A DNA stretch of 64,000 bases from Glycomyces luteolus (GTDB lineage: Bacteria; Actinomycetota; Actinomycetes; Mycobacteriales; Micromonosporaceae), in assembly GCF_027622875.1 (NCBI RefSeq), contig NZ_JAPZVP010000004.1, forward strand, positions 233,210 through 297,209. Direction: 5' to 3'. Below, piece after piece: positions 1 through 64,000 of the stretch; position 1 is the stretch's first letter; every line of letters begins with the position of its first letter. Under the pieces are notes generated by a model. The model ran no database searches. It was not told the origin of the DNA and was given only the letters and a program-made list of their open reading frames with translations. Position numbers and translations under genes: made by a program.

Positions 1-179
1 TCGGCTGCGCCCTGCGCACCCAGGACGGCGTCAAGCCCGTCTACGTCTCGGTCGGCCACCGCCGTACCCTAGCCACCGCCCGCGACCTCGTGCTCGAACT
101 CGCCCCGAACTACCGGCTCCCCGAACCGATCCGCGCCGCGGACCAGTTGGGCCGCAGGCGACTCGCGGCGACGGAATGA
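1..179 (+). CDS. nfi: Endonuclease V, C-terminal fragment (5' end outside window)
   Basis: Only the last 58 codons are in the window (frame begins at base 3, stop TGA at 177-179). The piece reads ...DGVKPVYVSVGHR, then an acidic/aliphatic helix and RLPEPIRAADQLGRRRL, which matches the conserved C-terminal end of endonuclease V (the KP-(V/I)-Y-VS-GH signature and the RLPEP-R-A--L tail). Endonuclease V nicks DNA next to deaminated purines (hypoxanthine) in repair. The active-site region lies upstream and cannot be checked. Confidence 0.8.
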   Translation, partial: GCALRTQDGVKPVYVSVGHRRTLATARDLVLELAPNYRLPEPIRAADQLGRRRLAATE

Positions 180-248
180 CCACGGGGTAGGGCCGACCTT
201 ACCCCGCACGGGGACGCTCGCAGGATGGATCCGGGTCCCGTTCGCCAA

Positions 249-254
249 TAGCGT
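249..254 (+). promoter_or_regulatory. -10 element for leaderless membrane-protein gene
   Basis: TAGCGT fits TANNNT and ends 7 nt before the ATG at 262, the spacing expected when transcription begins at the start codon. The same arrangement recurs at many genes in this window. Confidence 0.4.
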
Positions 255-261
255 CAACGGC

Positions 262-711
262 ATGGAACAACCCGAAACCGTCAAGAACGCCGCCCTCCTG
301 TGGGCCACCGCGATCACCGCCGGGATCGTCGAGACGGTCCTTGCCGTCAGCGAAATCGCCCGCGACTCCGATCTGGACGCCGGGGTCTGGATGAACATCG
401 GCGTCCGCTCCGCCGTCTACCTCGGCGCCTTCGTCCTCGTCGCCTTCTTCGCCCGCGGCCGCCGCTGGGCCCGCATCGGCCTCGCCCTGCTGCTGTCCGT
501 CGTCGGCCTCGGCGCGATGGTCGTCCCCAGCGCCATCCAGCTGGCCGACGGCGAATCGCTCATCGCGGCCGTCGGCGGCGACGGCGAATTCGCCATGGCC
601 TTCTTCGTGGTCCGGCTCCTCCACATCGCCGCCGTCCTGCTCGCCACGGCCCTGATGTTCAGCCCCGGCGCGAACGCCCACTTCCGGAAGCCCCAGCCCG
701 TGACCGCCTAG
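262..711 (+). CDS. Four-TM hypothetical membrane protein
   Basis: 149 residues with four clear hydrophobic segments at about residues 11-30, 42-64, 69-87 and 111-133, short loops, and a short polar C-terminus. The second and third helices are separated by a basic ARGRRWAR loop that is probably cytoplasmic. No catalytic motif is visible and I do not recognise a named family; small integral membrane proteins of this kind are common in actinomycetes. The ATG is chosen because a -10 hexamer ends 7 nt upstream. It faces the MOSC gene and shares its terminator. Confidence 0.75.
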   Translation: MEQPETVKNAALLWATAITAGIVETVLAVSEIARDSDLDAGVWMNIGVRSAVYLGAFVLVAFFARGRRWARIGLALLLSVVGLGAMVVPSAIQLADGESLIAAVGGDGEFAMAFFVVRLLHIAAVLLATALMFSPGANAHFRKPQPVTA

Positions 712-720
712 AACGACAGC

Positions 721-742
721 GCCCCGGCCCCGAGGCCGGGGC
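721..742. terminator. Bidirectional hairpin terminator
   Basis: Perfect 9-bp stem GCCCCGGCC / GGCCGGGGC with a CCGA loop, placed between the convergent membrane-protein and MOSC genes. There is no T tract, as is usual for actinobacterial terminators. Confidence 0.7.
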
Positions 743-747
743 ACTGC

Positions 748-1389
748 TCACTTCCCCTCCAACCAATCCTTCTCAGCCTGCGGAAGCTCCGGAATCTCGA
801 GGATGCGGGGGATCAGCTCCCGCTCGCCCATCGCTGCCCGGAAGAACATCGCCGCGGTCACGTCGTGATCGGGCCGGTGCACGACCTCCAGCTCAGCGCC
901 CGCCTCCACAAATCCGGGGGCGACGACCCGCAGGTACGGGCCCGGCCTGGCCTCGAGCGTGAACGTCTTCAACCAGCCGCGCTCGGCGATCCAACCCCGG
1001 AAAGTCCCGCACGGGATGCGCGCCCCGGTCACCTGGAGCACCAACCCGCCGGGCCCGGCCCACCGCTCGCCGATCAGCGCCGCGTTCACGTCGTACCCGG
1101 TCGTCGTCAGGTTCTCCCCGAACGCGCCCGCTCCGAAATCCCTACCTGTCAACTGATTGAAATGCCCGTAGTCCTCAGTGCCGTACACATAGACGGCCTG
1201 GTCGGTGCCGCCGTGGTTCTGCATGTCGCCGACGCGGTCGCCTTCGAGCCCGACCGATCCGTCGCCCTTGGGTCCGGGCGAGGTCACCTTCACCGGCCCG
1301 TCGACCGGCAGCTTCTCGATGTACGTGGCCGGGAGGCCCTTCCACGGGTTCTCGCGCGGACGGCCCACGTTCACACTGATGATCTTCAC
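748..1389 (-). CDS. MOSC domain-containing protein (YiiM-like)
   Basis: 213 residues. MOSC domains are sulfur-carrier beta-barrels found in molybdenum cofactor sulfurases and in stand-alone proteins that handle hydroxylated or thiol substrates. The sequence shows the expected order: KIISVNVGRPR at the N-terminus, GLEGDRVGDMQNHGG (the conserved D-x-H-G-G segment), AFGENL (conserved GEN), then RIPCGTF with the conserved cysteine, and a C-terminal helix as in the YiiM group. The GTG at 1389 is preferred over upstream in-frame codons because homologous sequence begins there and a TAGGCT -10 lies 7 nt upstream. YiiM-type proteins reduce 6-N-hydroxylaminopurine; that role here is inferred. Confidence 0.85.
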   Translation of the reverse strand: MKIISVNVGRPRENPWKGLPATYIEKLPVDGPVKVTSPGPKGDGSVGLEGDRVGDMQNHGGTDQAVYVYGTEDYGHFNQLTGRDFGAGAFGENLTTTGYDVNAALIGERWAGPGGLVLQVTGARIPCGTFRGWIAERGWLKTFTLEARPGPYLRVVAPGFVEAGAELEVVHRPDHDVTAAMFFRAAMGERELIPRILEIPELPQAEKDWLEGK

Positions 1390-1396
1390 CCGCCGG

Positions 1397-1402
1397 AGCC
1401 TA
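1397..1402 (-). promoter_or_regulatory. -10 element for leaderless MOSC gene
   Basis: On the minus strand TAGGCT ends 7 nt before the GTG at 1389. It is the mirror of the recO -10 element 100 bp away. Confidence 0.45.
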
Positions 1403-1495
1403 GTGAGCGGCCGCCCGAGTCTCAACCGCATTCCCGACGCGGGCGGCCCCGGTCTCGGCGCGGCCGCGAACCGGAAGGTCGTCGTACCCCCGGGC

Positions 1496-1501
1496 TAGGC
1501 T
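1496..1501 (+). promoter_or_regulatory. -10 element for leaderless recO
   Basis: TAGGCT ends exactly 6 nt before the recO GTG at 1508, so the transcript should start at the initiation codon. No Shine-Dalgarno sequence is present. Confidence 0.5.
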
Positions 1502-1507
1502 TGCTCC

Positions 1508-2260
1508 GTGGGGGTCAGCACCAGGAAACTGTTCCGCGACGACGCGGTCGTTCTGCGCACCTTCAAACTCGGCGAGGCCGACGCGATCGTGTCCCTCCTC
1601 GGCCGCCAGCGGGGCCGCTACCGCGCCATGGCCAAGGGCCTGCGCCGCACCTCCTCCAAGTTCGGAGCGCGGCTCGCCCCCTTCAGCCACGTCGACCTCC
1701 AGCTCATCGAGGGCCGGGCCGAGCTCCACACCGTCACCCAGGCCGTCGGCCTGCACCTCTCCGGCGGGGCGATCGCCGCCGACTGGCCCACCTACACCGC
1801 CGCGTGCGTCATCGCCGAGGCCGCCGAACGGCTGGTCCCCGAGGACCACCAGCCCGACCTCGACGTCTTCCAGCTCACGCTCGGCGCGTTCCGGGCGCTG
1901 GCCGAGACCGACCTGCCCGCCGTGCTCGTCATGGACTCCTACCTGCTGCGCGGCATGAAGTCCGCCGGCTGGGCGCCTTCACTCAACGAATGCGCCACTT
2001 GCGGCAAGGACGGCGAGCACCGCGCCTTCGCCGTGGCGGCCGGCGGCGCGGTCTGCAGCGACTGCCGGCCCGGCGGCGCGACGGTGCCGAAACCGGCCTC
2101 GCTCGAGCTCATGCGCGCGCTTGAGGCGGGGGACTGGGCGAACGCGACGGCGGCCGACCCGCGCCAGCGATCCGAGGCGGCCGGGCTCATCGCCGCCCAC
2201 TTCCAGTGGCATTCAGAGCGGCCGCTGAAGACCTTGAAGTACGTGCCGCACCAGTCCTGA
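1508..2260 (+). CDS. recO: DNA repair protein RecO
   Basis: 250 residues, normal length for actinobacterial RecO. RecO helps RecF/RecR load RecA onto SSB-coated gaps. The N-terminal OB fold is visible (LFRDDAVVLRTFKLGEADAIVSLL, then a GRYRAMAKGLRR segment), followed by the helical domain with the C4 zinc site: C162-A-T-C165 and C183-S-D-C186. The C-terminal end RPLKTLKYV is typical of the family. The GTG start is supported by the leaderless promoter. The neighbouring order recO, uppS, zur, glyS, dnaG is a conserved actinobacterial arrangement. Confidence 0.95.
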   Translation: MGVSTRKLFRDDAVVLRTFKLGEADAIVSLLGRQRGRYRAMAKGLRRTSSKFGARLAPFSHVDLQLIEGRAELHTVTQAVGLHLSGGAIAADWPTYTAACVIAEAAERLVPEDHQPDLDVFQLTLGAFRALAETDLPAVLVMDSYLLRGMKSAGWAPSLNECATCGKDGEHRAFAVAAGGAVCSDCRPGGATVPKPASLELMRALEAGDWANATAADPRQRSEAAGLIAAHFQWHSERPLKTLKYVPHQS

Positions 2261-2265
2261 CGGAT

Positions 2266-3021
2266 CTAGATGGTGCGCAACAGGAACGCGACGCTGAGCT
2301 CGAGCATCCGGTCGCGGTTCTCCAGCGTCCCGAAACCGTGGCCCATGCCTTCGATCCAGTGCTCTTCGAGCCGGTCGCCCCAGACCTCGCGGTAAGGGTC
2401 GATGAGCTCGGCTCGCATCAGCCCGTCCTCGGTGCCGCCCGCCAGGAGCACGGGCCCTTGGTGGCGTCTTGCGGCGGCGAACTGGTCGACGCCCGGGAGG
2501 TCGTCGAGGAAGGCCTGGCCGAACGCGATGCCGTTGCAGTCGGCGCGGCCGTGCTCGCGGATCTGGTCGCGGAACCAGTCGTCCTCCCAGAACGGCAGGT
2601 TGAGTCGCCCGCCGGCCGGGGCCCAGAGTGCGAGTGAGCGCAGGGGCCTGTCGCCTGCGGCGAGCACGGCCACCAGGGCGCCCATGCTGAAACCCAGCAC
2701 GGAGATCCGGTCGGGGTCGATGGCGCGGTTGCGTTCGAGCTGGGCGAGTACGGCTTTGAGCTGGGAGGCCTGGTCGGAGACGCTGAAGTCGGCGGGGTCG
2801 CCGTCGGATTCCCCGAACGCGGCGAAGTCGAAGCGATGGCAGGCGATGCCCTGGGCCGCGAGCAGCCGGGCGAGGAGCACGAAGTCGTTGCCGGCGCCGA
2901 TGCGGTTGCCGCCGAAACCGTGGCAGAGGACGACGGCGGGCGCCGGGGCCGGGTTCGGATGGGGGAGGTGGAGGACGCCGCGGAGGGTGCGGCCGGCGTG
3001 CTCGACGTTGAGAGGTTCCAC
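2266..3021 (-). CDS. Alpha/beta hydrolase
   Basis: About 251 residues with the serine-hydrolase fold: oxyanion segment VVLCHGFGGN, nucleophile elbow GFSMG, an acid in GGTEDGLM and a final histidine in GMGHGF, giving a complete Ser-Asp-His triad. The substrate is unknown; the closest general family is acyl esterase/dienelactone-hydrolase-like enzymes. I chose the GTG at 3021 because a TACGTT -10 (3028-3033, minus strand) ends 6 nt upstream and the fold starts just after it. An in-frame ATG at 3057 would add 12 residues of unlikely sequence. It converges on recO with 5 bp between stops. Confidence 0.85.
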   Translation of the reverse strand: MEPLNVEHAGRTLRGVLHLPHPNPAPAPAVVLCHGFGGNRIGAGNDFVLLARLLAAQGIACHRFDFAAFGESDGDPADFSVSDQASQLKAVLAQLERNRAIDPDRISVLGFSMGALVAVLAAGDRPLRSLALWAPAGGRLNLPFWEDDWFRDQIREHGRADCNGIAFGQAFLDDLPGVDQFAAARRHQGPVLLAGGTEDGLMRAELIDPYREVWGDRLEEHWIEGMGHGFGTLENRDRMLELSVAFLLRTI

Positions 3022-3348
3022 GGGCCGAACGTAACAGAGGCCATAGGCGGGAGCCATGGCAGAAGTTGAGCGGAGCGCGGATTCGAAGCCGCCCCCGTTT
3101 TCGATGGTGCCCGAGGGGTCCGACAAGACGGTGGGAGCACGAAGGCGAAGCGAGGCCGGTGGGCGGACTCGTCGGTGCGCGGGCGGAACCGCGAAGCGAG
3201 GCGGCGCGGCGGTGGTCCGGCGGAACGCGCAGCGGGACCGGATCAGCGGGCGGCGTCGCGGGCGTTCCCGGGCGGGCGTGCGGCGGGCCCCGCTCACGTC
3301 CGGACTAGGATCGAGGCCCCGCTGACGACTTGGCCGCCTGGAGGTCCT
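3022..3348. other. Intergenic region between divergent hydrolase and uppS
   Basis: About 330 bases without a convincing gene. It holds the hydrolase promoter (3028-3033, minus strand) and a likely uppS -10, TAGGAT at 3306-3311. Open frames here are GC-driven and lack ribosome sites or coding signatures. Confidence 0.5.
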
Positions 3349-4134
3349 GTGAGCCGCACGTACGAGCCGCCGAAACCGCACCCGTCGGGGGCGGTCCCGC
3401 CCGAGCTGCCGCGCGAGCTCGTTCCCCGGCACGTGGCGCTCGTGATGGACGGCAACGGCCGCTGGGCCAAGGAGCGCGGCCTCAAGCGCACCGAGGGCCA
3501 CACCATGGGCGAGGCCTCGCTCTTCGACACCATCGAAGGCGCGATCGAGATGGGCATCTCGACCCTCTCGGCCTACGCGTTCTCGACCGAGAACTGGCGC
3601 CGCAGCCCCGAGGAGGTGCGCTGGCTCATGGGCTTCAACCGCGACGTCATCCACCGCCGCCGCGACGAGCTGCACGCCATGGGCGTGCGCATCCGCTGGG
3701 CCGGGCGCCGACCGAAGCTGTGGAAGAGCGTCATCGACGAACTCCAAGTGGCCGAGGAGATGTCGAAGCGCAACGACAAGATCACGCTCCAGTTCTGCGT
3801 GAACTACGGCGGCCGCGCCGAGATCGCCGACGCCGCCGCGGCGCTCGCCCGCGACGTGAAGGCCGGAAAGCTCAATCCCGAGCGCATCACCGAGAAGACC
3901 TTCGCGAAGTACCTGTACAACCCGGACCTGCCGGACGTGGACCTGTTCCTGCGCCCCTCGGGCGAGCAGCGGACCTCGAACTTCCTGCCGTGGCAGTCGG
4001 CGTACGCCGAGATGGTGTACCTCGACGTGCTCTGGCCCGACTTCGACCGCCGCCACCTCTGGCACGCCTGCGAGATCTACGCGAGTCGGGACCGGCGCTT
4101 CGGTGGAGCCGAGCCGAATCCCGTGCAGGCGTAG
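3349..4134 (+). CDS. uppS: Isoprenyl transferase (undecaprenyl/decaprenyl diphosphate synthase, cis-type)
   Basis: 261 residues. It condenses isopentenyl diphosphate onto an allylic primer to make the polyprenyl carrier for cell-wall synthesis. Diagnostic motifs are all present: [13 protein letters not shown] with catalytic D34, the AFSTENWRR segment, and [17 protein letters not shown] plus YAE near the C-terminus. The GTG start has a clear GGAGG site at 3340-3344, which decides it over longer frames upstream. It converges on the ion channel gene, whose stop is 14 bp away. Chain length of the product cannot be read from sequence. Confidence 0.95.
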
Positions 4135-4148
4135 TGAAAGACCGCCCC

Positions 4149-5000
4149 TTACTGGAACGGGGTGAAGCTCCGGCCGCGTTCCTGGTCCGCCTGGAGCTTG
4201 TCGACCGTGTTCTGCAGCTTGTCGATCCGCTCCAGGATGATCGCGGTGTCGGCCGAGATCTGGTCGTCGATGTCGTCGAGGCGCTGCGCCTCCTCCATCG
4301 ACGCGAGTACCACGCCCAGCAGCAGGTTCACCAGCACGAACGCGCCGAACAGGATGAACACCAGGTAATACGGCAGCGTCCACATGTTGTGGGCCATGCT
4401 GTTGCGCATGACGTTCCCCATGTCGTCGAACGCCACCAGTTGGAACAGGTTCAGCAGCGCCTTCCCGACCGTGCCGAAGTGCTCGGAGTCGCTGGAGCTG
4501 AACGCGATCCATCCGACCATCGCCCACAGGTACATGACCACGCCCGTCAGCGCGAACACGCCCGCCGACTTCGGCAGCGCCTTCCCGGCCGCCACCAGGA
4601 TGATCCGCAAGGAGGGCAGCGACCGGAAGATCCGCACGATCCGCGCCAGCCGCAGCATCCGCAGGATCGTCACGTTCTCGCGCAGGCCCGGCATGAACGA
4701 GGCGAACACGATCACGAAGTCGAAGATGTTCCAGCCGTCCTTGAAGAACCGCAGCGGCCGGCGCCCGAACGACACGAGCCCGGCCAGCACCTCGAACGCG
4801 AAGAACCCCAGGCACACGTAATCCACCCAGTGCAGGAACTCCGCGACCTCGGCCGAGTGCGGGAACGTCATCGCCCCCAGCGCGGCCGCGTTCACGAGGA
4901 TCACCACCATCGACACCATCTGGAACCGGGGATTCGCCAGCAGCGCCCGGCAAGCGGCCGGGACGCGGCTGGGGTCGGTACCTAGGGTGGGAACACGCAC
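4149..5000 (-). CDS. Single-domain voltage-gated cation channel (NaChBac/ion transporter family) with atypical selectivity filter
   Basis: 283 residues with the six-helix layout of a bacterial voltage-gated channel subunit (tetramer in the family). S3 contains DGWNIFDFVIV. S4 carries arginines every third residue (RMLRLARIVRIFR), a full voltage sensor. The pore loop reads LFQLVAFDDMGN, then S6 and an acidic C-terminal coiled coil (residues ~240-275). In known sodium channels the filter reads LESW after LFQ-V-T; here the acidic site is FDDM, with two aspartates and no tryptophan. GTG at 5000 is chosen because a TATTAC -10 lies just upstream; longer starts add implausible sequence. Confidence 0.88.
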   Translation of the reverse strand: MRVPTLGTDPSRVPAACRALLANPRFQMVSMVVILVNAAALGAMTFPHSAEVAEFLHWVDYVCLGFFAFEVLAGLVSFGRRPLRFFKDGWNIFDFVIVFASFMPGLRENVTILRMLRLARIVRIFRSLPSLRIILVAAGKALPKSAGVFALTGVVMYLWAMVGWIAFSSSDSEHFGTVGKALLNLFQLVAFDDMGNVMRNSMAHNMWTLPYYLVFILFGAFVLVNLLLGVVLASMEEAQRLDDIDDQISADTAIILERIDKLQNTVDKLQADQERGRSFTPFQ

Positions 5001-5092
5001 CGCACAAGAGTAATAAAGCGGAACACTCGCATACTGACGGGTAGTGCAAGGCGGCCGTTCGTCCACCTGCGCCCATGCCGCACAATGGCACC
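5001..5092. promoter_or_regulatory. Divergent promoter region, channel gene and permease
   Basis: On the minus strand TATTAC (5010-5015) is the likely -10 for the channel. On the plus strand CACAAT (5081-5086) ends 6 nt before the permease GTG at 5093, indicating a leaderless transcript. Confidence 0.45.
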
Positions 5093-6106
5093 GTGAGCGC
5101 CGAACTCGCCCGAACCGAGCCCCCAGCCGAGACACCGGTCACTCCCGCGCCCCCGAAACGCCGCGGGCTCACCTCGATCGAGGCACTCGCGCTCCTCCTC
5201 ATCTTCGGCCTCACGGCCCGTCCCGGCCTCACCGAGCTCTTCGCCGCCCCCGTCGCTCAGGCCTGGTCCGCCCGGTTCGTAGCAGTCTGCGTGCAGGCCT
5301 TCCCGTTCCTCGTCCTCGGCGTGGTCCTCTCAGCCGCGATCAGCGCCTTCGTGCCCGCGGGGTTCTTCCACAAGGTCGTGCCCAAGCGCTCCGTCCTCGC
5401 CGTCCCCGTCGCCGGGGTCGCCGGGGCCGTCCTGCCCGCCTGCGAATGCGCCTCCGTGCCCGTCGCCGGGGCCCTCGTGCGCCGCGGCGTCGCCCCCGCC
5501 GCCGCGTTCACCTTCATGCTCGCGTCCCCGGCGATCAACCCGATCGTGGTGGTCTCCACCTTCGTTGCCTTCCCCGGCAACCCCGAGATGGTCGCCGCCC
5601 GCGTCGCCGCGTCCCTGGCCGCCGCGATCTCGATCGGCTGGCTCTGGGCGCGCCTCGGCAAGACCGAATGGCTCAACCTGCCGAAGCACCACCACCACGA
5701 CGACGGCAAATGGGCCGCGTTCTGGTCCGCGATCCGCCACGACTTCCTCCACGCCGGCGGCTACCTCGTCATCGGCGCGGCCATCGCCGCGAGCCTCAAC
5801 ACGCTCGTGCCCGAGACCTGGCTCCAGCCGATCGCCGACAACCCCGTGCTCGGGGTCCTCGCGCTGGCGGTCCTGGCGGTGCTCGTCTCGATCTGCTCGG
5901 AGTCGGACGCGTTCGTGGCCGCCTCGCTGACCCAGTTCTCGCCCACCGCGAAGCTGGCGTTCATGGTCGTGGGCCCGTTCATCGACGTGAAGCTCGCCGC
6001 CATGCAGGCCGGGACGTTCGGCCGCCGGTTCGCCCTCCGCTTCGCGCCGACCGCGTTCGTCGCGGCCGTGCTCGCGGCCGTCCTGATGGGAGCCCTGCTG
6101 CTGTGA
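5093..6106 (+). CDS. UPF0718 (DUF318/YraQ) family permease
   Basis: 337 residues, about eight to ten membrane helices. The family signature is clear: AVLPACECASVPVAGALVRRG followed by FMLASPAINPIV, and near the C-terminus SICSESDAFVAAS. The conserved cysteines and the HHHHDD stretch in the central cytoplasmic loop suggest metal or thiol handling, but family substrates are not established; some members move arsenic or related species. The GTG at 5093 is chosen from the CACAAT -10; an ATG at 5075 is the alternative. The stop overlaps the next gene by 4 bp (GTGA), so the two are translationally coupled. Confidence 0.88.
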   Translation: MSAELARTEPPAETPVTPAPPKRRGLTSIEALALLLIFGLTARPGLTELFAAPVAQAWSARFVAVCVQAFPFLVLGVVLSAAISAFVPAGFFHKVVPKRSVLAVPVAGVAGAVLPACECASVPVAGALVRRGVAPAAAFTFMLASPAINPIVVVSTFVAFPGNPEMVAARVAASLAAAISIGWLWARLGKTEWLNLPKHHHHDDGKWAAFWSAIRHDFLHAGGYLVIGAAIAASLNTLVPETWLQPIADNPVLGVLALAVLAVLVSICSESDAFVAASLTQFSPTAKLAFMVVGPFIDVKLAAMQAGTFGRRFALRFAPTAFVAAVLAAVLMGALLL

Positions 6107-6810
6107 GACGCGACGCGCAGGCGGTCATCCTGCTCCTGGTCGGCGGCGGCATGCTGCGCCTGGCCTGGACCGGGGACTACCTCAACTACGTGAAGCCCTA
6201 CGCGTTCTGGCTCATCGTCCCCGCCGGTGCCATCCTCATCGCGGTCGCCGCGATCACGGGCGTGAACGCTTGGCAGGCGAGGAAAGAGGCCGACGACGGC
6301 CACGGCCACGGCGAACCGAAGGTCGCCTGGCTGCTGCTCGCGCCCGTGGTCGGGATGCTGCTCGTGGCCCCGGACGCGCTCGGGTCCTACGAGGCCGAGC
6401 GCACCGGCACCGTGGTCGGCGCCGAGGAGAACCGCTCGAGCTACCCGGAGCTGCCCGACGACGTGGACCCGGTGCCGCTCACCCTCCTCGACTACGCCTC
6501 GCGGGCGATCTTCGACGAGGGCCAGACCCTCGAGGACCACCGTATCCAGTTGCGCGGCTTCATCCTCTACGAAGGGGACGAACCGCAGCTCGCGCGCATG
6601 GTCGTCTCGTGCTGCGCCGCCGACGCCAGGCCCGTCAAGATCGGTTTCGACGGCGAACTCCCCGGGAGCCTCGAGCCCGACCAGTGGGTCGAGGTCGTCG
6701 GCGAGTACTCGCCGCGCCAGGGCCGCGACGAGATCAACGGCGAGCTGGTGCCGTACATCGAGGTCGAGTCGGTCACTCCGATCCCGACTCCCGAGAACGA
6801 GTACCAGTGA
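6103..6810 (+). CDS. TIGR03943 family membrane-anchored protein (YcgQ-like)
   Basis: 235 residues. Two N-terminal membrane helices (about residues 6-24 and 32-52), a His-rich DDGHGHGE loop, a third helix (~65-83), then an extracellular domain with VVSCCAADARP, whose double cysteine is typical of the TIGR03943/DUF1980 family. This family is regularly encoded next to UPF0718 permeases and the two are thought to act together; the biochemical role is unknown. The GTG start overlaps the permease stop. Confidence 0.85.
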   Translation: MRRDAQAVILLLVGGGMLRLAWTGDYLNYVKPYAFWLIVPAGAILIAVAAITGVNAWQARKEADDGHGHGEPKVAWLLLAPVVGMLLVAPDALGSYEAERTGTVVGAEENRSSYPELPDDVDPVPLTLLDYASRAIFDEGQTLEDHRIQLRGFILYEGDEPQLARMVVSCCAADARPVKIGFDGELPGSLEPDQWVEVVGEYSPRQGRDEINGELVPYIEVESVTPIPTPENEYQ

Positions 6811-6874
6811 CGCCGATCATCCAGGCGTGTCGCCGATCGGGCAGCCGCTCGAGCGTTTGCGCTGCTCGCGAGGG

Positions 6875-6902
6875 TTGCTCCCCTTCAGGGCACACATATT
6901 AG
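6875..6902 (+). promoter_or_regulatory. znuACB promoter
   Basis: -35 TTGCTC (6875-6880), 16-nt spacer, -10 TATTAG (6897-6902). The Zur palindrome begins 4 nt downstream and would cover the transcription start. Confidence 0.55.
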
Positions 6903-6906
6903 ATGT

Positions 6907-6921
6907 TGACAATGATTGTCA
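6907..6921. promoter_or_regulatory. Zur box of znuACB
   Basis: Perfect palindrome TGACAAT-G-ATTGTCA, matching the actinobacterial Zur consensus (TGAAAATGATTTTCA type). It sits over the expected transcription start, so zinc-loaded Zur should repress the transporter. Its cognate regulator is encoded at 10047-10472. Confidence 0.85.
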
Positions 6922-6941
6922 TGATTGGGCAAGCTTCCAGC

Positions 6942-7988
6942 ATGCGCCGTTCCCGATTCATCCTCGTGCCCATCGCCGGCCTCGCCGCGGCCGCCGCCCT
7001 CGCCGCCTGCGGCTCCGGCTCCGACGACCCCGCCGCCGACGGCGAGATCAGCGTCGTCACCGCCTTCTACCCCCTCACCTTCGCGACCGAGCGCGTCGGC
7101 GGCGACCACGTCGCCGTCACCAACCTCACCCCCGCAGGCCAGGAACCCCACGACCTCGAGCTCGCCCCCTCCGACATCGCCGCGATCGAAGAGGCCGACT
7201 ACGTCGTCTACCTCAAGGGGTTCATCCCCGAGCTCGACGCCGCCGTCGAGGAGTACGCCGCCGACAAATCGCTGGACGTGCTCACCGCCGTCGAGACCAG
7301 CCAGTACGACTACGAGCAGGCCATCGAGGAAGCGGAAGCGCACGCCGAGGAGGAGCACGCGGACGAGCACTCCGAAGAGCCCACCGCCTCCGACGAGCCC
7401 ACCGCCTCCGAGGACGAGCACGCCGAGGAGGAGGGCCACGACCACGAGGAAGCGCCCGAAGGCACCGACCCGCACGTCTGGCTCGACCCGACCCGCTACG
7501 GCCAGATCGGCACCGCCATCGCCGAAGGCCTCGCCGGCCTCGACGACGCCAACCAGGCCGACTACACCGCGAACGCCGAGGCCTTCAACACCGAGCTCAC
7601 CGAGCTCGACGCCGAGTTCACCGACGCCCTCGCCACCCGCACCGGCAACGCGATCGTCACCTCCCACTCCGCGTTCGGCTACCTCACCGACCGCTACGGC
7701 CTCACCCAGATCGCCATCTCCGGTCTGAGCCCCGACCAGGAGCCCGACTCCCAGCACATGGCCGAGGTCGCCGAATACGTCGAGGCCAACGGCATCACCA
7801 CGATCTTCTTCGAGACCCTCGTCTCGCCCGAGATCGCCGACACGCTCGCGGCCGAGACCGGCGCGCAGACCGCCGTCCTCAACCCGCTCGAAGGCCTCAC
7901 CCAAGAGCAGATCGACGCCGACGCCGACTACTTCACTGTGATGCGCGAGAACCTGGCCGCGTTGCAGACCGCTCTCGGTGCGGCGTAA
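6942..7988 (+). CDS. znuA: Zinc ABC transporter substrate-binding lipoprotein
   Basis: 348 residues. Lipoprotein signal peptide MRRSRFILVP...LAAAAALAAC with lipobox cysteine near residue 24. Cluster A-I metal-binding fold follows: conserved histidine in AGQEPHDLEL, an acidic/His-rich loop at about residues 125-170 (EAHAEEEHADEHSEE, HDHEE), then HVWLDP, HSAFGYL and a C-terminal FFETLVSP segment supplying metal ligands. This loop is characteristic of zinc-specific family members. The ATG at 6942 is chosen over an upstream ATG at 6903 because the signal peptide starts here and the earlier one lies inside the Zur operator. First gene of znuACB. Confidence 0.93.
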   Translation: MRRSRFILVPIAGLAAAAALAACGSGSDDPAADGEISVVTAFYPLTFATERVGGDHVAVTNLTPAGQEPHDLELAPSDIAAIEEADYVVYLKGFIPELDAAVEEYAADKSLDVLTAVETSQYDYEQAIEEAEAHAEEEHADEHSEEPTASDEPTASEDEHAEEEGHDHEEAPEGTDPHVWLDPTRYGQIGTAIAEGLAGLDDANQADYTANAEAFNTELTELDAEFTDALATRTGNAIVTSHSAFGYLTDRYGLTQIAISGLSPDQEPDSQHMAEVAEYVEANGITTIFFETLVSPEIADTLAAETGAQTAVLNPLEGLTQEQIDADADYFTVMRENLAALQTALGAA

Positions 7989-8003
7989 GGCAGCATTACA
8001 CGA

Positions 8004-8768
8004 ATGCCCGTTCTCAACGTCCGCGGTGCGACCGTCTCCTACGGCGGTCGCGCCGTCGTCCGCGGCGTGGACCTCGCCGTCGAACCCGGAGAAGCCGTGG
8101 CCCTCATGGGCGCCAACGGCTCCGGGAAGTCCACGCTCATCAAGGCCGTCGCCGGGCTCGTCCCGCTCGCGGGCGGCTCGATCGCGCTCTTCGGCACGCC
8201 GCAGAAGCGCTTCCGCGCCTGGAAGCGCATCGGCTACGTCCCCCAGCGCACCGGCGCCGCCTCCGGGGTCCCCTCGACCGCTGCCGAGGTCGTCTCCCAG
8301 GGCCGCCTCGCCCACCGGTTCCTCGGCATGCCCCCGAGCCGCGCCGACCGCGAATCCGTGAACCGCAGCCTCGCCGAGGTCGGCCTCGCCGACCACGCCC
8401 ACTGCTCCGTCGACACCCTCTCAGGCGGCCAGCAGCAGCGCGTGCTCATCGCCCGAGCGCTCGCCACCGACCCCGAGCTGCTCATCATGGACGAACCCAC
8501 CGTGGGCGTCGACGCCGAGACCCAGGCCGCGCTCGCGCAGGTCGTGGCGGACCGGATCGACGCCGGATGCGCCGTCCTCCTCGTCACCCACGAGCTCGGC
8601 CCGCTCACCGACCGGCTCGACCGCGCCGTGGTCCTCGCCGACGGCAAGGTCGTGCACGACGGCGCCCCGCCGCGCCCCGTCGGCGAGCACGCCGACCCCC
8701 ACCACGAGCACGCCCACCCGCACGCCAACGGCGACAGCGCCGACGAAGCCATCTGGGGCGGCAAATGA
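8004..8768 (+). CDS. znuC: Zinc ABC transporter ATP-binding protein
   Basis: 254 residues. Complete ABC ATPase: Walker A GANGSGKST, Q-loop VPQRTG, signature LSGGQQQR, Walker B LLIMDEPT and H-loop THE. The C-terminal tail is histidine-rich (HADPHHEHAHPHANG), which fits a metal-uptake ATPase and may bind zinc. It lies 15 bp after znuA and overlaps znuB by 4 bp, so the three form one Zur-controlled operon. Confidence 0.93.
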   Translation: MPVLNVRGATVSYGGRAVVRGVDLAVEPGEAVALMGANGSGKSTLIKAVAGLVPLAGGSIALFGTPQKRFRAWKRIGYVPQRTGAASGVPSTAAEVVSQGRLAHRFLGMPPSRADRESVNRSLAEVGLADHAHCSVDTLSGGQQQRVLIARALATDPELLIMDEPTVGVDAETQAALAQVVADRIDAGCAVLLVTHELGPLTDRLDRAVVLADGKVVHDGAPPRPVGEHADPHHEHAHPHANGDSADEAIWGGK

Positions 8769-9667
8769 ACCCCGACCTCTCGATCCTCGACTACTTCCAG
8801 TACGAGTTCATGCAGCGCGCCCTCATCAGCGCGCTCGTCGTCGGCCTCTGCGCCCCCGCCGTCGGCGTGTTCCTCGTCCAGAAGCGCCTGGCGCTCATCG
8901 GGGACGGCCTCGGACACATCGCCCTCACCGGTGTCGCGATCGGCTTCCTCACCGGTGCCGCCCCCATGTGGACCACGCTCGCGGTCACCGTGGCCGCGTC
9001 GGTCGTCATGGAGATCCTCCGCAGCCACTCCAAGACCTCCGGCGACGTCGCCCTCGCCATGATGTTCTACGGCGGCATCGCCGGCGGCGTCTACCTCACC
9101 GGCATCGCCTCCGACAAGGGCGTCGCGAACCTCCAGCAGTACCTGTTCGGCTCGCTGCTCACCGCCGGATGGGACGAGGTCTGGACCATCGCGATCGGCG
9201 GCTCGATCGTCGCCGCCCTCATGCTCGTGCTCCGGCCCTGGCTCGCCGCGATCTGCGCCGACGAGCAGTACGCGCGCGTCTCCGGCCTGCCCGTCGCCGC
9301 GCTCAACCTGCTGCTGCTGATCACCACCGCCGTCACCGTCTCGGTCTCGATGCGCGCGGTCGGCCTCCTCCTCGTGAGCGCCCTCCTCGTGATCCCGGTC
9401 GTCACCGTCCAGCAGTTCACGCGATCCTTCAAGGCCACCATGTTCACCGCGATGGGCGCCGGGTTCCTCATCGCGGGCGCGGGCGTCCTCGCCTCCGCCG
9501 CGAAGGACGTCCCGCCGGGCTCCACGATCGTGCTCATCGGCGTCGCCGTCTTCGTCGTCACCGCCGTCCTGGCCGCCCTCGTGCGCCGCGTCCGCCGGGT
9601 GCGCCGCGCCCATCTCCCGCCCGAAGGCGAGCCGCTCGAGGTCGAACTGCCCGTCTCGAACGCATGA
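8765..9667 (+). CDS. znuB: Zinc ABC transporter permease
   Basis: 300 residues, eight or nine hydrophobic helices. ABC-3 family features: RALISALVVGLCAPAVGVFLVQKRLALIGDGLGHIALTGVAIG at the N-terminus, the SGDVALAMMFYGGIAGG segment and VGLLLVSALLVIPVV in the middle. It forms the membrane channel with ZnuC. ATG overlaps the znuC stop (ATGA). A basic tail RRVRRVRRAH ends the protein. Confidence 0.92.
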   Translation: MNPDLSILDYFQYEFMQRALISALVVGLCAPAVGVFLVQKRLALIGDGLGHIALTGVAIGFLTGAAPMWTTLAVTVAASVVMEILRSHSKTSGDVALAMMFYGGIAGGVYLTGIASDKGVANLQQYLFGSLLTAGWDEVWTIAIGGSIVAALMLVLRPWLAAICADEQYARVSGLPVAALNLLLLITTAVTVSVSMRAVGLLLVSALLVIPVVTVQQFTRSFKATMFTAMGAGFLIAGAGVLASAAKDVPPGSTIVLIGVAVFVVTAVLAALVRRVRRVRRAHLPPEGEPLEVELPVSNA

Positions 9668-9717
9668 CCGGAGCGGGACCCGCGCCACCTGAGCCCCAGA
9701 ACGGAGCCGGGACGCGA

Positions 9718-9723
9718 TATTTT
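9718..9723 (+). promoter_or_regulatory. -10 element for leaderless smtB-like gene
   Basis: TATTTT ends 6 nt before the GTG at 9730. The regulator pair therefore has its own promoter besides any read-through from znuACB; no Zur box is seen here. Confidence 0.45.
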
Positions 9724-9729
9724 TGCGGA

Positions 9730-10047
9730 GTGCGGACCGAGAGCGAGCTAGCCGAAGAATCCACCCCTGCCGACTACGAAGCGGCCGGGGAGCTGCTGCG
9801 AGCCCTCGCCGCGCCCCTGCGCATCGCGATCGTCATGGAGCTGGCCGCCGGGCCGAAGTACGTGCACCAGATCGTCGAGACCCTGCGTGTCACCCAGCCC
9901 CTCGTCTCCCAGCATTTGCGGGTGCTCCGGGGAGCGGGTATCGTGCGCGGCACCAGGTCGGGCCGCGAGATCTCCTATTCGCTCATCGACGACCACATCG
10001 CGCACATCGTCACCGACGCCGTCCACCACGCCCGAGAGGAACGCTAG
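9730..10047 (+). CDS. ArsR/SmtB-family metal-responsive repressor
   Basis: 105 residues, winged helix-turn-helix. LLRALAAPLRIAIVMEL leads into the recognition region VTQPLVSQHLRVLRGAGIV and the wing GREISYSLIDDHIAHIV. The C-terminal D-D-H-x-x-H...H-H-A-R-E-E-R pattern resembles the alpha-5 zinc site of SmtB-type sensors. In mycobacteria an smtB gene directly precedes zur (furB) and represses the pair until zinc is high; the same order here suggests the same role. The leaderless GTG is preferred; an ATG at 9664 would overlap znuB. It overlaps zur by one base. Confidence 0.88.
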   Translation: MRTESELAEESTPADYEAAGELLRALAAPLRIAIVMELAAGPKYVHQIVETLRVTQPLVSQHLRVLRGAGIVRGTRSGREISYSLIDDHIAHIVTDAVHHAREER

Positions 10048-10472
10048 TGGCCACCAAGCCTCCGGCCGAGAACATGGCCCGCTCCACGAAGCAGCGGACC
10101 GCGATCCTCGAACTGCTCGAGCACGACGACGCGTTCCGCTCCGCCCAGGACCTCCACGCGATCCTGCGCGAGGCCGGCTCCAAGATCGGCCTCACCACCG
10201 TCTACCGGACCCTCCAGGCCTTCGCCGAGGCCGACATCGTCGACGTCATGCGTCTGCCCGGCGGCGACCACCTCTACCGCCTCTGCTCGGCCGAGGAGCA
10301 CCACCACCACCTCGTATGCCGCTCGTGCGGGAGCACGGTCGAGGTCGCGGGGCCGACGGTCGAGCGCTGGGCCAACAAGGTCGCGGCCGACCACGGCTTC
10401 ACCGAGGTCGGGCACACGCTCGAACTCCACGGCCTCTGCGCTGACTGCTCGCGCACTATCGAAGCACAGTAA
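10047..10472 (+). CDS. zur: Fur-family zinc uptake regulator Zur
   Basis: 141 residues. Fur fold: DNA-binding domain KQRTAILELLEHDDAFRSAQDLH...VYRTLQ, then the metal/dimer domain with GDHLYRLCSAEEHHHHLVCRSCG (regulatory histidines plus the first CxxC) and LHGLCADC (second CxxC of the structural zinc site). It should bind the palindromes at 6907-6921 and 23819-23833. GTG overlaps the upstream stop (TAGTG) with a good AGAGGA ribosome site, so it is co-translated with the ArsR gene. Confidence 0.93.
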   Translation: MATKPPAENMARSTKQRTAILELLEHDDAFRSAQDLHAILREAGSKIGLTTVYRTLQAFAEADIVDVMRLPGGDHLYRLCSAEEHHHHLVCRSCGSTVEVAGPTVERWANKVAADHGFTEVGHTLELHGLCADCSRTIEAQ

Positions 10473-10481
10473 GGTGGCGCC

Positions 10482-10856
10482 GTGCTGGTTGTATATCGTT
10501 TCGCCGTAACCGAAGGCGAGACGGAGACCTTCGCCCGCGATGCCGAAGACGCGCTCGCGGCGCTGGCCTCCTGCGAGGGTTACGAACGCGGCGGCCTGGG
10601 CCGCGCGCTCGACTCGTTCACCGACGGCGAGGACGCCGCCTGGCTCCTCTGGACCGAATGGGGCGACGTCGGCTCCTACCGCCGGGCGCTCTCGAACTAC
10701 CAGGTGAAGATGTCCACCCCGCTGCTCTCCCGCGCGCTCCCGGAGGCCTCCGGCTTCGAGGTGCTCGCCGAATGCGCGCCGGGCGGCGAGCCGCGGCGCA
10801 CCGGCTCGGACCGCACGGTCGACCCCGATGAGGCCCGCCGGGAGGCCGCCCGATGA
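10482..10856 (+). CDS. Antibiotic biosynthesis monooxygenase (ABM)-domain protein
   Basis: 124 residues, one ferredoxin-like ABM domain (residues ~1-95): VVYRFAVTEGETETFARDAEDALAALASCEGYERGGLGRALD, then AAWLLWTEWGDVGSYRRAL. Such small proteins include heme-degrading and quinone-type monooxygenases, but also many of unknown function; no heme ligand pattern is clear. GTG start: a TAAGGT -10 (10470-10475) ends 6 nt upstream although the gene also follows zur by only 9 bp. Confidence 0.7.
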   Translation: MLVVYRFAVTEGETETFARDAEDALAALASCEGYERGGLGRALDSFTDGEDAAWLLWTEWGDVGSYRRALSNYQVKMSTPLLSRALPEASGFEVLAECAPGGEPRRTGSDRTVDPDEARREAAR

Positions 10857-11794
10857 CCGACCGGCCGACCCCTGAACCGGTGCATTCCGAAGGGCCCGAA
10901 CAGCACCCCGGACCGGAGGCCGCCGCTGCGCCGCCCGCGCAAGCGCCGGCAGCCTCCGAAGCGGCAGCCCCGTCCCCTGACCCCGTGCCGATGGCGGTCC
11001 CGGTCGAACCCATTCCCATGGAACCGACCCCGCCGCTGCCGACTTCGGTCGCCGAACCGGCACCCGAACCCGAATCGCCGCAGTCGCGCGAGACGGTCGA
11101 GGCCGAGCCGCACACCTCCGTCGACGCCGTGGCCGAACCCGCCGCCCCGGCGCAGATCGCCCCCGCGCCCTTCACCTCGGCGCCTCCGCAGGCCGCCCCG
11201 ATCCCGATGGAGCCCGAGCCCTCCGCCCCCGATCCGGTCGCGCCGGTCGCGCTCGCGGCCGAGACCGACCAGACCCTCGCACTGCCTCCCACCACGAAGG
11301 AAGTCGAGCCCCCGCCCGTTCCTTCAGCCCCGCCTCCGCCGCCTACCGGCGTCCCGGTCCCGTTCGCGGCCCCGCCGACCGGGCACTCCCGGTACTTCGG
11401 CTTGAAGCTCGGCCTCGGCATCGGCGGCGGTGCGCTGGCCGTCATCGGCGTCGTCGTCGCCGTCGTGGTCGCGCTCATCGTGTTCACGAACTCGATCACC
11501 GACAAGGTCGAGGGCACCGCCGAGGAGTTCATCGGCGCGGTCGCCGAGGACGACTGGGACACCGCCTACGCGATGCTCTGCGAGGACTACCGCCAGCGCC
11601 CCGTCGAGGAGTACACCGACGAGTGGGACGCCTGGGACGCCGAGGGCGCCGAGATCCAGCCCATGAACGCCACCACCGGCAACGTCACGGTCGAATTCGA
11701 CGACGGTTCAGCGATCGAACTGGTCATCGCCGTCGAGCAGACCGCCGAGACGCTCGACACGAGCGTCTGCGGCTGGCGGTCCGTGACGGTCTAG
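10853..11794 (+). CDS. Membrane-anchored protein with Pro/Ala-rich N-terminus and NTF2-like ectodomain
   Basis: 313 residues. Residues 1-180 are low-complexity Pro/Ala/Glu-rich, then GLKLGLGIGGGALAVIGVVVAVVVALIVF forms one membrane helix (~182-212), then ~100 extracellular residues starting VEGTAEEFIGAVAEDDWDTAYAMLCEDYR, which resembles DUF4878/NTF2-like domains of actinobacterial surface proteins. Function unknown. It overlaps the ABM gene by 4 bp and shares CTAG with the convergent gene at its 3' end. Confidence 0.75.
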   Translation: MTDRPTPEPVHSEGPEQHPGPEAAAAPPAQAPAASEAAAPSPDPVPMAVPVEPIPMEPTPPLPTSVAEPAPEPESPQSRETVEAEPHTSVDAVAEPAAPAQIAPAPFTSAPPQAAPIPMEPEPSAPDPVAPVALAAETDQTLALPPTTKEVEPPPVPSAPPPPPTGVPVPFAAPPTGHSRYFGLKLGLGIGGGALAVIGVVVAVVVALIVFTNSITDKVEGTAEEFIGAVAEDDWDTAYAMLCEDYRQRPVEEYTDEWDAWDAEGAEIQPMNATTGNVTVEFDDGSAIELVIAVEQTAETLDTSVCGWRSVTV

Positions 11795-12537
11795 CGCCCG
11801 CCGCCGTACGGCGGCTGCTGGGGCGGGAACTGCTGCTGAGGCGGTTGGTATCCCTGCTGCTGGCCGTACGGGCCCGGCTGCTGCGGCGCGAATCCCGGCG
11901 CACCGCCGAACTGCGCCGGAGCGGCGGGGGCCTGGGACGCGGTCGGCGCTGCCGATCGCTTCGGCGCCCAGCGGCGCGTACCGCGGGTGAGGACGAGGAT
12001 GAAGACGAGCAGGGTGCTCACGAACGCCAGGGAGGCGGCCCCGATGCCGAGGGTGACCGGGTCGATCGGGCCGACGTGGTAGTCCTCCACGAGCAGGAGC
12101 TCATCGTTGAAGAGCTTCGATGCCACCGCCCAGACCGCCCAGAACCCGAACGGCAGCATGACGATCCCGGTCCAGACGGCGGTGAGGATGCGGGCCCAGC
12201 GTCGGCGCTTCTGCAGGCCGACGACCGAGAGCGGGGCCATGAGCACGGCGGCGCCGACCAAGGCCATCGCCACCGAGAACTCCACGATGAGCTCGCTGGT
12301 CGCGTATTCCATCGGCGTCGCGGAGAGATCGACATCCTCCATGCCGCTGTCGCCGAACGTTTCGACGACCTCGCGGTTGCGTTCGATCACCTCGGCCGTC
12401 ATGTTCAGGAAGAAGAGCGGCAGCGCGCACAGGCACAGGGCGATGAGGGGCATCAGGATCTGGATCAGTCGCACCGTGCCGGGTTTGCGCGGTGCCGGTT
12501 CGGGAGGCTGCTGAGGAGTCGGCTGGGGCTGGTACAT
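11791..12537 (-). CDS. Membrane protein with Gln/Pro/Tyr-rich C-terminal tail
   Basis: 248 residues. Four membrane helices at roughly 22-45, 80-105, 112-135 and 158-185, with an extracellular loop after the first helix, and a disordered tail of QQPGPYGQQQGYQPPQQQ-type repeats. The short N-terminus is also proline-rich. No enzymatic motif. It lies 20 bp after the related gene 12558-13835 on the same strand and ends with a similar tail, so the two are probably one operon. Confidence 0.75.
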   Translation of the reverse strand: MYQPQPTPQQPPEPAPRKPGTVRLIQILMPLIALCLCALPLFFLNMTAEVIERNREVVETFGDSGMEDVDLSATPMEYATSELIVEFSVAMALVGAAVLMAPLSVVGLQKRRRWARILTAVWTGIVMLPFGFWAVWAVASKLFNDELLLVEDYHVGPIDPVTLGIGAASLAFVSTLLVFILVLTRGTRRWAPKRSAAPTASQAPAAPAQFGGAPGFAPQQPGPYGQQQGYQPPQQQFPPQQPPYGGGR

Positions 12538-12557
12538 CGGTCACCGTTCCTTGCTGG

Positions 12558-13835
12558 TCAGTACTGGGGCGGGTACGGGGGTTGCTGCTGCGGGTACCCG
12601 CCTTGCTGCCGGCCGTACGGGCCCGGCTGCTGCGGGGCCTGCGGTTGGCCCACGGGGACCATCATGATCAGCGGAGCCGACGGGATGGAAGGCGTCCAGG
12701 CCTTGACTCCGGGGGTCAGCAGCGACACGAAGACGGCGACTGCCAGGACGGCCATCGCCACGGTCAGGACCAGAGGGATTCTGAGCGGGTTGGGGCCGAC
12801 CGGAGGGTAGAAGCTGTAGAGGTCGTAGATGTAGACCGCCGCGTACCCGATCGCGGCCGCGGCGAGCGGGGTCCAGATGAGTCCGAAGACCCGTCCGCCG
12901 TACTTGCCCTTGAGGATCAGCAGCCCCGTGAGGACGGCGCACAGCAGGAACGCCACATAAGCGGTCATGAAGTGCCCGAACTGGGGGAACGCTCCATAGA
13001 AGAGGCGGCCGAAGAGGCCTTCGCCCCCGCCGTAGCCGTTCGCCTCGGACCATCGAATGGATTCGAGCGTGTCGCTCACGATCTGGTACGTCTCCCAGGC
13101 CAGCAGGGCCGAGAGGAGCCCCATCATGGCCGCGGAGACCGTGGCGGGCGCGGGCCTGGTGTCCGGCCGCTGCGGTGCCGGAGCCTGCTGGGCCATGCCT
13201 CCCATCGCCATCCCGGGCGCGCCGTTCATGCCGCCCATGGCCGCGCCCGGCACCTGCACCTCGCCTCTCTGGATGCGGTGCATGAGGATCCACTGCCGCG
13301 CGGACTTGGAGCACAGGAGCCCGAAGAGCGTGCCGTAGAGGGCCACGAGCACGGCGGCGACGGTGAGCATGATGTCGCCGCCTGCGTCGAACATGACGAC
13401 GCCGTAGATGAACCCGGTGAGGCTCAGTGCGAGTCCCAGGATCGCGCTGACGAGCGACCAGATCCACGCCCAGCGCTTGCCTCGCGAGATCTGGACGCCG
13501 CTGGCGAGCGACTGGATCGCGGAGTACACGGCGAACGCGAGCCCGATGAGGCTGAACGGGTTGAAGAACTCGACCATGCTCATGATCGAGAAGACGTTCC
13601 CGACCGCGCTGATGGCCAAGAAGATATAGAGGATGACCTGGATGCCAGTGATCGTGCCGGGCTTGCTCATCGTCGACCCGGGGACGGGCAGCTGCCCGGG
13701 GACCGGCTGCTCGAGGGCGTACTGCGCCGGGCCGTACGCGCCGCCGGGGCCCATCTGCTGCGGCCCCGGCTGCGGCGGCGGGGCGGGCTGGTACTGGAGG
13801 TGCATCCGGTCCGGGGGCGGGGGCGGCATGGTCAT
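12558..13835 (-). CDS. Multi-spanning membrane protein with Pro/Gln-rich ends
   Basis: 425 residues. A proline-rich head (residues 1-60), about four helices, a cytoplasmic low-complexity linker rich in Met/Gly/Ala (~195-225), four more helices and a YGRQQGGYPQQQPPYPPQY tail. It looks like an internally duplicated relative of the downstream gene. Function unknown; proteins of this style are common in actinomycetes and often carry DUF4190-like helices. Confidence 0.75.
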   Translation of the reverse strand: MTMPPPPPDRMHLQYQPAPPPQPGPQQMGPGGAYGPAQYALEQPVPGQLPVPGSTMSKPGTITGIQVILYIFLAISAVGNVFSIMSMVEFFNPFSLIGLAFAVYSAIQSLASGVQISRGKRWAWIWSLVSAILGLALSLTGFIYGVVMFDAGGDIMLTVAAVLVALYGTLFGLLCSKSARQWILMHRIQRGEVQVPGAAMGGMNGAPGMAMGGMAQQAPAPQRPDTRPAPATVSAAMMGLLSALLAWETYQIVSDTLESIRWSEANGYGGGEGLFGRLFYGAFPQFGHFMTAYVAFLLCAVLTGLLILKGKYGGRVFGLIWTPLAAAAIGYAAVYIYDLYSFYPPVGPNPLRIPLVLTVAMAVLAVAVFVSLLTPGVKAWTPSIPSAPLIMMVPVGQPQAPQQPGPYGRQQGGYPQQQPPYPPQY

Positions 13836-14031
13836 GGGGGCGTATTCCTCTTGCTCTCATGGGCTTTCGGTAGCGGTCACCTTACCGGACCGCTCCAATG
13901 CGGGCGGTTCCCAATCGGGTGGTGCGCTCCGGTTGGTGCCGTTTCGTGCATGTTCGAAGGGGCGCAGGCGGTCCGCGTGCCTGTTCGTCCTGAGGATCCT
14001 TTTCACGCGTTCCCGGGATGCGGCGGTTTGC

Positions 14032-14037
14032 TAGTCT
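14032..14037 (+). promoter_or_regulatory. -10 element for HSP90-like gene
   Basis: TAGTCT, about 40 nt upstream of the GTG at 14078; no good -35. A GCAGGA ribosome site follows at 14066-14071. Confidence 0.35.
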
Positions 14038-14077
14038 GACTGACGCCGAACGACCTCCGAGTGAAGCAGGACGCGCT

Positions 14078-15889
14078 GTGGTTGAGACAACGCCCACTTC
14101 CCATACCTTCCAAGTGGACCTGCGCGGCCTGGTGGACCTCCTGTCCCACCACCTGTACTCCTCGCCGAAGGTCTATGTGCGGGAGCTGCTGCAGAACGCG
14201 GTGGACGCCATCACCGCCCGCGCCCAGATCGAGCCCGGTTTCGATCCTGGTGCGCGGGAAGTCGCGATAGTCACGGACGGGAAGCGCCTGCGGATCACCG
14301 ATCCCGGTGTGGGCCTGACACTTGCAGAAGTCCACAAGCTCCTAGCGACGATCGGCGGTTCCTCCAAGCGGGACGAGGAGATCGAGGGCGCCCGCCGGGA
14401 CTTCTTGGGCCAGTTCGGGATCGGTCTGCTCGCGTGCTTCACGGTGGCCTCGGTCATCACGGTGACCTCGCGTTCGGCGAAGGACCCGGCGGCGCCGGTG
14501 GTCCGCTGGGCCGCCCGCGACGACGGCTCGTACACCGTGACGGAGGTGCCGCTCGCCGAGCACCCCGAGCCGGGCACCACGGTCGAACTCGTGGCGCGGC
14601 GGGGCGAGGACTGGTTGCAGCCCAAGCGGGTCGCGGACCTCGCCCGCGAGTACGGCTCGCTGCTGCCGGTGCGCATCACCGTCTCCGACGGCGGCACGCC
14701 GATCGACATCTCGGACACGCCGCCGATGTGGGAACGGGAGCACCCGAATCCGACGGCCCGCCGCCTCGCGCTGAACACCTACTGCGAGCAGGTGCTCGGT
14801 TTCCCGCCGCTCGACGTGATCGACCTCGACGTGCCGCTTGCGGGCATCAAGGGCGTCGCGTTCGTCCTCCCGCACGCCACGTCGCCGTCGACCCGCCCGG
14901 CCCACCGCGTGCACCTCAAGCGGATGCTGCTGACCGACACCGCCGACAACCTGGTGCCCGAGTGGGCGTTCTTCGTGCGCTGCGTGATCGACACGGATGC
15001 GCTGCGCCCCACCGCATCCCGCGAGTCGCTCTACGACGACGAGGCGCTCGCGGTCGCCCGGGACGCGATCGGCGCGCAGGTGCGGGAATGGATCTCCCGC
15101 CTCGCCGCCGAGGACCCGACCCGCCTGGAAGCCTTCCTCGCCGTGCACGAGCTCGGCGTGAAGGCCCTCGCCCGGCACGACCTGGACCTGCTCGCGGCGA
15201 TGCTGCCGTGGCTGCGGTTCGAGACCACCGCAGGGCACACGAACCTCCCCGACTTCGCCCGCGCCTACCAGCCGGTCTACCTCGCCTCCAGTGTGGACGA
15301 ATACCGGCAGGTCGCGCAGATCGCCGCCGCGCAGGGCATCGGCGTCGTCAACGGCGGCTACACCTACGACGCGGAGCTGGTGCAGGCGCTGCCGCGCCTC
15401 GACCCGCAGGTCAAGGTCGAGGCCTTGCAGCCCGGCGTCATCTCGGCGAGCCTCGACCCGGTCGACACCGGCACCGAGCTCGCGCTGCGCTCGTTCCTCA
15501 ACGCCGCGCGGGCCCGCCTCGACGCCGTTGACGTCGATGTCGTCGTCCGCGAGTTCAACCCCGTCTCGGTGCCCGCGCTGCTCCTCGACGACCGCGAATC
15601 CCGCCGCGAACGCCAGCGAGCCGAGGCGGAGGCCGAAGCGGACGACCTGTGGGGCGGTATCCTCGCCTCCATCAAGCAGCACGCCCCGCGCGCGCAGCTC
15701 GTCCTCAACCATCGCAACCCCACCGTCCGCCGCATCGCCGGGATCGGCGACCCCCAGCTCGCGGGCACCGCGGTCGAGTCCCTGTACGGTCAGGCGCTCC
15801 TGATGAGCCACCGGCCGCTGCGCAGCGCCGACACCGCACTCCTCAACCGTTCCTTCATGAACCTGCTGGAACACATCACCCGGGACTGA
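14078..15889 (+). CDS. HSP90 family protein (HtpG-like ATPase)
   Basis: 603 residues. GHKL ATPase domain: RELLQNAVDA (ATP/Mg site with E36 and N40), DPGVGL, and FLGQFGIGLL for the lid/P-loop. The middle domain has RRLALN, VHLKRMLL and R-P-T-A-S-R-E-S-L, the arginine loop that contacts ATP phosphate in HtpG. The C-terminus (residues ~400-603) differs from HtpG and lacks an MEEVD tail, ending LLEHITRD. The GTG at 14078 has a good ribosome site; the frame stays open to 14018. The next gene encodes a large TPR protein 54 bp downstream, a pairing seen in actinomycetes. Confidence 0.9.
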   Translation: MVETTPTSHTFQVDLRGLVDLLSHHLYSSPKVYVRELLQNAVDAITARAQIEPGFDPGAREVAIVTDGKRLRITDPGVGLTLAEVHKLLATIGGSSKRDEEIEGARRDFLGQFGIGLLACFTVASVITVTSRSAKDPAAPVVRWAARDDGSYTVTEVPLAEHPEPGTTVELVARRGEDWLQPKRVADLAREYGSLLPVRITVSDGGTPIDISDTPPMWEREHPNPTARRLALNTYCEQVLGFPPLDVIDLDVPLAGIKGVAFVLPHATSPSTRPAHRVHLKRMLLTDTADNLVPEWAFFVRCVIDTDALRPTASRESLYDDEALAVARDAIGAQVREWISRLAAEDPTRLEAFLAVHELGVKALARHDLDLLAAMLPWLRFETTAGHTNLPDFARAYQPVYLASSVDEYRQVAQIAAAQGIGVVNGGYTYDAELVQALPRLDPQVKVEALQPGVISASLDPVDTGTELALRSFLNAARARLDAVDVDVVVREFNPVSVPALLLDDRESRRERQRAEAEAEADDLWGGILASIKQHAPRAQLVLNHRNPTVRRIAGIGDPQLAGTAVESLYGQALLMSHRPLRSADTALLNRSFMNLLEHITRD

Positions 15890-15943
15890 GCCGTCCCCGT
15901 CTCCGATCGGCTCACTCCTCACATAGGACATTTAAGGACTGGT

Positions 15944-18847
15944 ATGGCCACTCCCGACCCCGACGAGATCTGGCGACTGCTCAACGAGGCCCGCTTCGAG
16001 GAGGCCAGTGAGGCGAAGGTCGCGGCCCTCGAACGAGCGGTCGAGGCCGCCGATGCCGTCGGCGACCCCGAGCTCCAGAACTACGCCCTCAACGGCCTGG
16101 TCGACGCCTACGAGTTCTCGCGCGACTCCACCCGCCTGCTGGTCCCCTTCGCGCGGCTCCTGCGCAACTTCGACTCCCAGCCCGCGCACTTCGACGCCTA
16201 CCTGACGCGCTCCCTGTACTGGACGTTCAAGTGGATCGTCGACACGATGATCGAGCAGCCCGACGTGCCGCTGGAATCCATCGAGCACTGGCTCGAGGAG
16301 ATGCGCCGCCGCTACGGCGAGGCCGGCTACTCCATGCACGCCCCGGCCGCCTACGAGATGCAGCTCGCCTACCACGTGGGCGACTACGACCGGGTCGCCG
16401 CCGCGATCGAGGCCCTCGGCGAAGCCGAGGAGGACGAGATGTCCGACTGCACCGCCTGCCAGTACACCTCCTTGGCCACCATCGTGTTCTACGCCGAAGA
16501 GGACTCCGCCGACGCCGCCATGGAGATGCTCGAACCGGTCCTCTCCGGCGAGCAGACCTGCGCCCACGAACCCCACTACGGGCTCGCGCTCTCCCTCCTG
16601 CCCCTGGTCGAACTCGGCCGCATCGACGAGGCCCGCGGCAACCACCTGCGCGGCTACCAGATGTGCAAGGGCAAGGAGGACATGGTCGCCATGATCGCCC
16701 TCCACGTCGAGTTCTGCGTCCTCACCGGCAACGAGCACCGCGCCGTCGAGATCCTCGCCGACCACGCCCGCTTCTACGACCTCGACCTCGGCGTGCGCGA
16801 CCGCCAGCGCCTCATGGAGGTCACCGTCCTCACCTGCCGCCGCCTCACCGCGCTCGGCTTCGCCGACACCGCGATGCCCGGCCCCGGAGGCACCGAATGG
16901 ACGGCGGCGCGCCTGCACGACTGGGCCGAGGCCGAGCGGACCGCGATCTGCGCCCGCTTCGACGCCCGCAACGGCAACGACCACCACTCCCGGATGTCCG
17001 CCTGCGTCGTCGAATCCACGCCCTACGACAAGCCGGTCCACCTGGGCCTCAAAGAACCCAAGCCCCACCGGCCGGTCGAGGCGCCCGCCCCCGGGCAGGT
17101 CCAGGGCCCCGACCTCGACGCCGCGATCGACGCCGCGTACGCCGCCTACGACGCCTGCTCGCCCGACACCTGGAAGGCCTGGCTGCGCGTCGGCGCCCTC
17201 GCCGACGCGCTCGGCATCGAGCTCATCGCCGAGCACCGCGCCGAGATCGCCCACGCCCGGTCCGCCCAGTCCGACGACCCCGCGGCCGTGGTCGAGGGGC
17301 TCACCCGCGCCATCGAGCTCTTCGGGGCGGCGGGCCAGCCCGGCCGCGCCCTCGTCGCCGAGTCCTTCCTCCTCATCCACCGCTCCGAGGCCGAGCCCGA
17401 GGCCGTCCGCGACGGCGCCGAACGCATCACCGCGACCGCCCGCGTCCTCAAAGCCGAGCAGCGCATCGACGACCGCAGCTTCCACACCAGCCAGGTCCTC
17501 GCCATGCGCGCCGAATACCTCGCCTCCACCGCCAGACCGAACGCGCTCCCCGCCGACCTCGACGAGCGCGCCCGCGCCCTCGAGGCCGAACTCGCGGCCT
17601 GGACCGGGCAGCGCTACGCGCTCATCCGCCGCTGCGACCTCCTCGACCTCCGCGCCCGCCTCGCAACCGACCCGGCCGCGAAGACCGCGCTCCTCACCGC
17701 CCAGATCGACCTCGCCCGCGAAGCCGACGCCGGATGGGCCGTCGCCCGCGCCAGCGCCGACCTCGCCGACCAGGTCGGCCTCACCGGCGACTTCGAAGCG
17801 GCCCTTGCCATCTGCCGCGAAGGCCTCGCCGCCCTCGGCGACGAGCCCTCGCACACCGTGGCCGCGAAGCTCCACCTCCAGGCCGCCGAGTTCACCATGC
17901 GCGCCGCCGACCACGCCGCCACGTACGAGCACGCGCTGGCCGCCTCGATCCACTGCGACGCCGCCGGCATGACCGTCCCGGCCGCCGTCGCCCGCCACCT
18001 CATGGGCGTGGCCCTCGTCGAGCTCGACCGCCGCGCCGAGGCCGTGCCGCTGCTCGAAGCCGCCCTCGAAGACCTCCCCGACCAGGAGCTGTGGCGGGTT
18101 TGCAACGTGCGGTTCAACCTCGCCGAGTCCTACGACCGGCAGGGCGACACCCGCCAGGGCGTCGAGCACGGCCTCGCGGCCCTCGCCCTCATGGAGTCCG
18201 CCGAGGAGGACTACCTCGTCAACCTGTACGCCGACACCCTGTTCCTCACCGGCGAGCTCCTCGAGAAGCTCGGCGAGCACGACCACGCCCTCGAGGTCTA
18301 CTCCCGCGCGATCGAGGCCGCCGACACCGTCGGCGACCTCGCCTCCTGGACCCGCGTCAGCCGCGCGCGCGCCTGGCTCCTGCGCACGATCATGGGCGAC
18401 AGCGCCTTCGGCGAGGGCCTCCAGACGATGGCGCAGATCGCCGCGCGCCTCCACGCCGTGCGCGCCGACGCCGCGTCACCGGACACGCTCCGCGAGGCCG
18501 CCCGCTTCGAACTCGGCGAGACCTACCGCCAGCACGCCCAGCTGACCTTCCAGTTCCTGGAGAGCCAGGCCGGGGAGCAGGGCCTGCACCGGGACGAGGC
18601 GGAGCCGGTGCTCGACCTCCAGCGCCGCGCTCTGGCCGTGTTCCGGGAGGGCCCGCTGCTGCTCGAACGGGCGAGCCTGACCGCGCACCAGACGATGTGG
18701 CTGCTCGCGGAGCTCGGCGACACGCAGGGCGCGATCACAGTGGGGGAGGACGCCCTGACCTGGCTCACCGCGCCGGAGGCCGCCGAGGCCAGGGAGGGCT
18801 TCGAGCAGCACCTCGCGGACTTGCGCGAAGGCGCGACCGAGGCTTGA
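15944..18847 (+). CDS. Large tetratricopeptide-repeat protein
   Basis: 967 residues, almost wholly helical and Ala/Glu/Leu-rich. Repeated 34-36-residue helix pairs are seen throughout, for example RRAEAVPLLEAALEDLPDQELWRVCNVRFNLAESYDRQGD and EVYSRAIEAADTVGDL near the C-terminus, and EEASEAKVAALERAVEAADAVGDPEL at the N-terminus. No signal peptide or membrane segment, so cytoplasmic. TPR proteins hold protein partners; the obvious candidate is the HSP90-like protein encoded just upstream in the same operon. Good AAGGA ribosome site at 15934. Confidence 0.85.
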   Translation: MATPDPDEIWRLLNEARFEEASEAKVAALERAVEAADAVGDPELQNYALNGLVDAYEFSRDSTRLLVPFARLLRNFDSQPAHFDAYLTRSLYWTFKWIVDTMIEQPDVPLESIEHWLEEMRRRYGEAGYSMHAPAAYEMQLAYHVGDYDRVAAAIEALGEAEEDEMSDCTACQYTSLATIVFYAEEDSADAAMEMLEPVLSGEQTCAHEPHYGLALSLLPLVELGRIDEARGNHLRGYQMCKGKEDMVAMIALHVEFCVLTGNEHRAVEILADHARFYDLDLGVRDRQRLMEVTVLTCRRLTALGFADTAMPGPGGTEWTAARLHDWAEAERTAICARFDARNGNDHHSRMSACVVESTPYDKPVHLGLKEPKPHRPVEAPAPGQVQGPDLDAAIDAAYAAYDACSPDTWKAWLRVGALADALGIELIAEHRAEIAHARSAQSDDPAAVVEGLTRAIELFGAAGQPGRALVAESFLLIHRSEAEPEAVRDGAERITATARVLKAEQRIDDRSFHTSQVLAMRAEYLASTARPNALPADLDERARALEAELAAWTGQRYALIRRCDLLDLRARLATDPAAKTALLTAQIDLAREADAGWAVARASADLADQVGLTGDFEAALAICREGLAALGDEPSHTVAAKLHLQAAEFTMRAADHAATYEHALAASIHCDAAGMTVPAAVARHLMGVALVELDRRAEAVPLLEAALEDLPDQELWRVCNVRFNLAESYDRQGDTRQGVEHGLAALALMESAEEDYLVNLYADTLFLTGELLEKLGEHDHALEVYSRAIEAADTVGDLASWTRVSRARAWLLRTIMGDSAFGEGLQTMAQIAARLHAVRADAASPDTLREAARFELGETYRQHAQLTFQFLESQAGEQGLHRDEAEPVLDLQRRALAVFREGPLLLERASLTAHQTMWLLAELGDTQGAITVGEDALTWLTAPEAAEAREGFEQHLADLREGATEA

Positions 18848-18903
18848 GCGCGGCGGTGCGCTGATGTGACAGAGCCTTGAGCGCCGCGGTGTGTTGATGT
18901 GAC
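18843..18903 (+). repeat. 28-nt imperfect tandem direct repeat
   Basis: Two copies (18843-18870 and 18876-18903, period 33) of a unit beginning CTTGAGCG and ending TGATGTGAC, with three mismatches. The first copy contains the stop codon of the TPR gene. Confidence 0.7.
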
Positions 18904-19100
18904 CGGGTCAGTGGGCCGCGACGGCTGCGAGGTACGCTTGCTCACTGGCGGACCGCACCTGACGTGCGTCTCGGTCAAAGACTCAGCGTCACACTGGGCC
19001 GACCGAGTATCCGCCGCCTGGGCAATCTGCTCAGAGGATCTCAACCGAGAGCAACCATCCGCAGTCTCACCGACCGCCAGCCGGATCGAGAGGAATCATC

Positions 19101-20477
<1,377 letters not shown>

Positions 20478-20499
20478 CGGCTCGAACGCCGGTAAGCCG

Positions 20500-21378
20500 C
20501 TAGAACCTGCTGGGGCCGATCTCGATCCGATCGAGGTCGGCCCCTTCGGGTATCCACTCGGCCGTCACGTCCACGTACTGCGCCGACTCGCCCGCCGGGA
20601 ACGTCCGGGCCCCGCCCGTGTAACCGTAGTAGCCGCTGCCGGCCGGGAGCCCGCCCAGCAGCCTCCCCTCGCTGTCGCGGAACAGCACCGCGATCTGCGC
20701 GTCCGACTCCTCCGGGGTCTCGGCGCGGAAGTGCACGCGGTACCCGTCGGGGCTCACCAGCGGCTCGAGCCCTGTGAACGAGAAGGTCGGCAGCAATGCC
20801 GAGTCGAGCTGGAGCTCGTCGTCCCAGAACTCCGAGGGGTACAGCATCGTCGGATCCAGCTGCTCCAGCGTCAGGTCCTCCACGCCGTACTCGCCCGCGC
20901 CGACCGGCATCACGTACCCGAACGCCGCGGTCGAATGCGGCGGCAGCCAACCGAGGTAGATCGTGTCGAGGTTCACCGGATAGCCGCGCTCGGTCGTCGT
21001 CTGGATCGACAGCGAACCGGGGACGAGCTCGCCGTCGTGCGGATTGCGGACCACGACCGCGACGAGCACGAACTCCTCGCCCGCATCGTCGGTGACCATG
21101 CTGAAGCCCTGCTCGACGATCTCGAGCTCGACCTCCTCCTCGACGAACGCCGCCTCGTCGGAGTACTCCTCGGGCTGCACCGAAGGCAGCTCATCGACCG
21201 AGGCGACCTCCGCCTCAGTCCCCGGGCGGTGCTCGACCGCCGCCACCAGCGCCACCGCCGAGACGACGAGCGCGATCACGAACGGCATACGCGGCAGCAG
21301 CTCCGCCCGCATATGCGCATGGGTCGCCAAGTCCCGCAACGCACGAGCGAAGCGCTTGAGCCACCGTTTCGAGGGCAT
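20500..21378 (-). CDS. Membrane-anchored hypothetical protein
   Basis: 292 residues. Basic N-terminus (MPSKRWLKRFARALRD), one membrane helix at about 32-48 (FVIALVVSAVALVAAV), then an acidic extracellular linker (EEYSDEAAFVEEEVELE) and a beta-rich domain that resembles DUF4352-type immunoprotease-like ectodomains (EFVLVAVVVRNPHDGELVPGSL). No enzyme motif. ATG with AGGAACC ribosome site. Divergent from the next gene. Confidence 0.7.
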   Translation of the reverse strand: MPSKRWLKRFARALRDLATHAHMRAELLPRMPFVIALVVSAVALVAAVEHRPGTEAEVASVDELPSVQPEEYSDEAAFVEEEVELEIVEQGFSMVTDDAGEEFVLVAVVVRNPHDGELVPGSLSIQTTTERGYPVNLDTIYLGWLPPHSTAAFGYVMPVGAGEYGVEDLTLEQLDPTMLYPSEFWDDELQLDSALLPTFSFTGLEPLVSPDGYRVHFRAETPEESDAQIAVLFRDSEGRLLGGLPAGSGYYGYTGGARTFPAGESAQYVDVTAEWIPEGADLDRIEIGPSRF

Positions 21379-21444
21379 GGGGTTCCTAGCCGAGACCGCT
21401 ACACTTTCCGAAGCAACGGTATCAGTCGAGTCACAGGAGCGAGG

Positions 21445-22602
21445 GTGTCCGAATCCGCCTCCCCGCAGCGGTGGGGCGAGGAGCACATGATCGACCTGGG
21501 CGCCGTCGGCGAACCGGGCCCGGCCCCCGACCCCGCCCCCTCGCCGACCCGCCGTTTCCTGAGGATCCCCAACGCCGCCTTGGCATACGCCGCCGTCGCC
21601 ATCGCGCTGGCCGCCGCGGCGGTCACGGTCGTGAAGTGGTCCCCGCTGCACCGGCCGCCCGCCGAGTCCACTGTCGCCGACTTCCTCGAAGCGGTCCATG
21701 ACGGCGATGTGGAGGCGGCGCTCGCCCTCACCGACCAGAAGGACGCCGAAGGCGAGTTCCTGGTCCCCGAGGCGCTCGACTCGCGTTGGGAGATAACCGA
21801 GGTCGCCCAGGTCGAGCACACCGACAACGGCGACGGCAAAGCCACGGCCGAGGTGTACGCCGAGATCGAGGGTCCCGACGGCTCGCGGATCGGGCACCGG
21901 TACCAAGTGGCCGTCGACCGGGGCGAGGCGGAGATCATCGGCGCGATGGCCGAGACCGAGGCCTGGGGCTCCTTCGACCACCTCGACCTCAACGGCGTCC
22001 AGATGCCCATCGACCTGCAGGGCGGGCCGAAGTACATCATGCTCCTGCCGGGCTACTACGAGTTCTATCCCGGCATGCCGTCCACGATGGAGTTCGAGAC
22101 CGAGGGGTCGATGCTGGTGCTCGGGGACAAGTTCCTCTCACCCGCGTCCGGCGTCGTCGACAACTGGATGCCCTCGCCCTGGCTGCTGGTCTCCCAGGAG
22201 GGCGAGGACGAGGTGAACGCGGTCCTGCGGGCGTTCCTCGACGACTGCGCGGTCAATCCTTCGGCGGAAGCGTGCCCGTTCAAGTTCCCTCGCGACCCGG
22301 ACCGCGACCTCGCGCTCCTGCCCGGCGCCCAATGGGAGGTCACGGTCTATCCCGAGGTGCGCGCGGAGCGGCTCTGGTACGAGCACAGCCGGGGTTTCCG
22401 CCTGGAGTCCTCGCTGCCGGGGGAGGCGCGGGCGCAGGCGGTGATCACCGAGGACGGCGAGACGCGCACGGCGCTGGTGAGCTGCCCTGTCCTGGTGGAC
22501 GGGCTCTACGCTGCCTTCGACTTCGACGCCGGCTTCTCGATCGAAACCGGCGATGAGACCTACGAGGACAGCTGCCGCGCCGTCATCGAGGTCGACGCGT
22601 AG
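21445..22602 (+). CDS. Membrane-anchored hypothetical protein with NTF2-like and beta ectodomain
   Basis: 385 residues. Short Pro-rich cytoplasmic head, one helix (~50-70, ALAYAAVAIALAAAAVTVV), then STVADFLEAVHDGDVEAALALTDQ, an NTF2/DUF4878-like opening, and a long acidic ectodomain containing CAVNPSAEACPF and a C-terminal cysteine pair that may form disulfides. Unknown function. GTG with AGGAG ribosome site; TACACT at about 21401 is a possible -10. Confidence 0.7.
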   Translation: MSESASPQRWGEEHMIDLGAVGEPGPAPDPAPSPTRRFLRIPNAALAYAAVAIALAAAAVTVVKWSPLHRPPAESTVADFLEAVHDGDVEAALALTDQKDAEGEFLVPEALDSRWEITEVAQVEHTDNGDGKATAEVYAEIEGPDGSRIGHRYQVAVDRGEAEIIGAMAETEAWGSFDHLDLNGVQMPIDLQGGPKYIMLLPGYYEFYPGMPSTMEFETEGSMLVLGDKFLSPASGVVDNWMPSPWLLVSQEGEDEVNAVLRAFLDDCAVNPSAEACPFKFPRDPDRDLALLPGAQWEVTVYPEVRAERLWYEHSRGFRLESSLPGEARAQAVITEDGETRTALVSCPVLVDGLYAAFDFDAGFSIETGDETYEDSCRAVIEVDA

Positions 22603-22614
22603 CGGCGGAGCGGG

Positions 22615-22806
22615 TCAATCGCTGTGGATGACGCAGCCGCAGTCGATCCAGTCGTGCTCGACCTTCTCGGTGTGCGTGATGGAGTAGTTCGCACGGCTCT
22701 CCGACGCCCACAGGGCGGCGGGGCTGGCGGGCACGTCGGCGGCGGTCTCGGCGAGCGGGCTGGGCTCACCGGTCTCGGCGGGGGCGGTCTCCAATTGCTG
22801 GGCCAT
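22615..22806 (-). CDS. Small 63-residue peptide with Cys-Gly-Cys C-terminus (possible peptide precursor)
   Basis: Acidic Ala/Pro/Glu-rich first half (residues 1-36) and a Ser/Thr/His-rich second half ending WIDCGCVIHSD. This leader/core-like split and the two cysteines near the end resemble ribosomal peptide precursors, but no modifying enzyme is encoded nearby, so the assignment is open. The ATG at 22806 has a GGAG ribosome site 6 nt upstream, better than the in-frame GTG at 22887. Could equally be a small regulatory or metal-binding protein; it sits next to the Zur regulon. Confidence 0.5.
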   Translation of the reverse strand: MAQQLETAPAETGEPSPLAETAADVPASPAALWASESRANYSITHTEKVEHDWIDCGCVIHSD

Positions 22807-22887
22807 CGCTTCTCCACTCATGTGCGGCTCGCAGGCATCGCCGAGCCGCTCCTTCGTTCTTCGAGTCAAAACGCAGGAGGAGCTCAC

Positions 22888-23016
22888 ATGGTTCCGGGCT
22901 TGAGAGCAGTCTCACAACGGACTCGCAACGCCCACGATAGCGCCCCCTTGCGACAGGCGTATAACGCTTTCATTCCATGCAGTCGCAAGAGGGCGCCGAC
23001 CAGGCGCGGCATTTGA
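22888..23016 (+). CDS. Possible 42-residue small ORF with strong ribosome site
   Basis: ATG at 22888 follows CAGGAGGAG with ideal spacing. The product is basic (ends KRAPTRRGI) and has no recognisable domain. It runs against both neighbouring genes and covers the stem-loop at 22940-22996, so it may be coincidence. Confidence 0.2.
   Translation: MVPGLRAVSQRTRNAHDSAPLRQAYNAFIPCSRKRAPTRRGI
22940..22996 (-). terminator. Long stem-loop downstream of rpsN
   Basis: 15-bp stem (22940-22954 with 22982-22996, one mismatch; GCGCCC..CTTGCGAC arms) and a 27-nt AT-richer loop that contains a smaller GCGT/ACGC pairing. It lies 39 nt after the rpsN stop and most likely ends the zinc-independent ribosomal protein operon. 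Confidence 0.55.
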
Positions 23017-23034
23017 CCGATGTGTGGTGAATTA

Positions 23035-23340
23035 CTACCAGGAGGCTTTACGCAATCCGGGCAATTCACCCCGATGTGCCATCTCCCTGAGTCGGACACG
23101 CGACAGTCCGAACTTGCGGTTGAACCCGCGCGGGCGCCCGTCCACGGCGTCCCGGTTGCGCAGCCGGGTGGCCGAGGAGTCGCGGGGGAGCTTCTGGAGC
23201 TTCACCACGGCCGCCGCCCGCGCCTCGACATCGGTGTCGGGATGCGCGATGAGCCGCTTGAGCTCGGCGCGCTGCTCGCGGTGCCGCTCGACGAGGACCT
23301 CCCGCTTGCGCTGCTTGGCGATCATGCTCTTCTTGGCCAT
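23035..23340 (-). CDS. rpsN: 30S ribosomal protein S14, zinc-independent form
   Basis: 101 residues, the long S14 type without the CxxC...CxxC zinc ribbon of the 61-residue form. [20 protein letters not shown] opens it and [34 protein letters not shown] closes it, with no cysteine at all. It is made under zinc limitation in place of the zinc-binding paralogue. Last gene of the L28-L33-S14 operon controlled by the Zur box at 23819-23833. Confidence 0.95.
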
Positions 23341-23380
23341 TACCGGTCCTCCCCGTTGTGCTTCATGCTCCGGGTCGTCA

Positions 23381-23551
23381 CTAGCGTTCCTCCCGGAATT
23401 CGACGTGCCTGCGGACGACCGGGTCGTACTTCTTGAGGACCATGCGGTCCGGGTCGTTGCGGCGGTTCTTGCGGGTCACGTACGTGTAGCCGGTCCCCGC
23501 GGTCGACCGCAGCTTGACGACCGGCCGGATGTCGGTGCTCTTGCTCGCCAT
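23381..23551 (-). CDS. rpmG: 50S ribosomal protein L33, zinc-independent form
   Basis: 56 residues with the L33 core ([36 protein letters not shown]) but no cysteines; the housekeeping form has two CxxC pairs. The ATG overlaps the rpmB stop (ATGA), so it is translationally coupled. Confidence 0.95.
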
Positions 23552-23787
23552 CAGATCTTCTTCCCTTCGGCTCGCAGCCGCGCCACGACGGACTCGATCC
23601 CGTCGCGGTCGATCACCTTGATGCCCTTGGCGGACACCCGAAGCCGCACGTGCCTGCCCTCGCTGGGCAGGTAGTAGCGCTTGTTCTGCAGGTTGACGTT
23701 CCACTTGCGCCGGGTCTTGTGCTTCGACCACGGCACGTTGTTGCCGAAGCCGGGTCCGGCGCCGGTCACCTCGCATGTTCTGGACAC
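23551..23787 (-). CDS. rpmB: 50S ribosomal protein L28, zinc-independent form
   Basis: 78 residues: [33 protein letters not shown] is the L28 signature. It has a single cysteine, so the zinc site of the C+ paralogue is missing. GTG start with a strong AGGAGGA ribosome site 7 nt upstream. First gene of the operon; its promoter lies within the Zur-box region. Confidence 0.95.
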
Positions 23788-23811
23788 GGTGGTCCTCCTC
23801 TCGCGATGGTC

Positions 23812-23833
23812 AGTATAATGACAATCGTTTTCA
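23812..23833. promoter_or_regulatory. Divergent promoter with shared Zur box
   Basis: Zur box TGACAATCGTTTTCA at 23819-23833. On the plus strand a consensus TATAAT -10 (23814-23819) abuts it; on the minus strand TATACT (23812-23817) is the likely -10 for rpmB. One bound Zur can therefore shut both directions. Confidence 0.8.
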
Positions 23834-23850
23834 AATAGATCGGAGGCCTC

Positions 23851-25122
23851 ATGAGCCAGCTCGCCCAACCCGGTTCCTCTGTGTCACCAGCCGACCTCCG
23901 GCCGGCGCTGACACTCCTGACCGGCTTCGCCCCCAAAGCGACCCGCGAGGCCGCCGACCTCCTGACCCTCGCCGACCCGGGCCTCCTCGTCGTCACCTAC
24001 GACCTCGCCGAGCTCCTCGACACCGGCACCGTCCGCCGCCTCGTGCGCGACGGGCGCGGCGTCATCGAAGACGAACGCGTGACCCTCGAACACGGCTGCA
24101 TCAGCTGCACGATCCGGGAAGACCTCCTCCCGGCCCTCGTCCGCCTCGCCCGCTCCCGGCCCGCCAACGACCTCGCCCTCCTCCTCCCGCCCTCCATGGA
24201 GCCCGAGGCCGTCACCACCGCCTGCGGCTGGTGCCACGTCGACGGCGCGCCCGTCACCGACGCCATCCGCATCGACTCCGTCGTCGCCGTCTGCGACCCC
24301 GGCAGCCTCCTCGAGACCCTCGACTCCGACCAGGACCTCGCCGACCGCCGCCTGCAGGCCGCCGACGACGACACCCGATCCGTCTCCGAAGTCGCCGCCC
24401 GCCAGATCGAATTCGCCGACACCGTCCTCCTCTGGGCCCCGGACTCCGAGCACGACAGCGCTTTCAACGGCTACGAGCGCACCCGCCTCGCCGTCCTGCT
24501 CCAGCGCCTCAACCCCTGGGCCCGCCACCTCGTCCTCGAGCTCCCGGAGCCTTCATGGCTCTCTGCCCGCATCCGCCGCAGCGGCCGCTTCGACCCCGAC
24601 GCGCCCGAACCGCACGGCCGCGGCCTCGAGGGCTACGCCGTCGGATGCCATGAGCCCGAACCCGACTGCGGCGTCGTCGCCTCCGTCTACCGCGCCCGCC
24701 GCCCCTTCCACCCCGAGCGCTTCCACCGGGCCCTCCCGACCCTCGCCGGCCGCACCCTGCGCGGCCGCGGCCACCTCTGGCTCGCCGGGCAGCCCGACAC
24801 GATCGTGGCCTGGGAGTCCAGCGGCGGCGGCGTCTCGATGGGGGACATGGGGCGCTGGCTCGCGGCCACCCCGGACGAGGAGTGGGAGGAGTCGAGCCCC
24901 GAGCGGCGCGTCAACGCCGACCTGTACTGGGACGCCGAATTCGGCGACCGCGAGATTCAACTGGCGTTCGTGGGTATTCACTTCGAAGCCGACGAGATCG
25001 CCGCGGTGCTCGACGCGTGCCTCCTCACCGACGACGAAGCCGCCGAAGGCTTCGCCGCATGGCGGGAATACCCCGACCCCTTCGAAGGTTGTTTCGATAG
25101 CAAGGAGAGGAACCAGGAATGA
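23851..25122 (+). CDS. CobW-like protein with degenerate P-loop (Mrf/Rv0106-like)
   Basis: 423 residues. CobW/COG0523 architecture: N-terminal GTPase-like domain with the metal motif [11 protein letters not shown] (residues ~83-93) and a C-terminal CobW domain (~270-400; [17 protein letters not shown]). The P-loop position reads [17 protein letters not shown] instead of GFLGAGKTT, so the Walker A lysine/threonine are lost and GTP hydrolysis is doubtful. This matches mycobacterial Rv0106/MSMEG_6065 (Mrf), encoded with the zinc-independent ribosomal proteins and needed for ribosome hibernation in low zinc. Good GGAGG ribosome site; overlaps rpmE by 4 bp. Confidence 0.88.
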
Positions 25123-25373
25123 AGCAAGGTATTCACCCGAAATACGACTATGTCGTCTTCCGCGACCGCGCCGCGGACTTCGCCTTCCTCACCCGGTCCA
25201 CGGTCAGTTCGGCCGAGACCGTCGAGTGGGAGGACGGCAAGACCTATCCGGTGATCGACGTCCAGATCTCCTCGGCCTCGCACCCGTTCTGGACCGGCAA
25301 GAGCCGCGTCCTGGACGACGAGGGCCGTGTCGCCAAGTTCTACAAGAAGTACGGCAAGACGCCCGCCGAGTAA
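25119..25373 (+). CDS. rpmE: 50S ribosomal protein L31 type B (zinc-independent)
   Basis: 84 residues, the longer L31B form: [32 protein letters not shown] and [11 protein letters not shown]. The cysteines of zinc-binding L31A are absent. ATG overlaps the stop of the Mrf-like gene, so both respond to the same Zur box. Confidence 0.95.
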
Positions 25374-25390
25374 ACCGGCGAACAGGCTAA

Positions 25391-25423
25391 GGGGGACCTC
25401 CCGGCACCGGAGGTCCCCCTTTT
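25391..25423 (+). terminator. Strong intrinsic terminator after rpmE
   Basis: Perfect 11-bp stem GGGGGACCTCC / GGAGGTCCCCC, 7-nt loop, followed by TTTT. One of the few with a T tract in this window. Confidence 0.9.
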
Positions 25424-25536
25424 CGCGTCCACTCGCGTTCATCTGATTTCATGGTCCTTGCTCCGGGGGGAACCGGTTTCGACCGTGTTCGGCATTCCAT
25501 GCCCTTCTGTAACCCGATCGCTAAGGTTCCAGCCAG

Positions 25537-27105
25537 ATGGACGACACCGCCTCTCCGTTCCCTCCCCGCGACGAACTCGCCGAGCAGCTGCCGGGCTACC
25601 TCCTCGACCCCGAGCCCATCAACGCCACCAACATGAGCCAGATCTACCTCGCCACCGACACCAGGCTGCACCACCGCAAGGTGGCCGTGAAGATCATGGC
25701 GGACTACCTGGCACTGCACCCCGTCTACCGCAAGCGGTTCCTCCGCGAAATCCAGCTCATGGCGAGCCTCGAACACCCCAACATCATGTACGTCATCACC
25801 GCCGCCGCCGAAGACGACCGCCTGCTCTACCTGGTCATGCCGCGCGCCGACCACGACCTGAAGACGCTCCTGGGCGACGGCCGCCTCGACCTGTCGAAGA
25901 CCGCCGACGTGATCGCCCAGACCGCCCGGGCCCTGGACCACGCCCACGAGCGCGGCGTGGTCCACCGCGACGTCAAACCCGGCAACATCCTCTTCGGAAC
26001 CGACGGACACGTCTACCTGACCGACTTCGGCGTCGCCAAGGACCGCTTCGGCGAAGACCTCACCGCGACCGGCGAAACCGTCGGCACCCGCCGCTACACC
26101 GCCCCCGAGGTGTTCGACGCCCGCTCGAGCGAAGCCGCGACCACAGATCCGCCCGCCCACGGGCACCTGCTGCCGTGCACCGCGCGCGAGCGCTCCGGCG
26201 ACGTCTACTCGCTCGGCGCCGTGCTCTACCACTGCCTCACCGGCCGCAGGCCCTTCGACCAGGCTGATGATGAGAACGCCGCCCTCGACGCGCAGCGCAG
26301 CGGCGACCTCATACCGGTGAGCGCCATCCGCGAGAAGGCCCCCGCCGAGATCGACGCCGTGATCGCGAAGGCGACGCACCTCGACCCGGACCAGCGCTAC
26401 GGCAGCTGCGGCGAACTCGCCGTCGCGGTCACGCAGGCGCTCGGCCTCGCCAAGGACGGCGCCGCACTGCCGATCCTGCGCGACATCCAGGACCGGCTCC
26501 GCGCCGAATCGGCCGGCCGCGACCACACGACGGCCTACCCCCAGCCTCTGCCGCCCGGAACCGAACCGCCGACCGGCTCGAGTGCGCAGACCCGGAACAT
26601 GCTGCTCAGCACCCTGGTCGCAGTGCTCGCCGTCGCGCTGGCCGGAGGACTGCTGCTGTACCAGCTGTTCGAGCCCGAGGACGGCGCCGAGGCCGGGAAG
26701 GCAGGGGAGGGCGCGGGCACCGGCTCGGCGTCCCCGACAGCGTCGCCGACCGCGAACCTCGATCCTCCGTCGCCCACGGTGGAGCCGGTGTCCGGCAGCG
26801 AGGCGGCCACGCGCTACCCGATCGAAGGCGAATGCCTCAACGACGACCCCGACTACTACGTCGTGGTCGACTGCGACTCGGCCGGGGCGACCGAGCTGGT
26901 CTACCGGATCGTCTACAGCCCTGAGGACCCGAACCCCTCGCAGCCCGAGCACGAGGACGCCGCATGGCTCGCCTGCGGCGGCGAGGAGATCGACTACGAG
27001 TACCGGTGGAGGGACTCCGACTCGGACACTGATGAAGGCGATGCGGCGGTCTGGGACCCCGCGACCGACAAGATCTACTGGATCATGTGCTACCGGTACT
27101 TGTGA
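25537..27105 (+). CDS. Membrane Ser/Thr protein kinase (PknB-type), glycine loop missing
   Basis: 522 residues. Kinase domain ~25-300: VAVKIM with the ATP lysine (~52), HRDVKPGN catalytic loop (~143-150), DFGVAK (~162) and APE. The glycine-rich loop is replaced by PINATNMSQIYLA, with no glycine, which is unusual for an active kinase. A ~20-residue insertion rich in Pro/His follows APE. One membrane helix at ~355-377, then a Ser/Thr/Pro linker and a ~130-residue extracellular domain with cysteines. TAAGGT at 25522-25527 is a likely -10. It faces an FHA-domain gene, a likely phosphothreonine reader. Confidence 0.88.
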   Translation: MDDTASPFPPRDELAEQLPGYLLDPEPINATNMSQIYLATDTRLHHRKVAVKIMADYLALHPVYRKRFLREIQLMASLEHPNIMYVITAAAEDDRLLYLVMPRADHDLKTLLGDGRLDLSKTADVIAQTARALDHAHERGVVHRDVKPGNILFGTDGHVYLTDFGVAKDRFGEDLTATGETVGTRRYTAPEVFDARSSEAATTDPPAHGHLLPCTARERSGDVYSLGAVLYHCLTGRRPFDQADDENAALDAQRSGDLIPVSAIREKAPAEIDAVIAKATHLDPDQRYGSCGELAVAVTQALGLAKDGAALPILRDIQDRLRAESAGRDHTTAYPQPLPPGTEPPTGSSAQTRNMLLSTLVAVLAVALAGGLLLYQLFEPEDGAEAGKAGEGAGTGSASPTASPTANLDPPSPTVEPVSGSEAATRYPIEGECLNDDPDYYVVVDCDSAGATELVYRIVYSPEDPNPSQPEHEDAAWLACGGEEIDYEYRWRDSDSDTDEGDAAVWDPATDKIYWIMCYRYL

Positions 27106-27126
27106 GCGTCGCGCCCAGGGTCCGAC

Positions 27127-27154
27127 CGGTGAATCCGGCGTTCCGGATTCACCG
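27127..27154. terminator. Bidirectional terminator between kinase and FHA genes
   Basis: Perfect 12-bp stem CGGTGAATCCGG / CCGGATTCACCG with a CGTT loop between convergent genes. Confidence 0.8.
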
Positions 27155-27163
27155 CCGGGGACC

Positions 27164-28021
27164 CTAGTCCGCGTCGGCGGTGCGCTTCTCGACGCGGTCG
27201 AAGGGCTCGATGTCGCCGGGCGTGATCGTCGTGCTCTGCAGCAGCGCGCGGATCAGGTTGTCGTTGAGGGCGTTGCCGAGCGGCTCGCCGAACACTTCGC
27301 TGCGGCGCAGGCCGTAGACGCGATGCTTGTACCCCGGGGCGGACAGTCGCTCGCGGACGGAGGCGACCACGCGGGCGACGGTCCGCTCGTTCCAGTCCCG
27401 GTCCTGCAGACCGGGCAGGCTTTTCATGTCCTCGGCCACGTGTTTCCAGGACACGGGCTGCGGATGTGCGAGGCCGCGCAGGTACCGCTGCGCGAGCGAG
27501 GCGATCACGAGCCGTTCCGTCCGGCTCAGCTTGTGCACCACCGGGACCGCGGTCTCGTCCTCTGGAGTGGCCTCGCCGTCGGGGCGCTTCCCGCCGATCA
27601 CGCGGACCTCGAGGAAATGGACCTCCTCGCGGGGATTGCCGATGTAGACCGGGGTGTAGGCGTCCTGGACCAGGCGCTCCTGGCCCCGCAGCAGCATGGT
27701 GTCGCCGGGGAACAGCATCGGCAGCCGGCCCTCGTTGCGGATCGTCCACTCGCTGCCGTGGCAGATCAGGCGGCCGTGGCAGCGACTGATCCGGTCGTCG
27801 GTCACGCCGAGCGGGATGTTCACGTTGTTCTCGTCGCGTCCGAAGAGCAGTTCGAACGGGCGCGGCGGTACCGCCCAGCCGAGGTGGGCCGAGAGCGCGA
27901 AGACCGTTCCCAGCGGCGGGTACGGCAGCGGATCCTCGCCCTCGGGCGCCTCCGGAACTCCCGCGGCGAGGCTGCGCACCCATGGCGGGAGCACTTGCGG
28001 GTAGAAAGCCTGTTCCGTCAT
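27164..28021 (-). CDS. FHA domain-containing protein
   Basis: 285 residues. FHA fold at about 75-145: FELLFGRDENNVNIPLGVTDDRISRCHGRLICHGSEWTIRNEGRLP, with the conserved R, S and H of phosphothreonine-binding domains. The C-terminal half is helical (KLSRTERLVIASLAQRYLRG, ERTVARVVASVRERL), resembling DNA-binding or regulatory C-termini of FHA transcription factors. ATG with an AGAGGA ribosome site; lies tail to tail with the kinase gene, so it may read that kinase's phosphorylation. Confidence 0.82.
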   Translation of the reverse strand: MTEQAFYPQVLPPWVRSLAAGVPEAPEGEDPLPYPPLGTVFALSAHLGWAVPPRPFELLFGRDENNVNIPLGVTDDRISRCHGRLICHGSEWTIRNEGRLPMLFPGDTMLLRGQERLVQDAYTPVYIGNPREEVHFLEVRVIGGKRPDGEATPEDETAVPVVHKLSRTERLVIASLAQRYLRGLAHPQPVSWKHVAEDMKSLPGLQDRDWNERTVARVVASVRERLSAPGYKHRVYGLRRSEVFGEPLGNALNDNLIRALLQSTTITPGDIEPFDRVEKRTADAD

Positions 28022-28103
28022 CGGAAACCGTCCTCTCAGGCAAGATGGGGCCGGTTTCCATTGTGCCGACAAGAGGTGCGGGACCCCTCCCGCCGACCGC
28101 GGG

Positions 28104-29261
28104 TCAGCCGCCCGAGGAGTCGATCTCCGCGCCTTCGGGCACGGTGAGGTCGTCGCGGTTGTCGAGCCAGCCGTCGGGCAGTGTCACCTTGCCGGGGCTG
28201 TTCGTGCGGCCGCGCGGCTTGCCGATGGTCGACTCGGGGAACGGCGCGGCGGCGTCGAGCTTGCCGAGGAGGTCTTCGAGCTCATTGAGGTGCGAGACCA
28301 TCGAGAGCTCGCGGCGGAGCTCGCCGCCGACCGGGAAGCCCTTGAGGTACCAGGCCACGTGCTTGCGGAACTCGCGGCAGCCGTGCTCTTCGGCGTCGAT
28401 GTTCCGCCGGGCCTCGTACGATTCGGCGCCCGCGATCCACTCGACCAGCAGCTCGGCGTGCCGGTACATGACCTTCGCTACCTCGCCGAGGGACGGCATG
28501 ATGCGCTGCTTCTGGCCCCGGAAGCCCGCTTCGAGGTCGCCGAAGAGCCACGGCCTGCCGAGGCAGCCGCGGCCGACCACGACGCCGTCGCAGCCGGTCT
28601 GCTCGACCATGCGCAGCGCGTCGTCGGCCTCCCAGATGTCGCCGTTGCCCAGCACCGGCAGGTCCAGGTGCTCTTTGAGCTGGGAGATCGCGTCCCAGTC
28701 GGCGGTGCCCGAGTAGCGCTCGGCCGCGGTGCGCCCGTGCAGCGCCACCCACGCGACGCCCGCGTCCTGGGCGATCTTGCCGGCTTCGAGGTAGGTGAGG
28801 TGGTCGTCGTCGATGCCCTTGCGCATCTTCACGGTGACCGGGATGCTCCCGGCGGCGCCGACCGCCGCGGTCACGATCTCGCGGAACAGCCGCCGCTTCC
28901 ACGGCAGCGCCGAGCCGCCGCCGCGGCGGGTCACCTTCGGCACGGGGCAGCCGAAGTTGAGGTCGATGTGGTCGGCGAGGTTCTCGTCGGCGACCATCTG
29001 CACGGCCTTGCGCATCCCGGCCGGGTCGACGCCGTAGAGCTGCAGGCTGCGGGTCCGCTCGTCGGGATCGAACTCGATCAGCCGCATGGTCTTCGGGTTG
29101 CGCTCGGTGAGCGCCACGGTCGTGATCATCTCGCACACGTAGATCCCGGCACCCTGCTCACGGCAGAGCTTGCGGAACGGGAGGTTCGTGATCCCGGCCA
29201 TGGGCGCCAGCACCACCGGCGGGTCGACCGGGGCGCCTGCGAGCGCGAGCTGCTTTGTCAC
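28104..29261 (-). CDS. dusB: tRNA-dihydrouridine synthase
   Basis: 385 residues. FMN-dependent TIM barrel that reduces uridines in tRNA. Motifs in order: VVLAPMAGITNLPFRKLCRE, SLQLYGVDPAGM, HIDLNFGCPVPKV (active-site cysteine), VTVKMRKGID, ALHGRTAAERYSG, VLGNGDIW and GVVVGRGCLGRPWLF, then the helical C-terminal tRNA-binding domain. GTG start. In related genomes dgt follows between dusB and dnaG; it is absent here. Confidence 0.95.
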   Translation of the reverse strand: MTKQLALAGAPVDPPVVLAPMAGITNLPFRKLCREQGAGIYVCEMITTVALTERNPKTMRLIEFDPDERTRSLQLYGVDPAGMRKAVQMVADENLADHIDLNFGCPVPKVTRRGGGSALPWKRRLFREIVTAAVGAAGSIPVTVKMRKGIDDDHLTYLEAGKIAQDAGVAWVALHGRTAAERYSGTADWDAISQLKEHLDLPVLGNGDIWEADDALRMVEQTGCDGVVVGRGCLGRPWLFGDLEAGFRGQKQRIMPSLGEVAKVMYRHAELLVEWIAGAESYEARRNIDAEEHGCREFRKHVAWYLKGFPVGGELRRELSMVSHLNELEDLLGKLDAAAPFPESTIGKPRGRTNSPGKVTLPDGWLDNRDDLTVPEGAEIDSSGG

Positions 29262-29317
29262 CGGTCCATTATTCCAGCGGACCGGCCCCGCCGCCCTGCC
29301 CGGTGACGCGCCGCACC

Positions 29318-30592
29318 TCAGTCCTCGGACTTCAGGCGGCGGATCCGGACCGTCGTGATCGCGTGCTGCTCGAGCCCGGCGACCTCGAACTCCCAGCCCG
29401 CGACGCGCACCTTGTCGCCCGGGTCCTCCGGGAGGCGCCCGAGGCGCGCCAGCAGCAGGCCCGCGACCGTGGTGAAGCTCCCCTCCGGCGGGTCGACCAG
29501 TTCGACGCCGAGGTCCTCGAGGTCGTGCATCGGGAAGGTCCCCGGCACGGTCATCACGCCGTCGGCGCGGTGCTGCACGCCCATCACGTCGCGGTCGGTC
29601 TCGTCGTAGATCTCGCCCACGAACTCCTCCAGGAGGTCTTCGAGGGTCACGATGCCGTCGATGCCGCCGTGCTCGTCGACGACCACCGCGAACTGCTCGT
29701 GGTCGGCCTTGAAGCGCCGCAGCGCGTCGGAGACCCGCAGCGATTCGGGGAACACCACGGGCGGGCGCATCGCCGCGACCAGGCTCGTCGAGTCGTCGAG
29801 GAGGTCGCGCAGGTGCACCACGCCGAGCACGTCGTCCAGGCCGGCCTCGCCCGTCACCGGCGCCCGCGAATGGCCCGAGGCCGCCAATGCCGCCCGTGCT
29901 CCCGCTATGTCCATATCAGACGGCAGCAGGAAGACCGCGCGGCGCGGGATCAGCACCTCGCGCAGCCGCCTGGCGTGGATCTCCAGCGCGCCGACGATGA
30001 TCTCGCGCTGCTCGGGGTTCAGCGCCCGCTGCCCGGACACGAGTTCCCGCAGTTCGGAGGGGCTCATCTGCTCGCCGTCGGTCTCGTTGCCGCCGCCGAA
30101 GACCCGCACCACCAGATTCGTCGACCTGCTCAGCAGCCACACCGCCGGGCGTGCCGCGGTCGAGAGGAAGTCGAGCGGTTTGGCCGCCATGAGCGACCAC
30201 CGCAGCGCGTACTGCATCGCCAGCCGCTTCGGGGCCAGCTCGCCGAACACCAGGGTGAAGAACGTGAGCACCACCGTGACCAGTCCGACCGCCACCGCGT
30301 CGGCCGCCCCGCCGAGGAAGCCCAGCGCGGGCACGATCGGCTCGGCCAGCGACACCGCGGCCGTCGCCGAGGCCAGGAACCCGGCGAGGGTGATGCCGAT
30401 CTGGATCGTGGCGAGGAACCGGTTCGGGTCGCGGGCGAGGCGCACGAGCGTGCTCGCACCCTTGCCCGGTTCGCGCTCGAGCGTGCGCAGCTGGCCCTCC
30501 CGCAGCGACACCAGCGCCATCTCGCTGCCTGCGAAGAGCGCGTTCAGCAGCACCAGCACGCCCACCAGCGCGAGGTTCCATCCGTAGTCCAT
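29318..30592 (-). CDS. CNNM/HlyC-CorC family membrane protein (hemolysin-like)
   Basis: 424 residues. DUF21/CNNM membrane domain (residues ~1-190; NALFAGSEMALVSLREGQLR, FLATIQIGITLAGF, FGELAPKRLAMQ), a CBS-domain pair (~205-325; VFLLPSDMDIAGARAALAASGHSRAPV and FAVVVDEHGGIDGIVTLEDLLEEFVGEI) and a C-terminal CorC_HlyC domain. Family members move or sense Mg2+/Co2+; the hemolysin name is historical. ATG at 30592 begins the first helix. Confidence 0.9.
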   Translation of the reverse strand: MDYGWNLALVGVLVLLNALFAGSEMALVSLREGQLRTLEREPGKGASTLVRLARDPNRFLATIQIGITLAGFLASATAAVSLAEPIVPALGFLGGAADAVAVGLVTVVLTFFTLVFGELAPKRLAMQYALRWSLMAAKPLDFLSTAARPAVWLLSRSTNLVVRVFGGGNETDGEQMSPSELRELVSGQRALNPEQREIIVGALEIHARRLREVLIPRRAVFLLPSDMDIAGARAALAASGHSRAPVTGEAGLDDVLGVVHLRDLLDDSTSLVAAMRPPVVFPESLRVSDALRRFKADHEQFAVVVDEHGGIDGIVTLEDLLEEFVGEIYDETDRDVMGVQHRADGVMTVPGTFPMHDLEDLGVELVDPPEGSFTTVAGLLLARLGRLPEDPGDKVRVAGWEFEVAGLEQHAITTVRIRRLKSED

Positions 30593-30642
30593 GACCTGCC
30601 TTCTTCGAGAGTCGTGTCCGCACCAGGGAACCGATATGACGA

Positions 30643-30671
30643 GGGCCGCCCGGCGGGGCGCCGGGCGGCCC
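30643..30671 (-). terminator. GC-rich terminator
   Basis: Perfect 11-bp stem GGGCCGCCCGG / CCGGGCGGCCC with 7-nt loop, just downstream of the 30692-33586 gene. Confidence 0.75.
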
Positions 30672-30691
30672 GCCATCGGGTGTTCGTCTTA

Positions 30692-33586
30692 TTAGAGGTC
30701 CACCGTCACCGATGCGCCCCAAGGGTTGCCCGCGACTTCGTAGGACCCGGCGTAGGAGAACCCCTCGCCGCCGACGGTGGCGCCGCCGGGGATGGCGGCT
30801 TGGCCGTCGAGGTACGAGTGGAGCATCTTGCCCGTGTAATCCGAGACCAGGACCACCGCCGCGGTTCCTTCGTAGCCCTTCGCGTTGAGCGCGGGCGTCT
30901 CGGAGGCGCACAGCGGGTCGGTCATGCGAGAGTCGGCGAGTTCCTTCTGCACTTCGCCGCCCGAGACCCAGCTGATGGTGGCCTCGCCGCGGCTGGTCGC
31001 GATGAACGCGCCGCTCTGGGCGCCCACGACCAGGCAGGTCGGGTTCGCGCCGACCTCGGTCGCGGCGGTCTCCTTGAGCGAGCCGTCGAGTTCGTGCACG
31101 GTCCCGTCGGCGGTCGCGACGGCCGAGGCGCCCTCGGCCGCGGCCACGTCGGCGACGCCGCCGTCGAAGCCGGTCGCTTCACCGGCGGTCGCGTCGAACG
31201 CGAACTCGGTGCCGTCGTAGTGCTGGGCCGCAAGGCCTTCGAGCGTCGAGGCGAGGTCGACGACCGCGACCTGGCTCGTGCTCAGGTCGCCGACGATCGC
31301 GTAACCGGCGGTCGCGACCTGGTCGCGTCCGGCCCCGCCTGCGACGTCGCTGCGTTCGGAGTTGAGCGAGCCGCCTGAGTTCGACCACGCGTCGACCGAG
31401 GTCGGCGCGGTGAACGGCAGCTCGACGGTGCCGACGATCGCGGCGCTGCCGAAGTGGCCCGGGTTCGGCAGGCCGGGGTAGGACTCCGACCAGCTCGACT
31501 GGTACGAGCCCTTCTTGTCGCCCAAGGCGATCACGACGAGCGAACCGGTCTGCGACTCGGGCGTCCACGTGGTGACGAGCGCGAGCTCGTTGCCGTCGGT
31601 GAGCGCCACGTCCGTCGGGACCTGCCCGTCGGGCAGCTGCAGGCAGGTGCCGCCCTGCGCGCCGCTGATGCCCGCGGTGGCGATGATGCCGGAGGAGAAC
31701 GCGATCACGGAGTGGGCGTTGACCTCGGCGCTCCGCTCGGGCCGCGCGAGCGCCACGGGCTTGCCGAGTTCGCCGCCGAGTCCGGCGACGCAGTCGGCGG
31801 TCGCGCCTTCCTGCAGTTCGAGTTCGGGTCGGCCCTCGTCGGTGAAGCGTCCGCCCGCGCGGGGCGTGAGGCCGAGCGAGTCGTCGGTCGATTCGAGGAC
31901 CGTGACGTGGTCGATGCCCGTGAGGCCGGATTCGTCGGTGACGTAGCCGAGCTGGCCCTGGATGCTGCGGTCGGCTTCGTCGAACAGCGGTTCGGCGGCG
32001 AGGGCGTCGCCGCTCGCGGCCGCGAGCTCCTCGGCCCCGTTCTCGCCCGCTTCGCCGTAGCGCCAGGTGAACCATTCGGCGGTGCCCGCGGCGGAGGCGA
32101 GTTCGGTGTAGCGCTCGGGGGTGAGGGCCTCGTCGGCGCCGCCGCTCTCGCTGGCGTCGCCGCCCTCCTGGCCCGGCTCCGTCGGTTCGCGCGGCGGTTC
32201 GGCGCCGAGCATGAGGACGATGCCGATGATGAGGCCCAAGGTGATGAGGCCGCCGATGCCGTAGATGGCGTAGCGGACGCCGCGGTGCGTCGGCGGGGCG
32301 ACGCGCGTGGTGCTCGGCGCGGGTTCGGCCGGGGCCTCGGGCTTCTCGGTCTCTTCGCTGGTGCGCTGGGCGGGAACGGTTTCGGGCGCCGCTTGCCGTG
32401 CCACTTGGTCGGCGTACGCCGACTCCGGGTACTGCTGGTCGCCGTAGCCCGCCGGGGCGCCGTACGCGGACTGCGGCGCGGCCGGGACGGCGTCCTGCTG
32501 CGCGTACGGGTCCTGCTGCGGCGCGGCCTGGAACGGATCCTGCTGGGCCGCCGCGAAGGGGTCCTGCTGCTGCTCGGCGGCGGACCCGGTGGGACCGAAG
32601 GCGTCGGCGCCCGAGCCGTACGGCGCGCCGCTGCGCTGCTCCCCGTAGGAGCTCTGCTGCGGCACGGGCGGGAACGGATCGGCCCGCTGCTGCTGGGCCT
32701 GGTACTCCTCGCGGGCCTGCTGTGCCTCGGCTTGGAGCCGCTCGGCCTGGTACGGGTCGGACTGGTAGAGGTCCTGGCCGCCCGCTTCGCCGCGGTACTG
32801 GTCGTGGCCGTAGACGTCCGCCTCGTACGGGTCGGAGCGCAGCTCGGGGAACTCGAGGCTCCCGCCCTCCGGGGAGGGCTGGCGCGGCGCGTCGTAGGTC
32901 GGCGGGTCGAACCCGGGGGCCTGCGGTGCCGCGCTCTGCTCGGGGAAGTACTGCTGCTCTGGGGCGGGGGCCGCCGCGGGCGGCGGGGCTTCGCCCGCAC
33001 CCGTCCAGGAGGCGCCGCCGCCGGTCAGGCCCCAGCCGGTCTGGGACTGCTGGTGCATCCAGTCCTGGCTCGATTTCGGCGGCCAGTCGGGGGCGTCGTC
33101 GGTGGAGCCCCAGTCGCCTTGCGGCGCAGGCGTTTGCTGGGCCGAAGCCTGCTGCGCCGACTCTCGATAGCCCTGGTCGCGGTAGTCCGACTCGGGGTAG
33201 ACCGGGTCGGGAGCACCGTACTGCTGGGCCTGGCGCTGGGCGCCTCCGAACGGCGTCTCGCCGTACTGGGGGTTTCCGGGCTGCTGCGGCACCTCAGGGG
33301 TCGCGTCGTCGAACGCGCCCCATTCGCTGCGGCGCGCCTCGGGGTCGAGCTCTTCGAACGCTCCGGACTGCTGCTGCGGCGACTCGGTGAAGAGGCCCCC
33401 GCTCTGCGGCGGGCGCAGGAACCGGTCGGCCGCCGACTGCTCGTCGTCCGGCGTGTCGGAGGCCGGCGAGGTGGAAGGCAGGTGGCCCACTCCGCGCGCG
33501 GTGATCCGGGGCGGATTGGTGGGTGTGGCCGCCGGTTCACTGGTGGGAGGCCAGGAGGGCGGCTGCTCGGGCGATGGGTCCGGCAT
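30692..33586 (-). CDS. Large membrane-anchored protein with Gln/Pro/Tyr-rich cytoplasmic half and PQQ-like ectodomain
   Basis: 964 residues. Residues 1-430 are low-complexity, rich in Gln, Pro, Tyr, Asp and Ser (QYPESAY, QQDPFAAAQQDPF motifs), consistent with a disordered cytoplasmic region. One membrane helix at ~437-460 (YAIYGIGGLITLGLIIGIVLML). The extracellular half is beta-rich with repeats such as IAFSSGIIATAGISGAQGGTCLQLPDG and VATADGTVHELDGSL, suggesting a beta-propeller. Four cysteines are spaced through it. Unknown function. Confidence 0.78.
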   Translation of the reverse strand: MPDPSPEQPPSWPPTSEPAATPTNPPRITARGVGHLPSTSPASDTPDDEQSAADRFLRPPQSGGLFTESPQQQSGAFEELDPEARRSEWGAFDDATPEVPQQPGNPQYGETPFGGAQRQAQQYGAPDPVYPESDYRDQGYRESAQQASAQQTPAPQGDWGSTDDAPDWPPKSSQDWMHQQSQTGWGLTGGGASWTGAGEAPPPAAAPAPEQQYFPEQSAAPQAPGFDPPTYDAPRQPSPEGGSLEFPELRSDPYEADVYGHDQYRGEAGGQDLYQSDPYQAERLQAEAQQAREEYQAQQQRADPFPPVPQQSSYGEQRSGAPYGSGADAFGPTGSAAEQQQDPFAAAQQDPFQAAPQQDPYAQQDAVPAAPQSAYGAPAGYGDQQYPESAYADQVARQAAPETVPAQRTSEETEKPEAPAEPAPSTTRVAPPTHRGVRYAIYGIGGLITLGLIIGIVLMLGAEPPREPTEPGQEGGDASESGGADEALTPERYTELASAAGTAEWFTWRYGEAGENGAEELAAASGDALAAEPLFDEADRSIQGQLGYVTDESGLTGIDHVTVLESTDDSLGLTPRAGGRFTDEGRPELELQEGATADCVAGLGGELGKPVALARPERSAEVNAHSVIAFSSGIIATAGISGAQGGTCLQLPDGQVPTDVALTDGNELALVTTWTPESQTGSLVVIALGDKKGSYQSSWSESYPGLPNPGHFGSAAIVGTVELPFTAPTSVDAWSNSGGSLNSERSDVAGGAGRDQVATAGYAIVGDLSTSQVAVVDLASTLEGLAAQHYDGTEFAFDATAGEATGFDGGVADVAAAEGASAVATADGTVHELDGSLKETAATEVGANPTCLVVGAQSGAFIATSRGEATISWVSGGEVQKELADSRMTDPLCASETPALNAKGYEGTAAVVLVSDYTGKMLHSYLDGQAAIPGGATVGGEGFSYAGSYEVAGNPWGASVTVDL

Positions 33587-33908
33587 GATAGGCGACTCTA
33601 GCGGATCGGACCGCGCTTGCGTGAGGCGTGGTCGGGAAAGGTGCTAACCGGAACCATGGTACAGCGGGCCGCGGTACGGGTCCTGAACTGCGCCAACGGT
33701 TTCCGCGAAGCGGCTTCGCGGCGTGACCTTCGCGACCCGTCCATGGTGGCCGATCCCTCACCTGCGGTTTCTTTCCGAGGTCAAGGCACTACGGAGTGCT
33801 CGCGGCTCGGGCGGACCGATCGACTTCGGGGCTCACACCGGGCGGCGTCTGCGAGCGGGTTGTCGGAGGGACCGGGCAGAATGATGGGGCAGCGAAAAGA
33901 GGTGAACA
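33587..33908. other. Intergenic region upstream of dnaG
   Basis: 322 bases between divergent genes. Holds a perfect 8-bp hairpin CCGCGAAG-CGG-CTTCGCGG (33703-33721). No gene or clear regulator site seen. Ribosome site AAGAGGTG precedes dnaG. Confidence 0.45.
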
Positions 33909-35771
33909 GTGGCGGGGCGAATCCGGGACGCCGATATCCAGCTCGTGCGCGAGCGCGTGGATATCGCCGATGTCATCGGCGAGCGCGTCACCCTGCGCAA
34001 CGCCGGTGGCGGCAATCTCAAGGGCCTGTGCCCGTTCCACGACGAGCGCTCGCCGAGTTTCAACGTCACGCCCGCGCGCGGCGTCTACCACTGCTTCGGC
34101 TGCGGCGTCGGCGGTGACGCCATCACGTTCCTCACCGAGCTCGACGGCCTCACCTTCGTCGAGGCGGTCGAGCGCCTGGCCGCCCGCGCCGGCCTCAAGC
34201 TCACCTACGAGGACGTCGACGGCCGCGTCCAGCGCGGCCCGTCCGGAGCGCCCGGCCTCAAGCAGCGCCTGCTCGAAGCCCACACCGCCGCGGCCGAGTT
34301 CTACACGAAGCAGCTGCTCAGCCCCGATGCCCTGACCGCCCGCCAGTTCCTCACCGCCCGCGGCTTCGACCGCGACGCGGCCGCCACCTTCGGCTGCGGC
34401 TACGCCCCCGACTCGTGGGACGCCCTCGCGAAGCACCTGCGCGCCAAGGGCTTCACCGCCGAGGAGCTGAACACGGCCGGGCTCGCCAAGCCCTCGCGCA
34501 CCGGCAACCTCATCGACCGCTTCCGCCGCCGCCTCGTCTGGCCGATCCGGGACTCCTCCGGTTCGGTCATCGGCTTCGGCGCCCGCAAGCTCTTCGACGA
34601 CGACCAGGGCCCCAAGTACCTCAACACCCCCGAGACGCCCCTGTACAAGAAGTCCCAGGTCCTCTACGGGATCGACCTGGCCCGCAAGGAGATCGCAAAG
34701 ACCGGCCGGGTCGTCATCGTCGAGGGCTACACCGACGTCATGGCCTGCCATCTCGCGGGCGTCCCCATGGCGGTCGCCACCTGCGGCACCGCGTTCGGGC
34801 CCGAGCACATCCGGATCCTGCGGCGCTTCCTGTTCGACTCCGAATCCGCGGACGGCCGCATCATCTTCACGTTCGACGGCGACGAGGCCGGGCAGCGCGC
34901 CGCGCTCAAGGCCTTCGACGAGGAGCAGCGCTTCGTCTCGCAGACGTACATCGCGGTCACGCCCGGCGGGCAGGACCCGTGCGAGCTCCGCCAGAGCGCG
35001 GGCGACGCGGCCGTGCGCGAGCTCATCGAGCGGCACACGCCCCTCGTCCAGTTCGCCCTCGAACGCGCGATCGCCAAGCACGACTTGGACACCGCCGAGG
35101 GCCGCCTGCACGCCACCCGCGCCATCGCGCCCCTGCTCGCCCGGGTCAAGGACCGCGGGCTGGTCGAGGAGTACATCGGCGTCTACGCCGGGCGCCTCGG
35201 CAAGGAGAAGGCCGAGCTGCGCCGCGCCGTCCAGGGCGCGGCCGCCGGCCAGCAGCCCGAGGCCCCCGCGGGCCCGAAGCGCGAGCCGCGCGCCGACTCG
35301 ACCCAGTTGCGCGCGCAGCGCGAGGTCCTCAAGGTCGCCCTCCAGCAGCCGCAGATCGCCGGTCCCTACTTCGACGCGGTCGACGCGACGCCGTACACCG
35401 ACCCGAACTACCGGGCCGTCCGCGAGGCGATCGCCGCGGCCGGGGGAGCCGCGAAGGCGGCCGCGGGTCCGAACTGGATCGCCGCGGTCCAGAACGCCTG
35501 CACCGAGATCGCGGCCGGGGCCCTGGTGAGCGAGCTCGCGGTGGAGGAACTGCGCCTCGCGGGGGAGCCCGGCGGCCTCTACGTGCGCACCATCCTCGCC
35601 CGCATTCAGCGGCCCGTGGTCGAGGCCGAGGTCGCCGACCTGAAGCGCCGCCTGCAGCGCATCAACCCCAGCACCGACAAAGACGAGTACATGAAGCTCT
35701 TCGGCCAGCTCATGGGCCTGGAGCAGCACGTGCGGTCCCTGCGCGACCAGGCCGCCAACGCGGTCGAATAG
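33909..35771 (+). CDS. dnaG: DNA primase
   Basis: 620 residues. Synthesises RNA primers at the replication fork. N-terminal CHC2 zinc finger: C41-PF-H44 and C62-FG-C65. TOPRIM domain: [17 protein letters not shown], then [15 protein letters not shown]. The C-terminal helicase-binding region begins around residue 460. GTG start with GAGGTGA ribosome site. In most actinomycetes dgt lies directly upstream; it is not present. Confidence 0.96.
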
Positions 35772-35915
35772 GCCCGGAGCTATCGGGGGACCGGCCGCAC
35801 CGCGTACGCGGCTTGACCGAGCAGCCGGGAACCAGGCGGTATCCGAGACAACCTCTGATTTACGTGTTGTGATCCAAGCACCAGCTAGTCATCGACAGCT
35901 GCACTTGGGGGAGCC

Positions 35916-36749
35916 ATGTCGCAACCGCCCGCCTCGCCGCCTCCGGGCCCGCCGCCTTACTACTCCGCGCCGCCGGCAGGCGCGCCAGGGACGCCGTCGA
36001 AGACCATCGCGATCCTCGCCGTCGTCTTCGGCGGTGCGGCGCTGCTGTTCGGCCTCATACCCGTCGCGGGGATCTTCATCGGCGGTCCCTTCGCCGTTGC
36101 CGGGATCGTGCTCGGCATCATCGGGATCTTCAAGTCCCACCGGTTGATGTCGATCATCGGCATCGGCCTCGCCGTGCTGGGCCTGATCGTCACGGTGGTC
36201 GTGACGGTCGCCGTCGGGAAGACGGCCGAGGACATCATCGAGGACTGGCCCACGGACTACGAGACCGGGACCGGGGACGCTGGCGATTCCGGCCACGGGG
36301 ACGCACCGCAGGACCAGGTCGTGGACGGGACCGACCCGACCGCCCCGCTCCCCGCGGGAACCGAGGTTGCGACCGGGTACTGGACGGTCTCGTTCAGCAG
36401 CGTCGTCGCGGACGCCACGGAAGAGCTCCTCGTCGACGAGTACGCGATGCCTCCCTCGCCGGGGAACCAGTACTTCATGTTCCAGGTCGAGGCCACCTAT
36501 GAGGGGGAGGGCTCTCGGTTCGCATGGGACGAGCTCTACTTCGGGGTCTACTTCAACAACACGTTGTACACGGAGTACTGCGGCGCCGAAATCCCCAACG
36601 ACATCGCGTACCTGCCCGAGGTTTATGCGGGCGGGACGGTGACGGGGAATACGTGCGTCTCGGTACCGACCGACGGTGCCGCGGACGCCGTCATCAGCGT
36701 CGAGGAGTACATCGAGTCCGGTCCCCGGTACTTCGTCGCGGTCGAGTGA
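35916..36749 (+). CDS. DUF4190/DUF4352-type membrane protein
   Basis: 277 residues. Pro/Tyr-rich head, two to three membrane helices (KTIAILAVVFGGAALLFGLIPVAGIFIGGPFAVAGIVLGIIGI and the ~88-110 segment), typical of DUF4190, then an acidic linker and a beta-sandwich ectodomain (QYFMFQVEATYEGEG) like DUF4352. Two cysteines could form a disulfide. Function unknown; the next gene encodes a related ectodomain. Confidence 0.75.
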   Translation: MSQPPASPPPGPPPYYSAPPAGAPGTPSKTIAILAVVFGGAALLFGLIPVAGIFIGGPFAVAGIVLGIIGIFKSHRLMSIIGIGLAVLGLIVTVVVTVAVGKTAEDIIEDWPTDYETGTGDAGDSGHGDAPQDQVVDGTDPTAPLPAGTEVATGYWTVSFSSVVADATEELLVDEYAMPPSPGNQYFMFQVEATYEGEGSRFAWDELYFGVYFNNTLYTEYCGAEIPNDIAYLPEVYAGGTVTGNTCVSVPTDGAADAVISVEEYIESGPRYFVAVE

Positions 36750-36863
36750 CCGCGCCGAAGCAGCGTGCGTGCGCGTGCCGAGCGTTCACTCCGGAATGGG
36801 CGTCCTGCATTAGGGTGTGCCCAGGCGCTCTCCGCCTGCCGACGCCCCATGAAGGACGTGCAC

Positions 36864-37472
36864 ATGACCACTCCGTTCCATGTGGACCCGCATCGGCCCG
36901 ACGACGATGAGCGGCCGCACGCGCGCACCGGTCTCACCAAGGCGCAGAAGGTCATGTCGGTCATCGGCATCGCGCTGGTGGCGGCGGTGCCGGTCGTGGC
37001 GGTCATGTCGTTCAAGCTCATCGATTCGTCGGACGAGGACGCCGACACTGACGCCGCCGAGGTCAGAGACGTCGAGACCACGGTCCTGGACCTCACGGTG
37101 ACCGATGGCGATCTCGAGTTCGCGGTGGGCAGTGTCGAGCAGGGATCCACTCAAATCGTGTCCGGGGCCGAGAACACAAGGGCGGAAGGCGAGTACGTGT
37201 TCATCGAGGTGACGGTGAAGAACCTCGACGACCAGGTGTTCAGTGTCTTCAGCGACATCAATCAGAAGCTGTTCGACACCGACGGGAATGAATACGGGGC
37301 CGACTCCGATGCGGCATCGATGGTGCTGGGCAACAACGTCCACCTCGCCGTCATCCCCATCGGCGGCCAGATCGAGGGCTGGATCGTCTTCGACGTCCCG
37401 GTCGGGACCGAACTGGCGACGCTCGAACTGCACGGCAGCGGGGACGGGGGAGTCGAAGTCCCCCTGCGGTAG
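36864..37472 (+). CDS. DUF4352-like membrane-anchored protein
   Basis: 202 residues. Basic/His-rich head, one helix (~31-50, VMSVIGIALVAAVPVVAVM), then an immunoglobulin-like DUF4352 domain: GEYVFIEVTVKNLDDQVFSVFSDINQKLFDTDGNEY and IGGQIEGWIVFDVPVG. ATG with GAAGGAC ribosome site; -10 TAGGGT at 36811-36816. Probably a surface protein of unknown function. Confidence 0.78.
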   Translation: MTTPFHVDPHRPDDDERPHARTGLTKAQKVMSVIGIALVAAVPVVAVMSFKLIDSSDEDADTDAAEVRDVETTVLDLTVTDGDLEFAVGSVEQGSTQIVSGAENTRAEGEYVFIEVTVKNLDDQVFSVFSDINQKLFDTDGNEYGADSDAASMVLGNNVHLAVIPIGGQIEGWIVFDVPVGTELATLELHGSGDGGVEVPLR

Positions 37473-37487
37473 TCGCGGCGCGAAAAG

Positions 37488-37516
37488 GGGCCCGGATCGC
37501 GATGCGATCCGGGCCC
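37488..37516. terminator. Bidirectional terminator
   Basis: Perfect 13-bp stem GGGCCCGGATCGC / GCGATCCGGGCCC with a GAT loop, between convergent genes. Confidence 0.9.
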
Positions 37517-37528
37517 GATCTCGTTCGT

Positions 37529-38587
37529 CTACGCGGCCTTGACGGGCTGCGGGTTGCGGAGGGGTTCGCCGTGGGCGTGGAGTTCGGTGAGGGCCTCGCG
37601 CCAGGACTGGATCAGGCCGGTCGCGTGGTAGGGGATGTTCTTCTCCATGCAGAACTCCTCGACGATCGGCTGGGCCTTGGCGAGGTTCACCGAGGGCATG
37701 GCCGGGAAGAGGTGGTGCTCGATCTGGTAGTTCAGGCCGCCGAGGGCGAAGTTGGTGAACCAGCCGCCCTTGACGTTGCGGGAGGTGAGCACCTGCTTGC
37801 GGAGGAAGTCCAGCTCGGTCTCGCCGACGAAGGTCGGCATGCCCTTGTGGTTCGGCGCGAAGACCGAGCCCATGTACAGGCCCCACACGGCCTTGTGCAC
37901 GAGGATGAAGACGATGGCCTTGCCGGGGGAGAGCACGATGAACAGCGCGCTGAGGTAGGCGGCCCAGTGGATCGCGAGGAACAGGGCTTCCCAGCCGCGG
38001 TTCTTCAGGCCCGGCTTGAGGACCGACTTGACGCCCGACCAGTTCAGGTTGAGGCCTTCGAGGGTGAGGATGGGGAAGAACAGCTCCGCCTGGTACTTGC
38101 CGAACCAGGTGGTGATGCCCTGCGCGAAGCCGGCCTGGCGCTTCGACCAGACGAACAGGCCCGGCGAGACGTCGGGGTCGAGTTCCTCGTGGTTGGGGTT
38201 GGCGTGGTGGCGGTTGTGCTTGTCGTTCCACCAGCCGTAGCCCATGCCGTTGGCGAGGTTGCCGGTGAACCAGCCCAGACGCTCGGAGGTGGCGCGGCTG
38301 CGGATGACCTGGCGGTGCGCGAGGTCGTGGCCGAGGAACGCCACCTGGGTGCTCACGAGGGCCATGAACACAGCCGTGAACATCTGGAGCCACGAGTCGC
38401 CGATCAGGGCGAACGCCGTCCAACCGCCGACGAAGACCGCCGCCATGAGCGCGAAGCGGATCACGTAGTACGCGGGGCGGCGGGCCATCAGCCCGGCCTC
38501 GTTGATCCGTCGGCCGAGTTCGGCGAAGTCGCTGCCGGTCCTCGGCCGCACAGCGGCGGGCGGTGCCTGGTCGGCGATGAGCGTCAT
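37529..38587 (-). CDS. Membrane fatty acid desaturase (front-end, acyl-CoA/lipid type)
   Basis: 352 residues. Di-iron desaturase with all three histidine boxes: HDLAH, HNRHH and QIEHHLF, plus the helix pairs expected between them. The QIEHH third box (Q replacing the first H) is typical of delta-6-like front-end desaturases. It adds a double bond to membrane acyl chains, needing an electron donor not encoded here. Divergent from the ABC exporter. Confidence 0.92.
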   Translation of the reverse strand: MTLIADQAPPAAVRPRTGSDFAELGRRINEAGLMARRPAYYVIRFALMAAVFVGGWTAFALIGDSWLQMFTAVFMALVSTQVAFLGHDLAHRQVIRSRATSERLGWFTGNLANGMGYGWWNDKHNRHHANPNHEELDPDVSPGLFVWSKRQAGFAQGITTWFGKYQAELFFPILTLEGLNLNWSGVKSVLKPGLKNRGWEALFLAIHWAAYLSALFIVLSPGKAIVFILVHKAVWGLYMGSVFAPNHKGMPTFVGETELDFLRKQVLTSRNVKGGWFTNFALGGLNYQIEHHLFPAMPSVNLAKAQPIVEEFCMEKNIPYHATGLIQSWREALTELHAHGEPLRNPQPVKAA

Positions 38588-38733
38588 GGAAAGGTCCGTT
38601 CTGTCGGGAAACGTCGACTCCTCAATAATTCCCGTTCCGGCGCGCGTTGTAACTACCGCTTACCCGTCAATGGGGGTAGGGCAAGCACTACCACTACTGG
38701 CCGGTATTTATGAAAGAATCGCTTCAAAATGCG

Positions 38734-38763
38734 TTGCGATCTGTCGGACCCCGGGCTTAGGGT
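38734..38763 (+). promoter_or_regulatory. Leaderless promoter of the ABC exporter operon
   Basis: -35 TTGCGA (38734-38739), 18-nt spacer, -10 TAGGGT (38758-38763); the ATG at 38770 is 6 nt after the -10. Confidence 0.6.
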
Positions 38764-38769
38764 TGCCCC

Positions 38770-39723
38770 ATGCCAAATGACAACGAGATCCTGGTGCGCG
38801 CCGGGGACCTGCGGAAAAGCTACGGCGAGCACGAGGCGGTGCGCGGCGTGGACTTCGAGATCCGGCGCGGCGAGGCCTTCGGCTTCCTCGGCGCGAACGG
38901 AGCGGGAAAGTCCACCACGATGCGGATGATCGGCTGCGTCTCCCAGCCCACCGGCGGCGAGCTGGAGGTCTTCGGCCGCGACCCCCACACCCAGGGCGCC
39001 GAGATCCGCGCCCGCCTCGGCGTCGTACCCCAGGACAACACCCTCGACGGGATGCTCACCGTCTTCGAGAACCTCGTCGTCTACGCCGGCTACTTCGGCA
39101 TCAAGAAGAAGGTCGCCAAGGCCAAGGCCGCCGAACTGCTCGAGTTCGTGCAGCTCTCCTCCCGCGCCAAAGACCAGGTGAACGAGCTCTCCGGCGGCAT
39201 GCAGCGGCGACTCGCCATCGCCCGCTCGCTCATCAACGAACCCGAACTCGTGATCCTCGACGAGCCCACCACCGGCCTCGACCCGCAGGCCCGCCACCTG
39301 GTGTGGGAGCGGCTGTTCCAGCTCAAGCAGCGCGGCGTCTCGATCCTCCTCACCACCCACTACATGGACGAGGCCGAGCAGCTCTGCGACCGCCTCGTGG
39401 TGATGGACGAGGGCCGCATCATCGCCTCCGGCTCCCCCCGCGAGCTCATCGACACCCACGTCACCAAGGAGGTCGTCGAGCTGCGCTTCGGCCCCGCCCA
39501 TACCACCGAGCTGGCCGAACTCGCCTTGACCCTCAACGGGATCGGCGCCCAGATCGAGGCCCTGCCCGACAAGATCCTGGTCTACACCAACGACGCCGAC
39601 GACACGAACGCCGCGCTCGAGGCCCGCGACATCCGCCCCACCTCGACCCTCGCCCGCCGCGCCACCCTCGAAGACGTCTTCCTGCGCCTCACCGGCCGCG
39701 CCCTCGTGGAGGACGAAGCGTGA
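38770..39723 (+). CDS. ABC exporter ATP-binding protein (DrrA/CcmA-like)
   Basis: 317 residues. Walker A GANGAGKST, signature LSGGMQRR, Walker B LVILDEPT, H-loop TTHYM, and a C-terminal DrrA-type extension (ALEARDIRPTSTLARRATLEDVFLRLTGRAL). These ATPases pair with ABC-2 permeases to export drugs, lipids or polysaccharide precursors. The leaderless ATG is well supported. First of three overlapping genes. Confidence 0.92.
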   Translation: MPNDNEILVRAGDLRKSYGEHEAVRGVDFEIRRGEAFGFLGANGAGKSTTMRMIGCVSQPTGGELEVFGRDPHTQGAEIRARLGVVPQDNTLDGMLTVFENLVVYAGYFGIKKKVAKAKAAELLEFVQLSSRAKDQVNELSGGMQRRLAIARSLINEPELVILDEPTTGLDPQARHLVWERLFQLKQRGVSILLTTHYMDEAEQLCDRLVVMDEGRIIASGSPRELIDTHVTKEVVELRFGPAHTTELAELALTLNGIGAQIEALPDKILVYTNDADDTNAALEARDIRPTSTLARRATLEDVFLRLTGRALVEDEA

Positions 39724-40556
39724 CCGCCCTCGACAGCGCCTCCCTGGACAGCGCCCCCCAGATCGACCGAACCGCCCCCACCACCGCGCAGGCCGCCTGG
39801 CGCGCCTTCAACCTCCAACTGGCCCTGTACAAGCACGTCTGGCACGGCACGGTCTTCACCTCCGTGCTCCTGCCGATCCTCTACATGGTCTCGATCGGCA
39901 TCGGCGTCGGCGCGTACATCGACTCGTCCTCGGTAGGCGGCCTGACCTACGCCGAGTTCATCGCCCCCGGCCTGATCTGCTCCGTCGCCGTCATGATGCT
40001 CGGCAACGACATGGTCTTCCCCGTCTTCGGCGGCTACGCCGACTGGGGCGGCCACTACCTGGCCCAGCGCGCCACCCCGCTGCGCCCCGTCGACATGCTC
40101 AACGGGCACCTCGCCTACGCGGCCGTGTTCCGGCCCTTCACGAACTGCACGATCGTGGCCGTCGTCCTGGCGTTCTTCGGGGTCTACACCACCTCCTGGT
40201 GGGCCGCGTTCGCGGTCATCGCCGCCGCGCTCGTCTCGGCCTCGCTCGCGCCCTGGCTCCACTTCTGGGCCTCGAGCCTGAAGAACGACGCGAACCTCAA
40301 CATGATCTTCAGGTTCGCCATCATGCCCATCTCGCTGTTCTCCGGAGTGTTCTTCCCTGCCAGCGAGATGCCCGGCTTCCTCCAGCCGCTCGTGTGGGCC
40401 TCGCCCCTCTGGCACGGAACGGAACTCGCCCGCGCCGCCACCGCGGACGTCGCGCCCGCGCTGCCCCCGCTCGTCCACATCGCCTACCTGGCCGCACTGG
40501 CCGTCGCCGGGTGGTTCGCCGCCCGGTGGCGGATCCAGAAGCACCTGAACTTCTAG
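39720..40556 (+). CDS. ABC-2 type exporter permease, subunit 1
   Basis: 278 residues with six helices, N-terminal amphipathic region, and the ABC-2 hallmark LFSGVFFPASEMPGFLQPLVWASPLWHGTELARA near the C-terminus. GTG overlaps the ATPase stop (GTGA). Forms a heteromeric permease with the next gene product. Confidence 0.88.
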   Translation: MTALDSASLDSAPQIDRTAPTTAQAAWRAFNLQLALYKHVWHGTVFTSVLLPILYMVSIGIGVGAYIDSSSVGGLTYAEFIAPGLICSVAVMMLGNDMVFPVFGGYADWGGHYLAQRATPLRPVDMLNGHLAYAAVFRPFTNCTIVAVVLAFFGVYTTSWWAAFAVIAAALVSASLAPWLHFWASSLKNDANLNMIFRFAIMPISLFSGVFFPASEMPGFLQPLVWASPLWHGTELARAATADVAPALPPLVHIAYLAALAVAGWFAARWRIQKHLNF

Positions 40557-40567
40557 GAGCCCAACGC

Positions 40568-41365
40568 ATGTCGGTCATCGCCTACGGCGCCGCCCGCGCC
40601 TCCCTGAAGTCCTCGGGGGCCCTGCTCAACCGCAACTGGGTGGCCATGCGCCGCGCCTGGATCCTGGTGATCTCGGGCGCGGTCGAATCGCTGCTCTTCC
40701 TGTTCGCCTTCGGATTCGGCGTCGGCGCCCTCGTCGGGGACATCACGCTCCCCGACGGCACCACCGTCTCCTACACCGCCTACGTCGCGCCCGCGATCCT
40801 CGCGAACGCCGCCATGATGGGCGTGCTCGCCGAGACCTCCATCAACGTGTTCGCGAAGTTCAAGTGGATGAAGGTCTACGACGGCATCCTCGCGACCCCC
40901 TTGCGGCCCTGGGACGTGGCCCTCGGCGAGGTCTGGTGGGCGCTCATCCGCGGCGGCACCTACATCGGCGCGTTCGTGGTCGTCATGGGGCTCTTCGGGC
41001 TCCTCGACTCCTGGTGGTCGCTGCTCGCGGTGCCCGCGTGCGTGTTCATCGCGCTGGCCTTCGCCGGGATCGGCCTGACCCTCGCCACGGTCTTCCGCGA
41101 CTGGCCCGACTTCGACTGGATGAACGCGGTCGTGTTCGCCATGTTCCTGTTCGGCGGCACCTTCACCCCGGTGGAGGCCTACCCGGCGTTCGCGCAGCCG
41201 ATCGTCTACATCATGCCGCTCTACCACGGCATCGAGCTGGTGCGCGGCCTCAGCCTCGGGCAGCTCGGCCCGATGATGCTGGTGCACGTCGCCTACCTGA
41301 TGGCGCTGTGCGTGACGGGCATGTGGATCGCGCAGAAGCGGTTGGCGAAAGCCTTGTACAAATAG
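40568..41365 (+). CDS. ABC-2 type exporter permease, subunit 2
   Basis: 265 residues, six helices, same fold as the preceding subunit (FLFGGTFTPVEAYPAFAQPIVYIMPLYHGIELVRGLSLGQL). Ends with a basic tail. Two different permeases with one ATPase is the usual DrrAB/B-type arrangement; the substrate is unknown. Confidence 0.88.
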   Translation: MSVIAYGAARASLKSSGALLNRNWVAMRRAWILVISGAVESLLFLFAFGFGVGALVGDITLPDGTTVSYTAYVAPAILANAAMMGVLAETSINVFAKFKWMKVYDGILATPLRPWDVALGEVWWALIRGGTYIGAFVVVMGLFGLLDSWWSLLAVPACVFIALAFAGIGLTLATVFRDWPDFDWMNAVVFAMFLFGGTFTPVEAYPAFAQPIVYIMPLYHGIELVRGLSLGQLGPMMLVHVAYLMALCVTGMWIAQKRLAKALYK

Positions 41366-41383
41366 AACCAAGGTCAAGCAGCA

Positions 41384-41413
41384 GGCCGCGTTTCCTGGGA
41401 AGGAGACGCGGCC
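41384..41413 (+). terminator. Terminator of the ABC exporter operon
   Basis: 13-bp stem (41384-41396 with 41401-41413, one G-T wobble) and GGGA loop. Confidence 0.8.
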
Positions 41414-41428
41414 GTCTCCGTCCCTTAA

Positions 41429-41468
41429 GAAGAAATTCTTCAGAAGTGACCTTCACAAGAATTTCTTC
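41429..41468. promoter_or_regulatory. 40-bp AT-rich dyad upstream of the M23 peptidase
   Basis: Perfect 12-bp arms GAAGAAATTCTT and AAGAATTTCTTC, sharing their centre (41448/41449) with an inner GAAG/CTTC pair. It stands out in GC-rich DNA and lies 14 bp before the start codon, with GATACCGT as a possible -10. Likely operator; the binding protein is unknown. Confidence 0.6.
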
Positions 41469-41482
41469 GATACCGTCCTGTT

Positions 41483-42394
41483 ATGAGACAGCGCCTCCAC
41501 CTCCGACCGCGCCAACGGCGCGTCGCGCTCCTCGTCACCGCGCTCTTCGCCGCAGTCGCCGCAGCATTCGCTCCGGCCCTCGCGTCGAACGCCGACGAGA
41601 TCACCATCCAAGCGGTGAGCCACAAGAGCCCCTTCGACTGCAACAAGACCTTCTGGGCCAACAACTGGATCGACTCCCCGGCTCACAGCCCGCAGAACAC
41701 CATCGACTGGCAGACCTACGGCTCGGACGCCATCAACGGCGAGAACGTGCGCGCCACCGCCGGCGGCACCGCCTACTTCTACAACGAGGGCAGCACGAGC
41801 TACGGCAAGTGGGTCCAGATCATCCACTCCGACGGCACCCGCACCCGCTACGCGCACCTGGACACCATGGTCGGCTCCGTCGGCACCTCCAGGTCCGTAT
41901 CCCAGGGCACGATCATCGGCACCGTCGGCTCCACCGGCGGCTCCACCGCCCCGCACCTGCACTACGAGCAGCGCAACGCCTCCGGCACCGTCGTCACCCC
42001 GGTCGTCGAGGGCGTCCAGGTGCCCTACGGCAGCAAGAAGGCCATCACCTCGACCAACGCCTGCGGCAGCACCAACCCCTATACGCCCCAAGAGGTCTGC
42101 GGCTCGGGCTACACCGTGATCGACTCCCAGGCCGTCACCGGCGGCCGCGTCTACCTGCTCTACAACAGCGGCAACGGCTACAACTGCGTCACCACGATCA
42201 AGAGCACGAGCATCGGGACCGCCTCCGCCGTCTCGGCCAGCCTCCAGGTCGAGGGCGGCACCATGACCACCGACTCCGGGAGCTACGCCTACTACGCGGG
42301 CCCGATCCGCAAGTCGGCGGCCAATTCCTGCGTCAAATGGGGAGGATCGGTCGGTTCCAGTACCTACCTGAGCGGCTTCGAGCACTGCGGCTAA
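41483..42394 (+). CDS. Secreted M23 peptidase fused to SapA-like domain
   Basis: 303 residues. Sec signal peptide (~1-37, basic start then ALLVTALFAAVAAAFAPALA). LytM/M23 domain ~40-170: an AHSPQNTIDW segment supplying histidine and aspartate ligands, GKWVQIIHSDG, RYAHLD and HLHYE. After a CGSTNPYTPQEVCG junction comes a ~100-residue domain (YLLYNSGNGYNCV, YYAGPIR, CVKWGG, FEHCG) that resembles spore-associated protein A of streptomycetes. It should cleave peptidoglycan cross-links outside the cell. Its start is preceded by the 40-bp dyad. Confidence 0.85.
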   Translation: MRQRLHLRPRQRRVALLVTALFAAVAAAFAPALASNADEITIQAVSHKSPFDCNKTFWANNWIDSPAHSPQNTIDWQTYGSDAINGENVRATAGGTAYFYNEGSTSYGKWVQIIHSDGTRTRYAHLDTMVGSVGTSRSVSQGTIIGTVGSTGGSTAPHLHYEQRNASGTVVTPVVEGVQVPYGSKKAITSTNACGSTNPYTPQEVCGSGYTVIDSQAVTGGRVYLLYNSGNGYNCVTTIKSTSIGTASAVSASLQVEGGTMTTDSGSYAYYAGPIRKSAANSCVKWGGSVGSSTYLSGFEHCG

Positions 42395-42401
42395 AGGCCG
42401 A

Positions 42402-42407
42402 TAGGCT
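42402..42407 (+). promoter_or_regulatory. -10 element for leaderless ThuA gene
   Basis: TAGGCT ends 6 nt before the GTG at 42414. Confidence 0.5.
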
Positions 42408-42413
42408 GGGCGC

Positions 42414-43265
42414 GTGAGAACCCTGCTGCGACTCCTCATGATCGCCGCGCTGGCTTGCGCGCCCGGCTTCGTCCTCCCTTCGGCGGCCTCCGCCGCCGGA
42501 GGGCCGCAAGTCCTGGTCGTCACGACCGGGAACGAAGCGCAGGACGTGGCCGACTACGCGCTGGAGCGACTCCAGATGGAGGCGCGGCGCTGGAACTTCA
42601 CGCTCATCGAGGGCACCGCCGACGACGTGCGGCGCCTCGGCTCGTACGACGTGATCATGTTCCTCAACACCAGCGGCGACTTCCTCGAGGAAGAGCAGCA
42701 GGAGGCAGTCGAGACGTTCGTCGAGCAGGGCGGCGGCCTGGTCACCACCAACACCGCGATCGAGAGCGAACCCGACTGGGCCTGGTACCACGAGACGCTC
42801 GGCGCGACCGCGCTGCCGCGTCTGGAAGCGACGACTGAAGAGGCCGTCACCTTCAACTCCGGTTCCCAGGTCACCGAGGGCCTCGACGAGGAGCTGAAGC
42901 TCACCGAGCGCTGGTACTCCTTCGATCCCGCACCGGCGCAACCGGGCTCGACCGTGCTGGCGCAGCTCGGCTCGGGCCAGGCGGTGTCCTGGGTGAACGA
43001 GGAGCTGCCGGTCTTCTACGCCTCGCCCGGCGGCGAGGGGAAGACCTGGGGCGACCGGGACTTCCTGCAGCTGATCCGCCAGGCGATCTGGTGGGGCGCG
43101 GGGGAAGAGGGCGCCCTGGTGCAGAACTCGGACGATGCCGCACCGGCCTGGCCGTACACGCTGACCTTCGTCCTCTTCGTGGTCGCGGTCGCCGGCGGCG
43201 GCTCGATCGCCGTGTGGCGCTTGGACAAGGCCGAGTCCGAGAAGGAAGCCGCGCTCCAGGCCTAG
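42414..43265 (+). CDS. Secreted membrane-anchored ThuA-domain protein
   Basis: 283 residues. Signal peptide (~1-27, ends ASAA), ThuA-like class I glutamine amidotransferase fold: GPQVLVVTTG, SYDVIMFLNTSGDFLEEEQQEAVETFVEQGGGLVTTNTAIESE, then WYSFD and PVFYASPGGEGKTWGD. A C-terminal helix (~245-267) anchors it outside the membrane. ThuA proteins occur in carbohydrate use and surface proteins; substrate here is unknown. GTG is leaderless. Confidence 0.82.
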   Translation: MRTLLRLLMIAALACAPGFVLPSAASAAGGPQVLVVTTGNEAQDVADYALERLQMEARRWNFTLIEGTADDVRRLGSYDVIMFLNTSGDFLEEEQQEAVETFVEQGGGLVTTNTAIESEPDWAWYHETLGATALPRLEATTEEAVTFNSGSQVTEGLDEELKLTERWYSFDPAPAQPGSTVLAQLGSGQAVSWVNEELPVFYASPGGEGKTWGDRDFLQLIRQAIWWGAGEEGALVQNSDDAAPAWPYTLTFVLFVVAVAGGGSIAVWRLDKAESEKEAALQA

Positions 43266-43309
43266 GGCCAGTCCTCAGAGTCAGCTTCAGCGGCCGCACT
43301 GCAGGCAGC

Positions 43310-43347
43310 GATCGGGCGGGCCGTCTCGAACCTCGGCCCGCCCGATC
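43310..43347 (+). terminator. Terminator after ThuA gene
   Basis: Perfect 13-bp stem GATCGGGCGGGCC / GGCCCGCCCGATC, 12-nt loop, followed by CTTT. Confidence 0.85.
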
Positions 43348-43507
43348 CTTTCAGCGACGCGCGCGGTGCACCTCCTGCGCCAGACGGCGCCGGATCGGTC
43401 TCGAAAGGAAGTTCCCACGACCCACGCTCCGGACGGTCATGTCGTCTGGAGGCCGAGGCCGATCCGGCACCGCGCGGATCGCAGTTTAGGGGGTGCCTGC
43501 GCACCCG

Positions 43508-44125
43508 TCAAAGCCGCCCCGCCACGGTCGTGGTCACGGTGGCGACGCCGTTCTCGAACGGCAGGTCCTCGTCCTCGGGCTCCTCGATCGGCGGACCCGA
43601 GCGCTGCTTGATGGAGACCTCCTCGAGCGGGATGGCCAGGAGCGCGGACATCGCGTTCTCCTTGTCGCTGGCCTCCCGCGAGCGCTCCGAGCGCCCTTCG
43701 CCCATCCGGTCGATGAGGGCTTTGAACACGTTCCAGCGCTCGTCCGCGTCGGTGACGAGCCGCGCGTTCGCGTGCACGACCACCGACCGGTAGTTCATGG
43801 AGTGGTGGAACCAGCTCTTGGAGTAGACGAGCCCGTCGACGACGGTCGCGGTGGCGCTCACCGCGAACTCCTCGCGCCCGCCCAGGCCCATGCTCGATCC
43901 CGTGGAGCCGTGCACGAAGAGCGTGTCCCCAACGCGCACATGGAACGTCGGTAGCACGCGGGGCGCGCCGTCGGGTCCGACGAAGGCGAGGTCGACGAAC
44001 AGCGCCTCGTCCAGCACCTGGTAGGCCGCCTCGCGCTCGTAGGTGACCCGCTCGCGGGAGCGCTTGGGGGTGGTGCGCTCGGTCTGGGTGAACTGGCCGC
44101 TGTGGGGGCATTCAAGGGCGGACAT
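43508..44125 (-). CDS. Pyridoxamine 5'-phosphate oxidase-like flavin-binding protein
   Basis: 205 residues. Split-barrel FMN-binding fold of the PNPOx-like group: YQVLDEALFVDLAFVGPDGAPRVLPTFHVRVGDTLFVHGSTGS, SWFHHSMNYRSVVVHANARLVTD. An N-terminal SALECPHSGQFTQ segment could be redox-active. Often annotated as flavin-nucleotide-binding or nitroreductase-like; substrate unknown. Divergent from a MocR regulator that probably controls it. Confidence 0.85.
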   Translation of the reverse strand: MSALECPHSGQFTQTERTTPKRSRERVTYEREAAYQVLDEALFVDLAFVGPDGAPRVLPTFHVRVGDTLFVHGSTGSSMGLGGREEFAVSATATVVDGLVYSKSWFHHSMNYRSVVVHANARLVTDADERWNVFKALIDRMGEGRSERSREASDKENAMSALLAIPLEEVSIKQRSGPPIEEPEDEDLPFENGVATVTTTVAGRL

Positions 44126-44150
44126 CGGGGGTGGCTCCTATCGCCGATTT

Positions 44151-44192
44151 TTGTACTGATACAATACTTGAGTTATGTCGGTACAGTATCAG
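44151..44192. promoter_or_regulatory. Promoter and paired operator between PNPOx-like gene and MocR regulator
   Basis: Two inverted half-sites CTGATAC-NN-TAC (44156-44167 plus strand, 44181-44192 minus strand) 13 bp apart. TACAAT at 44160-44165 is the regulator's -10 and overlaps the first site; the second lies just inside the coding sequence. Fits autoregulation. Confidence 0.65.
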
Positions 44193-45485
44193 ATCACCGG
44201 ATCGGCGGCAACCGAGATCGCCGCCAGCATCGAGTCCGGCGTGCGCTCCGGACAGCTCGCGCCCGGCCGCACCCTGCCCCCCGTCCGCAAACTCGCCGCC
44301 GACCTCGGCGTCGCCCCCGGCACCGTCGCCTCCGCCTACCGGCGCCTGCGCGAACGCGGCGTCGTGGAGACCGGCGGCCGCGCGGGCACCCTCGTGCGCC
44401 AGCGCTCCGCCTTCACCCCCACCGGAACCCTCACGGTCCCTTCGGGAGTGCTCGACCTCATCTCCGGCGAACCCGACCCGGGCCTGCTGCCCGACCTCGC
44501 GTCCCTCAAACCGCGCGTCGAGGTCACGCCCGGCAACTACCGCGACGGCGGGCCGTGCCCCGACCTGCTCGACCTCGCCCGCGACCGCTTCGCCGCGGAC
44601 GGCGTCCACGGCGACCTCACCGTCACCTCCGGCGCACTCGACGCCTTCGAGCGCGGCCTCGCGGCCCGGCTCGAACCCGGCGACACCGTCGCCGTCGAAG
44701 AGCCGACCTGGTCGAACGGCCGCGACCTGCTGCTCTCGGCCGGATACCAGGTCACCCCGGTCGCGATCGACGGCGAAGGCCCCCTGCCCGACGAGCTCGA
44801 GGCCGCCCTCGCCGCGGGCGCGAAGGCCTTCGTCCTCACCTCGAGGGGCCAGAACCCCACGGGCGCGGCGGTGTCCGCCGAACGCGCCGCGGCGCTCCGC
44901 GAGGTCATCGCCCGCCACTCGCACGTGTTCGTCATCGAGGACGACCACTGGGCCGAGCTCTCGCAGGTCCCGCTCCACCTCGTCGCCGACGCCGCCGACC
45001 GGTGGCTCTTCGTGCGCTCGACCTCCAAGCCCTACGGCCCGAACCTGCGCTGCGCGCTCGTCGCGGCCGACCCGGACACGAAGGCCCGCATCCAGGGGCG
45101 CATGGCCATGGGGCACGGCTGGGTCTCGTGCATCCTGCAGCACTTCGTGATCGCGGCCTGGACCGACGAGGCCGTGGAGGAGCAGGTGGCCCGCGCGGGC
45201 CGCGTCTACGCCGAACGGCAAGGGGCGCTTCGCGAAGCGCTCGCCGCACGCGGCATCCGCGCATGGGGCCGCTCCGGGCTGAACCTGTGGGTCCCCGTGG
45301 CCGACGAGACCGCCGCGGTCGTGTCCCTGCGCGACGCGGGGTTCGCCGTCGCGCCCGGCCGCGCGTACTCCTTCCACGGACACCAGGGCATCCGCGTGAG
45401 CACGTCCCGGCTCGACCCCGAACTCGCCGACGCGGTGGCCGAGGCCGTCGCCCAGGCGTCCGGACCGGCGGCGCCGCCGATCTGA
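44175..45485 (+). CDS. MocR-type GntR/aminotransferase regulator
   Basis: 436 residues. GntR winged helix at ~10-75 (GQLAPGRTLPPVRKLAADLGVAPGTVASAYRRLRERGVV), then a PLP-dependent class I aminotransferase-like domain: TSGALDAFERGL, VAVEEPTW, GQNPTG and STSKPYGPNLR with the PLP lysine. PdxR/MocR proteins sense PLP or PLP-linked amines. Its neighbour and operator suggest control of the divergent PNPOx-like gene. No pdxST is present. Confidence 0.92.
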   Translation: MSVQYQITGSAATEIAASIESGVRSGQLAPGRTLPPVRKLAADLGVAPGTVASAYRRLRERGVVETGGRAGTLVRQRSAFTPTGTLTVPSGVLDLISGEPDPGLLPDLASLKPRVEVTPGNYRDGGPCPDLLDLARDRFAADGVHGDLTVTSGALDAFERGLAARLEPGDTVAVEEPTWSNGRDLLLSAGYQVTPVAIDGEGPLPDELEAALAAGAKAFVLTSRGQNPTGAAVSAERAAALREVIARHSHVFVIEDDHWAELSQVPLHLVADAADRWLFVRSTSKPYGPNLRCALVAADPDTKARIQGRMAMGHGWVSCILQHFVIAAWTDEAVEEQVARAGRVYAERQGALREALAARGIRAWGRSGLNLWVPVADETAAVVSLRDAGFAVAPGRAYSFHGHQGIRVSTSRLDPELADAVAEAVAQASGPAAPPI

Positions 45486-45500
45486 CCGACGGACCGCGCT

Positions 45501-45582
45501 CGGCGCCCGCCGGCGCCGGGCAGGGCCGGTCCGCCCCGCACCCCCCCGGGGCCGGACGCCGGCCGGATCCACCGATCCGGCC
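45501..45582 (+). other. Hairpin-rich spacer upstream of MFS gene
   Basis: Two perfect hairpins, CGGCGCC-CGCC-GGCGCCG (45501-45518) and GGCCGGATC-CACC-GATCCGGCC (45561-45582). May end the regulator transcript or act as a leader for the transporter. Confidence 0.45.
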
Positions 45583-45605
45583 GACAACTCCAGAAAGGAA
45601 CCCTC

Positions 45606-46919
45606 GTGACCGCACACCAACCGCCCCTCGCCCCGACCGAAGCCGCCGACCCGCTCGACGGCACCGCGCCGCTCCAGAAGCGGGTCCTGCGCACGCTCTT
45701 CCTCACCCAGATCCTCGGCGGCCTCGCCGTGGGCATCGGCATCGCCGTGGGCGCCCTGCTCGTCGAGGAGATGACCGGCTCCGCGACCTTCACCGGACTC
45801 GCGCAGAGCCTCTTCGTGGGCGGCTCCGCGCTCGTCGTCGTGCCCGCCGTGCGCATCACCGAGCGCTTCGGCCGCCGCGGCGGCCTGGCCTTCGGATACG
45901 GGTGCGCGGTCGTCGGCACGGTCGTCGTCGCCACCGCCATCCACCTCGGCAGCGCGGTGCTCGCGGTCATCGGCTACTTCCTGCTCGGCGCGGCCTCGTT
46001 CGCCGGGCTCCAGTCCCGTTACGCCGCAGCGGACCTCGCCCCGGCCGCCCGCCGCGGCTCACACCTCGCGCTCATCGTGTGGGCCACCACGATCGGCTCG
46101 GTCGCCGGGCCCTCGCTCGCCGGCATCGCCGAGCGTGTCTGGACCGGCTGGTTCGGCGGGCCCGACTACGTCGGCTCGATGGTCGCCATCGGGGTCCTCT
46201 GCCTCCTCACGGCCGCCGTCATCCTGGTGTTCCTGCGGCCCGACCCGCTGCTCACCGCCCGCGAACTCAGCGGCGAGACCGACGCGCCGAAGCGCTCCAT
46301 CGCGGACGGCTACCGCACCGCGAAGTCCAACCCGGCCGTGCGCACGGGCGTCGTCGCGGCCGCCTTGGGCCACTTCGTGATGGTCGGCGTCATGGCCATG
46401 ACCGCCGTGCACATCAAGCACGGCATGGCCGACCCCAAGGAGGCGCTCAGCGTCGTCGGCGTCATCCTCGGCCTGCACATCGGCGGCATGTACGCGTTCG
46501 CGCCGATCATCGGCCGCCTCGTCGACAAGTTCGGCGCGCGCCCGATCCTGATGGCGGGCACCGCGATCCTCGTCGCCGCGTGCACCGTCTCGGGCTCCTC
46601 GCCCGCCGACGACCACGTGCGGCTCTCCATCGGCCTGGTCCTGCTCGGCATCGGCTGGTCGGCCATGACCGTCGGCTCGGCCGCGCTCGTCACCGGCGCG
46701 ATCACCCCGGCCGAACGCCCGTCCACGCAGGGCTTCTCCGACCTCGTGATGGGTTTGGCCGCCATGGCCGCGGGCCTCGCCTCGGGCCCGATCGTCGAGT
46801 ACGCCAGCTACGGCATCCTGTGCGTGAGCTGCGCCGTGGTCGCGCTGCTGGTCTTCCCGTTCCTGATGGGCAAGCTCACCGGCCCGGCCCCTGCCGAGGA
46901 GACGGTCCCCTCGGCGTGA
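45606..46919 (+). CDS. MFS transporter
   Basis: 437 residues, twelve helices. MFS motif A-like ERFGRRGGLAFGYG after helix 2 and the symmetric GRLVDKFGARPILMAG after helix 8. Long cytoplasmic loop between helices 6 and 7 (RELSGETDAPKRSIADGY). Likely drug/metabolite exporter; no substrate can be assigned. GTG with GAAAGGA ribosome site; same strand as the MocR gene. Confidence 0.88.
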   Translation: MTAHQPPLAPTEAADPLDGTAPLQKRVLRTLFLTQILGGLAVGIGIAVGALLVEEMTGSATFTGLAQSLFVGGSALVVVPAVRITERFGRRGGLAFGYGCAVVGTVVVATAIHLGSAVLAVIGYFLLGAASFAGLQSRYAAADLAPAARRGSHLALIVWATTIGSVAGPSLAGIAERVWTGWFGGPDYVGSMVAIGVLCLLTAAVILVFLRPDPLLTARELSGETDAPKRSIADGYRTAKSNPAVRTGVVAAALGHFVMVGVMAMTAVHIKHGMADPKEALSVVGVILGLHIGGMYAFAPIIGRLVDKFGARPILMAGTAILVAACTVSGSSPADDHVRLSIGLVLLGIGWSAMTVGSAALVTGAITPAERPSTQGFSDLVMGLAAMAAGLASGPIVEYASYGILCVSCAVVALLVFPFLMGKLTGPAPAEETVPSA

Positions 46920-46931
46920 CCGTGAGTCGGC

Positions 46932-47708
46932 TCAGTAGCCGTACGCGCTGGGGGCGTTCTGACCGCCGTCGACCGGGACCACCGCGCCGTTGATCGCCTT
47001 CGCCTTGTCCGAGAGGAGGAAGGCGATCACCTCGGCCACGTCGCGCGGGTCGAGCAGCTCGCGGTTCGGGAACTCCTCCAGGAACGCCTCGTAGCGCCCC
47101 GGGTCGGCCAGGCGCAGTCGGTCCCAGTTGCGGTCGGGGATGAGCATCGAGCCGGGCGCGACGGCGTTGACGCGCACGCCCTTCGGCCCCAGTTCGCGGC
47201 CGAGCACCGTGGCGGCGTGGTTGAGCGCGGCCTTGGTCGAGCCGTACGCGAGGCCGGGGGAGGGCTTGGTCCCGGAGATCGAGGAGACCAGTACCGCTGA
47301 GCCGCGGGTGCGCCGCAGCTGCGGCAGGGCGGCCTTCAAGGCGGTCATCGCGCTGGTCACGTTGACGCTCAGGGAATACGCCCAGTCGTCGGGCTCGGTG
47401 TCGAGGATGCTGCGGCCGCGCGAGCCGCCGACGTTGGCGACCAGGCCCTTGAGGTCGCCGAGCCGCCGCTGGGCCTCGTACACGAACTCGACCATCAGCT
47501 CGGTGTCGTTGACGTCGAGCGCCCTGGTGGCGACGGGGACGTCGTAGTCGGCGCGCAGCTTCTCGGCGAACTCGTTCAGCGGGGCGGCGTTCCGCGCGCA
47601 GAGTGCCAGCGGCACGCCGTCGGCGGCGAGCACCGAGGCCGTGGCCATACCCAGACCGTGGCTGGCACCGGTGATGAGGACAGGGCTGTTCAGTTGCATA
47701 ACGTTCAT
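46932..47708 (-). CDS. Short-chain dehydrogenase/reductase
   Basis: 258 residues. Rossmann cofactor motif TGASHGLG, NVGG in place of NNAG, active-site Ser in VSSISG and YGSTK (Tyr-x-x-x-Lys), VNAVAPG, and C-terminal AINGAVVPVDGGQNA. Classical SDR; likely NAD(P)-dependent oxidoreductase of unknown substrate. ATG at 47708 with an AGG site is chosen. Confidence 0.9.
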   Translation of the reverse strand: MNVMQLNSPVLITGASHGLGMATASVLAADGVPLALCARNAAPLNEFAEKLRADYDVPVATRALDVNDTELMVEFVYEAQRRLGDLKGLVANVGGSRGRSILDTEPDDWAYSLSVNVTSAMTALKAALPQLRRTRGSAVLVSSISGTKPSPGLAYGSTKAALNHAATVLGRELGPKGVRVNAVAPGSMLIPDRNWDRLRLADPGRYEAFLEEFPNRELLDPRDVAEVIAFLLSDKAKAINGAVVPVDGGQNAPSAYGY

Positions 47709-47784
47709 AATGACCTGCCCCGGCAAGCCTCCGCACCCGCCGGGTGGCGGGAATCCCCCACGACCCCAGCGAAGGGCACCGATC

Positions 47785-47984
47785 GCAGCGGCGGACGAAC
47801 GTTCGGCGCGTCTCATCGAGGATGGCGGCCTGAAGGCCGGTCTCGAGCGGCGCGGCCGCGCCATCGGACTCGCCGACGTGGAGATCGCCGCAGTTTGCTC
47901 GGCTGCGGAGCGGCACTCGCGACGCGCGACACGAAGCACTTCGAAGGGCTCGGCCTGGAGCTGATCGACCCCTGGAACGGATGA
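47785..47984 (+). pseudogene. Decayed VapC-like PIN-domain toxin (C-terminal remnant, frameshifted)
   Basis: One frame reads ADERSARLIEDGG...RRGRAIGLADVEIAAVC, the typical PIN-domain GRPIGLADAQIAAIA region with the conserved Asp. A frame change near 47910 leads to ALATRDTKHFEGLGLELIDPW, the usual VapC C-terminus. The N-terminal half with the first acidic residues and any antitoxin gene are missing. Confidence 0.7.
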
Positions 47985-48008
47985 TCGTCGCCTGACCGGA
48001 TCGGGGAC

Positions 48009-48032
48009 GGGCCGACTCCAAGGAGTCAGCCC
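48009..48032 (-). terminator. Terminator of desABCD
   Basis: 11-bp stem GGGC-C-GACTCC / GGAGTC-A-GCCC with one C-A mismatch and an AA loop, about 30 bp after the desD stop. Confidence 0.65.
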
Positions 48033-48060
48033 ATCCGCGTCGCGTCGCCGTTCGCGCGTC

Positions 48061-49821
48061 TCAGCGCCATGCTGCCAGGGGGTTGTCGAGCCTGCCGACG
48101 TAGATCAGGCTCTCCTCCTGGTTCTCGAGGTCGACCATCTGCTGGTTGTTCTTGAGCTGCAAGCGGTTCAGGCAGGAGAGGGTGAAGCCGTCCTCGAACA
48201 GCGGGAAGCGCGCGAACGCCTCGGCCAGCTCCGGGTGCGCGGCCTGGTAGTCCCGCAGTGCTTCGGCGGCCACCCGCCAGAACTCGTCCTCGCTGAGCAC
48301 GCCGTCCAGATGCAGGTGCCCGGCCAGGAACCGCAGGAAGCAGTCGAGGACGTCGGTCAGGATCGACAAGGCCCGCACGTTGTCGGGAACCTCGGCCCGG
48401 ATGCGCGCGATGGCCTCGGGCACCGGCGTGGCGGCCTCGAGGACCGCGCACTCCTCGCCGATGTCCTTGAAGAACGCGCGCTCCACGGCGCCGTCCTTGA
48501 GCACGAGGATCACGTTCTCGCCGTGGGGCATGAAGACCAGCCCGTACCGGTACAGGCAGTGCGCCACGGGCACCAGGTAGGCGTCGAGGTAGCCGCGCAG
48601 CCAGTCCACCGGGCGCAGCCCGGAGCGGCGGATGAGGGCCGACGCGAGCGGCTTGCCGTCGGCGTCGACGTGCAGCAGTGAGGCCATGGTGGCGACCTGC
48701 TCTCCCTTGGCGAGCTTCGGCACCGGGCTCTCACGCCACAGCGCCGCGAGCATCTTCCGGTACGGCGAGCCCTTCGGCGCGCCCGCGGTGTAGGCCGGGT
48801 GGCGGTAGCCGACGGCCGCGCGCTCGCGCAGGATCGTCACGCCGTGCCGCTTCAGGGTCGGGTCGCCGTGCACCAGATCGGCCACGTAGTCGCTGATCGC
48901 GGGCGTGACCTCCATGTACTCGGTCGAGAGTCCGCGCATGAAGCCCATGTTGAGCACCGAGAGCGCGGTCTTCACGTAGTCGGCCTCGGGCCTGCTGCGG
49001 TTGAAGAAGGTGCGGATCGACTGCTGCGCCTGGAACTCGTCGTGGCCCTCGCCCAGGGGGATGAGCCGCCCGGCGGCGATCTCGGGCGCGAAGGTCACCG
49101 AGATCTTGTTGCGCCACTGCCACGGGTGCACCGGGATCAGGTAGACGTCCTCATAGGAGAGTCCACGGTCGGTGAGCATCGACGCGAAGTACTCTCGCGA
49201 GTCCGCGTCGAGCTGCGTGTCCAGCAGCCATCCGAAGTCGAGTTCCGGCGAGGCCGCGAACATCGCGTGCTCGCGCCGCGCCGCCAGCCACATGAGCCGC
49301 ACGCCCGCGCCGGCCTCGGGCGCGTAAGCCTGGTAGTCCTCCGAGGTGAACCCGAGCCGCCCCGACCCGGCCACGAAGCAGGGGTGCCCGCCGGTCATGC
49401 CCGCCTCGATCGCCTGGAAGCCCGCGTTCGCGAGGGCCGACGCACTGGGCTGGCCCTCGCCGAGCTGGTACGCCCCGCGGTTGATGGTCGCGGCCACCTC
49501 TTCGAGGTACACCGGCAGCACCGTGTCGCTCAGGCCGAGCTCGCCCTTGAACGCCAGGAAGAACGCGGCCGCGTCCAGCTCCAGCTCGTCGCCCGCGGCG
49601 TCGGTGCGCTCGATCGAGGCGGGGTCGACCACCCAGTGGTCGAGCTTGAAGCGGTGCGCCGTGAACCGGTACCGCTCGTCCCCCGCCGCGAGGGTGTACT
49701 CCGCGCCGTCCTTCACCGGAACGAGCAGCCGCTCGTGGGCGAACTCGCCGATGGCCTTGGCCAGGAGGTTCCTCGTGGCACGCTGCCACAGTTCCGGGAT
49801 GAGGTGGTCGATCGCGCTCAC
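48061..49821 (-). CDS. desD: NIS siderophore synthetase (desferrioxamine DesD-like)
   Basis: 586 residues, IucA/IucC family. ATP-dependent condensation and macrocyclisation of hydroxamate units. Features: GHPCFVAGSGRLGFTSEDYQAYAPE (ATP-binding region), PVHPWQWRNKI, SIRTFFNRSRPEADYVKTALSVLNMGFMRG, and the C-terminal FhuF/ferric-reductase-like region HGENVILVLKDG...DCFLRFLAGHLHLDG. GTG start overlaps the desC stop by 4 bp. Confidence 0.94.
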   Translation of the reverse strand: MSAIDHLIPELWQRATRNLLAKAIGEFAHERLLVPVKDGAEYTLAAGDERYRFTAHRFKLDHWVVDPASIERTDAAGDELELDAAAFFLAFKGELGLSDTVLPVYLEEVAATINRGAYQLGEGQPSASALANAGFQAIEAGMTGGHPCFVAGSGRLGFTSEDYQAYAPEAGAGVRLMWLAARREHAMFAASPELDFGWLLDTQLDADSREYFASMLTDRGLSYEDVYLIPVHPWQWRNKISVTFAPEIAAGRLIPLGEGHDEFQAQQSIRTFFNRSRPEADYVKTALSVLNMGFMRGLSTEYMEVTPAISDYVADLVHGDPTLKRHGVTILRERAAVGYRHPAYTAGAPKGSPYRKMLAALWRESPVPKLAKGEQVATMASLLHVDADGKPLASALIRRSGLRPVDWLRGYLDAYLVPVAHCLYRYGLVFMPHGENVILVLKDGAVERAFFKDIGEECAVLEAATPVPEAIARIRAEVPDNVRALSILTDVLDCFLRFLAGHLHLDGVLSEDEFWRVAAEALRDYQAAHPELAEAFARFPLFEDGFTLSCLNRLQLKNNQQMVDLENQEESLIYVGRLDNPLAAWR

Positions 49822-50402
49822 GCGTGCACTCCTCTCGCGGCGGACCGCTCGAAATCGATTCGGGTGCAGAAGCTCAGCAGCGCCTGCTTGTCCTTGAGCT
49901 CCACGCTTCGCTCGGGCTTGAAGCCGACGAACTCGTTGAGGCGGTGGATGGCCTCGTTGCCCGCGTCGGGCTCGACCACGACCCGCTGCGCGCCGAACCC
50001 GTCGAACAGCAAGTGCATCACGGTCGACATGACGCCCTTGGTGAAACCGGGGATCGGCTTCTCGGTCGGCGCGGTGAGCACGTGCATCCCGATGTCGCCC
50101 GCGGCCGGGTCGTAGACCTTGGCGAGCTCGGACCGCGCGGGGTCGTAGACCTCGACGAGGAACCGGGCCCGGTAGTGGTAGAGCCCCATGTACGCGAAGT
50201 GCCCGGGGTCGACCTCGATGGCCTCGTGCTCGGCGAGCACGTCGGCCACGGAGGCGTCCTGCATCATCCAGTACTTCGCCTTCGGGTGCGTCACCCACTC
50301 GTGCAGCAGCGGCGAGTCGGTGGGCGGGTCGACCGGGCGCAGGCCGAAGTCGCCCAGCTGCGGGTGCAGGTGGTAGTACGTGCTCGGGGCCTTCAAGGTC
50401 AT
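49818..50402 (-). CDS. desC: Hydroxylysine/hydroxycadaverine N-acyltransferase (DesC-like)
   Basis: 194 residues, GNAT fold of the IucB/DesC type. Contains LRPVDPPTDSPLLHEWVTHPKAKYWMMQDAS, HFAYMGLYHYRARFLVEVYDPARSEL, IPGFTKGVMSTVMHLLFDGFGAQRVVVEPDAGNEAIHRLNEFVGF. It acylates the N-hydroxydiamine (with acetyl- or succinyl-CoA in desferrioxamine synthesis). Overlaps desB by 1 bp and desD by 4 bp. Confidence 0.92.
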   Translation of the reverse strand: MTLKAPSTYYHLHPQLGDFGLRPVDPPTDSPLLHEWVTHPKAKYWMMQDASVADVLAEHEAIEVDPGHFAYMGLYHYRARFLVEVYDPARSELAKVYDPAAGDIGMHVLTAPTEKPIPGFTKGVMSTVMHLLFDGFGAQRVVVEPDAGNEAIHRLNEFVGFKPERSVELKDKQALLSFCTRIDFERSAARGVHA

Positions 50403-51676
50403 CACTGCGGTGCTCCGAATTCCTGGAAGCCGATGCGGCGCTCGATGGGATAGACCTCCCGGCCGGTCAGGGACCGGATGATCCAGGAGTTGCGGTAGGC
50501 CGCCATGCCGAGGTCGGGCGAGACGAAGCCGTGGGTGGCGAGTTCGGCGTTCTGGACGAAGATCTCCTGGTTGGCGGCGGCGTCGACGCTGTAGTCGCGG
50601 CGGGCCTCCAGGCGCCCGGTCGCGTCGTAGCGGAGCCGGTCGCGTACCTCGTTCATGAAATCGGGGACGCGGTAACTGTAGCCGGTCGCCAGGACGAGCC
50701 CCTCGGTCTGGAGCTCGAAGGACCGGTCCTGCTCGTGCTGCCGCACGCTCAGCCTGACGCTCCCGCAACCCGCCGCCTTCTCCACCGTGCAGTTGGTGAG
50801 CAGCCTGGTCGGCACGGACCCGCGCTCGAAGCGCTTCTGATAGAGCAGGTCGAAGATCTCGTTGATGAGCTCGGCGTTGATGCCCTTGTACAGGTTCTTG
50901 TGAGCGGCGTTGAGTTCGTCGCGCTTGGCCGAGGGCAGACCGTGGAAGTAGTCCACGTACTCCGGGCTGGTCATCTCCAGCGTGAGCTTGGTGTACTCGA
51001 GCGGGAAGAAGCGCGGCGAACGGGTCACCCAGTTCAGCTCGTATCCGCCCTCCTCGATGTCGCCCAGGAGGTCCCGGTAGATCTCGGCGGCGCTCTGGCC
51101 GCTGCCGACCACGGTGATCGAACCGCACTCGCGCAACCGCTCCCGGTGTTCCATATAGGACGAGGCATGGCACACGGTCGGGCTCTCGAGCTCCCGGCAC
51201 GAGGGAGGGATCCAAGGGGGCGTGCCGGTCCCGAGCACGAGCCGCCGGGCGTAGTCGGTGGCCGCCCCGCCGGGTCCCTCCGAGTGGACCGCGTAGACGC
51301 CGTCCTCCCAGGTCACGGACGTGACGTTCCGTTCGAACCGCAGATTGTCGAGCTTCTCGGCCGCCCACCGAAGGTAGTCCTGGAATTCCGTGCGCAGCTG
51401 GAAGAACGACTCGCGGATGTAGAACGGGTAGATCCGTCCGCTCTCCTTGAGGTAGTTGAGGAACGAGTACGGCGAGGTCGGGTCCGCGAGGGTCACGAGG
51501 TCGGCCATGAACGGCACCTGCATGGTGGTGCCGTCGATGAGCATCCCCGGGTGCCAGTCCACGTTCGGCTTGCGCTCCAGGAAGATCCCGTCGAGGTCCT
51601 CGATCGGGGCCGCCAGTGCCGCGAGCCCGAGGTTGAACGGCCCGAGGCCGATGCCGATGAAGTCGCGGACGTTCAC
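50402..51676 (-). CDS. desB: Diamine N-hydroxylase (flavin monooxygenase, DesB-like)
   Basis: 424 residues. Class B N-hydroxylating monooxygenase: N-terminal FAD motif [49 protein letters not shown] motif [12 protein letters not shown] and the [11 protein letters not shown] segment. Hydroxylates cadaverine or lysine as the first oxidative step. GTG at 51676 overlaps the desA stop. Confidence 0.94.
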
Positions 51677-53175
51677 GTGGTCTCCTGCGCCTTCTTGCCG
51701 TGGCGCGCCAGCGCCTCGAGGACCGGGACGATGTCGGCGAGACCGGTCTCCGGGTTCAGCAGCGTCAGCTTGAGGGCGGTGCGCCCCTCCACCTTGGTGG
51801 CCGCGACCATGCCCTCGCCGGAGGCCGCGAGCGCTTCGCGGGCGATCCGGTGCGTGTCGTCGTCCGCTCCGGCGAGCCGGAACAGCACGGTGGAGAGCTG
51901 CGAGGGCGGTGCCGCGACCTCGAAGCGCGGGTCGGAGGCGATCCAGTCCCAGGTCTGGTCGGCGAGCGCGCAGACGCGGTCGAACATGTCGCCCAGCGCG
52001 TCGGGTCCCAAGGTGCGCAGGGTCATCCACAGCTTCAGCGCATCGAAGCGGCGGGTCGTCTGGAGGCTTTTGTCGACCTGGTTGGGGAAGACGGCCTCGG
52101 CCGGGTTGAGGTAGTCGGCGTGGTGGGTGACGTGCCGCAGCGAGGCCCGGTCGCGGACGATGAGCGCGGAGGAGCTCACGGGCTGGAAGAACGACTTGTG
52201 GTAGTCCACAGTGACCGAATCGGCGTGCTCGATGCCGCCGAGGAGCGCCCGGTGCTTCCGCGAGACGAGGATGCCGCAGCCGTAGGCGGCGTCCACGTGG
52301 AACCAGACCCGGTGCGCCGCAGTGATCTCGGCGATGGGGCCGAGCGGGTCGACGGACCCGAAGTCGGTGGTCCCGGCGGTGGCGACGACCGCGGCGGGGA
52401 TGAGGCCCTGCTCGCGGCAGGCCTCGATGGCCGCGTCGAGGGCGGCGGGGTTCATGCGGAACCAGTCGTCGGCGGGCACGGTGATCACGGCGTCCTCGCC
52501 CAGGCCCAGGAGCCTGGCGGCCTTGACGACGGAGAAGTGCGAGTGCGGGGAGGCGAAGAGCCGCAGGCGGGGGAGTACCTCGACCCCGCGCATGGGCGTC
52601 CCGACCTCGAGCTTGTGCTTGAGGAGCGCGTGTTCGACGGCCTCGTCGCGGGCGAGCAGGAGCGCCTGCAGGTTCGACTGCGTCCCACCGGAGGTGAACA
52701 CGCCGTCGGCGTCCGGGCCGAGGCCGATGCGCCGGGCGGTCCAGTCGATGAGGCGCTGCTCGATGAAGGTGCCGCCGGCGCTCTGGTCCCAGGTGTCGAC
52801 CGAGGTGTTGACGGCGGCGAGCACGGTCTCGGCTGCTACGGCCGGGAGGGCGACCGGGCAGTTCAGGTGGGCGAGGTAGCGCGGGTGGTGGAACCAGACC
52901 GCGTCCTTGAGGTAGAGCTCGCCGATCTCGTCGAACGCGTCCTCAAAGGACTCCAGGGGCCGGTCGAGGTCGACCGCCGCGATCGCCGGGCCGAGGTCGG
53001 CGGGGGCGGCGCCGGTCCACGGCCGGTCGACGGACGCGAACCGATCGGCAAGGCGGCCGGCGACATCGGCGATCATGCCGCGGTAGGCTGCGGCCGACTC
53101 GCGGCCCAGGAGGGCCGGCGGGTCGGAACTGGCGAGCGGCGCGGGAGCCGGACGGAGGTCGGCGCTTGTCAGCAC
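51673..53175 (-). CDS. desA: PLP-dependent lysine/diamine decarboxylase (DesA-like)
   Basis: 500 residues, group II decarboxylase. Cofactor motifs: [62 protein letters not shown] and [13 protein letters not shown] with the PLP lysine. In desferrioxamine pathways it makes cadaverine from lysine. GTG with AAAGGTGA ribosome site. First gene of desABCD; all four genes are coupled by start-stop overlaps. No receptor/export genes lie next to them. Confidence 0.92.
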
Positions 53176-53206
53176 GGAGGGTCACCTTTCGAAGCGGTAC
53201 AGCGCT

Positions 53207-53221
53207 GAGAGACGGTCTCTC
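53207..53221. promoter_or_regulatory. Perfect palindrome in desA leader
   Basis: GAGAGAC-G-GTCTCTC, 7-bp arms around one G, between the iron box and desA. Could be a second operator or a hairpin in the 5' leader. Confidence 0.45.
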
Positions 53222-53238
53222 GGAATGCCGGGGAACGT

Positions 53239-53257
53239 GTAGGTTAGGCTAACCTAA
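53239..53257. promoter_or_regulatory. Iron box (DmdR/IdeR site) of desABCD
   Basis: GTAGGTTAGGCTAACCTAA differs from the iron-box consensus TTAGGTTAGGCTAACCTAA by one base; the inner 17 bp are a perfect palindrome. Ferrous-loaded DmdR/IdeR should repress the operon. The regulator itself is not in the window. Confidence 0.88.
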
Positions 53258-53428
53258 ATGGCGGCCGCGCAGAAGGGCCGATCCCGAATGGTGACGCTCT
53301 CCACGAATTCCTGCGAGAACAACCTGCGTAAGGCATTTGCGAGAGGCGCGGCAACGCCCAGAAGTCCCTTGTGGACTGTAAGAATCCACTGCGCCGCAAT
53401 CAGAAGCAGCAAGTCCAGCGAATGAAGC
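53258..53428. other. AT-richer spacer upstream of the iron box
   Basis: About 170 bases with lower GC than neighbours. A 45-residue frame (53288-53425, plus strand) is open but has only a poorly spaced AAGGG upstream. No confident gene. Confidence 0.3.
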
Positions 53429-53471
53429 ATGAGTCGCGGCGGCGCCCGGGGGAGCCACCGCCGCAACTCAT
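53429..53471. terminator. Stem-loop
   Basis: 14-bp arms ATGAGTCGCGGCGG / CCGCCGCAACTCAT with one mismatch and 15-nt loop, downstream of the DUF885 gene (minus strand stop at 53538). Confidence 0.5.
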
Positions 53472-53537
53472 ATCGTGCATTACGAGGACAGAACTGTCTG
53501 TCACCGATCCGACAACAGCCCGTCAGGCCCCGAACTC

Positions 53538-55208
53538 CTAGGCCGCCTCGGCGATCCAGTCCTCCACGACACCGGTCATGGTCGCCAGCGGGATCGACCC
53601 GTTGGCGAGGATCCGGTCGTGGAAGTGCCGCAGGTCGAACGCGTCCCCGAGCGCCTCCCGGGCCCGGTCCCGCAGCGCGCCGATGTGCCTACGCCCGATC
53701 ATGTACGCCAGCGCCTGGCCCGGCCAGGCGATGTAGCGGTCGATCTCGTTGTCGATGTTCACCTCTGACAGCGCCGTGTTGTCCCGCATGAACGCGACCG
53801 CGCGCTCGCGAGACCACCCGAACACGTGCATCCCGGTGTCCACCACCAGCCGGCACGCCCGCCAGGCGTCGAACGAGACCATCCCGAGCCGCTGCAGGTC
53901 CCCGCTGTAGAGCCCGATCTCGTCGCAGAGCCGCTCGGTGTACAGGCCCCAGCCCTCGCCGAACGCGGTGACGTAGGCGAACCGCCGGAACTGCGGCAGC
54001 CCCTCCAAGGTCTGCCCGAGCGCGAACTGGAGGTGGTGCCCGGGAACGGACTCGTGGAAGGCGAGCGCCTCGTACTCGAACCGGGCCCGACTCGAGGGCT
54101 CGTACGTGTTCACCCAGTGCGTGCCCGGCCGGGACCCGTCGGCGGCGGGCACCGTGTAGTAGGCGAGGGTCGCGCCCTTCGCGGCCGCTTCCGGGATCAC
54201 CTCCACTGAGCACGGGGCGATGTCGTAGTCGAGGAACGCCTTCGGGAGCGCCTCCTCGGCCCGCCGCAGCGCGAGCGTGACATCGGCGAGGATCTGGTCC
54301 GGGGTCTCGTACCGCAGCGTCAGGTCGCTCCGGAGCCTGTGGATGAGCTCGGCGGCATCGGACGTGCCGAGCGCCCGGGCCCCGATCTCCGCGAACTCCT
54401 CCCGCAGTCGGGCGACCTCCTCGAGCCCGATCCGGTGCACCGCTTCGGGACTCAGGTCGGTGGTGGTGAACTGCCGCGATGCTGCCGCGTACCCGTCCGA
54501 CCCGCCGGGGACGAAGCAGACCCCGACGTAATCGTCGAGACGCGAGTTCGGCAGGAACTCCTCCTGGAGCGCCTCCCGCCACCGCAGCAGCGACGGCCGC
54601 ACCCGCTCGGCCACAAGCGCGGCGGCCTCGTCCTTCCATCCTTCGACCCCTGTGGGGGTCGGCGAGACGAGCGGATCGTCCGCCACCGCCGTCCCGAGGT
54701 AGTCGTCGATCTGCTCGATGACCCCCAGCACGCCGCGCCGGGTCTGGTACCGCCCTTCGGAAGCGGCGAGCCGGTACCGCTCCAGGACCGCGTCGAAGTA
54801 GTCCCCGAGCGAGCCGAGCCGGACCAGGTAGTCCCGGCTCCGCTGCTCGGAGTTCAGGCTCAGGCGCGGCAGCGAGGACAGCATCGTGGACACGGGTCCG
54901 GTGATGGTGTTCGAGAGCCCGACCTCCCCGAGGGCCGCTTCGATGCTCGCCGTCTGGTCGGCGATGAGCCGCGCGAGCATCGAGCGCGTGATCCGGTCCT
55001 GCCCCTCGAGCGCACCCGCGTCGATCGCGGCGAGGCCCTCGCCGATCTCGGCATGGTGCGCGAGCCGGACGCGGTCCCCCTCCCGGCTCGGATCCGGCAG
55101 CTTGTCGTCGTATCCCGGAATCCCGTAGACGCTGGCCGATGTGGGGTTGTCGGCCAGATGAAAGTCGAAGTACCGCTGCGCCAGCGCAGCGAGCTGAGGA
55201 TCGCCCAT
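53538..55208 (-). CDS. DUF885 family protein (metallopeptidase-like)
   Basis: 556 residues. DUF885 proteins share the gluzincin fold; here the zinc motif reads ALAFHESVPGHHLQ (HExxxGHH), followed by the EGWGLYTERLCDEIG segment that supplies the third ligand glutamate. Typical N-terminus DPQLAALAQRYFDFHLADNPTSASVYGIPGYDD. Likely cytoplasmic carboxypeptidase-type enzyme; substrate unknown. ATG at 55208 is chosen because TAGGGT ends 7 nt upstream. Confidence 0.92.
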   Translation of the reverse strand: MGDPQLAALAQRYFDFHLADNPTSASVYGIPGYDDKLPDPSREGDRVRLAHHAEIGEGLAAIDAGALEGQDRITRSMLARLIADQTASIEAALGEVGLSNTITGPVSTMLSSLPRLSLNSEQRSRDYLVRLGSLGDYFDAVLERYRLAASEGRYQTRRGVLGVIEQIDDYLGTAVADDPLVSPTPTGVEGWKDEAAALVAERVRPSLLRWREALQEEFLPNSRLDDYVGVCFVPGGSDGYAAASRQFTTTDLSPEAVHRIGLEEVARLREEFAEIGARALGTSDAAELIHRLRSDLTLRYETPDQILADVTLALRRAEEALPKAFLDYDIAPCSVEVIPEAAAKGATLAYYTVPAADGSRPGTHWVNTYEPSSRARFEYEALAFHESVPGHHLQFALGQTLEGLPQFRRFAYVTAFGEGWGLYTERLCDEIGLYSGDLQRLGMVSFDAWRACRLVVDTGMHVFGWSRERAVAFMRDNTALSEVNIDNEIDRYIAWPGQALAYMIGRRHIGALRDRAREALGDAFDLRHFHDRILANGSIPLATMTGVVEDWIAEAA

Positions 55209-55215
55209 GAACACG

Positions 55216-55221
55216 ACCCTA
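55216..55221 (-). promoter_or_regulatory. -10 element for leaderless DUF885 gene
   Basis: TAGGGT on the minus strand, 7 nt before the ATG. Confidence 0.5.
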
Positions 55222-55275
55222 CTTCGACCGAGTGGGCTATAGATGGGAGCCGTAGCCGACACGAGGAGCACGCCG

Positions 55276-55890
55276 ATGGGCGCCAAGGCCGCCATTGTCT
55301 ATATAGGAGAAGGACTGCCGCGGGACGCGCTGCGGAACGCGCCGCCGTTCGACCCGGTCGCCTCCGCCGAACTCGCCGAAGCCGTGCTCGGCGCGCCCGT
55401 GAGCGAGGTCGGCCGGGCTCCCCTCGCCGCATCGACCTGGCCGGAGGCGCCGGAGATCAGCGCCGTGAGCTTCCCGGATTTCGACCTGGTCTGCTTCAAA
55501 CCGCTCGCGCAGGACCGCCCGAGCGACCTGACCGAGTGGATCCGCGCCATGTCCCCGGCGGGGAACGCCTGCGGCGTCTTCATGTACAGCGTCTACGACT
55601 ACCTCTCGATGGCGGTGTGGGAGCACGGGGACGTCCGCCGCTCGCTCAGCCTCACGCCCGACGAGGGCATCTTGGAGGACCTGGGCGAGCGCTACCCGTT
55701 CGAGACCGCGTTCTGGAACGGCGACCATTCGATCCACGACTTCGCCCCCGACTACCCGTTCCCGTTCCACCCGCTCGAACTCGGAGAAGCGACCCTGGGC
55801 GGATGGTTCGGCTTCCACCTCGAAGGCGTGCCGAATGCGGGAGTGGACGCCTGGTCGATCGAGATGCCGTGTTACCGCCGGACGGAGTGA
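55276..55890 (+). CDS. DUF6928 family protein
   Basis: 204 residues. Conserved features I recognise from this actinobacterial family: N-terminal MGAKAAIVYIGEGLPRDALR, then FMYSVYDYLSMAVWEHGDVRRSLSLTPDEGILEDLGERYPFE and FPFHPLELGEATLGGWFGFHLEGVP. Function unknown. ATG at 55276 has a GAGGAGCA ribosome site, better than the ATG at 55243. Confidence 0.8.
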   Translation: MGAKAAIVYIGEGLPRDALRNAPPFDPVASAELAEAVLGAPVSEVGRAPLAASTWPEAPEISAVSFPDFDLVCFKPLAQDRPSDLTEWIRAMSPAGNACGVFMYSVYDYLSMAVWEHGDVRRSLSLTPDEGILEDLGERYPFETAFWNGDHSIHDFAPDYPFPFHPLELGEATLGGWFGFHLEGVPNAGVDAWSIEMPCYRRTE

Positions 55891-55915
55891 GCATGGGTGT
55901 GGCATGGTGAGCGGC

Positions 55916-56485
55916 ATGTCTGCAGCTCTCGTTCTGCCGAGCAGCGTCGACGAGGCGGTATCGCTGACGTCGGCCGGCCACTCGTTCAAGTACGTGCACT
56001 TCTGGGGCCACTCGCCCGAGGCGGACGGCAGCGCCGGGCGCGGCTGCCTCAGCCAGTGGTGGCCTGCGGCTTTCACCGAGGACGGGCACCGCTTCGCCTC
56101 CGCCGAGCACTACATGATGGCGCACAAGGCCTGGCTCTTCGGCGACGACGCCTCCGCCAGGAAGATCCTCGCCGCGGGCCACCCGGGCGAGGCCCAGGCG
56201 CTCGGCCGAAAGGTCCGCGGCTTCGACCAGAAGGTCTGGGAGGCAGAGCGTTTCGGCATCGTCGTGCGCGGCAGCCTCGCCAAGTTCGGCCGCCACGGCG
56301 ACCTCCTCGCCTACCTCCTCGGCACGAAGCACCGCGTCCTCGTCGAGGCCAGCCCCCGCGACCGCATCTGGGGCATCGGCCTCGGCGAGACCGACCCCCT
56401 CGCGGCCTCCCCGGAGACCTGGAAGGGCCTCAACCTCCTCGGCTTCGCCCTCATGGAAGCCCGCACCCGACTCGCCGCCTCCTGA
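55916..56485 (+). CDS. NADAR family protein (YbiA-like)
   Basis: 189 residues. NADAR fold: YVHFWGHSP, CLSQWWPAAFTEDGHRFASAEHYMMAHKAWLFGD, KVRGFDQKVWEAERFGIVVRGSLAKF and SPRDRIWGIGL, which carry the substrate-pocket residues. YbiA-type enzymes cleave reactive riboflavin intermediates; other members remove ADP-ribose from guanine in DarT toxin systems. No DarT is nearby, so the riboflavin-type role is as likely. Confidence 0.9.
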   Translation: MSAALVLPSSVDEAVSLTSAGHSFKYVHFWGHSPEADGSAGRGCLSQWWPAAFTEDGHRFASAEHYMMAHKAWLFGDDASARKILAAGHPGEAQALGRKVRGFDQKVWEAERFGIVVRGSLAKFGRHGDLLAYLLGTKHRVLVEASPRDRIWGIGLGETDPLAASPETWKGLNLLGFALMEARTRLAAS

Positions 56486-56495
56486 AGGACCGACA

Positions 56496-57065
56496 ATGAA
56501 CGATCTCTCCGGCGCCGCCGGATACCTCCTCGAAGCCGGCATGCTCAAGCGCGCCCGCCGCTCCGGCTGGTGGATCGCCGGGGTCCGCGACCCCGAGAGC
56601 ATCGCCGAGCACAGCTGGCGGGCGGCGATGACCGGCATGGTCATCGCCAGCCTCGAAGGCGCCGACCCCTCCCGTACCGCGATGCTGCTCGTCCTCCACG
56701 ACACGCCCGAGACCCGCATCGGCGACATCCCGAAGATCGGCCGCGACTACCTCACCGCCACCGACGCCGCCTCGGTCGTCGCCGACCAGACCGCCGCATG
56801 CCCCGACCGGGTCAAGGCCACAGTCCATGACGCCATCGCCGAATTCGAAGCGGGCGAGACCCCCGAAGCGATCTGCGCCAAGGACGCCGACAAGCTCGAA
56901 TGCCTGATCCAAGCCGTCGAATACCGCCACCAAGGCGTCACGACCGTGCAGCCCTGGATCGACAGCAGCCTAGCCGCCCTCCAAACCGAAACCGCCCGCT
57001 CCCTCGCCCGAGAACTCCTGGAAGCCGAACCCCTGGCCTGGGAGCAGACCCGCGAAGCGAAGTGA
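56496..57065 (+). CDS. HD-domain phosphohydrolase (YfbR/5'-deoxynucleotidase-like)
   Basis: 189 residues. HD hydrolase with HSWRAAMTG, the HD pair in LLVLHDTPETRIGDIP, and the final acidic ligand in AKDADKLECLIQAVEYRHQG. This layout is that of HD_3/YfbR-type dNMP 5'-nucleotidases. Ten bp after the NADAR gene, so probably cotranscribed; ends at the shared terminator. Confidence 0.88.
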   Translation: MNDLSGAAGYLLEAGMLKRARRSGWWIAGVRDPESIAEHSWRAAMTGMVIASLEGADPSRTAMLLVLHDTPETRIGDIPKIGRDYLTATDAASVVADQTAACPDRVKATVHDAIAEFEAGETPEAICAKDADKLECLIQAVEYRHQGVTTVQPWIDSSLAALQTETARSLARELLEAEPLAWEQTREAK

Positions 57066-57068
57066 AAA

Positions 57069-57103
57069 CGAAAGAGCCCGGACCGGCTTGCGCCGTCCGG
57101 GCT
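57069..57103. terminator. Bidirectional terminator, copy 1 of a duplicated element
   Basis: Stem AGCCCGGAC / GTCCGGGCT with an 11-nt loop, preceded by GAAAG. An identical 35-nt copy is at 59181-59215. It separates the convergent HD gene and rsr. Confidence 0.8.
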
Positions 57104-57127
57104 CGATCCACTGTCGAGGTCCGCTTC

Positions 57128-58693
57128 TCAGAAGGGCCAGTCCGCGTTTCGGCCGGACTCCAGGAGTCCGATCATCGCGAACGCGGCGTCGGTCAGCCCG
57201 CCAAAGGTATGGCGGGTGCCCGCCCCCGACGGGGCGTGTCCGTGCCGGTATCCGGCCAGATTCCAGGTGTAGACCATCCGGTCCCCGGGCACCGCTGCGG
57301 TCACGTCGCGGCCGCCGCCGAAATGAGCCTGCTCGTCGGTCAGGATCACCACCCGGTCGTGGTCCTGATAGTGCTTGCGGACTGCGCTCTCGGTACTGGT
57401 GCCCGACCCGATGAAGTATCCGTCGGACTTCCACCGCTCGACGGCCCGCAGGAGCGACTCGCCGGGCCGCTGCCGGAAGGTCTTGGTGCGGTCGGAGAAC
57501 GAGACCACATCCGCGGCGGCGCACCGGCGTGCGAGGGCGAGACCGAACACGGTGGCCGCGTCCCATCGCATCAGCGAGCCGTCGCGGGAGAAACCGGAAC
57601 GCATCGAGCCCGAGGTGTCCACCAGGATCAGCGTCCGGCCGGGCAGCCCGGGCACGTTCGCCAGTGAAGCGTCCAAGGCCTGTTCCAGGGCGTAGCTCCA
57701 CCGCAGCGAGGGCGCGGCCCGGTAGGCCGAGAGGAACCGCATCGGGAGCTGCCGGGACTTCGCGACCTCGCCGGGGTCGGCGAGTCGCGCGGCCACGAGT
57801 TCGGCGGCCCAGTCCGCGACCTCGGCCTCGTCGAAATTGCGCAGGTTCCGCAGCTGCGCCATGTATCCCATGGACGGAATGAGCGCTTCCCACAGCCGGG
57901 CCTTGGGCACCTTCGACCCGACCAGCGACAGCGCGTCCTCCCAGCTCATGCCCGCTTCGCGGAGTCGATCGGGATCGAGCACCACCCTCGGGTCCTCGGT
58001 CGCACGGGCCCGGAGCGCCTGGTTCGCGCGGATCGTCGTCAGGCGCTCGGGCACGGTCTCGACCCGTCCGTAGCGGCGGTCGAGGAGGTGCCCGAACAGG
58101 TCGCCCTGGCGCTCGTCGCGGGGTGCGGCATGCACGAGGTTGAGCACGTCGCCGAAACGGTAGCCCTTCGCGGCGGTGTCGTATTTGAGCGCCGCCCGCT
58201 CGGTGTACAGCCGCGCAGCGGCGTCGGCGATGCCCCGCTTGACCGGTTTCGGGACGGCCCGGCCGTACGCGGAGGCCCAGTAGGCAAGGGCTTCCCCCGG
58301 CTCGTCGGGGCGCTGCAGCACCGAGTCCACGATCTGACGGCCGCCGGGGATGCCCTTCTCCGCCAAGGCCTTCGCGGCCTCGAGCGCGCCGACCAGCGCT
58401 GCGGAGCGCAGGTTCGCGCCGTTGCGGAGCCAGGCCAGGAACCGCGCGGTCCAGGCCGGGTCGTCGACCGCCGCGGTCCGGACGAGGGCGCGGTATCGGT
58501 CGTCGCGGGCGTCCGCGGCCTCATAGAAGGTCTGCTCGCCGACCATGTTGGTGACCGCGAGCAGGAAGAGCTCCGAGCGGGTGTCGCGGGAGTATCCGGG
58601 AGCGCCTTCATAGGTGCGCCCTTTGGCGTCGGCGCCGGAACGAACGGGTGATTCGAGCGCGGGTCGCGCGGTGGCCTTGTTGAACTTCGCCAT
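57128..58693 (-). CDS. rsr: Ro60-like RNA-binding protein Rsr (TROVE + vWA)
   Basis: 521 residues. TROVE domain ~1-340 of HEAT-like helical repeats (SRDTRSELFLLAVTNMVGEQTFYEAADARDDRYRALVRTAA, FLAWLRNGANLRSAALVGALEAAKAL), then a von Willebrand A domain with MIDAS motif LVDTSGSM, STESAV and ILTDEQ. Bacterial Ro orthologues bind misfolded RNA on the ring rim and are tethered by Y RNAs to exonucleases such as PNPase. ATG at 58693 has an AAGGAACC ribosome site; longer starts would run through the Y RNA genes. Confidence 0.93.
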   Translation of the reverse strand: MAKFNKATARPALESPVRSGADAKGRTYEGAPGYSRDTRSELFLLAVTNMVGEQTFYEAADARDDRYRALVRTAAVDDPAWTARFLAWLRNGANLRSAALVGALEAAKALAEKGIPGGRQIVDSVLQRPDEPGEALAYWASAYGRAVPKPVKRGIADAAARLYTERAALKYDTAAKGYRFGDVLNLVHAAPRDERQGDLFGHLLDRRYGRVETVPERLTTIRANQALRARATEDPRVVLDPDRLREAGMSWEDALSLVGSKVPKARLWEALIPSMGYMAQLRNLRNFDEAEVADWAAELVAARLADPGEVAKSRQLPMRFLSAYRAAPSLRWSYALEQALDASLANVPGLPGRTLILVDTSGSMRSGFSRDGSLMRWDAATVFGLALARRCAAADVVSFSDRTKTFRQRPGESLLRAVERWKSDGYFIGSGTSTESAVRKHYQDHDRVVILTDEQAHFGGGRDVTAAVPGDRMVYTWNLAGYRHGHAPSGAGTRHTFGGLTDAAFAMIGLLESGRNADWPF

Positions 58694-58729
58694 AAGGGGT
58701 TCCTTCCGAACCGGAAGGCCGGACGGTCC

Positions 58730-58844
58730 GCGGATGCCCGAGTTCAGGCCGGCGCGGGACCGAGCCGGCAGTCCGAAGACCGCTTGGGATTCGAACCCTG
58801 CTCGCACACCAGAAGTAGCCCGCGCCATCGCACCGGGCACCCGC
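58730..58844 (-). ncRNA. Candidate YrlA-type Y RNA, module 2 (adjacent to rsr)
   Basis: On the minus strand: outer stem GCGGGTGCCCG / CGGGCATCCGC (58834-58844 with 58730-58740, one G-U), T-arm-like CAGGG-TTCGAAT-CCCAA (58784-58800), then a 6-bp acceptor-like helix GCGGTC-TTCG-GACTGC capped by a stable UUCG loop (58768-58783), then a D-arm-like CGGC...GCCG hairpin (58749-58767). Boundaries are approximate and the T stem is weak (only three strong pairs). The order T arm, capped acceptor, D arm is that of YrlA, not of a tRNA. Confidence 0.65.
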
Positions 58845-58915
58845 TTTGCACGTCCGGCCTCCCGACGATCGGGCGGGACCTGTGAGCGGAGGGCGGCGCA
58901 GCCGAGGAATGAGTC

Positions 58916-59019
58916 GACGGCAGGACACTGCCAGTGCTCTATCCGACTGAGCCACACCGCGGCAACCGCGATGACGGGATTCGAACCCGCGACCTCTGGA
59001 TCCGAAGGAACCCGCCGTC
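58916..59019 (-). ncRNA. Candidate YrlA-type Y RNA, module 1
   Basis: On the minus strand in order: outer stem strand GACGGCGGG (59011-59019), CCAG, a five-base AGGTC variable-loop-like link, T arm GCGGG-TTCGAAT-CCCGT (58974-58990), acceptor-like helix CATCGCGG / CCGCGGTG closed by a TTG loop (58955-58973), two-base TG link, D arm GCTC-AGTCGGATA-GAGC-A (58935-58954), CTGG pairing with the earlier CCAG, and the outer strand CCTGCCGTC (58916-58924). Every tRNA core element is present but the two halves are swapped around a closed acceptor, as in the bacterial Y RNA YrlA, and the Rsr gene lies just downstream. Confidence 0.82.
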
Positions 59020-59180
59020 TGCGCACCGGCAGCGCCGCTTTCCGATTACAAGCCCTCCCGAGATCAAGGCGTCAGCGGGGTTTCGTTGGAATGAAGTATC
59101 CGCGGACTGCGCACCGGGAGGTGCGGCACTCAACATACAAGGTGCTGTCTCCCTGAGCCACAGCATTTCCGGAGGAAAAG

Positions 59181-59215
59181 CGAAAGAGCCCGGACCGGCT
59201 TGCGCCGTCCGGGCT
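59181..59215. terminator. Terminator-like hairpin, copy 2 of duplicated element
   Basis: Identical over 35 nt to 57069-57103; some similarity continues on both sides (GAAAA before, CCACTGTC after). It lies upstream of the Y RNA modules on their strand. Confidence 0.75.
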
Positions 59216-59235
59216 GTTCCCACTGTCTCAAGGCG

Positions 59236-59299
59236 GCTCCCCTCCTCAAGGCCTATGCGCATCTATCCCCGCAGGTAGCAACCCTGAGAACCCGCCTAG
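59236..59299. repeat. 64-bp direct repeat, left copy
   Basis: 60 of 64 bases match 60999-61062. It contains CTATCCCCGCAGGTAGCAAC and ends GAACCCGCCTAG. A weaker third copy of the core lies near 62838-62863. Confidence 0.75.
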
Positions 59300-59320
59300 A
59301 GGCCCTGACAACCCTAATCT

Positions 59321-59363
59321 GCTGACTTAGAGGTGTGCTAACTTAGAAGGAATCTAAGTTAGC
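59321..59363 (+). promoter_or_regulatory. Palindromic operator of the ATPase gene
   Basis: Perfect 11-bp arms GCTAACTTAGA / TCTAAGTTAGC with a 5-bp spacer (59337-59363), plus a further half-site GCTGACTTAG at 59321-59330. Located 20-60 bp before the ATPase start; probably bound by a winged-helix protein, perhaps the ATPase itself. Confidence 0.65.
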
Positions 59364-59382
59364 GGAACTGGTCGGGGGTGGC

Positions 59383-60828
59383 ATGCGCAAGGCTCCGTTC
59401 GTAGGGCGCAAACGGGAGATGGCAGATCTGCGGTGGCGACAGGAACTGGTCGAGCGTGATGGCGAGGGTGTCGCCGTCGCCATCCGGGGCCGTCGGCAGG
59501 CGGGCAAGTCGAGGCTGGTCGAGCAGTATTGCGTCGAGGCGGCGCTGCCGAGGCTGTACTTCCAAGCAAGCAGGGGGGTCGGAACCGCCGAATCGCTCGA
59601 GCTGTTCATGGCCGCGCTTCGGACCTCGGACCTCCCGGGGGCCTCTGCTCTGCCGAGTGCGGCGCCTCGAACATGGCTGGAGGCGTTCGAACTGCTCGCG
59701 CTCGCTCTGCCCGAGGACCGCGTTTCGGTCGTGGTCATAGACGAGATCCCATGGTTGTTCCAGCAGGATTCGCGCCTTGAAGGCTATCTGCAGACGGCAT
59801 GGGACCGGCTGCTCAAGAGGAAGCCAGTGCTACTGCTGTTGGTGGGCAGCGATATCCACATGATGGAGGCGTTCATCGGCTATGACCGTCCGTTCTACGG
59901 GCGAGCGGATCCGATGGTGGTCAAGCCGTTGAACCCCGCGGATACTGCGGAGCTCACCGGCCTGAACGGAGTCGACGCGCTCGACGCCTACCTGATCACC
60001 GGCGGATTCCCTGCGCTCTGCAGAACGTGGGGCGACGGTTCGAATGCCCTGGACTTCTTCGCCGAGCAGTGCCGCAGAGCGACGAGTCCCCTGTTCACCA
60101 TCGGTGAGCAGATGTTGGACTCGGAGTTCCCGCAACCGGATCAGACCCGCAAGGTGTTCTCGGCGATCGGGAGCGGTGAGCGGACCTTCGGCAATATCGC
60201 AGCCCATGCGGGGCGGGGCCCGGACGAACCGATCAAGTCAGGCTCGCTCGGCCCTATCCTCAACCGGCTCCACGACAAGTACGCGATCGCCTTCGATCAG
60301 CCTCTCGCCACCCGACCCGGCAATGGCGGCAAGCTGTACCGCGTCGCCGATTCGTATCTGCGGTTGTACTTGGCGATGCTCGCCGGCGCCTATGAGGAAG
60401 TGAAGCGCGATCGTCATGAGCAGGCGCTGCGGATGATCAAGCGGCGATGGGAAAGCTGGCGCGGCCGGGCGATCGAGCCGGTGGTTCGCGAAGCGCTCGC
60501 TCGCGCGTCCGCCTCGGACGAGTTTCCGTGGCCGGAGGCGGTCGAGGTCGGTGGCTGGTGGCCGCGAAGCTTCGACCCAGAGGTGGACCTCGTCGGGGCA
60601 GACCGCGGACCCGTGGCGAGGACGGTCTTCTATACGGGCTCGATCAAATGGCTCGGCACGCCCTTCGACCGCCATGATCTGAACAGCCTCAGGAAATCCG
60701 CGGGGGCGGTTCCCGGGGCTTCGGATGATGAGAGCGGCATGGTGGTGGTCAGTCGATCCGGTGTAGCAGACGGCGTGGTCGCCGACCTCGTGTGGGGGCC
60801 GGAAGACGTCTTGGCCGCATGGGGCTGA
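59383..60828 (+). CDS. DUF234-type STAND/AAA ATPase
   Basis: 481 residues. N-terminal P-loop NTPase: FVGRKREM, Walker A RGRRQAGKSRL, Walker B VVVIDEIPWL, and LLLVGSDIHMM (sensor 1). YLITGGFPALCRTW follows, then a winged-helix-like middle region (~260-310) and the C-terminal DUF234 domain (YRVADSYLRLYLAML, FDPEVDLVGAD, a PD-(D/E)xK-like strand ending in IKW). The family is widespread in archaea and actinobacteria with unknown function. ATG start follows the operator. Lies between 64-bp direct repeats and has lower GC than its neighbours. Confidence 0.88.
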   Translation: MRKAPFVGRKREMADLRWRQELVERDGEGVAVAIRGRRQAGKSRLVEQYCVEAALPRLYFQASRGVGTAESLELFMAALRTSDLPGASALPSAAPRTWLEAFELLALALPEDRVSVVVIDEIPWLFQQDSRLEGYLQTAWDRLLKRKPVLLLLVGSDIHMMEAFIGYDRPFYGRADPMVVKPLNPADTAELTGLNGVDALDAYLITGGFPALCRTWGDGSNALDFFAEQCRRATSPLFTIGEQMLDSEFPQPDQTRKVFSAIGSGERTFGNIAAHAGRGPDEPIKSGSLGPILNRLHDKYAIAFDQPLATRPGNGGKLYRVADSYLRLYLAMLAGAYEEVKRDRHEQALRMIKRRWESWRGRAIEPVVREALARASASDEFPWPEAVEVGGWWPRSFDPEVDLVGADRGPVARTVFYTGSIKWLGTPFDRHDLNSLRKSAGAVPGASDDESGMVVVSRSGVADGVVADLVWGPEDVLAAWG

Positions 60829-60860
60829 CTTCAGCGGGGAATGAGGTCTCCGATCATCCG

Positions 60861-60912
60861 CCAAATGCAAGTTGAGCAGGCTTACATTTCGGGGATCTTC
60901 GCTTGCATTTGG
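60861..60912. repeat. Inverted repeats downstream of the ATPase
   Basis: Perfect 11-bp arms CCAAATGCAAG (60861-60871) and CTTGCATTTGG (60902-60912). A third, imperfect CTTACATTT lies between them (60881-60889). Confidence 0.6.
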
Positions 60913-60962
60913 TTCGTGCCGCGCCAAGCCGCCGAGCTTCGACCTGGCTCGCGATGACAAAG

Positions 60963-60994
60963 CAAGAAGGCCGGTCTCTCGACCGGCCTTCTTG
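60963..60994. terminator. Strong bidirectional terminator
   Basis: Perfect 14-bp stem CAAGAAGGCCGGTC / GACCGGCCTTCTTG with a TCTC loop, serving the ATPase and the convergent gene 61123-62142. Confidence 0.9.
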
Positions 60995-60998
60995 TACC

Positions 60999-61062
60999 GC
61001 TCCCCTCCTCAAGGCGAATGTGCACCTATCCCCGCAGGTAGCAACCCTGAGAACCCGCCTAG
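60999..61062. repeat. 64-bp direct repeat, right copy
   Basis: Pairs with 59236-59299 (four mismatches). Together the two copies bracket the ATPase gene. Confidence 0.75.
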
Positions 61063-61122
61063 CGGCCTGTCTATCCGGCCAACCCGACTCCGCGATAGCC
61101 GAAGCTTGAGGCTTGAATCAGG

Positions 61123-62142
61123 TCAGACCATCTCCATGACCGGTGGGTGCTCTGGGTCGAGGCCGCAATGGAAGATCTGGAGGTCGTAGCCGCGACCGAG
61201 GTAGACGTCGACGGAGCCGTATCTTTTCGGTGCCTCTGCCGCGCCGTCGCGTTCCTCCAAGGGCCGCCAGTGCGATGTCGGAGAGTCCAGTCCTCCGGTG
61301 GCGGCGGTCAGCAGCGGCTTCGCCTCTGCTCCGCATTCGCAGCGGACATCGAAGGCATCGATAATCCACCATCTGGCTCCGTGGCCGTTCACTTTCCATC
61401 CTGGTGCCAGTGCGTTGTCGTGGTAATCGAAGGCTTCCGGCCGTTCAGTGGTCGCCTTGATTTCCTCCCTAAGCTCCGGGGAGAGCAGATCAGTATGGGG
61501 AAACTCAGTGACCTCTTCGGGGGCGAGCACGCATGGACTCGGCACGTAGTCCTTGAAGCCGACCAGCGTGTTCCGCGCCGGGTACACGGGCCTCAGCACG
61601 GATCGGGAGGTGTCTCGCAACCGCAGATGTACTGCGGGCTCGTAAGCCCCATAGGGCCCAGTCTCGGGATGGTCATACGGGCACCACAGGACCTGAAGAA
61701 GGTCGAAGCGTTCGCGGAACGGCAAGCCTGGTACATCGCGTGTGAATAGCTGGGCCACAGGGAGGAGCGGCGCCTCTGCAGTTTGGAACTCGTCTCCCCG
61801 GGAATCACCGCGCCCGGGTTCGCCAAGGCTGTCCAGGAAAGCTTGTTCCTCTGTCGTGAACGAGTCCGGTGTTCCTCCGCCAGGTGTGCTCCATGCCAGG
61901 TCCTTGATTCGCCGATCTTCGAAGACTTCGTCCAACGTCTCCAGCGAGTCCCACTCGTGAGGGCCTGAACATGTCGGCCAGGGCTCGTCGTCGGGCCACA
62001 GCAAGGGCCCACCGATCGAGGAGTGCTCTGCGGTCGGATTGCCATGCCGAGGATGCAGCCGCACAGCAGTGCGGGCCAGCGTGGTGAGCTCGGGGAACAT
62101 GGCGACGAGATCGAACGGGCGGTCAGGCGTGGTGAAGGGCAT
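61123..62142 (-). CDS. DUF1963 (YwqG)-like protein
   Basis: 339 residues. SSIGGPLLWPDDEPWPTC matches the DUF1963 GG-P-LP-D--WP signature, followed by LLPVAQLF, LLQVLWCPYDHP and a C-terminal FDVRCECGAEAKPLL...SVDVYLGRGYDLQIFHCGLDPEHPP, whose cysteines could bind metal. YwqG-type proteins occur with toxin/immunity and stress loci; role unknown. Confidence 0.75.
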   Translation of the reverse strand: MPFTTPDRPFDLVAMFPELTTLARTAVRLHPRHGNPTAEHSSIGGPLLWPDDEPWPTCSGPHEWDSLETLDEVFEDRRIKDLAWSTPGGGTPDSFTTEEQAFLDSLGEPGRGDSRGDEFQTAEAPLLPVAQLFTRDVPGLPFRERFDLLQVLWCPYDHPETGPYGAYEPAVHLRLRDTSRSVLRPVYPARNTLVGFKDYVPSPCVLAPEEVTEFPHTDLLSPELREEIKATTERPEAFDYHDNALAPGWKVNGHGARWWIIDAFDVRCECGAEAKPLLTAATGGLDSPTSHWRPLEERDGAAEAPKRYGSVDVYLGRGYDLQIFHCGLDPEHPPVMEMV

Positions 62143-62295
62143 CGGGAATCCAACGGTCGGAGGGCATGAACCGCTCGGAAACTAGCACTGCCACACGACA
62201 AGAAGACGAAAGGCCGATCAGGAGCGTCGCAGCCAGCCAGCAGCCCAGCGAACACGAGAACCTGACTCCATCGCGCGCACACCTTGAGACTTGGT

Positions 62296-62793
62296 TCAGT
62301 CGGTGTTCTCGAGGATGAGGATCCCGACCTCGGGGTCGCAGTCCTCGACGATGGGCCGGTACTGGTCCGTTCTGAGCCAGTAGAGGATGTAGTAGTCGAA
62401 GAGGTCGGTGACGTAGTCCGCACTATCGGGGCCGCGGTAGGGAGCGACGTACCGGATGATCTGCAGTTCTTGCCGCAGTGCTTCAGCTGATTCCGGGTAG
62501 TTGTCGAGCAGCGGTCGGAGTACGGAGCCGCAGTATTCAAGGAGCAGAACCCCGTCGCTCAGGGGGAGCGGCATGCTTGCTCGCTCCATGGCGTCATCGA
62601 GTTCGACGATCAGCGCTTTGCGGATGAGCGGCCGTGCGGCATCGGAGTGGCGCCACAGAAGGTCGGCCACCCTGCCCATCGACCACACTCGGTCGCTGTA
62701 GCCCTGGTACGCCTCGAGCTGCGAGCTCAGCTCCGCCTCGGCGATCAGCTCTGCGGCGGGATTGCGCGGTCGTTTCGGAGTGTCTGGGGGCAT
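62296..62793 (-). CDS. Hypothetical protein, helical, acidic
   Basis: 165 residues, acidic, mostly helical (AAELIAEAELSSQLEAYQGYSDRVWSMGRVADLLW, RPLLDNYPESAEALRQELQIIRYV, DLFDYYILYWLRTDQYRPIVED). No known domain. Its size, acidity and position beside another unknown suggest an immunity-type protein, which is only a guess. Confidence 0.6.
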   Translation of the reverse strand: MPPDTPKRPRNPAAELIAEAELSSQLEAYQGYSDRVWSMGRVADLLWRHSDAARPLIRKALIVELDDAMERASMPLPLSDGVLLLEYCGSVLRPLLDNYPESAEALRQELQIIRYVAPYRGPDSADYVTDLFDYYILYWLRTDQYRPIVEDCDPEVGILILENTD

Positions 62794-62927
62794 GGCAGAT
62801 CCGTCCAGGGAGCGGGGACACGAAAGGGCGCAAACGAGTCTATCCCCGCAGGCAGTCGCCCTGCCCGATGGCGGTGTTGGCAGTTCGGCCGATTCCTCGA
62901 GCGATAGGCGGCACCTACCGTCGGAGG

Positions 62928-63203
62928 ATGGACAAGAAACGACCCCTCGACAACGGCCCGCTCACCGCCATGATCGTCTGCGGGACGGCCGCGTTCGTCT
63001 TGGGCGCGGTCATCTGGCTCGCCAATACCGACTTCGACTATGAACCCAACTCCTACGGCGGCGGCTTCGACGGCTCCAGCCCTGCCGGCCAGTTCCTCGG
63101 CACCTCGATCGGCCTGGCCGGTCTGCTACTGCTGGCCCTCGGCTGGGCGGCCGCCGCAATCTGCCGACAGATCGCCGACGCCGCTCAACGCCCGGAAGTC
63201 TGA
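62928..63203 (+). CDS. Small two-TM membrane protein
   Basis: 91 residues. Helices at ~12-32 (LTAMIVCGTAAFVLGAVIWLA) and ~56-77, separated by a Gly/Ser/Tyr-rich loop. ATG has both a GGAGG site and a TACCGT -10 ending 6 nt upstream. Unknown function. Confidence 0.75.
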   Translation: MDKKRPLDNGPLTAMIVCGTAAFVLGAVIWLANTDFDYEPNSYGGGFDGSSPAGQFLGTSIGLAGLLLLALGWAAAAICRQIADAAQRPEV

Positions 63204-63212
63204 AGCAAGAGG

Positions 63213-63240
63213 AAAGGCCGGTCGGAAACGACCGGCCTTT
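63213..63240 (+). terminator. Terminator
   Basis: Perfect 12-bp stem AAAGGCCGGTCG / CGACCGGCCTTT with a GAAA loop. Confidence 0.9.
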
Positions 63241-63251
63241 CTGTGTGTCTG

Positions 63252-63324
63252 CTCCCCAACTTGGACTCGAACCAAGAACCTGCCGATTAACAGTCGGCTG
63301 CTCTGCCAATTGAGCTATTGGGGA
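63252..63324 (-). tRNA. tRNA-Asn (anticodon GTT)
   Basis: 73 nt on the minus strand: acceptor TCCCCAA / TTGGGGA, discriminator G, D arm GCTC-AATTGGCA-GAGC, anticodon loop CTGTTAA with GTT, T arm CTTGG-TTCGAGT-CCAAG. CCA is not encoded. Confidence 0.97.
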
Positions 63325-63572
63325 AGGGGTTCAAGCTCGGCTTTCGCCGTGCGAACCGGATATGACAGTACAGGATCGACGCGAGCGGATGCCAGCGGGG
63401 TCGGTGTGGTGTGGGTCCAATCGGGGCTCGACGCGCGCGGCGCGTTTCCGTCATGGGCCGCCTGGGCACCCCAACATGGGGCAGAATGGCCGCTATATGC
63501 GGCAACGCACAGTGAACTCCAGAACACAGTGAAACCGGAACGGCGTTCGGCCCGCGGGCCGGGGAGGCAAAT

Positions 63573-63905
63573 ATGCGGAAGTGGTATTTCGTGGCAGGGT
63601 TCGCGGTCGGCTACATCCTGGGGGCGAAGGCCGGGCGGGAACGCTACGACCAGATCGTCGACTACACCAGGCAAGTGACCGGGAACGACAGGGTCCAGCA
63701 GGTCGCCTCGACGGTGCGCACGCAGGCGAACAAGGCCGCGAACGCGGCGCAGGACAAGATCAAGGGCACCAAGTTCGGCGACATCGTCGAGAACTTCACC
63801 ACGAGTGCGGACGAGCCCCCGAAAGCCGAGCCCTGGGACTCCGCCGGGGTGACCACGCCGGTCCGCAGCGACCGGGCCCTCCGTGGGGACGCTCCCGGGT
63901 TCTGA
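63573..63905 (+). CDS. YtxH-like membrane protein
   Basis: 110 residues. N-terminal helix MRKWYFVAGFAVGYILGAKAG with a glycine-zipper pattern, then GRERYDQIVDYTRQV and a helical tail rich in Lys/Ala, typical of the YtxH/DUF883-type stress proteins of actinomycetes. Function unknown. Close to the tRNA-Asn gene. Confidence 0.82.
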   Translation: MRKWYFVAGFAVGYILGAKAGRERYDQIVDYTRQVTGNDRVQQVASTVRTQANKAANAAQDKIKGTKFGDIVENFTTSADEPPKAEPWDSAGVTTPVRSDRALRGDAPGF

Positions 63906-63923
63906 ATCCATTAGGAACAGCGC

Positions 63924-64000
63924 GGCGGGGGGGGGGGGGGGGGCCCCCCCCCCCCGGGGGGCCGGCCGGGGGGGGCCGGCCGCCCCCCCCCGGCGCGGGG
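63924..64000. other. G/C homopolymer run at contig end (probable artefact)
   Basis: About 75 bases composed only of G and C in long homopolymer blocks (17 G then 12 C, then mixed). No natural feature is expected; this resembles low-quality sequence at an assembly end. Confidence 0.8.

What the first reader, a model, noticed from the sequence alone, without database searches (positions are those of the whole stretch)
58916..59019. Unannotated YrlA-type bacterial Y RNA beside the Rsr/Ro60 gene
On the minus strand a 104-nt segment contains every core element of a tRNA, but in swapped order: variable-loop-like AGGTC, a T arm with TTCGAAT, the acceptor 3' strand, a 3-nt cap, the acceptor 5' strand, a TG link (positions 8/9), and a D arm with GG in the loop. 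A 4-bp CCAG/CTGG helix and a 9-bp outer stem replace the anticodon arm. Published bacterial Y RNAs (YrlA) mimic tRNA in just this way, with the Ro-binding stem where the anticodon arm would be. The gene immediately downstream encodes Rsr. Standard gene callers miss such RNAs.
Basis: partly seen in the sequence, partly recalled or inferred. Interest (0 to 1): 0.9.

Follow-up and report, generated by a model that had tools for sequence, protein, structure and literature searches.

The report
Y RNA array beside Rsr gene
Next to a bacterial relative of the human Ro60 gene lies a row of three RNA units, the middle one built like a tRNA with its arms in swapped order; they are likely Y RNAs that would bind the Ro60-type protein, and the same swapped-tRNA design recurs beside an unrelated, unstudied protein family in bacteria and phages.

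Summary
Rfam's YrlA model matches 58911-59018 (-) at E 2e-9, though under its curated cut-off (48.7 of 69 bits). It is the middle of three tandem units before rsr: A (no tRNA part), B (full permuted tRNA core), C (T arm and hairpin, no D arm). Units precede rsr in all 80 fetched relatives (of 144 found), two or more in 78. So: likely a Y RNA array, known in kind, variant in form; no transcript or binding data. The genome's second hit gave the larger surprise: permuted tRNA cores, often with encoded CCA, lie 3' of DUF7873 genes in 14 of 14 bacterial and 61 of 74 viral-collection loci. In this genus RNA and DUF7873 are present or absent together in 22 of 22 genomes; Rsr is in 6. The Rsr-unit loop motif is near 0 of 106 such cores but in 79 of 80 rsr loci. 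DUF7873 may be a second partner of tRNA-mimic RNAs.

The parts
58893..59038 (-).
   Evidence: R1 99.6 bits at 58891-59038 (the window row helped build R1); Rfam YrlA 58911-59018
59026..59038 (-). Unit B basal (outer) helix, 5' strand GCGGCGCTGCCGG, pairs with 58893-58907 (one T-T mismatch)
   Evidence: sequence; helix 1 has pairs changed on both sides in A3 and A8
58893..58907 (-). Unit B basal helix, 3' strand
59011..59019 (-). Unit B inner 9-bp helix, 5' strand, pairs with 58916-58924
   Evidence: helix 2 covaries
58916..58924 (-). Unit B inner helix, 3' strand
58974..58990 (-). Unit B T arm (TTCGAAT loop)
   Evidence: helix 3, 100% of cells paired in both alignments
58955..58973 (-). Unit B acceptor-like stem with 3-nt cap, permuted (3' strand first)
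   Evidence: helix 4; 6 of 7 pairs with changes on both sides in A3, 7 of 7 in A8
58936..58952 (-). Unit B D arm
   Evidence: helix 5; 1 of 4 pairs with changes on both sides in A3, 3 of 4 in A8
59054..59121 (-). Unit A: short sister unit without tRNA core; basal stem CCTCCCG/CGGGAGG, GGTGCGCAG and ATACTTC
   Evidence: motif and stem search; aligned with 14 short units of related arrays; not found by R1, so the weakest of the three
58732..58842 (-). Unit C: sister unit with T arm (58785-58799) and hairpin (58768-58783), no D arm
   Evidence: R1 45.2 bits, E 1.8e-7 genome-wide; motif search
58702..58718 (-). Hairpin holding the GGAAGG ribosome-site-like sequence just before rsr
   Evidence: not convincingly above an upstream-shuffled control
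57128..58693 (-). rsr: Ro60/TROVE protein with vWA-like C-terminal part (DTSGS in the translation)
   Evidence: PF05731 E 6.9e-16, VWA_2 under its cut-off; relatives matched from residue 1; PDB TROVE proteins

Best explanation
The segment is the middle one of three tandem RNA units before rsr; it carries a covarying permuted tRNA core on a covarying basal stem and is likely a Y RNA of the YrlA type, predicted to bind Rsr through the basal stem and to offer the tRNA mimic to tRNA-handling enzymes and PNPase. Shown: the architecture, its recurrence before rsr, the sister units, and genes for Rsr, PNPase and RtcB in the genome. Inferred from work on Deinococcus and Salmonella Y RNAs: the basal stem holds the Rsr ring, and the tRNA-like part tethers or gates PNPase and is modified like a tRNA. 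Inferred here only: units A and C, which share the basal stem but lack a full tRNA core, would occupy Rsr without recruiting the tRNA-binding partner, so the mix of units would set how much Rsr is engaged in RNA decay.
For: Rfam YrlA E 2.3e-9. rsr directly downstream. Each of the 80 fetched rsr loci has at least one R1 hit at E 3e-11 or better before rsr; a motif-only script counts 198 units in 81 loci (80 plus the window), at least two in 79. In that script the two stems pair better within a unit than when re-paired among units: 17.86 against 14.16 outer, 17.49 against 14.72 inner (30 shuffles). Covariation in A3 and in A8, whose rows are new but for the window's own. PNPase and RtcB in the genome. 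Y RNA tethering, gating and modification: passages of PMC4726728, PMC8394870, PMC7790460.
Against: The Rfam score is under the curated cut-off (48.7 of 69). Single-sequence folding does not favour the structure. No sigma-70-type promoter or terminator pattern at the array. Unit A is not hit by R1. A3 rows were picked as full units and A8 was fitted to the model, which both lean towards the structure. Permuted tRNA cores also occur without Rsr, so the core alone does not prove the partner. No transcript or binding data; nothing here tests PNPase contact.
Confidence: 0.86

Rival explanations
1. The three units are a cis-acting leader of the rsr mRNA (an attenuator or protein-sensing leader), with Rsr binding its own leader to limit its synthesis, rather than free small RNAs.
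For: The R1 hits lie 5' of rsr on its strand in the 80 loci and the last unit ends close to the start codon; a hairpin before rsr overlaps the ribosome-site-like sequence.
Against: An upstream-shuffled control pairs that site nearly as well (fraction over 0.5: 0.95 of 80 against 0.71 of 400; means 0.69 and 0.65). Y RNAs of other bacteria are free RNAs (review passages). Not exclusive of the main reading.
Confidence: 0.08
2. Unit B belongs to the DUF7873-linked class of permuted tRNA cores and its partner is not Rsr.
For: The same genome has a DUF7873-linked core that matches R1 (43.7 bits) and YrlA (32.4 bits); in 6 of 10 genus loci R1 even aligns over its whole length to that RNA, at 41.5-48.3 bits.
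Against: GGTGCGNAG, the loop of units A and B, is within 150 nt of 0 of 106 DUF7873-linked cores and in 0 of 10 genus RNAs, but upstream of rsr in 79 of 80 loci. Unit B lies 5' of rsr, and there is no DUF7873 gene in the window's genome other than that on contig C8.
Confidence: 0.03
3. A decayed tRNA cluster.
For: T and D arms match tRNA consensus.
Against: Acceptor, T and basal helices keep covarying; decay would break them. ARAGORN calls no tRNA in the array.
Confidence: 0.01

Closest known systems
YrlA / bacterial Y RNAs (Rfam RF02553; Salmonella YrlA)
   Same: Permuted tRNA core on a long basal stem, gene beside rsr; Salmonella also has two Y RNA genes in one operon (rsr-yrlBA-rtcBA; PMC7790460 passages).
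   Different: Rfam score under the curated cut-off; an extra covarying basal helix with a GGUGCG(A/C)AG / GAUCUCGG loop outside the Rfam match; three units of graded completeness; rtcB is not beside rsr here (it is on another contig).
Deinococcus and vertebrate Y RNAs
   Different: No match to Rfam's Y_RNA family was reported. Likeness of the GGUGCGAAG / CUUGAUCU letters to the vertebrate site is recalled, not tested.
Two-piece (permuted) tmRNA and permuted tRNA genes of algae and archaea
   Same: 3' part before 5' part, joined at the acceptor end (PMC3978253 passages; the hosts are partly recalled).
   Different: The genome has an ordinary tmRNA elsewhere; no tag reading frame was looked for. 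The rsr units carry short acceptor loops and no anticodon loop.

Membership tests
Bacterial Y RNA (YrlA type) | Gene next to a Ro60/Rsr gene | tested here: met
   TROVE gene 57128-58693, same strand, 200 nt downstream of unit B
Bacterial Y RNA (YrlA type) | tRNA-like T, acceptor and D arms in permuted order | tested here: met
   Helices 3-5 each have pairs changed on both sides in two alignments
Bacterial Y RNA (YrlA type) | Basal stem formed by 5' and 3' ends | tested here: met
   Helices 1-2 covary; within-unit pairing above re-paired control
Bacterial Y RNA (YrlA type) | Binding to Rsr and stabilisation by it | not testable with these tools
   Needs pull-down or an rsr deletion
Bacterial Y RNA (YrlA type) | Expressed as a small RNA | not testable with these tools
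   No RNA data
Rfam family RF02553 (YrlA) | Score at or above Rfam's gathering cut-off (69 bits) | tested here: not met
   48.7 bits, E 2.3e-9; so it is filed under bacterial Y RNAs by anatomy, not as a member of RF02553
RYPER (Rsr-Y RNA-PNPase) | PNPase present in the same genome | tested here: met
   PF03726 at G000:C34:338132-338356
RYPER (Rsr-Y RNA-PNPase) | Y RNA tethers PNPase to Rsr | not testable with these tools
   Biochemistry needed
tRNA | Contiguous cloverleaf with anticodon loop | tested here: not met
   ARAGORN, and Rfam at its gathering scores, call only the tRNA-Asn near 63.25-63.32 kb in the window

The most novel reading that the evidence does not exclude
Swapped-order tRNA mimics are not the property of Ro60: a second, unrelated protein family, DUF7873, is the partner of a widespread class of permuted tRNA RNAs. 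DUF7873 genes in actinobacteria, including this genome, and in phages are followed by one or two such RNAs with a 7-bp acceptor stem, T and D arms, a stem at the anticodon position and often an encoded CCA, forming a new RNP that acts on or mimics tRNAs, in some phages inside tRNA gene clusters.
Probability: 0.6. Interest if true: 0.87.

Novelty: new variant of a known kind. Interest (0 to 1): 0.62.

Why it matters
For the window: actinobacterial rsr genes sit behind arrays of Y RNA units with one shared basal stem and a variable top, of which the public model sees only part, so Y RNA counts from Rfam are probably too low. It makes an open question testable, namely what the tRNA-like top is for: nature supplies, side by side in one genome, the same kind of stem with a full, a partial and no tRNA core. 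Beyond the window: if DUF7873 is a second partner of permuted tRNA mimics, tRNA mimicry by stable RNAs is a general device used by at least two protein systems and by phages, with a protein that has no known function and, in these searches, no clear structural relative.

Full report
1. The observation. Rfam's YrlA model, run on 58000-60000, matches 58911-59018 (-) with 48.7 bits, E 2.3e-9, below the family's gathering score of 69; at the gathering threshold the window shows only a tRNA-Asn. In the whole genome (5.74 Mb, 49 contigs) this is the best YrlA match; one other stands out (32.4 bits), the rest are 18 bits or less.

2. The unit is longer than given. In related loci each unit starts with a GC-rich strand followed by GGUGCG(A/C)AG and ends with GAUCUCGG or a variant plus the complementary strand. 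In the window these are 59038-59026 and 58907-58893. Alignment A3 holds 27 full units, picked by me from 22 loci plus the window. Its 31 pairs are formed in 96.7% of cells (83.7% after shuffling), 19 pairs show changes on both sides, each of the five helices has at least one, and no slid register comes near. Alignment A8 holds the 15 R1 matches at E 1e-12 or better in ten loci of the same genus or family, one of them the window itself, the other 14 rows not in A3: 95.1% against 77.3%, 22 of 31 pairs changed on both sides. A8 was fitted to the model, which leans towards the structure; two further family loci were not given to that call (L097 has a weak match of 26.4 bits and L098 none). Folding the single sequence gives no support (z -0.70) and a different best fold.

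3. It is one of three. A motif-only script finds three units before rsr in the window: A (59121-59054, no tRNA part), B (the finding) and C (58842-58732, T arm and a hairpin but no D arm). R1, built from A3, finds B (99.6 bits) and C (45.2 bits, E 1.8e-7 genome-wide) but not A. The related loci are the best 80 of 144 relatives of Rsr that one scan found. In these 80 plus the window the script counts 198 units: one in 2 loci, two in 44, three in 32, four in 3; by pattern 98 have T and D arms, 31 a T arm only, 69 neither. Within-unit pairing beats re-paired units for both stems. By covariance model each of the 80 loci has a hit at E 3e-11 or better before rsr; outside the arrays those loci hold three weak matches (20.2, 16.5 and 14.1 bits), and the window one more of 14.0 bits (E up to 1). 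The 27 A3 rows match by construction.

4. The neighbour. The gene 57128-58693 has a TROVE domain (E 6.9e-16) and a weak vWA match under its cut-off, matches PDB TROVE proteins at E 1.3e-31 and has relatives matched from its ATG at 58693, so the longer open frame to 59026 is probably spurious. No other neighbour is conserved. The genome has PNPase and RtcB elsewhere. DUF7873 from this genome is 96% identical to proteins of two Glycomyces species, so the genus is inferred to be Glycomyces.

5. How it likely works. From papers read in passages: the lower stem of Y RNAs binds Ro60/Rsr, the tRNA-like top of YrlA is modified by tRNA enzymes and binds PNPase, and in Deinococcus Y RNA tethers and gates PNPase (PMC4726728; PMC8394870; PMC7790460). 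The window's unit B has both parts. That units A and C hold Rsr without the tRNA-like top, and so tune the system, is my inference. None of this is tested in this organism.

6. Is it new? Bacterial Y RNAs near Ro60 genes are known; Chen et al. 2014, not held here and recalled only, reported them in many species with at least one tRNA-like Y RNA each. The window is therefore a Y RNA array of a known kind. What differs is the shared extra basal helix outside Rfam's model and the graded series of tops in one array. It is not filed in RF02553, whose cut-off it misses.

7. Where the second hit led. The other YrlA and R1 match of the genome (C8:42808-42906, R1 positions 22-122) is a permuted tRNA core with ACCA between the acceptor strands, directly 3' of a DUF7873 gene. 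In the genus, the RNA (DNA matches of E 1e-40 or better) and DUF7873 are both present in 17 and both absent in 5 of 22 genomes; Rsr is in 6 of 22, in one of them as two matches, and 11 genomes have the RNA without Rsr. Model R2 was built from ten genus copies. Among 197 genomes of the class, 14 have DUF7873, the own genome among them, and R2 finds cores beside all 14, 13 of which are new to it. Of 74 viral-collection loci with DUF7873 (65 distinct gene sequences), 61 have a core within 1000 nt 3' that overlaps no ARAGORN tRNA (54 of 65 distinct). Over the 88 loci, 108 of 126 R2 hits lie there (2 overlap tRNAs) and 18 elsewhere (16 overlap tRNAs); 31 loci have two clean cores. CCA is in the acceptor loop of 69 of the 106 clean cores. 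The 13 viral misses include one contig that ends 9 nt after the gene. The rsr-unit motif GGTGCGNAG is within 150 nt of 0 of the 106 cores and in 0 of 10 genus RNAs, but upstream of rsr in 79 of 80 loci; R1 still aligns over its whole length to 6 of the 10 genus RNAs, at 41.5-48.3 bits. Covariation over 116 distinct rows of all 126 hits: 90.7% of cells paired against 57.9%, with acceptor, T, D and anticodon-position stems varying together (fitted alignment, the 18 other hits included). Of 73 phage records with DUF7873 I fetched seven regions: in three (Gordonia Phendrix, Rhodococcus NiceHouse, Arthrobacter Racecar) R2 hits lie in the unannotated gap after the gene; in Gordonia Keelan one lies about 530 nt on, inside a called frame; in three (two cyanobacterial phages, one Vibrio phage) R2 finds none there, though by eye two of these hold similar arms; further hits in Phendrix and Keelan lie on annotated tRNAs. 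In Phendrix the gene sits inside a tRNA cluster, and 26 of the 74 viral loci have three or more ordinary tRNAs. One 115-kb viral contig has DUF7873 with two cores and, 1.3 kb on, three rsr-type units and a TROVE gene; ARAGORN reads a tRNA-Pro over part of one of those units. DUF7873 has 5,362 relatives among the 7,997 candidates scored, a confident predicted fold, no PDB match at E 0.001 or better and no paper in this library. That it binds these RNAs is inferred from linkage and joint presence only.

8. Verdict. Finding supported and extended; a Y RNA array, known in kind, variant in form. The more novel reading, a second RNP class built on permuted tRNA mimics, is put at 0.6.

Noticed in passing
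G000:C8:42808-42906 (L002:1501-1613; L099, L124): Permuted tRNA-like RNA with encoded ACCA directly 3' of a DUF7873 gene, without the rsr-unit loop motif; the RNA and the gene are present or absent together in 22 of 22 genus genomes.
   Followed up: yes
L114-L201: 14 of 14 bacterial and 61 of 74 viral-collection DUF7873 loci have one or two permuted tRNA cores just 3' of the gene.
   Followed up: yes
L163:4001-8307: A 115-kb viral contig carries DUF7873 with two permuted cores and, 1.3 kb on, three rsr-type units and a TROVE (rsr) gene; ARAGORN calls a tRNA-Pro over part of one unit.
   Followed up: partly
L202-L204: Gaps of about 400-530 nt without annotation follow the DUF7873 gene in Gordonia phage Phendrix (gp144), Rhodococcus phage NiceHouse (gp119) and Arthrobacter phage Racecar (gp145); R2 finds permuted cores in them.
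   Followed up: partly
window 55835-56485 (+) and 56496-57065 (+): NADAR-domain gene and HD_3-domain gene next to rsr, convergent; a NADAR relative also lies upstream of the array in one of 80 related loci (L058), so the link may be chance.
   Followed up: partly
window 59383-60828 (+): ATPase_2/DUF234-like gene divergent from the array; found beside rsr in 0 of 80 related loci.
   Followed up: no
L092:3818-3979 (+) and 3052-3200 (-): Two rsr-type units on opposite strands in one family member, so one unit lies away from the array.
   Followed up: no
window 59010-59004 and the same place in other units: A strongly conserved UUACUUC-like stretch (window unit B: UUCCUUC) follows the inner helix in units with and without the tRNA core; its role is unknown.
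   Followed up: no
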